From NCBI GenBank assembly GCA_025558075.1, contig JAHLKF010000002.1, positions 1,240,001-1,304,000 on the forward strand: 64,000 bases of DNA, in the 5' to 3' direction. Positions 1 through 64,000 of this stretch are shown one piece after another. Numbering within the stretch: the stretch's first letter is position 1; each line of letters starts with the position of its first letter. Source of the stretch: Gaertneriomyces semiglobifer. Taxonomy: Eukaryota; Chytridiomycota; Chytridiomycetes; Spizellomycetales; Spizellomycetaceae. The notes below the pieces were generated by a model, which was not told the origin of the DNA, ran no database searches, and was given only the letters and a program-made list of their open reading frames with translations. A program made the translations under genes and the position numbers.

Positions 1-1076
1 GGCGTACGTGAAGACGGCGGTAATGTGTTGTTTGGGTAAAACCCAACTTTAATAATGGGTTTGGCATCTGCATCAGTCGCCACAGCAACGTGCTTCAATG
101 AAGCTTGCCCATCTCCCTGTGATATGCGAATAATGTTGACAGTATCGTTCAAAACAGTGCCGTCGTTATCGCTTTCTCGGCGGATGCGACCTATGAGCTC
201 GTCTGTACCAGGCCCGCATAACACTAACTCGCTCAGCTTAGGCGAGAGCGTCTCTTGCGTAACTGCAGCCGATTCCTGCTCGTCATTTACCCGAAGGCCA
301 AGCCGCCCCAGTATACTCTTCACGAGTTTCACTCGATCGGCTTCTGATGCGGTCAGCACAGGGATAATCGGCGCAAGGTCCGGGTCGGAATGGTTCATGG
401 CCGCGGCAGAATATTCCACATGCGGCCCAGTAAGCACCGCAACCCCATTGCCAATGCGACATTCCACTATTGCGGGCTTCGGCACTTCAGGCGCTTTCCC
501 TGGCCATGGTAGATTCTGATACCAGGCGAGAACATCAAGGTTGGGCTTCATTTGATCTCCTGCGACAACATCAAACCATGGCCCACCGTTAACGTAAACA
601 TCCAGCTCCATGCCTTCTACTCCTTGTAATTGGTTTCCAATCGAAATTTTCAGGGCCTCAGTTCCCTTTTCAGTGCCGTACACGAATCCTTTGCCTACGC
701 TGCCAACGCCTGATCCCGGCCAAAAGCCAAGTTCTCTATCCCCAATAACCTCATAGCTCGTCCGTCCTTTTTCAAATTCCACCCGTCGACATGCAAAATA
801 TGCGCCAGCGCATATCCCTAGATATCTTCCGCCGTTTCTCACATAATTATCTATTAGATGAGTCGTCGCCGGTGATAGATTTTGAACATATGGCAGGTCT
901 CGGCCGCCCGGAATGACCAGCAACGCTGTTGTCTCTTCCCAAGGCTCATTGGATAGAGTATCAGCGGTGACGGGGATGACATCGTATGAAGAGGACAAGT
1001 GGCTTCTGAGGGTGAGAAATGTGTGATGAATGGCCCCGGGGGAGGTCCCTGGTCCGGTATACACCAGGACATTCAT
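1..1076 (-). CDS. BPL1: Biotin--protein ligase, N-terminal part (3' end beyond window)
   Basis: The ATG is at 1076 and the frame stays open, without an intron, to the left edge, giving 358 visible residues. The protein opens with a class-I glutamine-amidotransferase-like fold: a beta strand MNVLVYTGPGTS, a PGGRDLPY loop and a nucleophile-elbow-like GICAGAYFAC segment. Further on come NGGPWF and a GPHVEYS strand. This is the BPL_N domain that precedes the catalytic biotinyl-transferase domain in fungal and animal holocarboxylase synthetases. The ligase domain itself would lie off the window and cannot be checked. The family attaches biotin to carboxylases such as acetyl-CoA and pyruvate carboxylase. 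The family call is good; a stand-alone BPL_N protein remains possible. Confidence 0.85.
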   Translation of the reverse strand, partial: MNVLVYTGPGTSPGAIHHTFLTLRSHLSSSYDVIPVTADTLSNEPWEETTALLVIPGGRDLPYVQNLSPATTHLIDNYVRNGGRYLGICAGAYFACRRVEFEKGRTSYEVIGDRELGFWPGSGVGSVGKGFVYGTEKGTEALKISIGNQLQGVEGMELDVYVNGGPWFDVVAGDQMKPNLDVLAWYQNLPWPGKAPEVPKPAIVECRIGNGVAVLTGPHVEYSAAAMNHSDPDLAPIIPVLTASEADRVKLVKSILGRLGLRVNDEQESAAVTQETLSPKLSELVLCGPGTDELIGRIRRESDNDGTVLNDTVNIIRISQGDGQASLKHVAVATDADAKPIIKVGFYPNNTLPPSSRT

Positions 1077-2119
1077 ATTCTTGTAGCTTCTCGCCGTTGA
1101 CAGGTATCTGCTACAGAGAAGATGCTGGTGCACAACGGGGCGGGCCGGACGGACGAGGGCAGTGACGAGCGCAGATAGGCGCGACAACAGCTCGTGAGTT
1201 CTGGCCAGCGTTATCCACGGACTTTGTTACTGCAGGGCAGACACTTCTGGTTGCTGTCCACTGCTATAGCGAGCGCTCCCTTCCCACAACGTTCTGTAGG
1301 AGGACCAAAGTTCAGGTTCCACCCGTAAATTGCTGAAATTATCAGAAGAACCACAGAACCTTTCACCCTGGGGGTACTCTTGCACTCTTTGAGATGAGAT
1401 GCTGAAAGGGACAAGGCGAACCTGCAAATATCCTCACAAAAAAAAGCGTCTGCCATGTCCAGGTTCCTTATCAACTTTCCGTGTCTGGCATGAGCCGAAA
1501 AGGCCTGACCTTTAAGCACTCTCCACACCTTACCTTCTGGCCATCTCTGAGCCATTGATTAACGGGCCTACAAGTCATGCCACTCCTTTTTATTGCGAGG
1601 ACGCTGCATTTGTGAGAATGGATTCATTACAGAATCCTAAAACGAACGTATGTACTGTTATGGCCACGATGCTCATGCCCGATGAGAGTAATCAGGTAGA
1701 CCACTGGCGAATGTCGAACCGTATATGCTAGCCACTTTGCCCCAATCATCCAGGATGATACCAGTGACTGACCAAAACATCCATGTGCCATGCAGGAAGC
1801 TCCAAAGCCGCCCTTCAAAATAAGACATTCTCCGCTAATATCCGTCGACTGATGCCGTCTCCTTACAGCTCTTCGACAGGCACTTGGCCACGCATCATAG
1901 CATTCTCTCTTAAAACCGCTGCTGAATTATGAGTTCGCTGTCGCCGTTCGGCCTTCAAAAGCTGTTCGCAGCGACGTTGTTAAGTGTAAGAATCGATAAC
2001 GGAGGTTGACGGGAGGAAGCCAAAAGTGTTCGACGGGCGTCGAACTGAATTTGAAGACGGATCGTCGTGCATTTGCGCCATTTGGAAGACGACGGAAGAG
2101 TCAGCATTGTGTGCCGACA
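1077..2119. other. Intergenic region between divergent BPL1 and PRP31
   Basis: About 1 kb separates the two divergent starts. The minus strand holds a 114-codon ORF (1211-1555) with no recognisable domain, no splice partners and cysteine-rich, low-complexity composition. I do not regard it as a gene. The space should carry both promoters; no strong motif stood out. Confidence 0.5.
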
Positions 2120-4058
2120 ATGGATGAAGATCTTTTGCAGGATTTGGAGGAGCTTGGGGACGACAATGTGGAAATCAAAGAGGAGGAAGATGACGATGAT
2201 TTCGACATTGACGAGGATGTGATGGATGAGGATGGCAAGGATGAAAAGGAGCCAATACGGTCGGCCGCTCCCGGCGACGATGTGTTCTCTGTAGCTAAGC
2301 TAACAAGTTCACGAAATTTCAAGGAGATCATGAAGGTTAGTCGATCGAAGCGTGTTTTTCGGATAGTGTATGTAGACCTCTCATCTTTGAGTTGTAGCAA
2401 ATAAAGCAGTTTTCAAGTGCACCGAGATTACCGGCACATAGCTCTGGACCGGTTGAGGACGATCCAGAATATACATGGATTGTGCAGGCCAATGGAATAA
2501 CGGTGGACGTGGACAATGAAATGTTGGTGGTTCACAAGGTATTCAATTCAGTAGTTCGATGCCCACATAGCTGTGCTTATATCGTACGCTTCTTAGTACA
2601 TACGAGACCACTATGCTCCAAGGTTTCCTGAGCTTGAGTCGCTCATTCCGAACCCGATCGACTACGCGCGGACAGTGAAACTGATTGGCAATGAAATGGT
2701 ATGCAGGACTTCAATGACAGCCGTAGCGTGCTACTTGCGGCTCACGACACTCTACAGGACCTTTCGACGCTCGATCTCAAGTCGTTTCTACCCTCCGCGA
2801 CAATCATGGTCCTAACAGTTACGGCCACGACCACGAATGGCCGTCCAATCCCTGAGGATGCTCTACATAGCGTCAATGAAGCATGTGATATGCTATTAGA
2901 GCTTGAGCATGCTAAGCGGACGGTGAGGATGGGAACGGCTGCTGTTATTTTCCACTGTGAATCTCATCTTTTACTTTGGCCAGATATTGGAGTATGTCGA
3001 GTCACGGATGACATTTATTGCACCAAATCTGTCTGCATTAGTTGGAAGTAACATTGCAGCAAAGTTAATGGGCTTAAGCGGTGGTGTTACCGGTCTTAGC
3101 AAGATTCCGGCATGCAATATTATTGTTCTCGGCAAGGTCAACAAATTGAACACTGGGTTATCCTCAGTTACCCAGCAAAAGCACCATGGTATGATATATC
3201 AGGTGGATATGATTGCAAGTGTACCGCAGGAATGGAAGCGAAAAGCTGCCCGGCGTCTGGCTGCCAAGTGAGTTCAAGGGTCACATACAAGCACATTGGT
3301 TTGCATCTAATATGAACACCCTAACCGCTGCAGAGTTGCATTATGTGCGCGAATTGATCAGGGACGACAATCTCCCGATGGAGCAGCAGGACGCGAATAT
3401 CGAGTAAAGGTTCAGAAAGAAATCGACTTATTAATGCAACCGCCGCCTGGGAAAGCAATCAAAGCACTACCTGTACCCGACGAGGGTCCTAAGAAACGAC
3501 GAGGAGGAAAGAGGTAAGTTTGGAGAAGCCTCGGTTTTGGAGGGACCACGTCAACCAAAAACGGCATGCCTCACGTTGTTACGTTTCAAATAGATATCGA
3601 AAGGCAAAGGACCGGTTAATTCAAACAGAATTATCCAAAGCTGCGAACCGTATGCAATTTGGGGTTGCTGAAGAGGAAATAGGATACCATACTGGTAGCA
3701 CAAAGGGCTTGGGTCTTATCGGCGGTCAGACCGGTAGAATTCGAACTGCGCAAGCAGACGCTCGCGTCAAGAGTAGGTGTAGCCACATGCTTATAGCGAT
3801 TATTCTGTTGCTAACAATATCACGTCAGTCGGGGTTGCCAAAAAGCATCAGAAACAGTGGATGAACAGCTCGAGTGCAACATCTGGGTTGTCCTCTTCTG
3901 TTGCATTTACGCCTGTTAAAGGAATCGAACTTGAAAACCCGGAGGCTGCCTCACAGCGCATTAAGGATGTTAATGACCGCTACTTTGGCTCCACAACGTT
4001 CCTAAAGCGCCCAGCTCAGAACGAGGTGGACGTATCGAAGAAACCAAGGATTCAGTGA
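2120..4058 (+). CDS. PRP31: U4/U6 small nuclear ribonucleoprotein Prp31
   Basis: Eight exons read in frame: 2120-2335, 2398-2538, 2597-2698, 2758-2922, 2984-3267, 3334-3513, 3594-3772 and 3829-4058. They give 498 residues, matching the family's usual length of about 500. An acidic N-terminus leads into the Nop domain, with signatures such as ACDMLLELEHAK, YVESRMTFIAPNLS, LSKIPACNI and WKRKAARRLAAK. A KKRRGGKRYRKAKDR basic stretch and the ANRMQFG and SVAFTP motifs of the Prp31 C-terminal domain follow. Prp31 binds the U4 snRNA 5' stem-loop together with 15.5K and bridges U4/U6 to U5 in the tri-snRNP. All seven introns are 56-66 nt with GT-AG ends. The stop codon is only 29 nt from that of the convergent kinesin-5 gene. 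Confidence 0.97.
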
Positions 4059-4087
4059 CCATGTACATAAAATATCTGTATAAATTA

Positions 4088-7000
4088 TTATTCTCCTTCA
4101 ACATTTTCCACACTGCGTAACTGCAGCGGACTGTCTAACATCGTCCAGCCGCCTTTCCGCCCTCGCGTTCGTGGTAGCTTGCTCCACTTTGGCGTGGCTG
4201 GGAGAGATACGTCTTGTTTCGAGTCCACGTATTCGTCATTTTCCTTCTCGCTTTGTGAAAGCAGCTCGTCATACGACCTAATAGTTGTTGGCGGGGTGAT
4301 CAATCGGCCGTTTTCTCTGTATTCTTGAAGGATCTCATCATGATCCCGAGTTACCTGCCAACTCGTGGCAAATCTAGACAATGCGAAGTGAGAATGGGCT
4401 CACAGAATTGTACAATTTCTCGTCTACATACTTAAACGTTCGTTTTCTCGGTGTAGAGCCTGTGGATTCGTCCGCATCGAGTCTATTGCTCTCCGTCTCG
4501 TCCCTTGCGCGCTTTATCGTACTTTGAATATCGCGATGTTTATCATGTGCCCACTCAGCCCTATGCATTGCCTTGAAGAGGATTGGTAAGCTATCGACGC
4601 ATCCGGCTGCACCAAGTTACCCACCATATCTGCCCACTTGGAGGTTTCCTTCAAAATTTCTTTGTTTGAACGTGACATTTGACCTGCAATTTTCTGGAAA
4701 GCATCAGGTGCACGTTCCTTGATAGAATCGGTAAGTTCCTGTTGGATGGTCCGACGTTTGCTTTCCGTTTGGCTCGCTGGAGTCAAGTTAGTCACATTAT
4801 CAGGAACATTTCACGACTCGGATTACCTTCAACTCTCTTATTCTCGACTTGGGTCAAAGTCGCTAGCACTAACTCCTTTGTTGAAGCGCTATCGTCTTTA
4901 ACAGTGCGTTCCATGACACCACACTGTTCAAAGGCAGCATGTGCGGTAGAGTCCAAACTCTAATGTCGAACTGGTAAGCATTAATATCGACCGACCGCCT
5001 GTTACGCACACGCTTACTGAGACTTCGACTTCTACATCCTTCTCGAGGCCATCCAAGTTCTCCATCAGGCTATTTGCGAAACAGCCGCTGAAAGCTGCCA
5101 TATCTTCCGAGGCCGCTTTGGTTTCGCTGAAGCAGCTCGCAAAGGATGCAGCCCCGGCGTCGGTGCGTTCTCGAGTGGCGTTCTCGATGTGGGAGAATCG
5201 TTCCGCCTGAGAATTCGCATAGGCTGCTACGAGTTGTGAAATATCGGACATCAAGCTGCCAGTGGCTTGTGCTGTCTGCTCGCGCTCTGCGCTCAACGCT
5301 TGTTGGAGTTCCTCATTTCTTTCTTTCAAGGCTGCAATCTGCAACACGCATTAGCGATTGAAAGCGAGACCTAGCTGTTTTCTCAATAAGTCACCTCGCG
5401 CTGCATAGATGTCTCCATTTTGTGGTGTAGCTCCTGTTGTTTCAACAGTTGCTCGTCATAATATGATCGGACTTGTCCCAGTATGGATCCCAGGCGAGTC
5501 TGCAAAGACGCTTTCCAATGTAATATCTACATAAGCGATAGGGTCAACCATGCGCACGCGCGCAATCTCAAATACAGAGCATCCACACCTGCTGTTGATG
5601 CTGATGTATCAGATCTTTATGCGAATTAAATAGGTCTACGTGAGTAGCTTGCACTTTTTCTTCATGCGAAAGGACCGCTGTCTTCGCACAGCTGACAACA
5701 TGCTGGATATCATCAAGGTCTTTTGATAACGCGGTTCCAAGCGCGAGGTCATTGCTGTGTAACTCCTCCGCGGTTTTGACTATATTCTGACCAAGATCCT
5801 CTGTTTGCTTCTGCGCGTCAGCGATCGTTTGGTTTTGCTGTCCAGCGAACTTTTTCAACTCCTCTGATAGCGTGTGACATAATTCCTGGAAATCACCGTT
5901 GAAACTCCCGACACGCTCATCAACTTCCGTCAAATGGGCCAAGAGGCTAGTCTGCAAATGCTGAAACTTGGCCATATTCTCTGCTTCTACAGCACTTTTG
6001 CGCTCTAATTTATCATGCAACCCTTCCACGTCAGAAACGCTGGACTTCAACGTCCCAACTAAACCAGCTGCCAGGTTGTCAAGCTTGGTCTCGGTTGCGG
6101 CGAGGGTACTGGCTAACAGCGTCTGTTCAGAAAGGCTTTGTTGTACAGCGCGCATCTCGGCAAAGGTTTCCTCAAGTTCGCGCCGCTTTCCCTCCAGCTC
6201 CACCCTGGTAGCATCCCGCTCCGCCTTCGTTACATCGAGTAAACTCAAATTTTGTTGAAGTTGTTCGGTGAGTGTTTTCATTTCTTCCTCTTTCGCGGAT
6301 AAAGCTTTAGCTAACTCGTCGGTACGCACTTTTCCGCCCTGTGCTTCTGCCAGAAGAGCGGCGTGACTCTCTGGGCTTAGGAAAATTCCGTTCTTAGACT
6401 GTGTTGCCATTAAGTCAGCTTTCAAACGTTGAATGGTCTCCTCGTAGTCACGTAAAAGAGCACGCTTTGTCATTCTCTGATTTATTTCCGGTTTATTGCG
6501 GATGTTTTTGGCGCGATGTGCGTAATCCAGAGTAGACATTGTCTCTTCGATGTTACATTTTGCTGGTGAAACCGCCGCAATGATGCAAGTCTTCGTTCGG
6601 CCACCCAGAGAATCTTGTAATAACCGCGTAAGTTTACTTTCCCGATACGGAACATGTGGGCTTCTATCCACAAGCGCATTAATGACCCTCCCCAAAGTTA
6701 ACAAGCTTTGATTAATCATCCCGGCTTCTTTCGCTCGACCGTGCTTCGCCCCAGAGCGCATGATGTTTTCGGAGCCGGCCAGGTCGACCAAGTTCAACTT
6801 TCCCACCTTAACCAACTCTTCGCCCTCTGGAGTGGTCTCTTTAATATGCACGGTAATGCAGAAGATTGAATGTGACCTGCTAGAGGTCTCGTTCATGTTG
6901 GTGGCGGCAATTTGTCGCTTGTTCGAGCCCCGTTGCAGAACAGAGATGACATCCTGAGCGTTTTTCACGAGAGTCTCTTCTATTCCTTGGATTACCACGG

Positions 7001-7851
7001 ACCCCTTTTTGTTGTAATCCTCGTATATCCGCAATTTGCGCGCATCTTCTTCTGAAGAAAGCAGATCTTTTAGTTCTTCGTTGTAGAGTTCTATAAACTG
7101 AGGAAATACTACTGAGCAAAATGCAGCTTGCGGCGTACCATCATGATCGCCTTACCGATACCCGGACGGAGTACTCCAAATCACCGCCTTCTAATGAGTC
7201 AAATAAGGCGTATAATGTACGCGGAATCACACCGGCATGTTCTCTTTTTCCGGATGCAAGGTCGCCTTCCATAGTATATGTCTTTCCCGCACCCGTCTAC
7301 TCCAACTAATTAGTCCTTCTCTAAGCGGCAACATGCATGATGGAGTAGCCGTTTGTCATACCTGTCCTAGAAATCAGAAAAGCGTTAGGTGTAAGGTCAG
7401 TGAATTAATGATGTAACGTAACCACACCATATGCGAAAATTGTGCAGTTGTAACCCATCAACACCTAAAAATAACAAAATCGCCGTTTAGTGCGGCCCGA
7501 AGGCGGTGTCACATATGAGACTTACCTCTTTGAGCATGGGCGCGACAACATCTGAAAAGACAAGGCTTTGATCTGCATCTTGACCAAAAACCTTATCAAA
7601 CGTATATGTTCTAGTGGTAGCTTCCCCTGCGTTCGTCTTGATGTGGACCTCTTTGCCTCGGGCACCGTTGGTTGTTACCGTTTCAGAGCTGTTCTGACGG
7701 ATTTCAATACCATTCCGCGGCCTGGCGATAAAAAACCCTTCGCATCAGCATCCATACGATATTCTCGTAACTTACTTGCTCAAACCGCATCTTACCTCAC
7801 GCGCACTACCACTGTGATGTTCGCTTCACGGGGATCCCGGACACTCATCAT
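4088..7851 (-). CDS. Kinesin-5 (BimC/Eg5/Cut7 family) mitotic motor
   Basis: Twelve exons join in frame to 1026 residues, typical for kinesin-5. From high to low coordinate they are 7851-7796, 7721-7526, 7464-7428, 7366-7362, 7296-7156, 7097-5589, 5499-5395, 5338-5018, 4959-4827, 4776-4625, 4571-4432 and 4373-4088. The N-terminal motor has the VVVRVRPRN strand, P-loop GQTGAGKT, switch I NETSSRSH, switch [10 protein letters not shown] and the neck [12 protein letters not shown] long coiled-coil stalk follows. The tail carries a BimC box ([11 protein letters not shown], then [13 protein letters not shown]), whose Thr is the expected CDK1 site for spindle targeting. The protein would slide antiparallel microtubules during bipolar spindle assembly. 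The fourth exon is only 5 nt and encodes part of the P-loop. The start is the first of two adjacent ATGs after an in-frame stop. Confidence 0.96.
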
Positions 7852-8094
7852 GGACGAGGATGATATCTTTCGGCGCAGTGACACTGTACGACGGAAAACC
7901 GGTCTCAGTTTACTATATCAAATGGGAATGAACGATCTCAGCGTCCAAAACAGAGCCTCGCGCACTTATTACTGCTTGGCTCGTGCTTTTGAAAAGCGTA
8001 TATCGCACTCCAGGCCACAATGCTGTGAGTAGGACATTTCGTTTGCAGATCTTGGAAGCGCGCGTTGCAGAACTGTTCGCGGTTTCGGACATAC

Positions 8095-8133
8095 TCACGT
8101 GACAGTATCACATGACTGATGTGCATCACGTGA
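8095..8133. promoter_or_regulatory. Cluster of three TCAYGTGA octamers upstream of kinesin-5
   Basis: TCACGTGA (8095-8102), TCACATGA (8108-8115, the complement of TCATGTGA) and TCACGTGA (8126-8133) lie 244-282 bp upstream of the kinesin-5 ATG, in the gap beyond the 3' end of the CABLES-like gene. CACGTG is the core of bHLH E-boxes of the Cbf1/TFE type. The same octamers recur at two other promoters in this window, so a regulatory role is likely but inferred. Confidence 0.5.
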
Positions 8134-8382
8134 ACATGGGTTCGGACGTCGCTGGACATGCCACTGAACTCTCATCCCGCTCAGTGTGAACGGAGATATT
8201 CCGCTACTTACTTCTCGATGAGGCCCCGATAATGAACATGCTTACCCGCGGTGATGGGCAATTTCCGAGTCACCGCCATCATGGCGGTTAATGTGAATTT
8301 CGCATGGCATATCCATCATTAGATCGTAAATACATGGAACGACGTTATGTACAGTAAATATGAACAATATGAGATACACCCT

Positions 8383-10321
8383 TCAAAAGGTGTGGGTGAA
8401 AAAGGCCTTGTTGCCTACATAATCTTCGATTGACGATATCCCTGATGATCAATAGAATGAGAGAGTCAGGGCACTTCCTCGTCCGAGCGTGATCCCAGTT
8501 CAACCTACCTGCGGAAGATAGGATTCGTTCCAGATGTGGCATGACCTCCCATAAAGGAATGTACAATGTAAACTCAAGAGAAGAATATATGGAGAATTCG
8601 CTCGCCATTATCTCTTTAGGAGGCACGTCGAGGACTTTTTCAATAGCCTAACGTTTAAAACAAACAAGTCAGCCCAACCGCAATCAAGTTAAGAACGTTA
8701 GCATGTACTTGCCTCCAATAGTTTAGTATAATCCAGCTCTTTCGGGTCGTTTACCTTAGCAGCGAGAAATAAACACACGCCTACATGGACGAGTCGTCAC
8801 GATCAATCCCACGGAGGACCGAAATCGCATGACTGGCACCCTTACCAGCAAAGAGCCGTCGGTTATCTTTGTCGACCATACCCTAGAGACAAATGAGTTC
8901 ACGTCCAAATCGCCATATAACGCGTTGCGTCGATCACCTTCAAAACAAGCTTCTCGAAATATACGTAAGAGCAGGCGACACTCGACAACTCGAGATCCTG
9001 CATTTCTGCAATCTTCAAAAGGCGGTCTTTAAGTCTCCGTATCTGCGTAAGTGTCAGAGTATCATGCACACTCGGGTGCGTTTCTTTGAAGTGCCCATTC
9101 AGCTCCGCGCGGATGTCGGATGGTTTACTGTACTGAATGATTGAGCCCTACGTCACCAGCAATAAGCTAAAATTCGTCGTTTGTGCGGCCACTTTGACTT
9201 GGCGTACCATATACGAGGGAAGAGTTATGACTGTTCGGTGCTTCCCGGTTTTTAACTCTGGATCATCCAGGAGGAACGGGTGATATGTAGAATTTACCGT
9301 CGACTTCGGCCTGCGATGCGTGCAAAGACTTAGTATCCGCTTTCCATGGCAGAGGCATACATGCTAACATACTCTAAAGTGTGGTCAGGTTCAAGCAATC
9401 GTGCAAACGACTGCTCCGTCTGTTCCATTGTGTACATCGTTAGCGCAGAAAAGAATTGACTGTGATAGGTGTGGCGTACCTTCTTGCGTTTCACGGCGTC
9501 GATAGATGGCAGGGTAAATCCCACTCTGTCACTGTCGGGTCTCATCAGTATTCACTCCATCTCAAACGTCGCGGTGCGCATATACTCACAGGACGTTCGA
9601 TGAGAGATACTTCGCTGAACTAGTGCGCCGTCGCCGTGGCCCAGCCTTCTGCTCCTTATAGGGAATAACAGAGTAGAGCGACATTGGGGTCCCTTTCGCA
9701 GTACTGGTCATTACTCGACGATCCAGCATGGCATTGAAGGGATCAGTGGAGTTTCCTGACCCGGACAGTTGTGAGTATAACCCTTGACGGCGCAAGACCT
9801 TCCCCGAATAGACTTGAAAGCTAGGTCGGTGAAGAGTTCCCTGCGCTGTTTACTAGTTTAAATTCCTAAATGCCGTCTGTGATTGTTGACAAGGTCTTAC
9901 CAGACGTTGGACCTTTGTTCCCAGTGAAAGCTCCATCTAGATACCCAGGGACCGAATTATAGCTTTGGTCACCTACTGCAAGCGGGTCAGTCGTATCCGT
10001 TGGGGCGGATCCGTCGGCATCGAGGTTGATGCTGTTCAAAAAGTCGACAGCAGCCTGTTGCGTGTACGTATAGGGTCTATGTGCCACCGCCAATGAGCCA
10101 GATGCTTCATTCAGTTCGGTATCGGGTTGTAATCCCCGAGCATCCGGCCCATCCTTGATCTCGGTGTTCTCGGCGGCATCATCCGGCACGCTTTGATCTT
10201 CAGATACTCCACTGATCCCCGGAGTTGGCCCTAAGACGATGTTGCCCAGAAAATCCAAGGCGGCAGTCTGGCGTGAGGCATCGTAGGTATTATCATCCTC
10301 ATCAATGGTGGATTCGTCCAT
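8383..10321 (-). CDS. CABLES-like cyclin-fold protein (CDK5/ABL1 enzyme substrate family)
   Basis: Ten exons join without frame breaks to 470 residues: 10321-9901, 9845-9590, 9540-9480, 9419-9361, 9310-9208, 9147-8938, 8882-8846, 8780-8713, 8647-8509 and 8441-8383. Two short N-terminal repeats, AALDFLGNIVLG and AAVDFLNSINLD, resemble the RRxAAxxFLxNIxLDG element of animal CABLES1/2. A strand like RVMTSTAKGTPMSLYSVIPY follows. The C-terminal third is the CABLES cyclin-like domain: HPFLLDDPELKTGKHR, SYVYFEKLVLKGMVDKDNRR, CLFLAAKVNDPKELD and LEFTLYIPLWEVMPHLERIL. In animals CABLES links CDKs to the Wee1 and Abl kinases. Intron 8 (8648-8712) has a GC donor in the context GAG|GCAAGT. The last exon is the least certain; without the final splice the frame would run to 8345. 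Confidence 0.82.
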
Positions 10322-10665
10322 GCAGTTAGCACTTCTTAATTGTCACTGTTGATTTGGATGAAACGGTTAGCGTGCGCGCTGAACTGCGACCTGCATAACC
10401 AAACCCGTACCGAAACATAGCGAGGAAAGTCAATCGATTTAGCAAAGCAAAGGAGGAGTGACACTTTGTATGGTGCCAACTGGAAATGTAAAGGAATGAC
10501 ATTCTGGACTCGTCCATCCAGTAACCGATGCAAGGATTTACTGGAGCACAGCATTGAAATTATGGTCTCTCAACGGGTTATTCGGCCCTTACAAAATATC
10601 TGCCTTCAGTCACATCTGCAGTGACCTGCGGTAGCGGCTCCGCGGATATGTCACAGCTCTATAAA

Positions 10666-11203
10666 TCAATGAGTTCTTGGGCCGGTATCAGATCGTGCGG
10701 TCCACCTGTTCGGTATCAGCCCAACCGATAAACTCGCCCCGGGATTACGAAGCTCAACGGAAGATGAAACGAAGCTCTTTATGATCTCCACGTCAAGGAA
10801 GATGAACTCGTTTTTTCCGAAGGCGGGCCCAGATTCAACGTAGTCGCAAAGTTGAGCCCAGAGACCGTGAACTTGAGGGTACACATCAGAAGTATACCAG
10901 TCACCGCTTCAAACAATGCACCAAGCCTATGGAGCTGTCGGAGCTCATCAAATATTTCCACAGGGCTTGAAGTATGGTGAGAAAATGTCGAAAGGCTTAC
11001 TTTGCGAAACGCAAGGGTACCCTTTCGCCATTTGAATGAAGACTTGCGGGTCGGTTTGTCTGCTTCTGTTCAAGTTGAAAATGTATCTGAGTTCCAGCCG
11101 TCTTGATGGACGCATTCTCGGATAACCATCACGCGGCAGTGGCATCGGCGATTGGAACCTCACCGAGGCGTCATCAGGGAACTGACATGGCTCCTGCATC
11201 ATA
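10666..11203 (-). CDS. Possible gene, unidentified; exon structure unresolved
   Basis: Minus-strand reading frames between the CABLES-like start and bL33m look partly protein-like: one segment with IFNLNRSRQTDPQVFIQMAK and one with GLWAQLCDYVESGPAFGK, ending at a stop at 10666. A pair of ATGs lies near 11203. GT and AG sites exist between the segments, but I could not find one set of junctions that gives an unbroken frame. I recognise no domain. It could be a real multi-exon gene, a decayed one, or chance open frame. Confidence 0.25.
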
Positions 11204-11444
11204 CTGCAAACCGTTGTGTCAAGAGTTGCGCAAACCGTTTCGTCTTTAGTAAGATTCAACACAATCGATATCGGGCGTCACTTCCTCACGTATGGGCCTA
11301 ACCGTTGGTTCTTGACCAAAAAGCGGACTGGACATGCGCTAGCAAACAGCTCCAGGTGCCTGTCACCTTCAAAGTTATCCACAATAATACGTTTATTTGA
11401 AATGCCAAGAATATGTACAGGGCAGTTTACGGGAGCTTCAGAGT

Positions 11445-11889
11445 TTATTTCTTTCCTAAAAGATGTCAGCCAATTGTGAGAAATGCGGGTTTCCAGCGGA
11501 AGATAGAGATTCCTCAAACCTTCAACAAACAGCACATGCTTGTTCACTAGTTACATAGTTAGCGTCCTTCAGTATGAGTTGTTGAAATAGTTCTACATAG
11601 CTCGGCTACTCACCAACAGGATCGAATTTCATTAACTGTAGCTTCGGCAATGCCCTCCGCCGGGTAGTTGTGTAGAAGAAGCCTGTGCCAGCGCTCGATA
11701 TGAGCCGCAGGACAATCGTTCTAAACCGCAAGAAATTAGAGCGCCCGTCAATCTAGAAAATGTGGAATACGATCAAAGGCAAACAACGGTCCATACCTAG
11801 CTTTTGCCTTTTTAACCACTGCAAATCAGAAAGTGGTCAGCTACCAAAGTAGCCCACATGCATCCCACACCAATGGCAGCTAACTCACT
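11445..11889 (-). CDS. Mitochondrial large ribosomal subunit protein bL33m
   Basis: Five tiny exons (11889, 11818-11797, 11720-11614, 11546-11520, 11455-11445) give a 55-residue protein that fits bL33 end to end. It starts [20 protein letters not shown], continues through FFYTTTRRR and [17 protein letters not shown], and ends in KK. Yeast Mrpl39 also begins MVK. The first coding exon supplies only the A of the ATG: the donor AA|GTGAGT follows it directly and the next exon begins TG GTT. The frame upstream of that A reaches a TAG with no other ATG. The protein sits near the exit-site region of the large subunit and the mature form should act in the mitochondrial matrix. There is no cleavable presequence, as is usual for this small basic protein. 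Confidence 0.88.
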
Positions 11890-12336
11890 TGTGATAAATC
11901 CCAACCTTGCGGTGATCTACTGAGCTCCTGTCGCTTCGGGCAATTGTTCGCTGAAGGTCAAAAAATGTCGAAATTTTCGACGTGTTAACCTCCTCGTTCA
12001 CGACGGTGTTCAAGACGTGGATGGGTACTATGAAGACAATTGGGGAGAAGGATGTTTGGATGAAGGTCTCACGACGGGGATGCAGATGAACAGCAACTTC
12101 CTTGTAATAATATATATTGGGCGATTAATGACATTTGCCGGTCACTTGGACAACGATGTCGGCCGGGAAACGACTGCTGCAGATGTTGATGGCGGGGAGA
12201 AGGAAGCATGCACAGCGTAGTGCATGCTGTCATTGTATGCCTGAGCGGTATGCACCTCGCTTTAGACTTCATTTGGCAAGGACTAACTGTTTCGCCGCTC
12301 AGGGGATGCGAAAGCGGTTTAAGATCTCGTACCTTC
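11890..12336. other. Divergent promoter region, bL33m / PPR gene
   Basis: About 450 bp with no supported gene. It must hold the bL33m 5' UTR and the PPR gene promoter. The PPR reading frame is open back to an ATG at 12208, but residues encoded before 12337 look non-coding in composition. Confidence 0.4.
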
Positions 12337-14628
12337 ATGTCCGGAACATTAGGTGCGCGGACTGCCGGGCGTCACTATGAAGCTTCGCCGTTGTTTTGGG
12401 CTCTTGCGAGACGTATGTTTTCACGAAGAACGTCTGGAACACCTCTGTTGACTGATACCCCAGAGCCATCGTTACCATCGGACTCCTCGGTTTTCGAATC
12501 GTGCTCCCAAGAAAGACGCTTGAGTATGTGGAAGAGCATGTTATGCGCTCGATACGTTGAGGGTCATTCAAGCGCCGAGGCTGCAAGAGAAGCATGGCGA
12601 ATATACACCACCTTCATCGCCTCATCTATGGAGTTAGTCAAAACCTTGACATCTGACGATTGGTTCAACTTCTTCCGCTTGATGTCGAAGGAGGCCGACT
12701 CTTTGGGAGACAAGTATTCGGGCTGCCCTCAGCAAATTTGGGATGACATGCTACAAGCAGGATTAGAGATGCAACCACGCTTTATGGAAGAGTTAGCTCT
12801 GAACAGTGGAGTAGAATCTTTGCGGGAAGCAAAACAAGTTCTCGAAATGGTTTGGTGGGCGAGCGCACCTTCGATGGTGACGGATCGCTTGTTTGGCATC
12901 TTGATCAAGTTAGTCGGAGCCAAAGGCGATGCAGATGCAGTTCGCGAATTAGTTCGGCAGGCGCGAGACATGCGCAAAGCTGGTCCGACATGCTATGAAA
13001 ATGCCATTAAAGCTTTGTGCAGATGCGGCGCTGTTGAGGATGCACTCGCTCTATGCAGTCGAATGGAAGCCACCGGTCAAGGATTAGTGAATGATCGCCT
13101 GCTAGCGGCTATGATTCAAGCATGCCAGCAGGGTAAGTTGTTCAAATGGGCAGAGCGCCTTTATTTTTGGGGTAAGCGGAAAGGCCGGGCACAGCACCAT
13201 TCTGACAGCGCGTTCGTCCGTACGAAGTGTCGCGAAGGAGATATTGATGGTGCGTTTCAGCTGTGCAAGAACCTTACGAGTACCGTTGGCAAGAATGTGG
13301 GGAAGAAAGCGCAACATCATCAGACACAAATGTGGAACCACCTTCTCTGGTATTGTGTGCAGAAGCAGAGGTTCGACCTCGTGACAAGCTACGTAGCGAC
13401 AATGCGACGACATCGGGTCCCACTGAATGCGTCGTCGTTTGATGCTTTGATTCACGCGGCAGGGCTTATGGGTGATGTGGAGTCTGCCAGAAACCTCTTT
13501 CAGAGTATGCAAACCATCCGACCGGTCGTTCACCCCACGGTGGAGACCTACAACATCCTCATCAATACGATGATGAAAGCGGGCCTCGATGACGAAGGTT
13601 TAAATATTTTTGAAACGATGGAACATGGTAAAGCCAGACCCGACCGGATCACATTTAACACAGTCATTGACGGGTTACTTCGTAAACGAAAATTTGCATC
13701 CGCGTTAGAGGTATTCCAAAAGATGACCACCCAAGGGCTACAACCCAGCGCCTACACTTGCTCGACGGTCATGCGTGCTCTTGTTGGTTTGGGACGATTG
13801 CAAGATGCCCGTGCTTTTCTCGATGAAATGTTGCATCAGCAGTGGAAACCAGAAGACTGCTTACGTTGTATTACTGTGATGGTCGATGCTTACCTGAAAT
13901 CGAACGACCATGTGCAGGCGGTGATGCTGATGGAAGCTGTCAAGAAGCTCGGCGTTACTCCTGATAATGTGTTTTACACGTGTCTTCTGCACAGTTCCAG
14001 TAAGGCTGGTGATACATCTGCTGTTGCACGGCTCTGGCATCGTGCCTCGGTTGATGGCGTCGAGCCAGATGTTGGGATGTATAACGCATTGATGAGCGGA
14101 GACGTTTCTAGGAACCGACTTGGGGAGGCAATTTCCTTACTGCAAGCAATGGGTTCTGCCGGTCTCAAACCGAACGCGCGTACCTATACCGTCCTCATGT
14201 GGGCATTGAACCGTCAAGGCCGCATGGAGGAATGTGAAGAACTGGTTGCTGCCATGAGAAAACAAAACATTAACATCGGCATCTTCCACCACGTGTGTAT
14301 CATTACCGGCTGGCTGAAGCTCGGTGATGGACGACGGGCCTTTGACTATTGGAAGCGTTTCGCTTTTGCAGCACACGAGGCTGAGGTGATGCATGGCCAG
14401 CGGGATGTAGGTATCGAAGCCAAAATTTGGGTCAAAATTGTGAAACCGGAACTTATGTCGGTCACTGACATGAAAAAGAGTCCGGGGGCATTACCATCCC
14501 ACGACGAAGGTGTCAGTGTCAGCCGTACGCATGCGTTTTATTTATTGAATGAAAGCCTTAGACAAGGTTTGCTACGGCATGGCTTGAATGACGAAGCGGC
14601 AGCAGTCGCCACTCACATGATGAGATAG
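12337..14628 (+). CDS. Pentatricopeptide repeat (PPR) protein, probably mitochondrial
   Basis: An intron-free frame of 763 residues. From the ATG at 12337 the N-terminus is rich in Arg and poor in acids (MSGTLGARTAGRHYEASP and on), like a matrix presequence; an ATG at 12415 is an alternative. From about residue 170 the protein is built of degenerate 35-residue helical hairpins. Clear P-type repeats include TYNILINTMMKAGLDDEGLN, TFNTVIDGLLRKRKFASALE, VFYTCLLHSSSKAGD and TYTVLMWALNRQGRMEECEE; I count roughly ten. PPR proteins bind organellar RNA sequence-specifically and act in processing, stability or translation. The RNA target cannot be read from the sequence. The gene converges on the ECHDC1-like gene, stops 106 bp apart. 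Confidence 0.88.
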   Translation: MSGTLGARTAGRHYEASPLFWALARRMFSRRTSGTPLLTDTPEPSLPSDSSVFESCSQERRLSMWKSMLCARYVEGHSSAEAAREAWRIYTTFIASSMELVKTLTSDDWFNFFRLMSKEADSLGDKYSGCPQQIWDDMLQAGLEMQPRFMEELALNSGVESLREAKQVLEMVWWASAPSMVTDRLFGILIKLVGAKGDADAVRELVRQARDMRKAGPTCYENAIKALCRCGAVEDALALCSRMEATGQGLVNDRLLAAMIQACQQGKLFKWAERLYFWGKRKGRAQHHSDSAFVRTKCREGDIDGAFQLCKNLTSTVGKNVGKKAQHHQTQMWNHLLWYCVQKQRFDLVTSYVATMRRHRVPLNASSFDALIHAAGLMGDVESARNLFQSMQTIRPVVHPTVETYNILINTMMKAGLDDEGLNIFETMEHGKARPDRITFNTVIDGLLRKRKFASALEVFQKMTTQGLQPSAYTCSTVMRALVGLGRLQDARAFLDEMLHQQWKPEDCLRCITVMVDAYLKSNDHVQAVMLMEAVKKLGVTPDNVFYTCLLHSSSKAGDTSAVARLWHRASVDGVEPDVGMYNALMSGDVSRNRLGEAISLLQAMGSAGLKPNARTYTVLMWALNRQGRMEECEELVAAMRKQNINIGIFHHVCIITGWLKLGDGRRAFDYWKRFAFAAHEAEVMHGQRDVGIEAKIWVKIVKPELMSVTDMKKSPGALPSHDEGVSVSRTHAFYLLNESLRQGLLRHGLNDEAAAVATHMMR

Positions 14629-14734
14629 ACCCGCAGAGTTAATGAGGCATACGAACGTAGACAGGTTGTAGTAGGCTTGTTTAAGACGCGAATGGTAAAT
14701 CTATACTTCATCTAGTTTCCTGCTGCATATGATG

Positions 14735-15771
14735 CTACTTCTTGCGTCGAGCTTTGTTCAGCGCTTCCAGATTCGCCGGGGAACCCCACAGACCGCAGAA
14801 CAAATCCTTTTCAACTACCGCGCGCCCATGATCGTCGTCCATCTGGCTTACAATGCGCTTCATACCCCGTACAGCAGCAGGGACATATGCCGCGCCATCA
14901 TGACTGTCCGTAATATAAGCGTTCAAGAATTCCTCGGAAGCCTTTAGGGTAGATCCACCCGGACACACCGCGTCTGCTAGGCCCAGCTTGTGGGCCTCAT
15001 CAGCGGCGAGCTTGGGAGCAGAGCCTAATATACGCAGAGCATGATTCCGTGGCAGCAGGCCGGTGAGTCTGTGCCCTCCACCCCATCCTGTGACGACTCC
15101 CATCTTCACTTGAACGAAGCGGATGATAGCCGCCTTGGACATCACGCGGTGATCACAAGAAACAGCAAGCTCTGCACCTCCTCCCAGAGCAAAGCCTTCC
15201 ACGGCTGCAACGCTAATGAGAGGCAACTTCTTCCATCTTCCTAGCGTGTGGTTCATGATGTGGGTCATAGCTTTCCCTGCTTCCGGTGTTAGGAAGTGCG
15301 ATCTAGCTACAGAAAGGTCTAAAACATGCACAGAAAGGAGAATAGTTTGGTTCAAATATCAGGTCGTTTGAATGACCGCCCAGCAACAGAAAGGATTCAC
15401 CTACCGAAACCAGAGCAGAATGTTTGGCCTTCACCGTGGAGAATAACGCCAACCAAAGAGGAGTCATCGGTGGCGGTTGAGGCCACCTCAAGACTATCAA
15501 CAACGTCCGCCAGTTCTGCCATCATCTTTGGGCTCAACGCATTCCGCTTCTCCTGATTGCGGAGGGTGACTAGGGCGATGCCTGGGGCATACTTGAGATC
15601 CAGCTCCACATTGCCAGCTCCCAGTTCGCGGATTTTCGCACGCAACAGCTTGAGATCATCTGGAAACGAGGTGGATATGGACCTCCTGAAGCAAGGGTGC
15701 GCCGTCCGCCTGGCACCAAATACAAGTGTGCTCGCCCTCTGAACGAGCTGCCTAACTCGTTGTCTGTCCAT
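14735..15771 (-). CDS. Ethylmalonyl-CoA decarboxylase-like crotonase (ECHDC1 family)
   Basis: Two exons, 15771-15405 and 15318-14735, give 316 residues. The N-terminal 30 residues are Arg-rich with no acids after residue 2 and could target mitochondria. The crotonase core follows: a GIALVTLRNQEKRNALS strand-loop, oxyanion-hole segment GEGQTFCSGFG, then LPLISVAAVEGFALGGGAEL, IRFVQVKMGVVTGWGGGHRL and the C-terminal WGSPANLEAL. The EMG-x2-SWGG-like segment and the WGxPANLEA ending match ECHDC1 better than classical enoyl-CoA hydratase. ECHDC1 decarboxylates ethylmalonyl-CoA, and more slowly methylmalonyl-CoA, made as side products of acetyl-CoA or propionyl-CoA carboxylase. A different crotonase substrate cannot be excluded. 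Confidence 0.8.
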
Positions 15772-16027
15772 TGCCGCAGAGGCACGCGTGAGATCGACCG
15801 AAAATGTAGAGTTTCTATTGGTTGGCCAAAACGAAGTTGCAATTCTACGACAGTTTAGAATGGACTATTCTACATTGAGTAATTATGGATGCGCACAGTT
15901 ACATGCTGGCTTGCATTTCAGTGCGAAAACCTCATGGCGGAGCACGACGTGACGATTGCCCACGATGGTGCGGTCAGCCCGCAGAGTTCTTGAGGTTTCA
16001 TATCTCATCGATCTCTGGAGTCAGAAC

Positions 16028-17513
16028 TCATTCTTTCGGCACTTTACCCAGTGCACCCGTCAACACTCCAGGTACATTGAAGTTATGCTCCGAAAGTAAC
16101 TGTCTAGCTCCTTGGCGAGAGAGTTGCTGCATCAAAGAGCTACAGGCAGGAACGTTAGCAAGAATTTTACCCTGAAGAAGCCAGGAACAAATTACTTACT
16201 CCATAATGACCAAGCCCGCCATCGCCTCTACTATCGGCACGGCTCGCGGCAGGACACATGGATCGTGTCGTCCCTTGGCGCTAAGGATTCCGTCCACTCC
16301 CTCATATGTCGCTGTATTCTGCCCTTGCCCAATCGTCGCGGGCGCTTTAAAGGCAACTTTAAAGTAGATATCCTCTCCGTTTGTAATACCACCCTGAACG
16401 CCACCGCTGAAGTTGGTAGTAGTTCCAAGTGTACCGTTGGATTTCCGAACAAAAGGATCGTTATGTATATGGCCAGGTATGCATGTACCAGCAAATCCTG
16501 ACCCGATCTCGAACCCTTTCGTGGCCGGAATAGAGAGCATCGCGTGCGCGAGCTTGGCTTCTATTTTGTCAAAGCATGGCTCGCCCAATCCTGCTGGGAC
16601 GTTCCGGATCACGCATACTAGGGTTCCCCCGATAGAATCATTCGCATTTTTGGCTTCCACTATTATTTGGCGCATTCTCTCGGCCACCTCAGCATCAGGG
16701 CACCGAACCTCGTTCGCATCAACTTGCTCTCGAGTGATTGTCTTCAACGTTTGCCACCACGATGTCCACTGCTTAAGGAACTCAACTTCCGATTGTGACT
16801 TGGGGGATGTCCCGGTGGGATATGGACCGGTTGGCTCGATTGACACCTCGCCGATGGAAGAGACAAAGGCAACAATCTCGACGTTGTGCGTCAGGGAAAG
16901 AAATTTCTCGGCTATGGCAGACGCAGCTACTCGGCCTAAAAAGTGTGCAGCACATTCATGTTTAAAAACCATGGAGAACGGGCCAACGGGATGACTTGAG
17001 ACATACCGATCGTTTCCCTAGCACTACTGCGGCCACCTCCACTACTTGCTTTTACGCCATATTTCATCAAATAGGTAAAGTCCGCGTGCGACGGGCGCGG
17101 GTAGTAATCCATCTCTCCGTAATCATGTGGTCTTTGGTCCTCATTCGGAACGGTAATACATATTGGCGTTCCCAAGGTAAAACCTTTTTCTGTACCACTG
17201 AGAATGGTGGGTGCATCCTTCTCGTTACGCTATATGAAGTAAATGTAAGCCGTTGAGTTTTTGCAGACCCATGATTTTGCAATGAGACTGACCGGAGTGG
17301 TCAAAGCGCTCTGCCCAGGTCTCCGACGGGTCAATTGAGGTCGGATGTCATCTTCAGTCAGCGGCATACCAGGCGGCACGCCGTCAATGATTACCCCTAC
17401 TCCCTTACAATGGGACTCCCCGAAGGTGGTTACCCGAAAAGCGCTGCGAGAACGTTAGAGACACGGCAGTGAGGGTGCAAGTTACTTGACACGTACCTTC
17501 CAAAACTACTCAT
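16028..17513 (-). CDS. ARO2: Chorismate synthase
   Basis: Five exons (17513-17497, 17443-17293, 17229-17007, 16935-16200, 16139-16028) give 412 residues. Hallmarks are MSSFG at the start, [15 protein letters not shown], the [12 protein letters not shown] motif, [14 protein letters not shown] with the FMN/substrate-binding Ser-Ser-Ala-Arg-Glu, [15 protein letters not shown] and [17 protein letters not shown]. Chorismate synthase performs the anti-1,4-elimination of phosphate from 5-enolpyruvylshikimate 3-phosphate, the last common step to aromatic amino acids. It needs reduced FMN; fungal forms are bifunctional and carry their own flavin reductase activity. The small 17-nt first exon is followed by a 53-nt intron. 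The gene is divergent from the NIPSNAP gene across 357 bp. Confidence 0.97.
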
Positions 17514-17727
17514 TGCGTCTATACGAGCCTTGTGCGGGGGTCTGTCTCTTCCTCGACTGACTGGCAATGGCTCCTTCCGTTTCCTAATTCTCTTCGCCGT
17601 CGCCGACGTTAAAAAATCCCGCGAGACGTTGATCGCCCATCTCACACGATTTTGTTATTGATTGCACTTATCTTTTATGACTACGCCGCCCATTTCCTAT
17701 GACACACAGAATGACATAATAATATAA

Positions 17728-17766
17728 TCATGTGACAGTCACGTATTCACGGGTTGTCCACGTGAT
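17728..17766. promoter_or_regulatory. TCATGTGA / CCACGTGA motifs in ARO2-NIPSNAP divergent promoter
   Basis: TCATGTGA at 17728-17735, GTCACGTA at 17739-17746 and CCACGTGA at 17758-17765 lie between the divergent starts, within 110-150 bp of the NIPSNAP ATG. They match the octamers near kinesin-5 (8.1 kb) and DNAI2 (61.1 kb). A bHLH-type site is inferred. Confidence 0.45.
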
Positions 17767-17870
17767 ATAACGCGTGAATGCACAACACGAAAAGCGATAC
17801 GCAACTCGAACTTGCGAAAACGGCCACCCACCTTCGACCAACTTTTATACAGAACATAACTGATCTACAG

Positions 17871-19338
17871 ATGATTGCTGCTACCTCAAGACGCAACGCT
17901 TGTGCGCCGAGCTTGCTCCGCCCACTGGCTCGCCTGCATGCCCGGTCATTTGTGACGCCGACCAACCAGGTCAGGAACACAGGTACCCCGGCAGCCGAAC
18001 ATGAAGACGCAAAGCCAGCAGATACTGCTACCAGTAAGGCGAAAGCAATAGTGAGCTCTATTTTGCATGGTAGCGAGAAAGCGAAATCGGAGGCCGAAGC
18101 CCAAACCCATTCAAAAATCTTGGCTCGCGGGAAGTTTGCCCATGAGCTACAAAGTAAGCTTTGAGCCCATCTTTACCGCCATATTACTACTTTTGTTCGA
18201 TGAGGCATAACTGTTTTTTTATTCTAGTTCACAACGTAAAACCGGAAGCTATGAGTGACTACATCCAGCTGCTGTAGGTGCCCGGTTTCGAATTTGAAAC
18301 GATGTCACCGTCTGATGTTCGGCATAGGAAGGCAAACTATCCACGTATTTCAGAACAGCCTCAGTTTCAAGCTAGGCTTTTTGGTAGTTGGTCTACGGAG
18401 TTTGGGGAGGTACGTAGAGTACCAGATGTTAAAACCCGTCTGCTGCCATTAGCTAACCTTTGCATCAGCTGGATCAAGCTGGTACGAACCGACCTTGAAA
18501 GCGTTCTAACGCAGCCCGCACATTTACCAGAATTATCTGCTAGTGCATATCTGGGAATATAACAACTATCCGGGATACATTGCTACGCAGAAAATGCTTA
18601 AACAAGACGCGGTATGTAGCTTCGCCTCAAACCTGCCATCCGTCACCACCCAACGGGGCCTCTAACGACTTCCGACAGCAATATCAAACGTTTTTGAAGG
18701 AACTAGCCCCCATGTTGCGATCACGTCAAAATCAGATGCTACTAGAGTTCAGCTTCTGGCAAGGAGGACCACCAGCCGCTCCAGATGGAATTTACGAATT
18801 GCGATCCTACTTGTTGAAGGTTTGAGTTTAGCATGACTTATAAGTGCCTAAAATTCGGTAGCCTCACACAATCTACTGCACAGCCGGGTTGCTTACTGGA
18901 ATGGGAAACTGAATGGTGTGTTGTGCCGCACAACGATGACTGTGCAGCTCACCGGATGATCTAACGCATGTTGATTTAGGCGTAGAGGTCTTGAAGCGCG
19001 AAAGCGTTTCGTCCAGCCTGTCGGTGCCTGGTTCTCTCAATTAGGCCCGCTCAACTGGGTCCATCACATGTGGGCTTATCCGTAAGTGTGCAATGAATTC
19101 GTACATTCTTTTAACCTTGTTTAACGCATTTCCGTCCCCAGAGACCTGCAAACACGGAAGGAGATGAGGGAGAAGGCCTGGCAAGTGGATGGTTGGTCCA
19201 AAACAGTTTCGAACACAGGTATGGGGTTGAGACCTGGAACTTGAAAATGGCAGATATTAATCTCGTTTTTTAGTGCGATATATCAATGAAATGAATGCGA
19301 TCATCCTGAAGCCAATGCCATTTTCGCCATTGAAGTAG
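17871..19338 (+). CDS. NIPSNAP-family mitochondrial protein
   Basis: At least ten exons; the first are 17871-18153, 18228-18273, 18328-18409, 18469-18481, 18544-18611, 18679-18819, 18884-18915 and 18980-19081, then 19142 onward and a final exon ending at TAG 19336-19338. The N-terminus is Arg-rich and acid-free for about 40 residues (matrix presequence). Two ferredoxin-like NIPSNAP domains follow: GSWSTEFGELDQAVHIWEY with NNYPGY, and LLEFSFWQGGPPAAPDGIYE with WFSQLGPLNWVHHMWAYPDL. The ending ILKPMPFSPLK also matches the family. The fourth exon is 13 nt. NIPSNAPs are matrix or membrane-associated proteins; in mammals NIPSNAP1/2 mark damaged mitochondria for mitophagy. The biochemical activity in fungi is unknown. 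Confidence 0.93.
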
Positions 19339-19677
19339 ATGTAGAGCTTCCATTGATAGGACTCATAGACTTGCACACACATCACATGCGATAGGATACT
19401 GATACAAGTCATAACGAGTCCGCTTTTCCCATCTTATCCAAGGTTTTTTTATGGGGTATGTTTAAGGTCTTTATCAATGATACGCATGACAGACTTGAGC
19501 AGTGACCATGAGCCGCCTTCAAATTCACGCCTCGTCGGGGCTTGCGTAAGCCATTTCCGATCGTTGGCGCGGTGAGCGCGTTTTCGAATTCGGCCTACGC
19601 CGTATTCCATTGTGAGACCCGGTCTGTAAACCTTCCTGCCAACCACCTCTCCCTTTAATCCTTTGATATCCGTAACA

Positions 19678-21448
19678 ATGGTAGCCATATCCATCCATCC
19701 GCTCGCTCCCTCCCCGACCCTCGTCACTGGCTATAATAATGTTGGGCCATGGGCCATCGTTGGTGTACTCCGGATGGTCGCCGGCTCTCACGCTGACCAA
19801 GTGCCGGAGAAGAAAGAAAATGGAAAGCACAAGCCTCACTTCACCGCAACCAGTATTCGAGTTAGCCTCAACGTTGCTTCCGGGACGTTCGTTGCAACCC
19901 GAAGCGAGAGCGACCTCTTGGCTGCTCTTGGAAGCTCTGGAAGCAGGGATACCAAGATGAACGGCATCGTGCATTTGGTAAGAAAAGTTTGATTGGCAAC
20001 TTCTGGGTGTGACTAGGACGCTTATAGCTGGTGATAGTGTAAGGAATTGGAACTCGTTCCGCAGACACATCACGCCGCAAACGGCGTTATCATCAAGGAA
20101 GGAGAGTCGATTGACCTTCCATTCAGATTCGAGTTTGACAACGCCCTCCCTCCTACTTGTGAAATGTCTCATGACCGGTAAGATCGGTGCGAATCGGATT
20201 CCTGTCGATTTGGGTTGTGGCTCAAATCCGTTCTTTCCTAGGTACAACGCGTGGTCGCGCTACCGATTGTGTGTACAGGTAGATGGTCGTCCTCACGGCT
20301 TCCGAGGTATATTTGATCCACGGAAGCTTGTCCTTGATTACGACGTCCCCGTGCCATTCTTCGATCAAAGTGTTGTGCGCGAGGTAAGCATCATCACATC
20401 TCCCGATCTCAAGCAACATGGAAGCTGTCTAAATATTAGGTCCTATAGCTGTTAGAGCCTACTCCACAGACGTGGGCCGGCAAGACCGAAGAACTAGACT
20501 GGTCCATCAGTCTCGGCTCCACCACTGTGGCGCCGGGCGAATTCACAGAAGTATTCATTCGCGGTGCCCTCCACGAGCGCGCTGACCTAGGTGCCAGCAC
20601 CATTGCTGCACCTCCAACCACCCAAGCAGCCGCTACGCGTTCTTCAACTGGTCACATTGCGCCTGCTCCTTACATTATGCGTGCTCGGTTCAGTCTTCTG
20701 GAAGAAGCTTTGGTGCAGACCTACCAGGTATACACCACTCCAGCGGCAGCTGCCTCTGCTCCGTACCGCGGTGGATTTTCCCTTCTTCCTCACCGGCGCA
20801 AGATCTCCGACGCCAAGAACATAATCGAACGTGATGTTGGTGGCGGTACCCGTGAGATCATCTCTGTGGAAATCGATGGAGAAAATCTCAAACATGGCCA
20901 TGAGCTTAAGATACAGTTGCCCACCATGAGCCCATCCGTTCCAACTCCAGGCAGCACCATGCCCGGCCGTGCATCAATTGATCGGCGCATGTCTACCGGC
21001 GATACTACCGGAGAAGTTACCACTACTGTTCAGGTGAACCCATCTGGCAATTGGGGTAAGAGAGGCAATGATGAAAATGGCCTACTTGTCTGAAAGATTC
21101 ACCCACAATTGTCTTCGTTTCATAGGTTCATTCCAGATCTCTCATATGGCTCGAATCTCCATCGAGGTCGCAGACGGTCATACCGTTGTCTGGGAAACAC
21201 CGGTCATTGTAGCCCCATGTACTGCTGCTCAAGCCCGCAGTCTTTGTCAAGTGTATCCCGACTTCCTCACGACTGATGTGACCAACAGCACGACCAATGC
21301 TAACAAGGAAAACAAGGTGGTGACGATCATGGCCAGCTTGGAGGATCTGTCGCGCAAGGTAGAGCCAGTGGTTGGCATCATGAAAGAAGGTGTCCCATCC
21401 ATCAAAGTGGACAGTGGATTAGTTTCGGCGGCAGCAGCCGAGGAATGA
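19678..21448 (+). CDS. Arrestin-like (ART/ARRDC-type) protein
   Basis: Five exons: 19678 to about 19980, a second from GAATTGGAACTC near 20041, a third from TACAACGCG near 20242, a fourth from about 20451, and a fifth from 21126 to TGA. Arrestin_N features are the paired SIRVSLNVASG strand, IDLPFRFEFDNALPPTCE (the LPF..LP..P loop of arrestins) and SRYRLCVQVDG. The C-terminal half has FSLLEEALVQTYQVYT, REIISVEIDGENLKHGHEL and SFQISHMARISIEVADGHTV, the usual membrane-proximal arrestin C strands. Fungal ARTs recruit Rsp5/Nedd4 ligases to cargo by PPxY motifs; I saw no PPxY here, so its partner is open. The ATG at 19678 was chosen because upstream starts in frame are TTG only. Confidence 0.72.
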
Positions 21449-21616
21449 CCGTACAGCCGGTGCTTAGTTATCGCGGCAGGGCAGTTTTGGATTTTGACAG
21501 TTCTGTGAGGAGGGCTTGTTTGTGAATAAAACGTTTCTAGCCCAGGCTTTGTACTCTCACATTCTGAATTTAACTTTCTAGTTACAGCTCGCAACGGGGC
21601 ATCGTTAGAGGCCATC

Positions 21617-24001
21617 TCAGTTGACGACCAGCTGTCTTACTTCCGCGGCAATCGCTCTATATAACCTCTTGAACTCCAGCGGATCGCCCTGTGTTCGCCA
21701 AACGGGACATGAGTCAACGCTGTTGAAAGAGCCGTAAGTATGCCAACAAACAAACCTTGCTTTTACGAAATATGACCAGTCGCAAGTTCGGGCCAACAGG
21801 TTGAATAACAACTTCACCATGCAAGGGGCATTTCCTCTTGTCCACCGTGGTGAAACCAATCTGTTGAGATGAGTCAATTCTTAACACATGGATCGGCAGT
21901 ACAAACCAAGCTTCCTACTAACCTTGCGGGATACGGGATGTATTTTGCAGGGTACCAAAAAATTGGCAAATACAGTTCCCAGTGTCGTACAGATCGTATT
22001 AATATCAGCATCACTGTAGAAACGAGTTATCCTATCTGATGGGAAGACATCCAGGAAGCCACCTGACTGCGATGAGCATTGACTCTACGTATGCAGCAAG
22101 CGGAGAAGGAGAAGTCGGTTGTAAGCACCATCCACATCAGAGAAAGCGTCGGGGTAATTCTCACATGCTGGGTATTGGAGTCCAATGCCATCTGCTGTGG
22201 CTGAGAAAAGGATGCGTACTCTGGCCGATCATCAAACAATGTATGTCCATTCGAATAGACATCTGGACGCATATCCGATGGTTGAGAATACGAGATGCTA
22301 CTTGGATTAAATGGGACGGTACGAAAGTACGCCGGTCAGTCAAGTAGCTGTTGTTGTTCACCAGAAGGCGCATCTTACCCTTGCGTCTCATCTGTCGGCT
22401 TCGCAGAGTCGTAATTTTCACCTCGTGCTTGCTCCATGTTACGCATCAGCCGCACGGCAACTTCTGCTGGGTTATTGCATTTCCCTATTCAAATCGATAC
22501 GCATGTTAGTTGCCCCATACCGAGCGTACGCACGCAGTACTGCTTTTGCCCTACCTTTCGTTAATAGGGGATTGGGTCTGCGAGCGGAATGTTTCAGGGT
22601 TGATTGCCGGTGGTGGCAGCAATGTCACTCACTTACATGCGAACCCATGGATTTTGCTTAATGGCATCCATAGTATATCGAAATTCAGGATCAAAATGTA
22701 GAATTCCTTTTAAAAGAGCTTTGGACACACGGCACCGTAAGCGCATTTTGTACGATACAGGGGTAGGCGCGGCTTTTCGCAACCTACCGAGAACATCTTT
22801 GGGAAAGCTTCTCCACGGCGAGTACTTCAACCCGGAGTTGTAATGCCGTAGAAAATGCATGAATTCGTCGTCGTGATTCGTGGGTTCCGCCCATGGTGTA
22901 TCTAAGGGTTCCGCTTAATGACGGACTTCAACTTTGTTCAATCGGTAGCCCGGCAACTCACTGCCTGCAAGCATAACATATAGCACGATTCCCATAGCCC
23001 AGATGTCTACGGCATCGCCATGATAAGATTGCTTATGTATCTGGCCCAGTAGAAACGAAATCAACCAATGTTACGTTCGATTGCGCATGGCTTAGCAATA
23101 CCTCAGGGGCCTAAAAACAAATACGACAGTAAGGGTAGGTATGAGCCCGAATGACGGATGCGGCGGAATAAGAACCCACAACATACGGCGGCGTGCCACA
23201 GGCGGTCTGGAGTATGCGTCGGCTACCATGATGCCTGAAAACCGTTGCAAGTCCAAAGTCTGTAATTTTCATATTACCATGATGATCCAACAAGATATTC
23301 TGGCAGAGGGATACAAATCAGTTACGTCCGAGGCTTCTACTAATCACTCCGAAAGTATCACGCTCATACCTCTGGCTTCAAATCCCTGTGACATATCCCT
23401 TTGTCGTGTAGATATTCCTGGGCCTGGGAGTTAGAATCGAGCCTTGGTCAAAATTCCTCACACCTACTAACCGTTCCGGCCATCAGTTGAATAAAGTACA
23501 TATGTGCAACCTCCTCATCGATGCCTATATCTGGTTCTGTGGCCGTAGGATTAGAACCATGTTCAACGATCTGAAATGAGCAGAAACGAAAACCATGAAG
23601 AATTCACCTATTCGATCAAAAAGCTCGCCCGCAGCAGCATACTCCATGACAATATAGACCGCAGAATCATCTTCTGCAGCATCCAGTAACCGAATAATGT
23701 TGTCGTGCTTTACTGACGCTTGAATTCTGATTTCCTTCTGCAACTTCAATATTTCATTCTGCCCTTCCTGGCCAAACCTCTTCCGGACAATCTTGACTGC
23801 TATTGGTTCGGCATTACCAGGAGCTATCCCAACTTTAACACTGGTGGCCGCCGGTAAGAACTGATGTCGTTGAGGAAAGCGTTTGAGAAATGCCCGTGGG
23901 ATGGCGGACTTGCTAACTTACATTCCCTGTGCCCCTTCACCGATAGTCTCGCCCAATTCATACCCCAATACGTTGGCTGGTGGTTGTGATGCTGCTAACA
24001 T
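21617..24001 (-). CDS. CHK1: DNA-damage checkpoint kinase Chk1
   Basis: About fourteen exons, all joined in frame. The kinase domain shows [10 protein letters not shown] (glycine loop), IAVKIV (ATP lysine), [38 protein letters not shown] (catalytic loop, split by an intron), [23 protein letters not shown] and [19 protein letters not shown]. The phrase GELFDRIEPDIG and FGLATVFR are diagnostic of Chk1. The regulatory tail has the conserved [10 protein letters not shown] motif and a C-terminal KA1-like domain with [25 protein letters not shown] and DPLEFKRLY before the stop. Chk1 is activated by ATR/Mec1 phosphorylation and restrains Cdc25 and CDK. SQ/TQ sites in the tail were not mapped systematically. 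It converges on the arrestin-like gene, stops 168 bp apart. Confidence 0.95.
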
Positions 24002-25451
24002 TGTGGAATAAAGTGTGTCTGTGTGTCGATGCTGGCAAATCGCCCTCCAACCGTGCTCAACTTGCACGGTGGACAAAACCTTTCAGTTGATGATGACGGC
24101 CGTCTTAGTGAACTCTGATTTAGAATACCCAATCTTCGTAGCCTAGTGTTTCTCTGATGCGGCGGCGGAGAGATCAAGCCTCTCAACCGGCGACGGCTCC
24201 GAAGCTGTACGAGAGCAAAAGGACGAGTTGAACAGCGGACTGTATGCCATTAACTGCAGGGCAGCAGTAACCGAATGCCAGTTACCGGCATGCGGCATTA
24301 ACGACCCAACGAGTAATGCCAACAACCGTCGGCCGTTCCTTTGTCAGGAAACTTCCACTTTTCGCGCACACTATGAATGCAGCCGATGCAGGAACCTGAG
24401 GACCGCGGGACAACGTGCAGGATGTAGATGATGACAGCCACAAAGACCTTCGTTATGGCATCAGTACGGTTGTATGGAAGGGCTTTACAACTTTCACCGG
24501 ATCTCGCCATGTGAGGGCCGTTGGAGATGGAAGAGTCTGCCCTGAACCACCTAACCGGCATCAAGAGACGAAGGCGAGCGGAGCCTGGATCATATTAAGA
24601 AACTGACCAGGGGACCGTGGTCATCCTGCTAGTGTTCACTGTACAAGCGTTTGAACAGAAGCTTCAACGGCACCCCGGACGTAAACTGCTTCGGGCACCA
24701 GCCACTTCTTGGCGGTGATCCGGAATGGCCTGCGTCAACATCATCGTTCATACATCACCCCAATGCGAATGTTGACTGTCTTTGGCCGTTACCCGAAGCG
24801 CTCCGAATTATCTGATGAACGGCTTCCTATAAGATCAGTCTTCCGCTCGCCACATTTTTTTTTTGCCGAAGCGCTGTTATAGATTTGGCGCTCGGGTCTC
24901 GTTGATGAGCAGAACGAAGGAGTGCTGAATGGGCCCTCATATTAGAGGTCATCTATGTGATTGCGGTGACCGGTTAGGCGGAGAAGCTCGTCATTTCCAA
25001 CACCTGGTCAGTTCCGGCCCATCCATGACCGTGGTGACCATCTTATGCCCGAGCATGTCAGACGATCTGAAGGCAGACGGAAACCGCGGAATGCCCGAGG
25101 ATTCATCCTGGGTCTGAGGGACAATGCGAAGTCTGATACACTGGACCAGGTATATATACCGGCCATGCGAGGGACATTCCACAACCGGCAAACCGTGTCA
25201 TCCCCGCGGAGATGACGCTTACATAACGCGAATTCCGATGACTGTGCCGTTGACGCGTAGGAGCCATTCCACACATCGCAGCCGCTTACAAAAGGCAGAG
25301 ACTGTTTTGAAAGGACAGCGGATATGTCGCACGGTTGCAGTGGTTGTTTCAACCTCAACCTCAGAGAGGTAGTCCTCCGAAAGGCCTGTGAAGTTGGTTG
25401 ACGTGTGTTTACCACTTCAGGTGTATGTGGCCATTGCGGCAAAACACCACA
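24002..25451. other. 1.45-kb gap between CHK1 and the RING-YEATS gene
   Basis: This is among the longest gene-free stretches here. Short ORFs occur on both strands, the longest being 144 codons on the minus strand at 25008-25442. They lack domains, start context and splice partners. A run of ten T lies near 24856. I see no tRNA, transposon or repeat; a long divergent promoter or an unspliced non-coding transcript is possible. Confidence 0.4.
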
Positions 25452-26468
25452 ATGCCGGAAAAGGTTTTGGATGAAGGTACCGATTCCAGTGTGGAGTTAC
25501 CCTCTCACAAGCGCAAAACAGATCAGCCGGATCCTGATATTTCCGCAAAGCGGCGTTCTCGCTCGCTCTCACGCGTTAAGGACGGAGTAGATGGACCAAC
25601 CGAATTTACATGTCCCCTCTGCCTCAAGTTGTTGTTCCGTCCGGTACGGACTCCCTGTCAGCACATCTACTGTCAGCCGTGCTTGACACAATGGCTCCGC
25701 TTTGATGAACTGGCGTCCCGGTCGCGAAAGCCGTGCCCATTGTGCCGGGCTCCATTGGCACGCAAAATATTGAAATTTGTCGACCAAGAGCTGGAATCGC
25801 GAATGCGTCGTGATTACGGCTCCTTATATGAAGAGCGCCAACGTGAGGTCCTTGAGGAGGAAAGCGAACGCCAGAAAGTTTTAACGGTTTACCGAAAATT
25901 ACAGATCGGAAACAGCGAGCAGTACATAGAGCCAGCAGGGGGTTCGATGAACGCGCATCGATGGTCATTTTTTGTCCGCATGGGCGGTATTGATGATATC
26001 GGTGATTATATTGAAAGGGTTACGGTTACATTACACCCGACGTTCCACCCGCCGGTTGTAGTTTTGCGTAGGCCACCTTTTTGTGTGCAACGGGTTGGTT
26101 GGGGAGTGTTTCGAATTGGGGCAATCATTAAAGTGAAAGCCCCTTGGAGACTAGGGCCTAGCTGCGGAGGTGGTGACGAGATGAGCGTAGGTTGGATGTT
26201 AACGTTCGACGGAGGTGGCGTTTCCGAAGTGGAACTTGAGCTAATCCGGAATGCACAAGATACGGCAGAGAATTGCTCGTCAGTTCATCCCGCGCCAAGT
26301 TTGCGGTCGGCTCGTAACTCCTTCCGGCGGCGCGCCGCAATCGGTGCTTCAATGAGTGCGACCCCCGTGGCCAATAATCATATTGATGATACTCCCAGTA
26401 CTGACGAAGCTGAGGTCAGTCAGGACGAGAGCAATGCATCGGATAGGTCGGACGCAGATCGCAGCTGA
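25452..26468 (+). CDS. RING finger - YEATS domain fusion protein
   Basis: A single intron-free frame of 338 residues. Residues 31-46 are a basic Arg/Ser-rich stretch that could be a nuclear signal. A classical C3HC4 RING spans residues 54-98: C54-x2-C57-x11-C69-x-H71-x2-C74-x2-C77-x17-C95-x2-C98. A charged helical linker follows (about 105-150). Residues 165-262 read as a YEATS domain: HRWSFFVRMGGIDDIGDYIE, VTLHPTFHPPVVV, RRPPFCVQRVGWGVFRI, closing with WMLTFDGGGVSEVELEL. The acyl-lysine pocket residues of AF9/Taf14 (His, Ser/Thr, Phe, Tyr/Trp) appear conserved as H195, T197, F198 and W217. The predicted role is an E3 ubiquitin ligase steered to acylated histone tails. The C-terminal tail (270-338) is disordered and acidic. 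The fusion is read directly; the function is inferred. Confidence 0.85.
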   Translation: MPEKVLDEGTDSSVELPSHKRKTDQPDPDISAKRRSRSLSRVKDGVDGPTEFTCPLCLKLLFRPVRTPCQHIYCQPCLTQWLRFDELASRSRKPCPLCRAPLARKILKFVDQELESRMRRDYGSLYEERQREVLEEESERQKVLTVYRKLQIGNSEQYIEPAGGSMNAHRWSFFVRMGGIDDIGDYIERVTVTLHPTFHPPVVVLRRPPFCVQRVGWGVFRIGAIIKVKAPWRLGPSCGGGDEMSVGWMLTFDGGGVSEVELELIRNAQDTAENCSSVHPAPSLRSARNSFRRRAAIGASMSATPVANNHIDDTPSTDEAEVSQDESNASDRSDADRS

Positions 26469-27261
26469 TACACGATATCAGATTCTGCGCTAGACGAGCC
26501 ATCCTCAGTCCGGGCTGACTGCATGAAGAGATTTGGGTAATTAGAATCCAGGGGCTCAGAATGATTCGTGGACAGACACATAGGAGGTCAGGATAGTTAT
26601 GTATGCTCTTGTTATCAAGCTATTGTCATAGACGTGTTCTCGCTCTTGTTGAGCATATGTATATCATTCCATTCTACCTCTGCGATCGAATTTACTTGCC
26701 TTCCAACTTCTAATCGTCGCTCGTCATTTTCCAAAAAAGTTTTGCGGGCACCGCGACGCGATGCAGCTTCTGTTAACGATAACGGATGCGGTAAAAGGCC
26801 CGTCACTTCTTTCCCTTTTCTCGAGCCTCCAATTTCGCAAAGGACAAACGACGAAACGACGGCTACCTGCTCTACGACGCTACCTTCTGGGACGTTGTTG
26901 CCTCGACGGAGGAGCTCTTTGCTGCTGTGCATTTCCCCTGGCCGCCTCTATTGACTTGCTCTCCCTCCAAGACTTGGGGCTGCTCTGCAAACCAGTGACC
27001 CGCGATTTCATTGAAGTGCGCTATTAGCCTTCAGGCTCCCATTCATTCCTCATTCGAGTCTTCCTCATTTCATCTGGAACTGTAACGGCTTCTTGCGCGA
27101 ACATTTCGGTTATTTGTATTTTTGCATTGTTGAGTATCCTCTGGCGATGCGCTAGCCGCCAAGGGACGGGCTATGCGAAAGGCGACGGCTTTTACACCGG
27201 TCCTCTGAATATCTGACTGCTGACTACCACGTGTGCTCACTGCTCGCTGCTTTAATCTGCC
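26469..27261. other. Gene-free stretch upstream of the Zds-domain gene
   Basis: About 790 bp with short non-coding frames on both strands. It contains CACGTG at 27231-27236 shortly before the ATG at 27262, and pyrimidine-rich tracts such as ttcctcattcgagtcttcct near 27047. Likely 3' UTR plus promoter; nothing else supported. Confidence 0.4.
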
Positions 27262-29997
27262 ATGACTGCAAACCCGGAACCACCGGTCCGAATTGCCCGC
27301 GCAGCGTCGAAGTATCCTGAGGCTACGCTTAAGCAGAACCTGCCAATTGCGCAGCTGTCGCGATCACGGAGTGACCAAGTACTTTCTTCCCATCTTATTA
27401 GAGATGCAAATAATGGTGTATCTGCCGCAGGACGGATGCTGGGTTTCATATTTAAGAAAGGGAAAAATCGGTCCCTGGAGAGGAATGGCTTTGTGCGCAG
27501 CTCGTTCGACGTTGACCGTGTATCAAAGGATAGTACAAGAGACGAAGATGATCGACATAGCATCTCCAGTCAGAAGAGTACCAGCAGCCTGAAGTCAATG
27601 ATCGATGGCAAAAAAGGCATCTTTGGATTTCGTGGCAAGAAGAATAAAGGCAAAACGTCGACGGAGACGATGCCCACCCCGTATGTTTCTGACTTGCCCG
27701 AGCCGACGCACGTTTCTGAGGATGTGATAACGGCGCCTATACCAGTTGAGGTGTGTATCTCTTGGATAGCTTATGACCGCTGAATTCGCTTAACCAAAGC
27801 CCTGTAGACAAGCACCCCGATCACCCCTATTCCCGTACCGTACGCCCGTTCAGTGTCCCTATCCCCTCTGTCAGTCCCGTATCGCCCACCTGCTCGTTCA
27901 TCCTCTTTGGAAATTCTTTTGCCCACTATCACCCCGGTTTCAGGCTCATGGTCGTGGACCAATGAGGGCGAACAACAGCATACCTCCTCCCGGAGGGACC
28001 GTTCAAGTTCTACGTTCAGTTGGGCCTCGGGAACCACCTCGCGGCCTACAGATTTAGATTTAAACTTTGCCGACTCGAGAAGTGACCTCTCGCAACCTGA
28101 TAAACCTGATCCTGCACAAGAGCTACAAGTGACCTCGACGCCGCCACTGCCGAAGAGCGATGTGTTGACGGCGAAAAATGCCTATCGGACAGATATCGCC
28201 ACAGCTGCTGATCCGACGCTTAGTTCCGAAAGCCTAGCGGAGGAAGATACACCAGTGGACAAACTTCCCAGGAAGACAACAACTAGCAGCATTCGCAGTG
28301 CGCGCTCGACGCTGTCAGATGGCCTGGCTGTAGTTCCCGAGGTTTTGTCTCCAGCTAGGAAGTCTGTTGTGTCTATCGCAGGCACCACCATTGAAACTGA
28401 TGATCCATCTCATCTGTTCTGGGTGCCGGCACACTTGCACCCAGAGTTGTATCCGGGTGATTTTTCTCACTGGCTAGATGCAGGGGGGCCGTCGAGCACC
28501 GAATCATCCATTGGAGCCACTGGGAAAGCCAGCCTGAAGCGATCTAAGTCATTTGTGGAAAGGCATGTTGTGATCACCCCTGATAATCTGGACGATTTTG
28601 TGGACAAGGAGAGTGTCCTCCCTCGAAGCCGCACAGTTACTGGCGCTGCAGATCATCAGAGGACTGGAAAGGGGCTACCTCCATTAAAGCGTAGCAGACA
28701 TATACGTCCAAAGAGGAGCACGGCCCGTTCAAAGAGTGCCGATGGTGACAGCACATTGTCTCCTGTGGCAGATACCGAGGTTGATGGTTCGCCTATCGAA
28801 GAGACTAGTGCGTCGACACGCAGACGCTCTTGGCGGAAGTCCACAATTTCGGTCCACCGCAAACGTACCAGTTATAGAAAGTCTAAGATATACTTTGATA
28901 TGGCGCTCAAGTCATTAGAATCCGCCTCATCAATCGAACTCGATGCGCCGGACACTAACGAGCCAATGGACGTAGATCGATCATCGAATGATAGTAGCTT
29001 GCATCTGCTGACATCAGAGGTTATGGCCGATACTCGAGACGCCGTTCCTGATTGCGCAGAGGAGGCAGAGGACATTATCAATGATGATGCAAGTGACATT
29101 ACAGTACTCCAAGAGGATGAGGTACCAGAGACATCCATGGACTTGATTGAATCTGTGCCAATGGACACTGATGCAAAGAAAGCCAAGAAGCACAAGCGGA
29201 AGAGCACCAATGTCAACCTGAAGAAGAATGGCAATGCCTGGAAATGGTTTGCTGGATTCCTTGGGAAGAAGAATGCGGTTCCTAAGAAGAAGCAGAAGCG
29301 GCGTGAATCTCTGGATTCTCTACTCTCCGACAGTGATACTGACGATCTTTACGGGTCTTCCAAAAGCGGTTCACTTGATTTCATCCAAGACGGAGTCCCG
29401 CGTTATCCTCCTGACGTCGAGAAGAATATTTATCAAGCTTCTCATATCAAGCTCGCTCAATTCCGACGGCCCCTTCAACAGCAGGTGCTGATAAGTAATC
29501 TCATGAGGTATATCCTCTCGGTGCATATGGATGTCACCTTGCAGCGACCTACACCGCGAAAAGCAAAGGGGCGGCGAGGGAGAAGACGAGGGGGGTTACC
29601 GACGGCACCCGGTAGATCCACCAGTCGCAGTCCTGGCCGCGCTCCGCCTTTGGTGATCAACGCGAATACCAGTGGGGCGCGGACTGGGTCGCCTAACGTG
29701 GAGGCTGGTGGCCTTTTTGTTCCTATGCGCTCCCCTGTAAATGAAAATGACCAACTGGTCCCCACTTCACCTGAAGGTGTAAATGCGCATGCTGGCCGCC
29801 AACACAACCTTGCTCATCTCGCTGCAATTAAGTCGGGCACTTTGGACCGCTTCGACAACGACCGCTCGAGCGTGGGGCGGCCGCCAACAGAACCTCGAGA
29901 TACAACACTAGATAACACTGATGGTGAGGAAGATGAAGACGATGTTCCGCTGGGAATGCTACAGCACCGACGCGGGAGTGTAGCTAGCGTTAGTTAA
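27262..29997 (+). CDS. Zds1/Zds2-type C-terminal domain protein
   Basis: Two exons, 27262-27750 and 27808-29997, give 892 residues. Most of the protein is disordered, Ser/Thr/Pro-rich and full of basic-serine motifs. It has two related basic patches, GFIFKKGKNRSLERNG near residue 60 and KWFAGFLGKKNAVPKKKQKR near residue 660. Downstream of the second lies the recognisable Zds_C motif: RYPPDVEKNIYQASHIKLAQ, then RRPLQQQVLISNLMRYILSV. In yeast, Zds1/2 bind Cdc55-PP2A through this motif and regulate mitotic entry and exit (Cdc14 release). The protein is therefore a likely PP2A-B55 regulator. The C-terminal 150 residues are Arg/Gly/Ser-rich and acidic at the end. No other domain seen. Confidence 0.83.
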
Positions 29998-30294
29998 ACG
30001 GAAAACGATTAATTTCCAACCCTTTTACATATAGTTGACTGAATATACTGCCGCGATGTACAAACTGGATGTGACGTTTCCGAAGCTCATATTCTTACAA
30101 TCGTTGCGACTGATCGCCAGAGATGCGTAGCAGGTATTAACGTCGGCGTTCTCGTGCATAGTGTGAAAACGTCCATCCATCCTTGTCTTGTGTTCGACGG
30201 TCGGAATGTCCGAAAGGCCGGTCAAAACGCGTCAAAAAGTTCCCAGCTGCGGGAAAACAACCCGACCATTACTACACTTCCAAAACTTAATAGC

Positions 30295-31446
30295 ATGGCA
30301 GGCGTGTTCTACCCAGCCGATCAAGGGCTCTCAAGCCTGTCCCGCGGGCTGTCCCGGCTATCACTCGCGCCCAATGCCGTCCCACCACTTCCAGCTACTG
30401 TCCACGAACCTACAATTAACTCCACTAATCACCGTGCTGCACAAGTCAAGAAGCAATGCGCTGCCTTTCTGGCCAAGTTTGACCCGTGGATTTCGGAGAA
30501 AAAGAAAGAACTTGCCGAACGAAAAGCACAGCATGTTCAGAAGTTGGACCAGTTGAAAGGTTGGTGCTGCAATTGGCTTAAGCGACATCAAGCAGTCTTA
30601 ACAAAACTCCGTGTATAACAGAAAGTGAAGTTCAACTGAAAGCACAAATAGAAGCATGCAAAGCCAAGGAGTTTGAGCAACAAAGAGGTAGCGCTCGCTG
30701 CTCGTCTTGCGCGTGCGGACCTAGCCTGATTTCATTTGTGTGTCGCAGCGTTCGAAAAAGAACGCCAGGAAGCAGAGGAGATGGAGAGAGAGGTGGAAGA
30801 GTTGAAGCTTCAAAAGACAGAGCGCGATGTAGTACGGGAAGACCTTGCTGAGCAAGTTCGTGCAATGAAAGCCGACATCCGAAGACGAAAAGAAGGTGTG
30901 TCCTGAGCTTTCAGTCTGATGGTACTTCTACGCATCATCGTATGATTACGCATGATGTTGACTGTGCGCTTGATGTATGGTAGATCTTGTGAAGCGACGT
31001 GAGATGCGAAGGTTACAAGAAGCAAGAGGGCAACCGGAGTTACAGTGCTATGAGGATAAGCTGGCCATGACTGTAGAATACACAGATCAAGGTATCACCA
31101 ATTTGGATTGAGAAGAATTCATACGTTATACTGACAATCTTGTGCCTTCCAGCAAATACGTTAACGTTTGTTTTTACACACATCAATCCTCAAGACTATC
31201 TGCAAAAGTTCTCATTTGTTATCAAGACGGAAGGCGCATATCAAGGTAGCTTGACTTTGCTGCGATTATTCCGTGAGGTGCAGTAAGCAATAACGTTTTC
31301 TTATTCGTGGCATCATAGTGCTGGATTGCGACCCAATGGTTCCAAACCTGCTAGAGTTAGTGGAGTGGTTGAATAAAACCAAAGACTTTTACCTGTTCTT
31401 GAAGATGATGCGACGAAGCTTTGTTCAAGTGGCGAAATCAAAATAA
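30295..31446 (+). CDS. SPC25: Kinetochore protein Spc25 (Ndc80 complex)
   Basis: Six or seven exons. The N-terminus (from ATG 30295) has a short disordered stretch, then coiled coil encoded by several small exons (CAAFLAKFDPWISEKKKELA; FEKERQEAEEMEREVEELKL; VRAMKADIRRRKE). The globular C-terminal domain is diagnostic: NTLTFVFTHINPQDYLQKFS with FVIKTEG, then LDCDPMVPNLLELVEWLNKT and FYLFLKMMRRSF. Spc25 pairs with Spc24 to anchor the Ndc80 complex on the Mis12 complex and CENP-T, while Ndc80-Nuf2 hold the microtubule. Internal junctions between 30560 and 31060 were placed by splice consensus and are less sure than the C-terminal ones. It converges on the Trp-tRNA synthetase gene, stops 160 bp apart. 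Confidence 0.92.
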
Positions 31447-31606
31447 AAGAAATCGAGTTGAAGAAGCATTGCTACTAACCCCTTTCAGGCGATCGCCTTT
31501 TGCATGTGCTATTATGAAACAATAGCAACTACTTATCGAGGCCCTATTATAGCACTCCAACTATATTAGCTATATATGACAAGGCGATGCACTACAGATA
31601 TTGTGT

Positions 31607-33069
31607 TTACCGCAAACCCATTGCGCGCTGCACGTCATTTAAGGTTTTACTGCCTAGTGAACATGCTCTAGCTTCACCTGCCTCTAAAGCTTGTTCAACG
31701 AATTGTGGGTCTTTTCGTATTCTGCCATATTCGGATTGAATAGGTTTCAAGCCATCGATCACTGCATCCGCTACTGCATCCTTGAACTCCTTATTGCCGG
31801 ATCCTGCAAAACGCTGGGCAACCTCTTCAACAGGTTCTCCTGTACAGCTGGAATAGATATTAATCAAGTTGGCAACGCCAGGTCGTTCTATCGGATCATA
31901 TGTGATTCCTCGCGTACTATCCACGGTCGCTTTACGAATCTTGGAACGGATGACATCCGGAGGATCATCCATATTGATCCGGGAAGCGTCTGACGGATCC
32001 GATTTGGACATTTTACTGGTAGGAACTCGGAGAGACATGATACGTTTCGACTCGGTCGATCCTGAAGAGCATCTCATTAATGCACGTCATCTCGAGCCGT
32101 GCGGGCATATATGTAACGTACCGTAGATGCCCTTGGCTATAGGAAAGACTTCTTTTCCGTATGTGGAATTGAAGCTCCTAGCAATCATGTTCGTAAGCTC
32201 TAGATGCTGTATTTGGTCCTCGCCGATGGGAACCTCTGTCGCTCTAACAGAATCAATAAAGTTAGGGCTCTGGAGAGACTCGAGTAAACATATAGTCATT
32301 ACCTATAAATTAATATGTCAGCGGCTTGTAGCACGGGGTACGCCAGCAAGCCAACGTTCAAGCCGTGTGTGGCATCATCAGGTTGATCGCCGCCAAATTC
32401 AGCTGCTTCAGCTTGCGCCGCAAGCGACAGTGTGAGATTAGCGGTCGTGGTTTTCGAGTTCACTCCAGCCTTTTGTTGTAGCATCTGTAGCTTGCTCTGG
32501 AGACAATGGATACGGAGTTCAAAGGCCAGCCAGGTTATAGGAGAGATGTATGTCTGGTGGATACCTTCCACTGATGCATACGACTGAGCCAGCCTATCGG
32601 CGTTCGGCAGAAGAACAGCCATGCAAGTTCAGCGTGTTGCGGTACCTGAAATATGAACGTATAAGTGGGAAAACCCTGATAGCTGCGGGAGGCGGTTGCT
32701 CAGTACCCTGGATTGTCGAAATAAGATGCTCTTTGCGGGGTCGATGCCACACGCAAGCAGAAAGCCCGCCATATCACGGACGTTCCTACGCAGGGCCGCC
32801 GAATCTTGGGGCACGGTCAAGGCATGGAGGTCCACGATACTGTATAGGACATTTCTGGGTGTTGCCACCACATTCGCCGGATCCTTCTGCAACTGCACCC
32901 AATTGGCAAGTGCACCGAGATAATTTCCAAGATGCGGGACGCCAGTGGGTTGAATGCCAGATAAAATGCAGGATGAAAACTTGGTTGTTGGCTCGGACGA
33001 CGGTAGAGATGAGTAGTGTTTCCTCGATTGCCTCTTGCGACAATGGTCAGTTAGATCGTCGCAACGCAT
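31607..33069 (-). CDS. MSW1: Tryptophanyl-tRNA synthetase, mitochondrial type
   Basis: Five exons. Class I synthetase signatures are present: [18 protein letters not shown], where PHLGN is the HIGH-motif equivalent, then [64 protein letters not shown] and [13 protein letters not shown] (the KMSKS loop). The bacterial-type order and length indicate the organellar enzyme rather than the cytosolic WRS1. The enzyme charges mitochondrial tRNA-Trp with tryptophan and ATP. The ATG at 33069 gives an Arg/Lys-rich N-terminus of about 30 residues ahead of the catalytic core, consistent with import. A different first exon cannot be excluded, because the frame upstream (33320-33051) is also open in another phase. 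Confidence 0.93.
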
Positions 33070-33431
33070 CGAGCGTAAAAACCCAACCCACCACGCTCCG
33101 CCGACACAATGGCTTTACATAGCGACTGCAGCCGCGGCCTGAAAGCATCCTTCCTCTGCGTTGCGCTATCGCCTTGCACCGGATAAATGGCGATGGCCAC
33201 GCAATGCGCTTTCAAAAGAGATTCACGCTCAAGTCCGACAGTAACAGTAGTCCCCGTAGTTGTTTGCTTACGTGACTCCATCCACCCTAACCCCAACGCG
33301 CAACGCCGTTTCCAAGACAACTAGCGCGGCTCCCTCACCGTCGATCTTCCTCCCATAATTAACTAGTAGCAAAACGACCAGGCAACCGTTACTAGCTCCC
33401 GACAACATTCCCTCATCATCATCCCATAACG

Positions 33432-34522
33432 ATGCTCAGTTACGCTGCTCGTCGTGCCGTTACGCCTGTTGCGCGGTGCGGTATGTGGCTTCCTTCTTCA
33501 ACGCAGGTTTCTGCAGGTCGCTGATCGCTTATTTCTGGTCATTCATTTCAGCGCGTACCTACGCTACTGAGGCTGCCGCTTCGGGTGCCGGCAAGCTGAG
33601 GTTGAACTTTGTCGTGCCTCACCAGGTGTGTAGTCGCAGCTTGCGTCGGAAAGAATATTTAGGTGTTGAAAGAAAGGATGGAAACGCTCAATGAACGGAA
33701 TGACTGGCGACAGCACGAATCCCACCTAACGTAATGCACAATATGAAGCTAGAAGAATGCTTGCGGAACAACGTCTTTATGGATGATACACTGCGCGAGC
33801 ACTGCGTTTTCTGGAAGACGCTCAAACACAGGATCGGACGGGACTTTTGTTTACGTTACTTCGCAATGGATTGCAAATAGTTGTACAGAGATGACTGCTT
33901 TTGCCAATTGTGGATATATCGAGTACGACCGCATACGCTTTGCTGAAATGGAACTGTGAATAGTTCGAAGGGGAATCTTTCGATGGGACCACAAATTTAT
34001 TGGAGCGTTCATTAATCCGAATCTCCAATTTCAGTCGCTCCTGAAGAATTACGAGGCCACTCAGGTTAACTTGTCATCCTCCGAGGGTGACATGGGTATC
34101 CTCGCCGAGCATGTTCCCACAATTGCCCAGCTGAAGGCTGGCATTATTGAGGTCTTTTCCGCCACTGAGAAGCCCCAGAGGTTTTTTGGTATGTGAAGAG
34201 TCGTGTTGCATCTGCGGTAGCTTCGATGGTTGGAACTGATGGACTGTTATAATATTCAAGCGTCTGGAGGTTTTGCCATTATCAACCCCGACTCAACCTT
34301 GAACATCAACGCCGTTGAAGCCGTGCCAGTAGAAGACATTGACGTGGATGTGAGTTGAGATATTTCGTCGTTGAGGCTATATGAGCAAGAAGCCTGACGC
34401 TTTCCCTGTAGGCCGCCCGTCGTGCTCTTGAAGAGGCTACCCGTCGTGCTGCTACCGGTGACGTTACCGCTAAAATCGAAGTGGAGGTGTTTGAATCTAT
34501 GGTTGCTGCCGCCCAGAAATAG
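33432..34522 (+). CDS. ATP16: ATP synthase F1 subunit delta, mitochondrial
   Basis: Exons are 33432-33480, 33552-33625, 34035-34188, then one from 34261 and a last from about 34412 to TAG 34520-34522. The N-terminus MLSYAARRAVTPVARCARTY is a matrix presequence; after it come GKLRLNFVVPHQ, GDMGILAEHVPTIAQLKAGI, RFFASGGFAIINPDSTLNI and a C-terminal helical hairpin AARRALEEATRRAATGDVTA. This is the bacterial-epsilon homologue that couples the F1 central stalk to the c-ring. The second intron (33626-34034) is 409 nt, about seven times the local norm. The gene is divergent from MSW1 across 362 bp, both mitochondrial. Confidence 0.95.
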
Positions 34523-34866
34523 TGTGTTGAGACGAAATAAATGGCATGATGCGAGGTCTTTCCCACTTAGTCTCAAAACGTAATAGATACCGGATGCTTG
34601 CGCGCTAACTGGGTCCACATTTGTAACCGGAGCGTTCAGCATCTGTGTGGCATTCTCGTGGCATGCTCCGCTTGGACTAAATCATAAACGCACATTGACA
34701 TATCAACACCCAATTCCTTTCCGTTCGCTAACTGGATTTCTGCTGTTCGCAGCATTTTCAGTTCACTTTCGTCGGACGTCCCTCACGCGCGGTGGCACAG
34801 CCATGTAAACAGATCTTTAAATGCTGTCGATGAATCCCTCGGAGAGGTACTTCCTCAAAGCAAACG

Positions 34867-35824
34867 ATGGCATCCATCCGCCAGCTGTATCGGTTTCCGG
34901 CGTCGGGCACCCCTTGCCGTCGGTTGGTGGGGTCTGGACTTCCAAGCGCAGTGACCCGCACTCGATGCCTCAGGCTTCATTCCTCGACTTCAGCACCCAA
35001 ACCACCACTCGACTACAAAATCAATCTCTCGGTTCCTGCCGAAACAACTACCTCCAATGCCGCCAAGTCGAGCCCAGATGTCCGAACTAAAATACTTTTG
35101 AAATCGGTAGAGTATGTCGGCCGAGAAGGTTTTACGATCCAAGCCGTGCAAAAAGCTGTTGCTGATCTAGGTCTGCCGAGTGTCGCTCATGCAGCGGCAT
35201 GTCCTAATGGAGTTATTGACTTGATCGAGTTTGTCATGGAAGAAGGAAGGAGGCGCATGGTTCTAGAAATGTCCCAAAAGGACCTCACAGGGTACGGGCT
35301 TTTTAGAGCCACGATGCCCACATCCAGATGCTGAAGAGATACCTTTTTAGAGTTGGTGTTACAGGCAAGATCCGCCAATGTCTACAATCACGGCTAGAGT
35401 ATTCAAAACTGTACATTCACAAATGGCCCGAGGCACTCGCAGTGCTAGCCGTTCCAACGAATGCTCCGATAGCGGTTCGGGCGCTGGCTACCTTGGTGGA
35501 TGATATGTGGCACATCGCGGGCGATAAGAGTGTCGATATGAACTGGTACTCTAAGCGCGCCATGCTCAGCGCAGTGTTTTCCTCTACCGAGCTCTACATG
35601 ACGCAAGACCGGTCCAGAGATTTTGAAGAGACTGGGAAATTCATGGAGCGCCGACTTCAGGATGTTGCCACAGTGGGAAAGGCGAGCGGCGCACTCAGCG
35701 GGTATGTCAACTTTGCGAAAAGTGCTATATCGGGGGTCCTGGCTTCGGTAAGAGTTACTCTGTGCATTCTTATTCCTGCTTCTGCAGTTGAACCTTAACA
35801 TGTTTATCACAGAGATTCCCGTAA
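34867..35824 (+). CDS. COQ9: Ubiquinone biosynthesis protein COQ9
   Basis: The ATG at 34867 opens an Arg-rich presequence (MASIRQLYRFPASGTPCRRL). The TetR-like COQ9 fold follows: TKILLKSVEYVGREGFTIQA, HAAACPNGVIDLIEFVMEEG, then after a 57-nt intron VTGKIRQCLQSRLEYSKLY, HKWPEALAVLA, TLVDDMWHIAGDKSVDMNWY and KRAMLSAVFSSTELYMTQDR. Cys-x-Gly at ACPNG and the conserved W/D pattern fit. COQ9 binds lipid and presents CoQ intermediates to COQ7 within the CoQ synthome on the inner membrane. The 3' end is uncertain. A splice at gtaagag/cacag gives a short end at 35824 close to the family norm; skipping to the earlier AG gives an unrelated 87-codon extension to 36051. Confidence 0.9.
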
Positions 35825-36135
35825 AAGTGCACACCACTGTAGATGAGGCTAGCGCTATTGACTACATCGACTCGAAGTCTGCCCTTCTGAAGCTATCTTA
35901 CAGGCATATATATAGACTATGTATACACAATCTCTGCAACAACGTGCGTCACAGCACGCCGTGCCCCTTTTCTTTGACCACAAAGACCCGTCTCAAGTGC
36001 GTACCAAGCGACGAAGGAGCGGTTATCCCCCAACATGGCAGCTGTCACTAATGCGCTAAGCGTCGGTATGGCGGCATCTAGTGCTTCAAAGGCGAGGTGG
36101 CAAAGGTAATGCATGTCTTCGATGTCAACAACAAG

Positions 36136-37403
36136 CTAGCCTCGCCAGTAGACGGAGTCATTTTTCATGAATTCTACTACTCGTTCTGTCGTGCACAGAG
36201 CTGCATGTATCGGTGCAATGGGTATTTGGTGACTCAGATTTGACAACGATAGGCCACAAAGGCCAAGATAGGCATGTAGAATATCTGATACAAGCAACCA
36301 TCAGCAGCAATCAGCAAAGCATCGACCAATGCGGTAACTGTACCAGGGTAGGCGCCAGGGATTTTGCCGAATCCTCCATGCTTTGAATGAGTCGTGGTCA
36401 GAAAAGCTTGTAACGCAACTGTGTCCACCATATCGTACGATCCAAGGATCTTAGGCAGCCAGTGTCAACCAGATGTGGATTTAGTAGCCTGTACTGCACA
36501 CACTTACCGTCAGGCTCGCACCAACCCAGAATGAATAACATGTATCAGCATCCTTATTTGGACGGCCATTGAAGCCTTCGGTCTGACGGCTCAGCAACCA
36601 TTGTATTAGCTGATCTTTGTGGGTCTCAACGGCGTCCAATCGAGACATCAACACGAGCGATGCCAAAGCGCAATAGGTAGAACCGCCTTGAAGAACAAAT
36701 TTAGCAGCATGCCATATAGCTACACCCTCAAACGCCGTACCATGCGCCTCCAATCCCGCATCTTGGCCAAAGCCACCTTCCCAACTGTTCAAACTTTTCA
36801 AAATGTACTTGGCCGCGCGATCTTTATCAACCCCGCTCCAGTCTTGAAGAATGTAGCTCACAGCACACGCACAGTACAGAAAGCGCATATCCTTTTCGGG
36901 ACTACCCTTGAATGGTGGATAACTTCCGTTCTCGTTCTGACAGGATTTCAGATACTGAACAATCGAGGAACGGTTGACGCGAGATAAATCATCCCCAAGC
37001 GTCAGCAGGAGCAATAGTGATGTGTACGTCATGGTAAGGTGTGGTACGTCGTATTCCTGGGAATAGACTGATGAGTTGTGCGGATGCTGGTAAGGCACCA
37101 CATGAGGGTCCGGCGTACGTTATTTGTAGGGGTTGCAGCAAAGGGTGCGCCTCGAAAGCCTCCTTCAAGTTGCTGTCTATAAACCCAGTCTATCCATGCC
37201 TTTCTTTGTTCTCCGGTTACCTCCGTATCTAATGCACTGAGGATATCCAAAGCGGAGACGCAAAAGTAACCCAATAATGCCCGATTCGTCTCTCCGCTGG
37301 TATAATGGTGAGGCAACATCTGAGCATGAGCTTTAAAGTACCGAATGTCCTTATGGAAGCTGCTCTGCGGGAAATCATCGTGTTCGACGGCTATCACCCG
37401 CAT
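36136..37403 (-). CDS. CDC43: Geranylgeranyltransferase type I beta subunit
   Basis: Four exons in frame to TAG at 36138-36136. The prenyltransferase alpha-alpha barrel repeats are clear: LEGGFRGAP, NGSYPPFKGSPEKDMRFLYC, WEGGFGQDAGLEAHGTAFEG, TEGFNGRPNKDADTCYSFWV and HGGFGKIPGAYPDILHAYLG. Zinc ligands can be placed at the Asp and Cys of DADTCYSFW and the His of DILHAYLGL, as expected for the beta subunit. The enzyme adds geranylgeranyl to CaaX proteins ending in Leu, such as Rho1 and Cdc42. The order of the repeats and PNKDADTCYSFWVGAS favour GGTase I over farnesyltransferase or Rab GGTase, but a beta-subunit swap is the main alternative. It shares a 403-bp divergent promoter with CKS1. Confidence 0.9.
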
Positions 37404-37806
37404 TTCATTTCAGTTTTGGTTTGTTTATCCCTGGTCGAAAAAGACGAGATGATCCTACCGTTCGGCGGCGTGCCCGCCAATGTTTCCGTCATCTCTTGAA
37501 GCTACGCTGGGCCGACACTCCTCTGCGTTTACTCGCCTGTCGTCTGTGTCGTTGGCTGCTGCAATGCCTCGGCTGCCAAACGAGTTGCGAATCCTCGCAC
37601 TTGCGCGCAGTGGCACAGTCATGTACGCGTCCAGCGTTGTCCAGTTCCGCTCGGCTTTGTTTTGGAACACTTTGTTTTGCGGAACGCAACAGCGACGACG
37701 GCGACTACGAGGACGACGACGTGGGACGGGAGCGTTTTCGTTTGGGTACACGAAGAGACTAGCAAAAGCAAGCGACGGATTTCCAGGTCTCGTTTTCACG
37801 TCAACA

Positions 37807-38500
37807 ATGGCGGCATCGTTTGAGGAGGAGCATCAACAGCGGCTATTGGAGGAGCAGCAGAGACTGAACGACATTCTTGAACATGTATGCTGTCGCCGGC
37901 CTCCCTACTTTTATTAACATGCTGCGGTCATCTTACTCTTCTGGTGCTCCATTGCAGCGTGATGATATCCATTATAGTGCTCGGTACGCCGACGATTTCT
38001 ACGAGTACCGCCATGTGACGCTTCCGAAACAGATAGGTAGGACCATCCAGGGTCAAGAGCAGAACAGAGGGATTTCTTACTCACACGATGTACGCCTTGG
38101 TGCTTGATTGCTGGTAGCGCGGTGGGTTCCTCCAGGTACGGTGATTCACCTATCAACTTTGGACGAAGCAAGGTGAAAACCACAGACGCTATATTGACGC
38201 TGCACGTCTCCTATTTCTTCACAGGTCGTCTAATGCTAGAGGAAGAATGGCGAAATTTGGGTGTACAGCAGAGTGCGGGCTGGGTTCACTATATGATTCA
38301 CGAACCGGAACCTCACATCTTACTGTTTAAGCGAGAAAAGGATTTCCAGGTAAGTTGCACGTATGCTTGCTTGATGACCCTGGTGCAGTCATGATGATAA
38401 CGGTGCACGTCCCTAGATAAAATACCCCAATGCCAAGGCCGTCGTAGCAGGCCCTGTTCCACAACAACAAAACGGTCAGGTTGGAGGTCTAGCCGGTTAA
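37807..38500 (+). CDS. CKS1: Cyclin-dependent kinase regulatory subunit Cks1/Suc1
   Basis: Five exons (37807-37884, 37958-38036, 38118-38135, 38225-38349, 38417-38500) give 127 residues, longer than animal CKS (79) and like fungal forms. The core has [40 protein letters not shown] and [15 protein letters not shown]. The phosphate-binding anion pocket (Arg of SARY, Trp and Arg of EEWRNLG, Arg/Lys of FKR) and the HxPEPH beta-hinge are intact. The extra length is an N-terminal Glu/Gln-rich helix of about 26 residues and a Gln-rich tail. Cks1 docks onto CDK1 and boosts multisite phosphorylation by reading phospho-Thr primed sites. The third exon is only 18 nt. Confidence 0.96.
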
Positions 38501-38594
38501 GCAAATCTTTGTTCTCTGAGAACAGTGGCTGGTTCGTTTATGAGCCCGCATTTATACCGAAGTATATAGTTTTACTGTGAATAATGTCATGTGG

Positions 38595-40301
38595 TTACTG
38601 AACAATGCATTTCTCTTTCTTCTTCTTGGAAACACTGTCTGACGACGATGACTTTGAGGTCTGCGGTTTCCCATCCACTTGCTGACGATCCGTTTCTTCG
38701 CGTTCTGCGCGCTCCACGAGATACGCCTCGTGGTTCACCCTTTCCTGCTCTTGTAGAGCAAGGGCCAAAGCGAGATCTCTGTCGTCGCCTCCTTGTTCGT
38801 TGCCATCAACAAAGTAATTTGTCGGTGTTCCCGTGTCGCCTACGTCTATGTAATCATTGAGCGATATAACTCCACTTCCAGGCTGCTGCTGTTGCTGATC
38901 ACGAGAAGCTGGCACGGACAAATCGGCGGCAGTGCCAGGAGAGAACTTGTTGAAACAACCGTCAACAAAGTCGGAGTCGCCTTCCACATTGTCAAACGTC
39001 TCCCAGACAACTCCAGGAGCATCCACAAACCCTTGATCTGTCACCAAGGTGAACAGACCTGATGGCTGACTGTGGGCTGGCAGTTCCTCGTTTGGTGGCG
39101 GTACATGCTTGAGCAATGTGGAGAAATGATTGTTACGGAACAGCACGGCTAATGAATTGGGTGGCAGCCGGGCGTACAGCTCATGTAAGCCGTGATAAGT
39201 TAACTGAGACGCCGTCTTGGAAAGAAACGTCCGGCAAGCTGCTGCGGTTTCCAACACCGTCTTCTGCTGCTCGGACGGGCCTTTCTCGGGGTTCGCTGCT
39301 ACTTCACCCGCCGCGATGTCGCCTTCGATGATTTTCTCGACCAGCTTGTTATAACTCACGCATTTTTCTACTACAGCGTGGTGTGCCTCTGTATCTTGAG
39401 GATCTACTGTCCAGCCATGGCACAATGTTATGTTGAACATGTCGAAGACAACAAGTGCTGACGTTAGCTCAAAGCTAAAGGGTGACGAGAAGTGGATGTT
39501 GACGTCCAGTCCCGTTTGCAGAGTAGGCAGTAAGTCCAGCACCATAGATGCATTTTGCCAATAGTCCTGAGTGCTAGCTTGAAGCTGTTCGCTCATCAGT
39601 GGCTGCTCAGGTTCCTGTGAAGATCGCGCTGACAACCTCTGGGCAACGTATTCACCCAAGATCTGTGCCAAGTCGTCATACGACACACTAGATTGGTGGA
39701 GACGAAAGTCAATATCGCCACGCAATAAAAGGACATTGCATATAGCGATTAACGGACACGGTCCATTGAGGTTTTGGGTGACGATTTTCAGCCGGCGGGG
39801 AGTGTTGGACCTAGGATCCAGGAAAGTGATGGACTTTAAGCGGTAATTGGTATCTGCATCTAGCGCGGCAGCAGGAGCAACACCACCGGAGCTATTATGG
39901 GTACTAGAAGGGCGTTCAGCGCTCGCATGGTTCCTCGGCTGTTGCGACGTCTGTTCGTCACTGACAGATGTTGCTGGAATCTCTGAGCTGTCAAGTACAT
40001 CCTCCGCTACGACACTGTGAAGAGGTTCGACTGTTTCTTTTCCAATCTGAGAACTGGCAGCATCATTCGACACCTTTGTGCCGGTGCTGGCCATGTTGGT
40101 GTCGGCTTCCAAAGCCGTGCTAAATACAGGCTTTGCGGTGGCCGCATCGTCATCCGCACCTCCATCAGCGACGGCCTCCACTGCAACAGAGTCGGAACCA
40201 CTCTCCTTCCGAGCAGATGGTTCCGCAATATCGATGCCCTTGCCGTTTTCTGATGCCTCCATCATGCAGGAAATGCCGCTTGCTGTTGGCGCCTCGTTCA
40301 A
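38595..40301 (-). CDS. MINDY-family deubiquitinase with C-terminal CaaX box
   Basis: An intron-free frame of 568 residues. The first 150 are disordered and acidic. The MINDY catalytic domain begins YRLKSITFLD, then KIVTQNLNGPCPLIAICNVL with oxyanion Gln176 and catalytic Cys182. Further landmarks are LPTLQTGLDVNIHF, FDMFNITLCHGWTVDPQD, QLTYHGLHELYARLP and the catalytic-His segment FRNNHFSTLLKH. A ubiquitin-interacting helix occurs near the end (GGDDRDLALALALQEQERV). The protein ends KKKKEKCIVQ, a polybasic stretch plus a CaaX-like box. MINDY-1/2 trim K48-linked polyubiquitin from the distal end. The ending predicts prenylation and membrane tethering; Gln at the last position favours farnesyltransferase. 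Confidence 0.93.
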   Translation of the reverse strand: MNEAPTASGISCMMEASENGKGIDIAEPSARKESGSDSVAVEAVADGGADDDAATAKPVFSTALEADTNMASTGTKVSNDAASSQIGKETVEPLHSVVAEDVLDSSEIPATSVSDEQTSQQPRNHASAERPSSTHNSSGGVAPAAALDADTNYRLKSITFLDPRSNTPRRLKIVTQNLNGPCPLIAICNVLLLRGDIDFRLHQSSVSYDDLAQILGEYVAQRLSARSSQEPEQPLMSEQLQASTQDYWQNASMVLDLLPTLQTGLDVNIHFSSPFSFELTSALVVFDMFNITLCHGWTVDPQDTEAHHAVVEKCVSYNKLVEKIIEGDIAAGEVAANPEKGPSEQQKTVLETAAACRTFLSKTASQLTYHGLHELYARLPPNSLAVLFRNNHFSTLLKHVPPPNEELPAHSQPSGLFTLVTDQGFVDAPGVVWETFDNVEGDSDFVDGCFNKFSPGTAADLSVPASRDQQQQQPGSGVISLNDYIDVGDTGTPTNYFVDGNEQGGDDRDLALALALQEQERVNHEAYLVERAEREETDRQQVDGKPQTSKSSSSDSVSKKKKEKCIVQ

Positions 40302-40450
40302 CTGTGCAGCCGTTCGCTCGCTTTTGAACGCGCGACGGGCGCCTGCATCATTTTGTTAGCGATAACACAAATGTTGGTTCTCGTTGAACATTCCACTTTC
40401 AATTCAACGCTGTCAATTTCAATTAGCATTATGATGAAGGAGTTGCGATG

Positions 40451-40786
40451 TTATGCAGCCAAACATTGTAGCTCGGCGGTTGAATTAAATTCCTGCTGAA
40501 TGAGTTGGCAGCACTCTTGCAGAGCCTCCTGATTACGCTCATGGTAGGTTCTTTCAAGATGTATGTGGCTGGCCGATTCTCTTTCCAAGCAACTTGCAGG
40601 CTTTCTTTTCTCAGATTTCAATACTTTGTTCCTCTTTTTCCAGACCGCATCAAGAAGATCATCAACTCGCCTTTCTTGTGGAGCTATTTCGTGTCTCGGC
40701 AGACTGGGGAATTCTTTTTGACGCGTGAGTACGCTCTGGCGAAATACGCGAGCACGATCAAGATCCAGCCAAATCACCGCTACCAA
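40451..40786 (-). CDS. Hypothetical protein, small
   Basis: A minus-strand frame open for 111 codons, ending at 40451. The encoded stretch is charged and helical (RRVDDLLDAVWKKRNKVLKS; TYHERNQEALQECCQLIQQE), which looks more protein-like than the opposite strand. There is no ATG at its 5' end (the frame begins at TTG), so an upstream exon is needed. A possible intron from GTATTG to GAAAG would shorten the middle. I do not recognise a family. Confidence 0.3.
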   Translation of the reverse strand: MVAVIWLDLDRARVFRQSVLTRQKEFPSLPRHEIAPQERRVDDLLDAVWKKRNKVLKSEKRKPASCLERESASHIHLERTYHERNQEALQECCQLIQQEFNSTAELQCLAA

Positions 40787-41097
40787 TCATGATTGGCACT
40801 ATGTGATGGAAAGGGATAAAGTAGTGGACATTTGCGTGCCCTGTACGGGTTGGCGAAGCATGTAGTGGTAGATGTAGATTTTAGCGGTCTGCCAGTAGCT
40901 GTTATGGATATGTTTGACCCCCCATATTTCCTTTCAGGAAGTGACAGACAATGCACTGTTTGCACGCACGCCACAGCAGGAAAGTGACTTAGTTTGCACA
41001 CGGTGGAACACTCTTTCCTAAGCAAATGCGGGCGTAGGACGCCGGCTGGTATATTTCTTGATCCATGCACGCAGGTCCAAGGCCGTAAAACTCACCA

Positions 41098-42789
41098 TTA
41101 ATGCTCACAGAGGCTGACTGGTCGCTCGAACAACCCCTCATTCTCACTGTCGATGAAATATTTTCTCTCTTTCATCATGTCTTCTCGGTGTTTCTTCGCC
41201 TCTTCCATAGAAACGCGTCCGCAATAGCTTACGATCCTTTCAAGTACATGATAAGGTAGGTGCCTGAAAGGCAACAACAAGGAAGTGTGGAGGTAATTTA
41301 TCAACCAGCCTGGGTTCTGTGGTGGGACGTTCGACGTCGACAGGATGGATTCTTCGGGGTCAACGAGAAATACGGCAAGAATAGACCGGTGCCCACGCTT
41401 GCGTGGATCAGCTAATCCAAATGGAGCAACCCTGTGTTGATATCTGTTTGGAAAAACGACTCCAAGACCTTCACGGCATTCGACACGTCCCAAGTGTTGA
41501 TTTGCCGCTTCATCGTCGGTGAGGCCATATACACGCAGCACGCCATGGCGGTCATCCTGCGCATAATCCATTTCGCCCTCTTCTACTGCCATCCGGAAAT
41601 GCAGGCTCGTTTCAGTAATGTTCTCCATTGATAGATAGTAGATTCCGGAGGCGATTATATTCTCATTGCGCATGCCTTCAATGTGCCAGCTACCTCCTGG
41701 GAATGCAGGTGATTCGGGTGTCAAATGGGTGGTTGCTAGCTTTATAATTAGCTGGACTTTTTTCCCACGTAAAGTATATGTCTTTCGCGCCTCCTCGCCC
41801 TCCAATATTGCCTTGAGGGCGGAATCATCCCAAACCTTGAGAGCAGACCACATACTCTCCGTGGCGTAATCATGTTCCACAAGGTACTTTGTAAAGTTGG
41901 TGACTTGAGCATATTCCGGCAGTTCGCCGAAGTCTTGAATGCAGCTGTCAAAAAGGGGGATGAACGCTCCAATAACTTTCCTCAATGTCGTATACAACTC
42001 TGCGTGCTCCAACGGGTTTAAATTGTTGATATAACTTTTCACTGATACTGCCCCTTGCTCGGATATGACAAATTCAGCAGGAAGCCACTGGTACATTTTG
42101 GACACATCATCAGCATGGCGAGCCGGCGGCTTGATGAACACATTGAAAACTCCTCCGCCGTTGAGAAATTGGTGCCAAAGAATATTTCCCCCATTCTTCT
42201 TCCTCATTTCGTCAAGTTGATCGTTATTGAATGCCCTTGAGACGCAGTTGATATAAGGCCAGAGGCTGGGGTGGACAATATCCAGGACCTGACTGCAACT
42301 GCCAGGATGCCAATCTTTCTTCGAGTCCGGAATGTCCTCTAAGCGTTTGATTTGCGACTTAAACGTATCATGCAGTTCCGGAGGAAGCATGGGTTCGCTC
42401 GTATGAATGGATTTAACCGGCATTCGAGTCGGATGGTACATAGCATCGTAACGAGCTATCCGAATGGCCAGGTCAAAAATGGCCGCATGGGAAGGTGGAG
42501 AAGTGTATTCGTCACCAGGTAGCTCTTCTCCTGCTTCCTCGGCCAACTTCCAGTGCTCCTCGGTGCGTGCACTTACATCCTCGTCATCCGAGTCTAACGG
42601 CACTTCAAGGCCCAAATCCCACTGCCCAATCTGTTCCGCGGTTTCCGTCCGCCATTTTTGAACTATCTCCTCGTCGAAGACCTTTCGCTGCCATTGTGGC
42701 TTGTTGCGAATTGCGAATCCTAAGGCATTGACCGCCTGAGTGATGCGAGTCACGGGGCTCCTGCATTTGTTAGTGTCGATTGTCGACAT
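41098..42789 (-). CDS. DUF4246 protein, putative Fe(II)/2-oxoglutarate-type oxygenase
   Basis: An intron-free frame of 563 residues typical of the fungal DUF4246 family. Conserved landmarks include DIVHPSLWPYINCVSRAFN, WLPAEFVISEQGAVSVKSYI, NPLEHAELYTTLRKVIGAFI, FPGGSWHIEGMRNENI, FPNRYQHRVAPFGL and RSILAVFLVDPEE. The HxE pair in GSWHIEG, the distal His in YQHRV and the Arg in HRSILAVF match the metal and 2-oxoglutarate binding layout of the double-stranded beta-helix oxygenases. The substrate is unknown. The family is common in fungi and often expanded. The start at 42789 gives a full-length N-terminal domain. Confidence 0.88.
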   Translation of the reverse strand: MSTIDTNKCRSPVTRITQAVNALGFAIRNKPQWQRKVFDEEIVQKWRTETAEQIGQWDLGLEVPLDSDDEDVSARTEEHWKLAEEAGEELPGDEYTSPPSHAAIFDLAIRIARYDAMYHPTRMPVKSIHTSEPMLPPELHDTFKSQIKRLEDIPDSKKDWHPGSCSQVLDIVHPSLWPYINCVSRAFNNDQLDEMRKKNGGNILWHQFLNGGGVFNVFIKPPARHADDVSKMYQWLPAEFVISEQGAVSVKSYINNLNPLEHAELYTTLRKVIGAFIPLFDSCIQDFGELPEYAQVTNFTKYLVEHDYATESMWSALKVWDDSALKAILEGEEARKTYTLRGKKVQLIIKLATTHLTPESPAFPGGSWHIEGMRNENIIASGIYYLSMENITETSLHFRMAVEEGEMDYAQDDRHGVLRVYGLTDDEAANQHLGRVECREGLGVVFPNRYQHRVAPFGLADPRKRGHRSILAVFLVDPEESILSTSNVPPQNPGWLINYLHTSLLLPFRHLPYHVLERIVSYCGRVSMEEAKKHREDMMKERKYFIDSENEGLFERPVSLCEH

Positions 42790-43175
42790 GACGGCAGGTT
42801 ATCGGGCAGGTACGACAGAGAATAGAGCTGCATCGCTGTCAACCAGGGGGAAATATCACGCCCGCAAACCGGAACATCGCAGCGCGTAGACTCTGCAACG
42901 CGACACGAACCTCAAAGTGGACGTTAGGAAACAAGAAACGGAAGGTCGGGATGGCCACCGAAGGTAATGTCTATGGCTAAGGTCTGTGATTATTCATTAA
43001 ACGGATACGCAGAAAAGGCGGAGGGGAATCGCCATCGGACCACTCATAAAAAGAATACCGAGAGGCCCCAGTCTATCAACTCTACCCGCTAAATCAACAA
43101 AGATAGCGCTCTGCCGTAGTAATCTTCTAAAAAAAAACACCCATCAAGTAAGCGTAGCTGGCATTACAGAAGCAT
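42790..43175. other. Gap between DUF4246 start and SVF1 stop
   Basis: About 390 bp, both flanking genes on the minus strand, so this is the DUF4246 promoter plus the SVF1 3' UTR. An A-rich run (ctaaaaaaaaacacc) lies near 43128. Nothing else is supported. Confidence 0.4.
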
Positions 43176-44431
43176 CTATTCCGGTAGCGGGTTAAGGAAG
43201 GCATTCTCATGAAATAATCTCCCGGAAATTGTGCGTGTCGTACTGCCGACCGTGACAGTCGCTGTCACATCCTCCACCCATTGGTAGACAAACGGCGCGG
43301 TAATAAGCGCTTGGATGAACTTTCGAATGAGGAATGGCAGTTCGCTTAACAAGTCAATCTTGTCAATCAATCGCTTGAGGGTAACTTCCATCTGAATCTT
43401 GACCGCTTCTCCGTCTGACGTCTTGCCAGACCACGCATACCGTACTTGCGAAGGAATCTGATATCCGCTAAAGTTGTCGTACGTTTTGTTTAGGAGGGTT
43501 GCAGAGTTATCTAAAGTGACCGCAATGGTTTTGTTGTCAAGGACCAGGATGCCTTGACTGCACTGCTTGAAATCAAAGCCATAACCGTCCGGCATATCAA
43601 ACTACACAAAGAGATGATTAGGTACATCTGATTAATTCTGCGGTCGTTCTCAGGGCGACCCGACTTTACCTGGTATAAAGTAAGAGAGTCCGTGGCATTT
43701 TGGACGTTGGCAAAAGTCCATCGAGCGACGTTCTGTGGTTTGCTTTGCACGGCCTTGACAAAAATGCCAGAACCTGCCGCGTCGTGCAACTTGCCGTCTA
43801 CAAAAATACTTCCAGTGACCCGTGCCTTAGGAATGAACTGAGCAGAGACGTATCCTGCCGAGATGTCGGCATTCTTGAATGGAAGTTTGCCGTCATGGAC
43901 TTGAATGAAATCGTCCACAGCTTGGAACTCGACATCGATGATCAGGGCAGGTTGCGCGTTGAGAGTAACTTTGTAACCTTTTTTCTCAGGGAGGAATGTG
44001 ACAGCCATGTTTTCGCACTTTACCGACAGACGGTCATCGCTGGGCTTGAAGGAGCTCCCTGAGATCGTCGCGGTATGGCGTTTCTTGCTACCGTCCTTTC
44101 CGTGAAAAGCGGCAGACACTTGGATAGATGGGCTCCAGCTGAGTGCGGGTGCAGATATATACATCAGAACTCTTTAACACTATAACATTCTTGATGCGAA
44201 ACGTTTGTAAAGTCACCTCATGGTAGAGTAGGCCATCTGGACAATCACAAACGCACCATCGTTGGTGTGAATGTAAAACGTATTGGCTTCAGTAGCAGAA
44301 CTTGGCTCCAGTACCCATTTCAAACTCTCCGTGGAAACCTTTGTAGAAGTAATTGCAGCTAACATATCGAGCAGTAGGGAGGCACCCGAGGAGAAAACAT
44401 CAGTAATTGATTCAACCAAAGACACTCGCAT
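43176..44431 (-). CDS. SVF1: Survival factor 1 (Svf1) family lipocalin-like protein
   Basis: Three exons: 44431 to about 44219, 44140 to about 43671, and 43602 to 43176. Svf1 signatures are ANTFYIHTNDGAFVIVQMAY, WSPSIQVSAAFHGKDGSK, the VEFQAVDDFIQVHDGKLPF strand pair, YVSAQFIPKARVTGSI, FDMPDGYGFDFKQCSQGILV and SGYQIPSQVRYAWSGKT. The family is a double lipocalin-like barrel; yeast Svf1 carries ceramides from the ER to the Golgi and protects from oxidative stress. The N-terminal amphipathic helix used for membrane contact may be the short stretch SLVESITDVFSSGASLLLDM. The ATG at 44431 is the first after an in-frame TGA; a further 5' exon is possible. Confidence 0.88.
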
Positions 44432-45850
44432 CGGCTCAACACATCACGCCTTACCCATATCTGTTGCAGTCCCGTCCCGATTATAGCAATGATCAGTGCC
44501 TATCGGGGCCTTTGTACGTTGCCTGCTAGAAATCAAAATGCCTGTCGTTCGCCGTCGTCAGTTTGCCTCGGCTGTCGAACGCTTCCATCCGCCAATGTCA
44601 CGTGTCGCGCTTCCACAACCGTCAATCAACGAACGCTGAGGAGATTTGAAGCGAGGAACAGGTTCATTCATTGAATGGAGAGGAGGACGACGGCGAGCGA
44701 GGGCGAGCGAGGTGAAAGGAAGGGGAACGAGATGCCGTGAGATGGGTTCAACGGAAACTCCCCCTGCCAAGCGCCGGTAGTGGCTTTACAGCCGACATTG
44801 ATGGCCACCTCAGTATTCCAACGTCTACTGGCTTCAGGCTTCAGGCTCCAGCAGCGCTGTGTTATGCGGCGAGTCGTCGACGATCGCTTTCGCTTGTGCT
44901 GGATTCAAGGGACGTACTCGTCTTAGCATGTTCTTCCGGATAAAGATCAACGAGAGCAGATACGCTGGAGACGAATGGCATCTGTATCCAACTGCATTTC
45001 TAGCTATACTGCAGCTGCATGATACTGGAAAGAATATGCGGTGGCATGGCGATCGGTTGACCACAACACGTATGTGTTACCCAAAGGAGAGAAAGGGACG
45101 GACATGTGCATCTCAAACGATGGTATATCTATGCCATTCGCGAAGCCTGTACGGTCTTGCTCTGCCTACTATGTAATGCCGCTATAGCGGTAGCTCTGGT
45201 TCATCACGCCGAGGAAGGAAGGTTCCTATTTCAACCGAGTCACCGCTGGCACGCTGAAGGGCCGAACTTGAGTGCAGAAGGCGTTAGACTGCTGCGGTGC
45301 TACGGACTTGTGCCAAACCGCAAGGATGCAGACGGGACGTACATAAGATAATCTTATGTATTGGTGCCACTTTTTGGATAAACTCGCAGTCCTAGTGAAG
45401 ATGTGTGCTGGGTACACCCAGCATACAAGACCCGCATGATTTGCCATTAAAGTGGATGAATGGCAAGTTTGACGGCAGAACCTCACGTTGCAGCTTGTCT
45501 GACAATCTCTACTCTTGGATGGAGCAAATCAATTCCTCCTTATTCAGTGACACTTCTTTAATCCGGTAGTGTCGGAACCCGAACGAATTGATTATCCCGC
45601 GCGATCGAAGGAAACAGAGAGAGTTTACCTCTTACACAGGCTGTTGCAACCGGTGTCTGGCTTGGGAAGGATGGCAACAATCATGAATTCCATTCCACAA
45701 GTTGGTGGCACCTGATTGGCTTTATACATATCAGTCATATTAAACATATCATACAACGTCGAAGCGTCGAATGTGATAGAATGAATACAGCTCGAAAGAA
45801 AAAGAAACAAACAAGACGTTAAGCATAGCGCAAACAACGTCGGATATAAC
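44432..45850. other. 1.4-kb gap upstream of SVF1
   Basis: Several 60-105 codon ORFs occur on the plus strand (for example 44859-45176 and 45106-45351), none with a domain or convincing start. TCACGTGT lies near 44598, about 170 bp upstream of the SVF1 ATG, and can be read as an E-box of the type seen elsewhere in this window. I see no RNA gene or repeat. Confidence 0.4.
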
Positions 45851-47011
45851 TCAAGTGGCTTTCTCCTTTTGGGCATGCGACGCATTCAAGATCATACGAT
45901 TCATCATCCCCTCCATACGCCTCTTCCTCCCGGCAATCACCGTTGTTTTCAAACCAGGGATACTAGCTAATAGGCTGGTTAACCAGAGAAAGACAAAGAC
46001 GAGATAGGCGGCTGCTCGGTAACGAAGACTGGGTTGGGGCAAATTCAACGCCTCCGCAAGAGGCCCATCCAAGAAACGCCGAGACAACGCGACGGCCAGC
46101 GAGTATGGTGTGGGATTCTTCGGAGCCTCGCTTAGGGAAGATAAAAGGGTTGTCGAGAGCTGGGATGACGTATGATCAGGCGAAAAGTACAAATCTAGAT
46201 ACTCGCGGAGGGCAGCAAGCGTTTTGTCGAATCCGTATTGCAGCGGGTTGTAGCGTTCGTCCACTCCAACCAGATAGCCAATGTAGCGCCAGAGGTGTGT
46301 GTAAGATTCGCGATCTGCCGGACTCATGTATGTCCACATATGTGTCAAGCCAGCCACCACGCTCGCCTGAAATCCCAGCAAGGTTCCAATGAGATCAGCC
46401 TGGTTAATAACAACGGTTTCTTCCGAGTTCCTCAGAGGGGCGATACGCTGCGACATTCTATGGCGAACACTTGCATGTAACAAACGCACACGCAGGACGG
46501 ACCTCCATCCTTCGGATCCAGGTTGGAGACCATGATACATGCTGTCATGTACCATTTTCCCGGTTTGCAGAAGGCGACGATTGATATGACGGCGGTGTGA
46601 TAAGTAGCCTGTCGCCAGAAGCACGTCGTTCACTCGTGGAATGGAGAATCCCCCAGCAAGCGATCCATAAAGTAGAACGCTTTGAATAGCAAACACGTGC
46701 TTCCAGTATACCTCCCGGCCATGGTTCACAATATCCCAATCGACCCACTCCGGTACTGTACGGGCCTCAACAAGAAGTTGACTTTCGTCTGCGTTGAGCT
46801 CGCCGAGCTCCTCCTTCTCCAGCAGGACTTCCAAAGCACCATAAGCATCTTCTACAACGCGCTCATCGTTACAAATGGCCTTGAACGCAATGTCTGCAGC
46901 GGGATCCGAAAGCTTTGTGAGATGATCAAAAGATATAGGGCATTTCGTGTCTAACGGGACCCGAATGGCGCGGCTGATAGAAGTGTAGTCAAACCAATCA
47001 CTGGTGGCCAC
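45851..47011 (-). CDS. mpaB / rubber-oxygenase-type (DUF2236) protein
   Basis: An intron-free frame of 386 residues. Family landmarks of the ER-bound oxygenase mpaB/B' and latex-clearing-protein fold are present: GSLAGGFSIPRVNDVLLATG, INRRLLQTGKMVHDSM, SVLRVRLLHASVRHRM, VVINQADLIGTLLGFQASVV and THLWRYIGYLVGVDERYNP. Conserved His and Arg residues in these helices should hold the b-type haem. A single transmembrane helix lies near the C-terminus (YLVFVFLWLTSLLASI), followed by a basic tail, so tail-anchoring in the ER is plausible. MpaB cleaves a farnesyl side chain in mycophenolic acid synthesis; relatives outside clusters have unknown substrates. No biosynthetic cluster surrounds it here. Confidence 0.85.
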   Translation of the reverse strand: MATSDWFDYTSISRAIRVPLDTKCPISFDHLTKLSDPAADIAFKAICNDERVVEDAYGALEVLLEKEELGELNADESQLLVEARTVPEWVDWDIVNHGREVYWKHVFAIQSVLLYGSLAGGFSIPRVNDVLLATGYLSHRRHINRRLLQTGKMVHDSMYHGLQPGSEGWRSVLRVRLLHASVRHRMSQRIAPLRNSEETVVINQADLIGTLLGFQASVVAGLTHMWTYMSPADRESYTHLWRYIGYLVGVDERYNPLQYGFDKTLAALREYLDLYFSPDHTSSQLSTTLLSSLSEAPKNPTPYSLAVALSRRFLDGPLAEALNLPQPSLRYRAAAYLVFVFLWLTSLLASIPGLKTTVIAGRKRRMEGMMNRMILNASHAQKEKAT

Positions 47012-47197
47012 TGCAAATTCTCGCCCGTCAACATCAGCGTCGTCAACACCAAAGGATCTACTACTTACTTTTGGAAGCTGTCAGCTAGCGTGCGCTCTCG
47101 AGCTGGCAATGAAGCTGGCTTACTGAGTGTGCACGAAGGTGGTGTAGGAGATCAATCCACCATCCCCGAGTGTGAGTCTGTGCAGCATGCTATGTCC

Positions 47198-47282
47198 GTA
47201 CAGGGGTGTACAGGGGTAACCGCTGCTGTCAATCCTGAGCTTACGCGTGTGCGCGATGACATAAGCATTATGACATAAGCAT
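47198..47282 (+). repeat. Two short tandem duplications upstream of RSPH4/6
   Basis: GTACAGGGGT is repeated directly at 47198-47207 and 47208-47217. ATGACATAAGCAT is repeated at 47256-47268 and 47270-47282 with one base between. Both sit in the 382-bp divergent promoter between the mpaB-like gene and the radial spoke gene. Confidence 0.75.
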
Positions 47283-47393
47283 CGGAGTTTCTGGCTGTTT
47301 TACCCTGACGCGTTGTTGAAGGTTCGTCGTGTGCGTGCCGGCGAGCGACTGCGTCTAAGAGAACTTTCATCTGCAAATCAGTCCATCAAAATC

Positions 47394-49701
47394 ATGGATG
47401 AAGACGCAGCTGTCGCAGTAGATGAGGCGCCTCCGGCAACCGATATCGACCCAGCTCCAGAAGCCGTCGCTGAAGCACCAGAGGCTGCCCCTACCGTAGA
47501 ATCGCAACCGGCTGATGAGGGAGTCGCAGATGTACCCAACGACATAAAGGCCCCTGAATATAATCACCCGTTTCTTAATAGAAAAGATGTTTATAACCCA
47601 CCAACAACACGCTTGCCAGAAGAATCCGAGCTTGCGTTAGCTAAAGCATTTTTGTTGAAGACCAGTGAGAAGACGGGGATCAGTTTGTACGACCATTTAA
47701 CGGAGTGTTTAGTGCGAATTTTGGAAAGAAAGGATACAAACGACAAGTATAATGTTGTAGGTATGCATCTACAATGATTCCACATTTTGGATCGCGTAGA
47801 TATCAATGTTTTTGGTACCAGACACCTTCGAGACACTTTCTGCGGACATCAAGCGTCGTCATTTCAAGCCCGATCAAGACCTACACTTGCCCGGCGCTTT
47901 GAGGGCAAGTCTCTTAATGCTTCCTTATCGGAGGTTCGGTATGAATAATGCGGCGCATCCTTTAGAAAGCGCAAGAAGATTTTCCGCCGCGCATAAACGA
48001 AATCGTCGCCGCACGAGTGAAGCTGTGTGAGGTTAGCTCGTAACACTCTCTATCTTGTTGATGCGGATTCAACTAAACTGTGCATGTCTACTTTAGCAAG
48101 CGCCAACGGAAGAGGCGGCCGGAGACAACAATGATGTGGGCGAGATCCCAGATATAATGGACCTAGCAAACCTTTACGAATGGGCAGGGGTATGATCCTT
48201 TGTGCCTTCTTTACCTAATTTGGAACGTGACGACTAACATGTTCGGGCAGCTGTCTCTAGGCAAACGCGACACATTCACCCTGTTTCTCTCGCTCAAGCA
48301 CCTGGTGCACACGAAACCCTTCCTGAAATCCGTCCGCGTGTGGGGAAAGATACTAGGAACACAACGCAACTACATTGTTGTAGAAGCAGAATTGAAGGAC
48401 GGTGTAACAGATGAAGATGAAGTGGAAGAACCGCAGCCTGAGCCGCACCAAGATGAGGGAGTTGAGGGAGAGGAGAACGAGGAAGACTTGCCCAAACCAA
48501 GGGTAAAGCCCGTGCCACATGTTCCCAAGGAAAATGGCGAGGGAGTCAACAAATACGTGTACTATGTATGCAATTCAGGTTAGTAGTACATGGCGCCGTT
48601 CCCGTGGGACACGACTTATTCAGATCCCTCACGGCAGCTGGGGAACCTTGGAGCAGGTTACCCGACGTCATCCCTGAGAAGGTACAGCTCTCGAGGAAAA
48701 TTCGGAAGTACTTCACCGGAGACTTGAAGCGAAAGGTACCTATTCAATTGGTGGTCTAGGACTGAATGATGAACAAATGACTTAATCGCGGGCCTAGATT
48801 GCCAGCTATCCACCCTTCAACGACACCGAGGCGCAGTACCTTCGATGTCAGATAGCCCGAATATCAGCGGCGACGGTCGTTAGCCCGGCCGGATACTACG
48901 CGTTTGATCAAGATGAAGACCAGGATGAGGAAGATGCCGCTCGTGAGTTGCGTACACAGCTTTTGTGATTGAGCAGCTACTAATCCTTTGCTACCAGAAC
49001 CTCAGAACATAGTTATCAACCCGGATTATGAAGGACTGTCCAATGATCAGCTTCTTGACCCGGCCAACTGGGTTCACCATGTCCCCTACCTCCTGCCACA
49101 GGGCCGGGTGACATGGGAAAATCCGCTAGCCAACCAGAATGACGCAGATGAGGATGAAGAGGGGTCAGACGATGGGTCTGAGGGAAGTGATGCCGGGGCT
49201 GAAGAGCAGGAACAAGCGGAACCAGAGACTGGTCCAGAAATTTTGTCGCCGATAACCGATGATGAAGGTTGGTCTCTTCGGGTATATATCTCAGGCTCGC
49301 AGATCGTCCATTAACTCACGAAACTTTTAGCTCACGGTGAAACCCCAGCTTGGGTCTCGCGAATGTGCTCACAAATGAGCACGGCAAGATTTTCTCCAGT
49401 GCAACTTCGAAGCACGAGCTGGCCCGGAGCGACCGTCATTGCCTACAACGACAAGTTTGTCAACATCTATATTGGCGACGGACTGAAAGATGCTTCTTTA
49501 GGAGACGGTGGACAGTACGCCCCTCCGGCCCTTCCGCCAATGCAGCAAGAATATGGCGGCGACGACATCAACGAGCTGATGGACCCTACAATGGCTGAAG
49601 AGCAAGCTTTCGAAGACGAACGGAAGGCAAGGGAAGAGGACCAGGAGGGAAGTGAAGCAGAAGAAGAGGAGGAAGCAGAGGAAGAGGATGAAGATGAATA
49701 G
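47394..49701 (+). CDS. Radial spoke head protein 4/6 (RSPH4A/RSPH6A family)
   Basis: A multi-exon gene, about eight exons. The acidic N-terminus is followed by ISLYDHLTECLVRILERK, the conserved YDHL opening of the family. Further exons encode IMDLANLYEWAG, LSLFLSLKHLVHTKPFLKSV with FWGKILG-like VRVWGKILGTQRNYIVVEAE, YVYYVCNS, WSRLPDVIPEKVQLSRKIRK with YFTGDLKRKI, YPPFNDTEAQYLRCQIARI and NWVHHVPYLLPQGRVTW. The end has PVQLRSTSWPGATVIAYNDK and FVNIYIGDGLK before a Glu-rich tail. The protein is part of the radial spoke head that contacts the central pair in 9+2 axonemes. Some internal splice sites in 47760-48110 are uncertain. Its presence implies a motile flagellated stage. Confidence 0.94.
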
Positions 49702-49972
49702 TTGTATTCGTCGGCATGATCGTGGACTAACTATAACTGTATGTAATGGAACAAGTAGCAATGCCTTTACAAATTGGGTTTCCAGTTTCTCTCTTACTTC
49801 AGTGGACGATTGTAATTTGTTGAACCAATAGATAGGATCACTTGCCAGCATCGACTTTGCACGGCCAACTGCGTGTATTGCAGAGTACAAGCAGAAGTGG
49901 CTGTCTACTACACCCCAGAGAGGCCGTTGAGATAACATGCAAAGCATTCAATCAGCAAGTCCCGGCATTGAC

Positions 49973-52900
49973 TCATTCATCGTCCTTGAATCTGTGAGAA
50001 GGATCGCGTTTGCGGAGTAAGTCGATATGGGAAGCATCATCCAACTCCTCGGCAAACTCATATTTCGAAAGCACTCGGATTAGGCGGGTAATGTTCATCC
50101 ACCACTCTTCTTTGCTTCTGCGGGCCTTCAGTTCAGTGGTTTTGAGGACCTCTGTGACAGGTGTGTATGCCACCTCCGCACCAATGATTCCGACGATGCA
50201 GCTGTGCTTCGGATCTTTGGTGTACACGCCTGGGGCACCAACCATGCCGTGGTGAGTCATGCGTTCGCGTGCCTCTTGAGCTGACTTTTGTAAAAAGCCC
50301 ACGCAGTTGACGGCGAGGCGTGTTGCTCTAATGCGGTCGAGAGGGCTGGGCACTCCACCTTGCTGCAGATGTCCCAGGACAGCCGTCCGAGAATCGTAAA
50401 GCCCACGACTTTCTGCGCGAATGATTTTGGACACTGTTTCGGTGGTGTATGTGCTAGATGCCATTTCCGATCGCAGAAGGATACGTCCTTCATTAGGAAT
50501 GCCTGCTCGGTCCTCCTCATTGTAACGCCGGTTCATATGGTTGATATCACGCTGCAACTTTCCAAGGTGGACACCCTTTTCCGGAATATAAACGTTCATT
50601 GCACCAACGGCCAAGCCACCGAGTGTTGCAAGGTATCTAGAACAATAGTCCCTTAGCGATGTCTCCATATTACAATGGTACCAAGCACGACTCTTACCCG
50701 CAATTCCCTCCTTGCACTTCCACCACAAACACACGCTTCCTGCTGGCATTAGCGCTGAGTTTGATGCTATCACATGCGGCCACAATAACGTTCAACGCGG
50801 TATCACTTCCGATTGAGTAATCTGTTCCTGGGACGTTGTTACTGACAGTGGCAGGTAACTGGACCATGGGAATGCAAAAGGCAGGGAACACGTCTCGTGC
50901 ATGAGTCAGGACAAGCTGTGATGTATACGCTTCAAAGCCACCAATCAACAGCAGGGCGTTGATGTCGTGTTTTTGCAGATGGTACGCGATTAGGCCCAAA
51001 TCGACAAACTTGGCCTCACCGCGCGGGTCGATCTTTGGGCCGTCCGGCAAAGGTGCAGGATGATCGCGGTTGGTGCCCAATTCGGATCCTCCCCGAACTT
51101 GCCAGCCAATGGTATCACCCCAGCATAATTCCGTGACTTCGTCGCGAACCAGCCCAGACCACCCATTACGAACAGCAACCGGAACATGGCCACGATTCAA
51201 ACACAGTCGGGCAGCAATACGCGTGGCAGCATTCATTCCTCCGGCCGGTGCTCCAGTGTGGACGATCCCAACGCGGAGTTTTTCGCCTGCAGGCACTCTT
51301 TGGTGGTGATCACCGTAGATGGTACTTTCTATAAATGCGTCAAACGTTCCAGTGAATTCGGGATCGCGAAGTTCCATAGCCCCCTCAAAATCGCGGCGTT
51401 CAATGGCAACTGCCACGGATTTCGTCTGCTGCACAGCTTCCATAAGAGGCACGGCAGTTATTTTGTTATGACTAATTCCGATCATAAGCGCGGGACTATC
51501 GCGTTTGGCAGATAATACTGCTTCCACAGCATCCACACCCTGAACAGTGGCCAAAAAACGATCAAAGGCGCATGGTGTTCCACCACGTTGAACATGACCG
51601 AGCTGCGTAACACGTGTATCCAAATGCAATCGGTCTGTAAGAATCTTTTGAACATAATCGGCCTTAATGGGTCTGAGCTGGCGATCAATGGCGCCTTCAC
51701 AAACGATGACAAGGGATTTACGATTGCCGATGTGACGGTATTTGTCGATGGTGTCGCACATCTCAGACTCCCAGTCATCACCATATTTGGATACGTCCAA
51801 CGGCGGAGGACGCTCAGGCAAGAACACACAATCGGCACCAACCGAAATAGCGGCCATAAGACCGAGCCATCCACAATGACGGCCCATGACCTCAATGACA
51901 AATGCCCGCTGGTGGGAGAGAGCCGTTGATGTAAGGTTATCAACGGCTTCGCAAATGCGGTGTAGGGACGTGACAGCTCCAATGGTAATATCGGTCAACG
52001 CCATATCGTTGTCGATGGAACCAACCAAGCCAACAATGGTGAGTTGGTCGCGCACATGTTCGCATGCCGCCGCGCTGACTCTTTCACTTGCGATAAGTTC
52101 ATCAACAAGTCCCGTCCATTCGGATCTCAACAAGTCGGCTCCAGTTAATGAACCATCACCACCAATGACAATCAAAGCATCTATTCCGCGGGTAATAAGA
52201 TTATGAACGGCTCTAAGGCGACCTTCTCTGGTTCGGAACTCTGCACAACGGGCTGTGCCGATAGAGGTTCCCCCAACAGCGAGCAGACCACGAACGTCTT
52301 CCCACCCGAGCTGCCTGATGTACCTTCCACCTTCCACAAGACCTTGGTAGCCCTCGTAAATAGCGAAAGGTAGACATCCCCGTTGTAGCGCCATTCTGGT
52401 GATAGAGCGGACAGCGGCATTCATGCCAGACGAATCACCTCCACTCGTCAATACACCGATACGCTTCTTACGTTCCTCCTTCGGCTTAAGCGGTGTCCCA
52501 TCTGCAATGGCATCAACTGCGGTAGAGTATGAACGCGTGTTTATATCGTCCGACTGAGGAATTTCTTCGTTTCCAAAAGGCGAGACACGGTTTGTGAAAG
52601 TTACGAGATTCCCAAGAGGGTCATAGGTGACGATAGCCGACGGAGCATCTTCACTAGGCACGCTATCGGCTCCATCTCCACTGATTCCCCACAATTGGCG
52701 ACCCACAGCTTGAAACGGGATGGCGCGATTTTCCAAAGTGTTGCGAGTTTTCTAATAAAGAGGAGCAAATGTTGGCTATAGCACTGATGCGTTACAGTTA
52801 ACTGACTGATGTAATCACCTGCAAGTCCTTAAGCACGAAGCAGCCCCAAGCGTTTTTGAGATCGATGGGTGCTGTGCTGAGCTTTTCGGTCTTCAAACGC

Positions 52901-53133
52901 ACTTTTTCAACATCAAACGAGACATCGGCGTCGGTAATCAAACGGATGGTAACGCCAGTAGCATTTTTCACATTAGCAGTCGGTGGGTACAAATGAAGCC
53001 ACACGTCGTCGGATTTCGGGTCCGTCGAGATGACCTTGAATCCAAGATCTGCGTAGAATTTGCGAGTCTTCTCGTGCAATGAAGCGTTCGGCGCGGCCAG
53101 AGTCAGATGCGAAAGAGCGCTGACTGGACCCAT
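49973..53133 (-). CDS. ATP-dependent 6-phosphofructokinase, fungal type
   Basis: Three exons joined in frame; GT at the 3' side of FVLKDLQ near 52820 and after GGNCG near 50695. Residues 1-112 form the glyoxalase-like N-domain of fungal Pfk (VSALSHLTLAAPNASLHEKT, FYADLGFKVIS). The tandem catalytic halves follow. The N-half has RIGVLTSGGDSSGMNAAVRS, GGTSIGTARC, ALIVIGGDGSLTGAD, VGLVGSIDNDM and EVMGRHCGWLG. The C-half has VGIVHTGAPAGGMNAATRIA, ALLLIGGFEAYTSQLVL, LPATVSNNVPGTDYSIGSDT and VVEVQGGNCGYLATLGG. The N-half keeps the catalytic loop Asp of SIDND; the C-half is the regulatory copy binding fructose 2,6-bisphosphate. ATG at 53133 follows a TTG in frame. It commits glucose 6-phosphate carbon to glycolysis. 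Confidence 0.95.
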
Positions 53134-53550
53134 CGTCAAGAGAGAGCCGGTCAATATGACCTGTGAGGACGAAGGAGAGCAAGGTTCGTCAATGCGCGCC
53201 TCCTTTTAACGCGGTGATCAGCGTGCAGAACGTACCTTCCAAAGTAGTCTCGACGGTAAGAGGACCCGCTAACTGGATAAATCGATCTCGCAAGGATGTG
53301 CTTGAACCACAAAGACCGACTCAAATATCCTGTGCGGTGTGCTTTGGCTCCAGTTGTCAGTCGTTGCTTCTGTCCGAGGAAGCGATCGATGATGAACCAG
53401 TTCGCGTTGTGACTTGAACTAATCTCCGTTACAAGGACTCGATCAAGCTCAGGTTTTACCATCTACTGCCCATTCACCGCTGAATATTACTAGCGAGAAC
53501 GAGGGACGAACTGGATTTTGATTATCTGCGGTCAATGCAACCCATTTTAG

Positions 53551-54067
53551 GTGGATTGTATTGAATCAGCCGTGATCATGAGCGAGAATGGAGGGAACCA
53601 GGCGTTAGGTGAACAAACAGATCACCGGATGCAGGATGCACATTCACTTATTGGGTCATATCCCGATACCACAACTGTTTATCGCGAAATGATAGACGGC
53701 GACGAAGACGACGTCGAAGCTTGGTGTGATTCTCAACTGCATGTTTATGAGATCCCACCTGCAAGCGCGGAGACGCATACACACGGGCAGATGGGCAAAA
53801 CGAAGGAGGATGTGATTAAAGAGGCCCCAATTCCGATTAAGGAAATAAATAAGGTTTGAAAGAATGTATGTAATGGGCATTAATAGAAGACGCAGTCCAC
53901 CCCGTGGGGTAAACCAAGTGGATTATTCAAGGGAGACGGATACTTTGCGGTTCCCTGTTATTAAAGCATTGAGAGCGCTGTATGCGAAGTTTGATTTTCG
54001 GTTAGACCATGTACAGCCAGAGAAAGTATCATCGAAATTGCATAAAATCCAAGGTCCACCACAGTAA
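53551..54067 (+). CDS. Hypothetical small protein(s)
   Basis: Two adjacent plus-strand frames: one of 102 codons (53551-53859; an internal ATG at 53578 is another start) and one of 67 codons (53864-54067) ending FDFRLDHVQPEKVSSKLHKI. Both look protein-like and charged. The donor AAG|GTTTGA and the acceptor TTAATAG between them are out of phase by one, so I could not join them simply. No family recognised. It may be one gene with a different junction, or the first frame alone. Confidence 0.35.
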
Positions 54068-54084
54068 TGACACGACTGTCACCT

Positions 54085-56205
54085 CTACATTGCATCTCCC
54101 TTGACCTCTTGCATCTCGTTCTCATCATCCAAATCTACCGCATGTAGTACTGCATCATCATTGCGGTTTGTTTTCAGCAACTCCATTTTGTCGCCCTCGA
54201 CATTTTCATTGGATTTGGCACGCCCTCGCATGGACAGCATTGACTCCTGTCGCGAGGCTGCACGAATTTGGCGTGCGGTCTGAATTTGGTTAAGAGTTTG
54301 CTTGTTAGCTTCGGTGAGGGTGGTGAAGTGTGGACGGATGTATCTGGGAAGTGCAACCACGTTAGCATGTGTCCCGCACTCAGACGATGTATTGCCTCCG
54401 CCTTACTTGGCATCAAATTGATATAACCACGCGAAGAACGGCGATTTGTTCGAGTGTAGGATTTGTGCCTCTTCGTCCAGTTCTGGAAGCTCCTCGATGG
54501 TCTCGTATCCACCGGGTTGCTGCTGTTGACCCGGTACAATTGCATTCTCTCCAGTATTTGTGGTTGGTGGAGCGACTGTTGGATGACCCGCCTTCTCTTC
54601 CTCCCCAGTCGCCAGTCCCAGCCATTTCAACATATATGGAGTGAAACCACCGAGCACCAGTACGGTCAGGACAACCACCATGACAGTTGTCCCAAAGATT
54701 TGACCCTTAATGGTGGCATCGAAAATGGGGTGCTCAAGGAACGTGACACCCAAAGCAAAAGCAACTGCTCCACGCAAACCGGAGAACCACATCAAGAGTT
54801 GGTGCTTGAAGGGGACGATATCCTCTGCGGTACGGGCGAAATTACTGAATCCAAGAATGATAAACACGTGGGTACGGGAAATTAAGATGGAAACCTGGTG
54901 GGAAAAAGTTCAATACTCGCCAAAGCTTGCTAAAGAGCCCATGGCCCTTAGTACGTACACAGGCAAAGAAGACCAGCATCGGTTGATAAACGGTTTGGTT
55001 GCCGAATGAAAGCAGACCCAGGCCAAGGTAGAGGAAGATAAAGCACTCGCACATGAAAGCGATCATACGCAACGTCGACTAAGTTCAAGTAACGCAGTCA
55101 GGAGAAACCTTTTCATGCAAAGCTCATAGGTTCTGTCAGCAAATACCTTAAAGTTTGCCCTCGTCGACTCTCCCAAGTTATTTAGAACGTAATGAGCGAC
55201 AGTTATACCGGTGAAAAAGATACTGATGATACCAGTAAGTGAAAGGAGATCGGCCACCAAATAGCTCGTGTACGCGCAAATCAGGATCATTGCCATCTCG
55301 TAGGTTGCTTCCTCTTTCTCATCAACTTTAACGTGTTTCGTAATCTTGGCCAGTGCTAATCCAAACAAGACGCCTATAACCAAGCTCCCCAAGAACACAC
55401 CAGCGCTGGCCAACACTGAAACAATGAACGTTCCAGCCGATAGGCGCATTTTTGGGTCCGCAATTTCCGTGAAAAAGCGGTACAGGATGATTGATACTGC
55501 ATCATTCAGTGCTGATTCTCCAAATATCAGCATGTACAATCGCTTGTCAACATTGGCCGGCAGAAGGGACAGCACGGTTACCGGATCCGTCGAGGAGATT
55601 AGGGACCCAAAAACAAGAGACTCCACGAATGACCACGGGGTGATGAGTTTGGAAAAGAAGTACATGAGGATGGAGGTGACGAATGTACTGTACAGGGCGC
55701 CGATGAAAGCGAGTGAGACGATAGTGAGCACATTCTGGAAGAAGGAGACGCGCTGGAGAGCGAAACCTCCCTGAGAGAAAGAGACATCAATGCATTAGAT
55801 GTTGCGGGCAGGAGGAAAGGAGTGACTGATGATCCAACCTCAAAGATGATGGGCGGTAGAAGCACCATATAGAAGAACTTGCTCGACAGCTGGATCGCCT
55901 TGTTCTGCTCATCATACGATATTGCTGTCCATCCCATTGCAACAAGCAATCCTGCCAATTTCCCAGATGAGCATGAGAAATGGTCGCTACTAGGAACAGT
56001 AATGGTTTTCCCTACCTAGCAAAATATACAGGGCAGACTCGCCCAAGTAATGAAAATGTTTTCTATGCAGGAAGGCGTTCAGGTTCATGGCCACTGCAAT
56101 TAGGGTGAGCATGAGGACAGCCCGAATAAAGAGTTGGTGGGTCTCCTCATCGCTGTTATCGTGGCCGTTTGGTAGGCCGTCGCCAGGCGCTGTATGATTG
56201 GACAT
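54085..56205 (-). CDS. Na+/H+ exchanger, endosomal/Golgi NHX type (CPA1)
   Basis: Multi-exon gene from ATG 56205 to stop 54085. Transmembrane segments and signature loops of the CPA1 family are seen in order: LFIRAVLMLTLIAVAMNL, GLLVAMGWTAIS, FFYMVLLPPIIFEGGFALQR (the amiloride-binding LPPIIFE loop), FG-LISSTDPVTVLSLL, MLIFGESALNDAVSIILYRF with the ion-binding ND pair, GVLFGLALAKITKH and GLRGAVAFALGVTFL. The C-terminal tail of about 150 residues is hydrophilic with basic and acidic patches. The order and the FF-x-LLPPIIFE loop resemble yeast Nhx1 and animal NHE6-9, which acidify or alkalinise endosomal compartments. Some small exon junctions (54870-55070, 55750-55980) are approximate. It is divergent from GLE1 across 383 bp. 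Confidence 0.92.
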
Positions 56206-56588
56206 TCTCTCCAAGGATCGCACCAAGCACCCCGTCTTAAGTTTTCCCAAGTCAGTTCTGACGCTGCAACCTTCAGATCCAACCAATTGCTTTCCAATGG
56301 AGCAGTCGAAGCTTCCAAACTCGCAGAATAGAATGCTTTTTAAGGCCTGTTCAGAATCGAACGTGGACCACGGCGCGTTGGACGTCGGAGTGTTTACGTT
56401 AGAATTCCTTTTGACGACCTTTCTGAACTTACAAACTGGGAACTGATACGAACCATAGACTAGAGCACAATATACAGCATAGGGTAACGGTCATTCTCTC
56501 AGTATCCGGATGGGGTTAGCCCGTCGAGTGTTTGCCAGTTGATTCTTGGTTGATCGGCGATAGAGATCACCTATAGTTTGAACGGAAG

Positions 56589-58929
56589 ATGGACTTCCGC
56601 ACCCCACTTCCAAATCGTAAGTATTCCCCGAGGCAACATCCTGAAAATGAGCTAAATGGGGAGCCACCAAGGTGAGTTCTTGTCGCCTACGGCGAGATGG
56701 CGCCGGCTTTATGCATGCTAATAGAACCAACGTATCAAGTAAGTTCTTCTGGGCGACTAACAGTCCTCTTGGGAATGTACAAAATGTACACTTTCCGAGT
56801 CCTCGAGCAAGTCCTCGAAGGAGCAGTCCCTTGCAAAGTCCCCGGAAGAGCCTTCGTGCCAGTCCAAAGGGAATTTTCAGCCCCCTTAAGCATCAAACCC
56901 CAGTGCCCCATCAGACAGATCTCACAGAGTCGCTAGATCAGAGGTCTCCTTTACCTACGAGAAAATGCCTGAAAGAATCCCCAGAAAAGTCGCCGAAGAA
57001 CAGTAATGCGGTACAGTTTTCCATCATAGCATTGGTTTCTTTGAAACACGAAGACTAAAGTGTTTGACATGATTGTAGATTATGCAAGAATGTCTCTCAA
57101 GATTCGAAGAAACTGTATTGGAGAACCGCAAGCGCGGCTCTATCGGCGCAGAAGCAGTCAGCACTCTCATCAAGAAAGTGCAGCAGCCGCTTGTAGCTGA
57201 ACTTGCTGAGACTGAAGCTGCTGCTGCCAGGGACTTTGAGCAGTACGTCTTGCGGCTTGAACAGGAGAACCAGTTGAGAGCAAAGGTGGCGTGACTATGC
57301 GGAAGCATCCGTGCAGGTTGAACCTTTTCCAACGCTTGTTAATGGTAGGAAATGGCTGCAGCCATTGAAGTGGTGGAGCGGCGAAGGCAACAGGAGCAGA
57401 AACGTCGCCAAGCAGAACTTCAACGGCGCAAAGAAGAGGCAGAGCGAAGACGATTGGAAGAGGAGAAACGTTTGCGATCGGAGAGGGAGGCGCGTGAAAA
57501 AGAAGCTAAAGCCAAAGCGGAAGAAGAGAGGCGAAAGCGGGAAGCGCTAGAGGCTGTTGCACGAGCAAAAGAGGCAGAGAAACAACTTGAAGCTGATAAG
57601 CATCGAAAAGCGGAAGAACAGAAGGCGGCGGAGACGGCTGCCACCGCCGCCAAGCAAGCAGCGGAAGTCAAGGAGAAGCAACAGGCAGCATCCTCTACCT
57701 CCAAATTTCTCCCGGAGGACCTCCTCGCGAAAGCCCAAGCTCGTAAAGACATCGTGATTCGGATTAAAACTGAAATGAAAGCAAAGCTGGGCACCAGCGC
57801 ACAGTTGTCAGACGCCATGTTTCGGTCTAAAATGACCATTACTCAACGCATAGGGCAGGTCATGAATAGCGAGAAGAAGTTGATTGAGATAGTACGTCAC
57901 CTTTGTTACGATTCCTATCTGGTTTTTGGCCTCCTTGCTAAATGGGTTATAGGCCCGGGCGATCAATCAGGTGCTCAAGGATGCACAGTCCGTCGCACCG
58001 GAAGTATACAGTCTTTGCCTTTCACTGCTAGCAAAACGAGTCATCGTAAGTCCAATTTAGCATTACTTTAGCTTTTGAACAATTGTAACATGATTTTGTA
58101 TTATCAGAAACAAGCTGAATCTGAAGTTGCCGTGAAGCCATCCGCCGCCTTTGCGCTGGCCATAGTGTGCATAATGATATATAACGCCCACCCCGACTTT
58201 CTGGACATTTTGTTGGGCAGACTTTACTTGCGATGCCCATTCATTATTCCTGTATATCCAACTCGCGAAAAGGTCGGTTCTCCTCGTCTAAGTGACGTTC
58301 CTTCTCATGATCTCATGATAGAGAGTAATGTCTCGTTGGCTTTAGAATGATACCGACGACGAATTCCGAAAACGGTTGGCATACAAAAAGATTAACGATA
58401 CCGACTGGGAGACGGAAACCCATTATCAAGAGAGGATGTGCGGCATTTTGGCACTCTACGCCGCAATAGTGCAAACAAGAACATGTATGTCGCTTCTGTT
58501 GTTTGTCGTTACATGTACCCTCGTCCTCAGCTATGCATCCTTTGATTTTCGGTGCTTTGTAGTAAGTCACTCGCATGGGATAGAAAATGCTTGGACCTGG
58601 TTTTCGCGAATTCTCAACCAAAAACCCCGCCGTATCACCCCATTGTTGATCCTGCGCTTCCTAGAGGTGGAGTAGTTGTTGAGCTTGTATGGTTGCATGC
58701 TACCCCGATAACCGTGTCTCGTCATGCTGTTTTCCAGGTCGCTGGCAATGCCTTTCTTGACACATACAAGGGACAGGCTGTCAAGCTGCTTGCTTTTGTA
58801 AAGGAGCGTTTCTTGCCAATGGTGCCACCAAAGGCTGTTGCTGCGCGCACCAGACTGGAAATATTCCTGGAACAAGTGGCTCAAACACGGCGTATAGATC
58901 CTATGGAAGGCAGTATGATTGCAAAATAG
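56589..58929 (+). CDS. GLE1: mRNA export factor Gle1
   Basis: Multi-exon, about nine exons. ATG 56589 begins MDFRTPLPNRKYSPRQ; the next exon carries many SP/SPxR motifs (FPSPRASPRRSSPLQSPRKS), possible CDK sites. Then IMQECLSRFEETVLENRKRG and a long Glu/Arg/Ala coiled coil from about 57350 to 57690. The C-terminal Gle1 domain has KAKLGTSAQLSDAMFRSKMT, ITQRIGQVMNSEKKLIEI, KPSAAFALAIVCIMIYNAHP, YLRCPFIIPVYPTRE, YQERMCGILALYAAIVQT and VAGNAFLDTYKGQAVKLLAF. The family binds inositol hexakisphosphate and activates the DEAD-box ATPase Dbp5 at the cytoplasmic face of the nuclear pore. It converges on the tandem-PH gene, stops 152 bp apart. Confidence 0.93.
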
Positions 58930-59081
58930 GTGCTTTAATGAGGTATCCGTTGTGGTGCCAAGCAGCGCGAGGCACTGGGTCGTCCAGCTAATGCTCAATC
59001 ATATGGTGGGATATGAGCTTTCGTAGCGAGCGACAGTACAAACTAATATTCACACTGGTATCCAAAAAAAAATGATTCACA

Positions 59082-61050
59082 CTAGTGGCCAGGATGTTCT
59101 TTTTTCCTGTCTTCTTGCTGCTTACGGACTTCTTCGACCGCGTCACGGACAGCTTCAACCCATCTGCGACATTCCTCTTCGTCGGCACATCGTATGACAA
59201 CCTCCCTGACGCGGCCTCGTCCGAGAACAATTTTCCAACACCCTTCTTTCTTTCCCACCGCTCCAATTTCCAGAACATCTAACACATTTTCTAACGCAAT
59301 AAGTCGCTTCACCGTGTACTCCGAATCATTCTTGTAAACGGATAGCACATTAGGCCGAAGCACAAACCACTGCTTTTTCCACTGCGGTGCGGTGAGCGGG
59401 TGGATGGAAGGCAGTGGGTGAAGCGGATTCTTTCGTTGCGTCCGCTTCTTATGTAGATATCCTTGAAGGATTACACGAGAGGAAGTGAAAAGCGGTGAGC
59501 TTAAAACGGAGTCATTATGATGAGATGGCGATGGGAGATCCAACTCTTCTTCGCTACTGGAAAGTTCCCGTTGGCTTTGCTGATGAATATCATCTGCTAC
59601 GGGATCCCGAAAACGCGAAATCACTCTTGTGGGTGATATCGGGGGAGCATCGAAATCATCAACGCCGATACCACTCGGTCCGGCTTCGCCGTCTCCACTA
59701 ACTGGCGTTATTCCTCTGCGATACGGAACTACGGTGCTGGTCGTACTACTGGCTGCTGAATTGGCGCAGGTGCTATAAATGGATGACGGAGTCGTGGTTA
59801 CGGTTAGGAAAGAGTCTGCCGTGCCAATGGAAGAGTGGTGTGAATTTCGGGAGGAATTTTCTTCGCGACTACGCAAAGGACTGGGCGCGGCGGGATTATT
59901 AGAGGTAACAGGGCGCGAACTTGGCTGATTAAATTGGGATGTCGATGCTTGGGAATGGACTTGTGGGTGACGGCCGGAGGTCAATTGTGAGGTATCCGGA
60001 CGACTGCCGCTTGAAGAAGCGGCACCGAGGTTATTCGTGCTACCTTGCCTATCTCGTTGCTGTTGAATCTGCTCCCGGTCGTGACCACGGCCTGTCTTTT
60101 GCAATATTTGACGATGGGCAGAGGTTAAGGCACGTAGCCATTCGCGCATATGCTCATCCGTGGGCGCTTGGATGTAATACGTCCTTTCTCTTGTAACGAG
60201 ACCGAAAACATGCTCTCGCTTTTTCATTTCGACTGGAGCGACAGCGTGGATATCCTTCAGGTTGATAACATTTAACAACTTGTATTCCTAACCCGATTTC
60301 CAATCATAGTCAATACTGGGTTCATGTCTTGCACTTTTCAAAGCAGTCACCCACCTGTTCATTATGATAGTACGCAAGGCGGGTGGGTCTCAAGACGAAC
60401 CACCGCCTCTTCCATGTTCTCCGCTTTTCGCCTTTCTTGTAAAGGTAGGCAGATAATACAGCGCTTTCACTTCTGAGGCTTCTCCCTGCTTCGTCCAGCA
60501 CACTTAGATCAACATAACCTTCAGAGTCATCAGCATCATCTGCACTCCTCATCTGCCGCCTATCAGGATGGGCGGACGCGATCGCGGACGACGGACCAGC
60601 GGCGCTACTTGAACCAGGGGCACCGCCGTGGCCGCCAAGCGCATAAGTCGAGTTCCTAGCGGATGTTGAGGGGGAAAAGACATCGTCGGCGGACTCATCA
60701 TCCGAGAAAGGGTATGAGATGTATACAGGGGTTAATGCCGAAGCAGACTGAGTCAAGCCGGAGGATGGATGCTGCACACTAGTAGAGGTTCCAGGTGACG
60801 ACGCCGGAGTAGTGTTCCTTGATCTTGAAGCTGGAGCTGCTATTGATGCGCTGGCTGCAACGGCGTTGCCAGCAGGCGATGTGGCGGGTATTGCAAAATG
60901 AACCGCGGGAGAGCCTGTTTCCAACGCGGGACGAGCGCCGACATTGCGAGCAGGGAGATTGACAGCACGATTAAGACCTGTCGTGGCCATCGTCGTAGTC
61001 GTGGTCGCTGCGGCTGCCGTGGTCGTCGTCGGCGTCGTCGTCTCCATCAT
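59082..61050 (-). CDS. Tandem pleckstrin-homology (PH) domain protein
   Basis: Two exons meeting at CAG|GTGGGT ... GTTAG|GAA, near 60352 and 60288. The N-terminal 200 residues are Thr/Ala/Ser-rich low complexity (TTTPTTTTAAAATTTTT; many alternating codon runs). PH1 begins LSAYLYKKGEKRRTWKRRWF and continues YKLLNVINLKDIHAVAP to REWLRALTSAH. After a disordered Ser/Pro linker, PH2 reads LQGYLHKKRTQRKNPLHPLP, KKQWFVLRPNVLSVYKNDSE and CRRWVEAVRDAVEEVRK. The Lys/Arg at the beta1-beta2 loops suggests phosphoinositide binding. This layout is like fungal Opy1-type proteins, but I do not assign orthology. ATG 61050 was preferred; the frame upstream only has a GTG start. It is divergent from DNAI2 across 247 bp. 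Confidence 0.85.
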
Positions 61051-61127
61051 TGGCCGGCTGTGACATGGAACGCTGGATTTAGAATTCGTTGGGTTCTGCG
61101 TTTGGGTTTCGCGAGGCGGGCAGACTA

Positions 61128-61166
61128 TCACGTGGTGTTGGCTCCTCACGTGAGTGTGTCATGTGA
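61128..61166. promoter_or_regulatory. CACGTG / TCATGTGA cluster in PH-DNAI2 divergent promoter
   Basis: CACGTG (61129-61134), TCACGTGA (61146-61153) and TCATGTGA (61159-61166) lie centrally in the 247-bp gap between the divergent tandem-PH and DNAI2 starts, and could serve both genes. The combination repeats the clusters at 8.1 and 17.7 kb. Confidence 0.5.
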
Positions 61167-61297
61167 TTGAATTGCATAAGCATCGGGAAATGGTCGCGAC
61201 AGGAACGCGTTGGTCGTCGTTGGCAGAGGCAGGTGAAAGCCTACGCAGTCATCCAGTTGATACCCAGTCTGTTCTCATTGTCAGTGAAAAACGGAAA

Positions 61298-63207
61298 ATG
61301 GAAATAGTCTATGTCTATCAGCGCAAGCGCCGTGATTTTGGACGTCAACCGACGTTCACCGAGCGCCTCGCGTCGTTGAGCGTAAACATCCCGCCGGATC
61401 CTTCAGCGGGTCGGCAGTGGGAGGAAAAAAAGACCGGAAGCGTTGAAATACAATGTGGAGGAGAGAAGAGCGAGCATGAGGTAGTATACTTCTAAAATGT
61501 TTCATTACGGAACTGTACTTTAGTCTAAACCCTGCCCTGAATCATCAAGGTCAATACCGAATCCTTTGTGCTCTCCAATAAGGGGATACTCCATACTCAA
61601 GGAGGATGGCCAAAAGATGTAGATCCAACAGACGTAGAACATACCATCCGTTATCGCAAAAAAGTGGAAAAAGATGACGAATACATGCGCGCAGTTCAGA
61701 ATTTGGGATCTGTATGTTATGGCGCATCTCCCGACATGTCAATGCTCAAACTGACCATTTCAAACGCAGGCAATGGAGCACTGTATCAAGCAAAACAATG
61801 CAATCGACATTTACGAAGATTACTTCACCACGCCCTCGGAGATTCCGATCTTGACGCCGACCCTGAAACCTCTCAATATCTACCGCGATCCCAACACCCT
61901 CAAGCGCTCGGCCACACATATCTCTTTCTACCCAGACTCAGGTCACAAAATTGCCGTCGCCTATTCATCGTTACAATTCCAGAATTCTCCGTCCAACATG
62001 TCATTCGACTCCTACATTTGGGACGTGGAAAACCCAAACATGCCAGAACAGACGCTGACGCCGCCGAGTCCATTGGTTTGTCTGAAGTACAACCCGAAGG
62101 ATCCGCACATTATTGTAGGCGGATGTTATAACGGGTTGGTCACCTACTGGGATACTCGGAAAGGTGCATTTCCAGTCGATACGAGTGCGGTAGAGAAAGG
62201 ACATCGCGATCCCGTTTACGGAGTCAACTGGGTTCAAAGTAAAAGTGGAACAGAATGCTTTAGCGTTTCAACAGATGGACAGGTTTTATGGTGGGATATT
62301 CGGAAAATGAGTGAGCCCACCGAAAGCATGACCATAGATCCGGAAAAGAATGGGTCCATTGTAGGGGGTACCGTACTTGACTATGAGACTACCATGGTAT
62401 GATTATTGTTTTTTGACGCTTCTTTTGCGGCAATTGTCTGACGCTGGTAAACGTGTTGTAGCCTACAAAGTTTATGGTTGGCGGAGAAAATGGCTCGGTC
62501 TTCATGTGTAACAAAAAGGCCAAAAACCCAAGCGAGCGGATCACCCACATCTATCCAGGCCATCACGGGCCAGTCTTGGCCTTGCAGGTATGTTCTCCCG
62601 CTACTTCCTCTATTATATCGCAAGGCTGACGCGTCGGTTTATTATTTAGCGAAATCCATTCTTCCTCAAAAACTTCCTAACCATAGGCGACTGGCGTACG
62701 CTGCTTTGGGCTGAAGACATTCGCTCACCTATAATAACGACGCCGTACTCACCGTCATATCTAACAGACGCTAACTGGTCACCAACGCGCCCAGCAGTCT
62801 TCCTGGCCTCTACGCATTCCGGCACCATTCAAACATGGGATCTCTTGACCAAGCAAACTGGGCCAACGCTAACCACTCAAGTGTCACCTGCTCCTATTCA
62901 CTGCTTGAAAATTCAAGAGCATGGTCGCACTGTGGCCGCCGGAGATCGTGAAGGTGGGGTGACTATCTTGGAGATGAGCGAAGCGTTGTGGAGGCCACAG
63001 AAAGATGAGAAAGCTATTTTCGGAGGAATGTTGGAACGAGAAGCAAAACGGGAGAAGACCTTGGAATCTAGTGCCAGAGAGAAGAGATTAAAAGCGCAAC
63101 AGGTGGCTGGACATAAAGAAAATGGACAAGGAGGTGTTAAGGAAGATGAGAAGGAAGAGATCATTAAGGTCGCAGAGGAAGAGTTTTGGAGCATGGTTGG
63201 CAAGTGA
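61298..63207 (+). CDS. DNAI2: Axonemal outer-arm dynein intermediate chain 2
   Basis: Several exons; the start [18 protein letters not shown] matches human DNAI2 residue for residue at its first seven positions. Next come [58 protein letters not shown] and then a WD40 propeller: [93 protein letters not shown] and [20 protein letters not shown]. The Lys/Glu-rich C-terminus ends [14 protein letters not shown]2 with DNAI1 tethers outer-arm dynein heavy chains to doublet microtubules. This gene and RSPH4/6 show that the organism makes motile flagella. Confidence 0.97.
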
Positions 63208-63584
63208 TAGCGCCAACCAGTTGGGCAAGAGCGTTTGTAGTAATAGTCGTGTTCTCAATCGAAAGCTGAGAGTGACCTTGTTTGTCCGCTCCGAACTGGC
63301 CCAGCAATGTGCTTCTGATGTCATGATGCATTTGATGGCGAATGCTCAGCGTAAAGGCGGCGATCTATGGGTTTTACAAGATATAATACTCGTTCGTCGT
63401 GGTGAGCGTTCCCAGCCGCGGAGCGCGATTACATAATACAGCTGTTAATGATAACACCATCACCAGCGCTCGGCGAACGGATCTTCAGAAATCTGCGAAA
63501 ACGTTTGAAGCCAGCGCAGGGAAACCAGGGAGCCATCAGAAGCGACTCGCAAGGACCGGCAACCAAAGACGGGAGAAGATAAGG

Positions 63585-63948
63585 ATGCCTGTTGCAAGTA
63601 TCGTTAGAGACAGGCTGACCCGGTTGGTCGCATCACAAAAAGAACCTGTCCGTCAAGCCCTACGCTCCATAAGTCGGGATACATCGTTGCCGGGTCATGT
63701 TCGCATGAAGGCCATGATTGAACTGCACCAGATGCCAAGATATACTCGTCCTACCGCTGTGCATAGCAGATGTGTGGAGAGTGGCAAAGCAAGGGTATGT
63801 TCGTCGGTTTGGCTTTCCAATCCGTTCCTCTCTCATGTATTCATTTTGTTCACAGGGGCATGTTACAGCATTCAAGATCAGTCGCATAGTGTTCCGTGAG
63901 AAGGCGTTGGCTGGAGAAATTCCTGGGGTTAAGAAGAGCACATGGTAG
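63585..63948 (+). CDS. MRP2: Mitochondrial small ribosomal subunit protein uS14m
   Basis: Two exons from ATG 63585 to TAG 63946-63948, split at GCAAGG|GTATGT and ttcacag|GGGCAT near 63795 and 63856. About 100 residues, the normal length. Diagnostic sequences are RDTSLPGHVRMKAMIELHQM, the RCVESGKARGHVTAFKISRI stretch and the terminal FREKALAGEIPGVKKSTW, the LAGxxPGVxKxxW ending of uS14. The zinc-binding cysteines of some bacterial S14 are absent, as is usual for the mitochondrial form. It sits in the small-subunit head near the decoding region. It lies downstream of DNAI2 on the same strand. Confidence 0.94.
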
Positions 63949-64000
63949 CCCTTATCAACTTCGATATATCCCTCTCTGCAACAACCTCAAACACCAGCAC

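Follow-up and report, generated by a model that had tools for sequence, protein, structure and literature searches.

The stretch of DNA analysed here (the window, 64,000 nucleotides from Gaertneriomyces semiglobifer) contains on its plus strand, at 25452-26468, a gene encoding a protein of 338 amino acids in which a RING finger is followed by a YEATS domain. Translation of this strand and homologue searches support a single open frame, and its uninterrupted course, noticed in the first-pass annotation, was borne out. A second in-frame ATG lies upstream at 25425. Nevertheless, 25452 is the likelier start because the closest orthologue, hereafter P0002, begins at the equivalent MPEKV. Shuffling the mononucleotides 2000 times gave longest open frames (stop to stop, six frames) of 110 codons on average, and no shuffle went beyond 311. 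Codon use correlated with that of five pooled neighbouring frames at 0.50 in the reading frame versus 0.17-0.32 in the five other frames, and the GC content of the gene (0.527; GC3 0.513) was similar to that of six neighbouring frames (0.477-0.526 and 0.481-0.533). Of the window's twelve frames with at least 250 codons, six were scanned with Pfam and correspond to a PPR protein, a chorismate synthase, a Zds C-terminal domain, a MINDY deubiquitinase, a DUF4246 protein and an mpaB-type oxygenase. The MINDY-type gene (38595-40355, minus strand; PF04424, 6.4e-82) lies 12 kb from the RING-YEATS gene, with no sign of a functional link between the two, and the DUF4246 gene is located at 41098-42798, also on the minus strand (PF14033, 1.4e-102).

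The C3HC4 RING finger covers residues 54-98 (25611-25745, plus strand), where Pfam zf-C3HC4 (PF00097) was matched with an E-value of 2.9e-9 and 37.1 bits against a cut-off of 21. Together with the eight zinc ligands C54, C57, C69, H71, C74, C77, C95 and C98, this match upholds the intact RING that had been read from the letters at these very residues. The ligands are followed by R99, and the hydrophobic L56, P96 and the linchpin R99, which we take to be the E2-contact and linchpin positions of RING E3 ligases, are all present. Sequence and model confidence are the basis for the RING fold, as the matches listed by the structural search all concern the YEATS part; block means of pLDDT are 90-96 across the RING, except for residues 81-90 (66).

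The YEATS domain was matched by Pfam (PF03366) over residues 168-229 with an E-value of 1.6e-15 and 57.3 bits, well above the cut-off of 22. Its Ig-like YEATS fold spans residues 143-267 in the model (25878-26252, plus strand), so that the domain placed at about 165-262 in the first-pass annotation is confirmed but its range was a little short. Residues F174, H195, T197, F198, W217, G218 and F220 align with pocket residues of AF9 and YEATS2; four of them (H195, T197, F198 and W217) had been singled out from the sequence, and F174, G218 and F220 are also found at pocket positions. According to PMC12362337, the acetyl-lysine pocket of AF9 is formed by F28, H56, S58, F59, Y78 and F81. In the same way, PMC5651844 lists H259, S261, Y262, W282, G283 and F285 among the contacts of YEATS2 and reports that alanine mutants of its sandwich residues lose binding. 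These YEATS2 positions correspond to positions of the window protein, with Ser and Tyr in the pocket where the window protein has Thr and Phe.

HDU85_003132 (P0002), from Gaertneriomyces sp. JEL0708 in the same chytrid genus of the Spizellomycetales, is the nearest protein, with 87-88% identity end to end. Gaps counted, the two proteins differ at 8 of 48 positions in the N-terminal tail, 5 of 55 in the RING, 5 of 39 in the linker, 7 of 125 in the YEATS domain and 19 of 71 in the C-terminal tail; the differences concentrate in the tails. A six-frame search of the 20.9 Mb genome (66 contigs), which may miss intron-cut genes, revealed one other detectable YEATS gene, on contig C7. Its best match is Yaf9 (6.5e-31), then GAS41, and the RING-YEATS gene therefore stands beside a canonical reader. 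LON domains were matched at two places, on contigs C7 and C1, the latter in a frame that reads as a Lon protease; searching with the window protein reported no RING match at either place, and the idea of a LON-RING parent in this genome was set aside. The nearest other RING of the genome lies in a 503-codon frame on C18 (C18:214340-217576, locus L008, frame 1237-2748, plus strand) that is 49% identical over residues 48-122. It may be a paralogue of the RING module, and no YEATS match was found there.

Beyond the window protein itself, a single-sequence search retrieved the orthologue and one distant two-domain protein, P0003. Profile searches extended the RING-linker-YEATS plan to at least 33 proteins, window protein and orthologue included: 18 came from a first search (best 120 of 129 matches) and 15 from a second one. 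Both Pfam YEATS and zf-C3HC4 were matched at E <= 0.001 in all 18 of the first set. Six of the second set were scanned directly with Pfam and nine were assigned by their listed Pfam accessions; the scan of P0133 gave YEATS only. The count excludes the YEATS-only proteins P0090, P0134-P0136, P0138, P0139, P0142 and P0144 as well as P0141, which has a RING and no listed Pfam YEATS, and the truncated P0143. The shared marks of the family, also found in the window protein, are the RING, linker and YEATS domain in this order and a GN pair (G153 N154) at the start of the YEATS domain. Host names are available for Gaertneriomyces sp. JEL0708, the bdelloid rotifer Rotaria sordida (P0125) and the green alga Parachlorella kessleri (P0133), whose gene model holds only the start of the RING, perhaps through a missed exon. 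The spread looks broad but patchy, the patchiness being beyond what searches that need shared five-residue words can gauge. With a few short peptide patterns, for which absence is weak evidence, 22 matches in viral contigs and 46 and 50 matches in two scans of prokaryote genome contigs included no relative. Among the individual architectures, P0121 carries two YEATS stretches behind its RING, the second without the GWG motif, and P0013 has a long N-terminal extension (about residues 1-320) in which Pfam gave no more than a weak UBA-like hit (E 0.089, below the cut-off).

The RING-YEATS plan is thus confirmed with one refinement, since with at least 33 proteins it is not peculiar to this genome. 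The first-pass statement that known YEATS proteins are not known to carry a RING also agrees with the literature: no paper on a RING-YEATS protein was found among the matches listed, in a search covering mostly sources outside subscription journals, a domain-catalogue mention being possible. In PMC11758572, YEATS is named only in the reference list. RING-YEATS is better described as a widespread family, undescribed as far as searched, than as a one-genome curiosity.

Within this family, 30 of 33 members have the full set of eight zinc ligands; the exceptions are P0127 and P0137, whose sequences start within the RING, and P0133, from which most of the RING is missing. P96 and R99 are each kept in 32 of 33. 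A long insert between the sixth and seventh ligands was observed in P0130 and P0132, which are reminiscent of filamentous-fungal proteins. In the YEATS domain, G153, N154 and W171 are invariant (33/33), as is an aromatic residue at 198 (Phe or Tyr, 33/33), followed by F220 (32/33), W217 (31/33), Thr or Ser at 197 (28/33) and H195 (27/33). A clade of five members (P0012, P0013, P0014, P0016 and P0018) has kept the pocket Trp and lost the His and the Ser/Thr, which suggests a changed ligand. In addition, Arg replaces the pocket Trp in the Rotaria sordida protein, and both His and Trp are lost in P0140.

A basic stretch, K20-R37 (KRK...KRRSR; 25509-25562, plus strand), matches the pattern of a possible bipartite nuclear signal and is kept in P0002; similar stretches were found by pattern match in 5 of the 33 members. 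The post-RING linker, residues 104-142 (25761-25877, plus strand), is helical by DSSP on the model. The C-terminal tail, residues 268-338 (26253-26465, plus strand), forms a helix at 268-275 and then falls mostly below a pLDDT of 50, and the net charge after residue 262 is -5. A conserved acidic tail was considered as a histone-binding element and dropped as a family feature, being present in only 11 of 33 members. Acidic motifs resembling EDEDW or DEDESW were seen near the C-terminus of P0003, P0008 and P0133, and a DPDY motif in P0130 and P0132.

Several lines of evidence bear on the origin of this architecture. Among the RING-only matches of the family profile, 71 of the 101 listed (best 120 of 129 matches) bear the LON domain PF02190. 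When linkers alone were compared with hhalign, 29 RING-YEATS linkers matched 73 LON-RING linkers with a probability of 97.4 and a score of 44, a comparison that favours LON-RING since that set was gathered by a profile including the linker. For the control sets the probabilities were 71 for RNF168 (4 sequences), 26 for SPX-RING (4), 0.7 for TRIM (6) and 0.1 for PEX (4); a mixed pool of 48, some of them LON-like proteins that lack a LON annotation, reached 87. The motif FPxx(x)YxxRxxE gives weaker support, with 7 of 30 RING-YEATS, 44 of 76 LON-RING and 2 of 48 other proteins, or 21, 65 and 17, respectively, in a loose form. In the window protein itself no LON domain was detected by Pfam at E up to 1, its place being occupied by YEATS, and no Pfam TPR match was found. 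Distances between RINGs and between YEATS domains are correlated across 29 members (Mantel r 0.73, none of 5000 permutations as high; P0002, P0127, P0133 and P0137 left out), a correlation that shared host descent would also give. A tree of 38 YEATS domains groups the five canonical references, a set without AF9, ENL, Taf14, Sas5 and prokaryotic YEATS, behind a branch (support 96/98) that recurs in 95% of the 200 trees bootstrapped; the bootstrap had not fully converged, and the branches of P0103 and P0137 are long. Taken together, these observations would fit one fusion in which YEATS replaced LON, followed by long divergence, although loss and horizontal spread may also have played a part. 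As to the YEATS part, YEATS2 is the solved structure that the family profile matches best (4.1e-22); the window protein alone does not single out YEATS2, and the structural comparison is tied.

Sequence and model show two genuine domains, with the acyl-lysine pocket preserved and the E2-contact positions and linchpin of the RING intact. The first-pass reading of a protein that could ubiquitinate acyl-marked chromatin is thereby supported in part. With a probability of roughly 0.58, the protein would be a small RING-type E3 ubiquitin ligase whose YEATS domain is the substrate-recruiting part, acting on an acyl-marked nuclear protein. Residues and fold are what we infer ubiquitin transfer, acyl-lysine binding and a chromatin target from, and a nuclear location is predicted from the basic residues at K20-R37, which P0002 shares. 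There, F198 and W217 of the YEATS domain would clasp a lysine bearing an acetyl, crotonyl or similar group, in all likelihood one in a histone tail, while the RING would hold E2~ubiquitin; ubiquitin could then be transferred to lysines close to this mark within the same protein or nucleosome. In evolutionary terms, such a protein would descend from a LON-RING ligase whose LON substrate-binding domain gave way to YEATS.

Other readings have to be weighed against this one. The protein may be an active E3 of another sort, a quality-control or signalling ligase in which the beta-sandwich of YEATS, like the second domain of LONRF proteins, binds non-histone substrates generally, whether or not they are acylated. 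Its RING and linker are indeed nearest to LON-RING proteins, several members lack pocket residues and the nuclear-signal-like stretch is confined to a few of them; moreover, LONRF2 ubiquitylates misfolded proteins according to PMC10226518. However, the window protein and the majority of the 33 keep the pocket residues despite very diverged sequences, which makes acyl binding hard to do without, and the window protein carries a basic stretch of nuclear type. This reading is unlikely, yet deserves real weight.

Class VI TRIMs are the reader-type TRIMs. In PMC6487577 their RINGs are reported to be without ligase activity, which by analogy would be the main caution for the E3 reading and speaks for a pseudo-ligase or scaffold. 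In that case the protein would read chromatin or serve as an adaptor, its RING being used solely for dimerisation or to bring in a partner. The zinc ligands, the hydrophobic residue at 56, P96 and R99, which would be dispensable in a scaffold, are kept in nearly every member with a whole RING, and this possibility seems rather improbable. The idea that the gene is artefactual, being chimeric or fused by chance in a single assembly, could draw on the few named species, Gaertneriomyces sp. JEL0708 being the sole named fungus among the matches listed. It is contradicted by the unbroken frame, by an orthologue of equal length and by the domain order, which recurs in 31 further proteins; the orthologue, the wider family and the frame statistics rule out a chance or chimeric origin for practical purposes.

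Cross-talk from acylation to ubiquitin is usually ascribed to separate proteins. A small RING-type E3 that recruits acyl-marked proteins through YEATS is expected to read one mark and write the other in one compact protein. With relatives known from one chytrid, one rotifer and one green alga, it would offer a minimal system for testing acyl-dependent ubiquitination directly. Tentatively, and with rather more doubt than confidence, RING-YEATS could even be an old eukaryotic family, made once by the swap of LON for YEATS and hidden from the usual model organisms, that converts lysine acylation directly into ubiquitination as an acyl-lysine degron or histone cross-talk ligase. If true, this would suggest that E3 specificity evolved by exchanging the binder behind a fixed RING-helix module, a possible input to the design of acyl-selective degraders, and the family may be an overlooked route for turning one protein tag into another.

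Several known systems can be compared with RING-YEATS. Yaf9 and GAS41 are subunits of remodelling complexes and differ from it in having no RING and in lying on the other side of the 96/98 branch. YEATS2, the histone reader of the ATAC complex, is to our knowledge also without a RING, and is likewise placed across that branch. The LON-RING proteins (LONRF1-3 and relatives) share the RING and the stretch behind it but have a LON substrate-binding domain where RING-YEATS has YEATS. The readers of UHRF1 are methyl-lysine and DNA readers, not acyl-lysine readers. UHRF1 is likewise a histone-reader RING E3, described in PMC13142947 as ubiquitinating H3, but is without an acyl-lysine reader of the RING-YEATS kind. 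A precedent for a RING and an acetyl-lysine reader in one protein is provided by TRIM24, TRIM28, TRIM33 and TRIM66 according to PMC9594046; these E3-family proteins have a bromodomain and PHD finger instead of YEATS, together with B-boxes, whereas Pfam at E up to 1 detected no B-box, PHD finger or bromodomain in the window protein. By its predicted domains, RING-YEATS is of the chromatin-reader RING E3 kind, with YEATS in the role that bromodomain, PHD or other readers play in the examples described so far.
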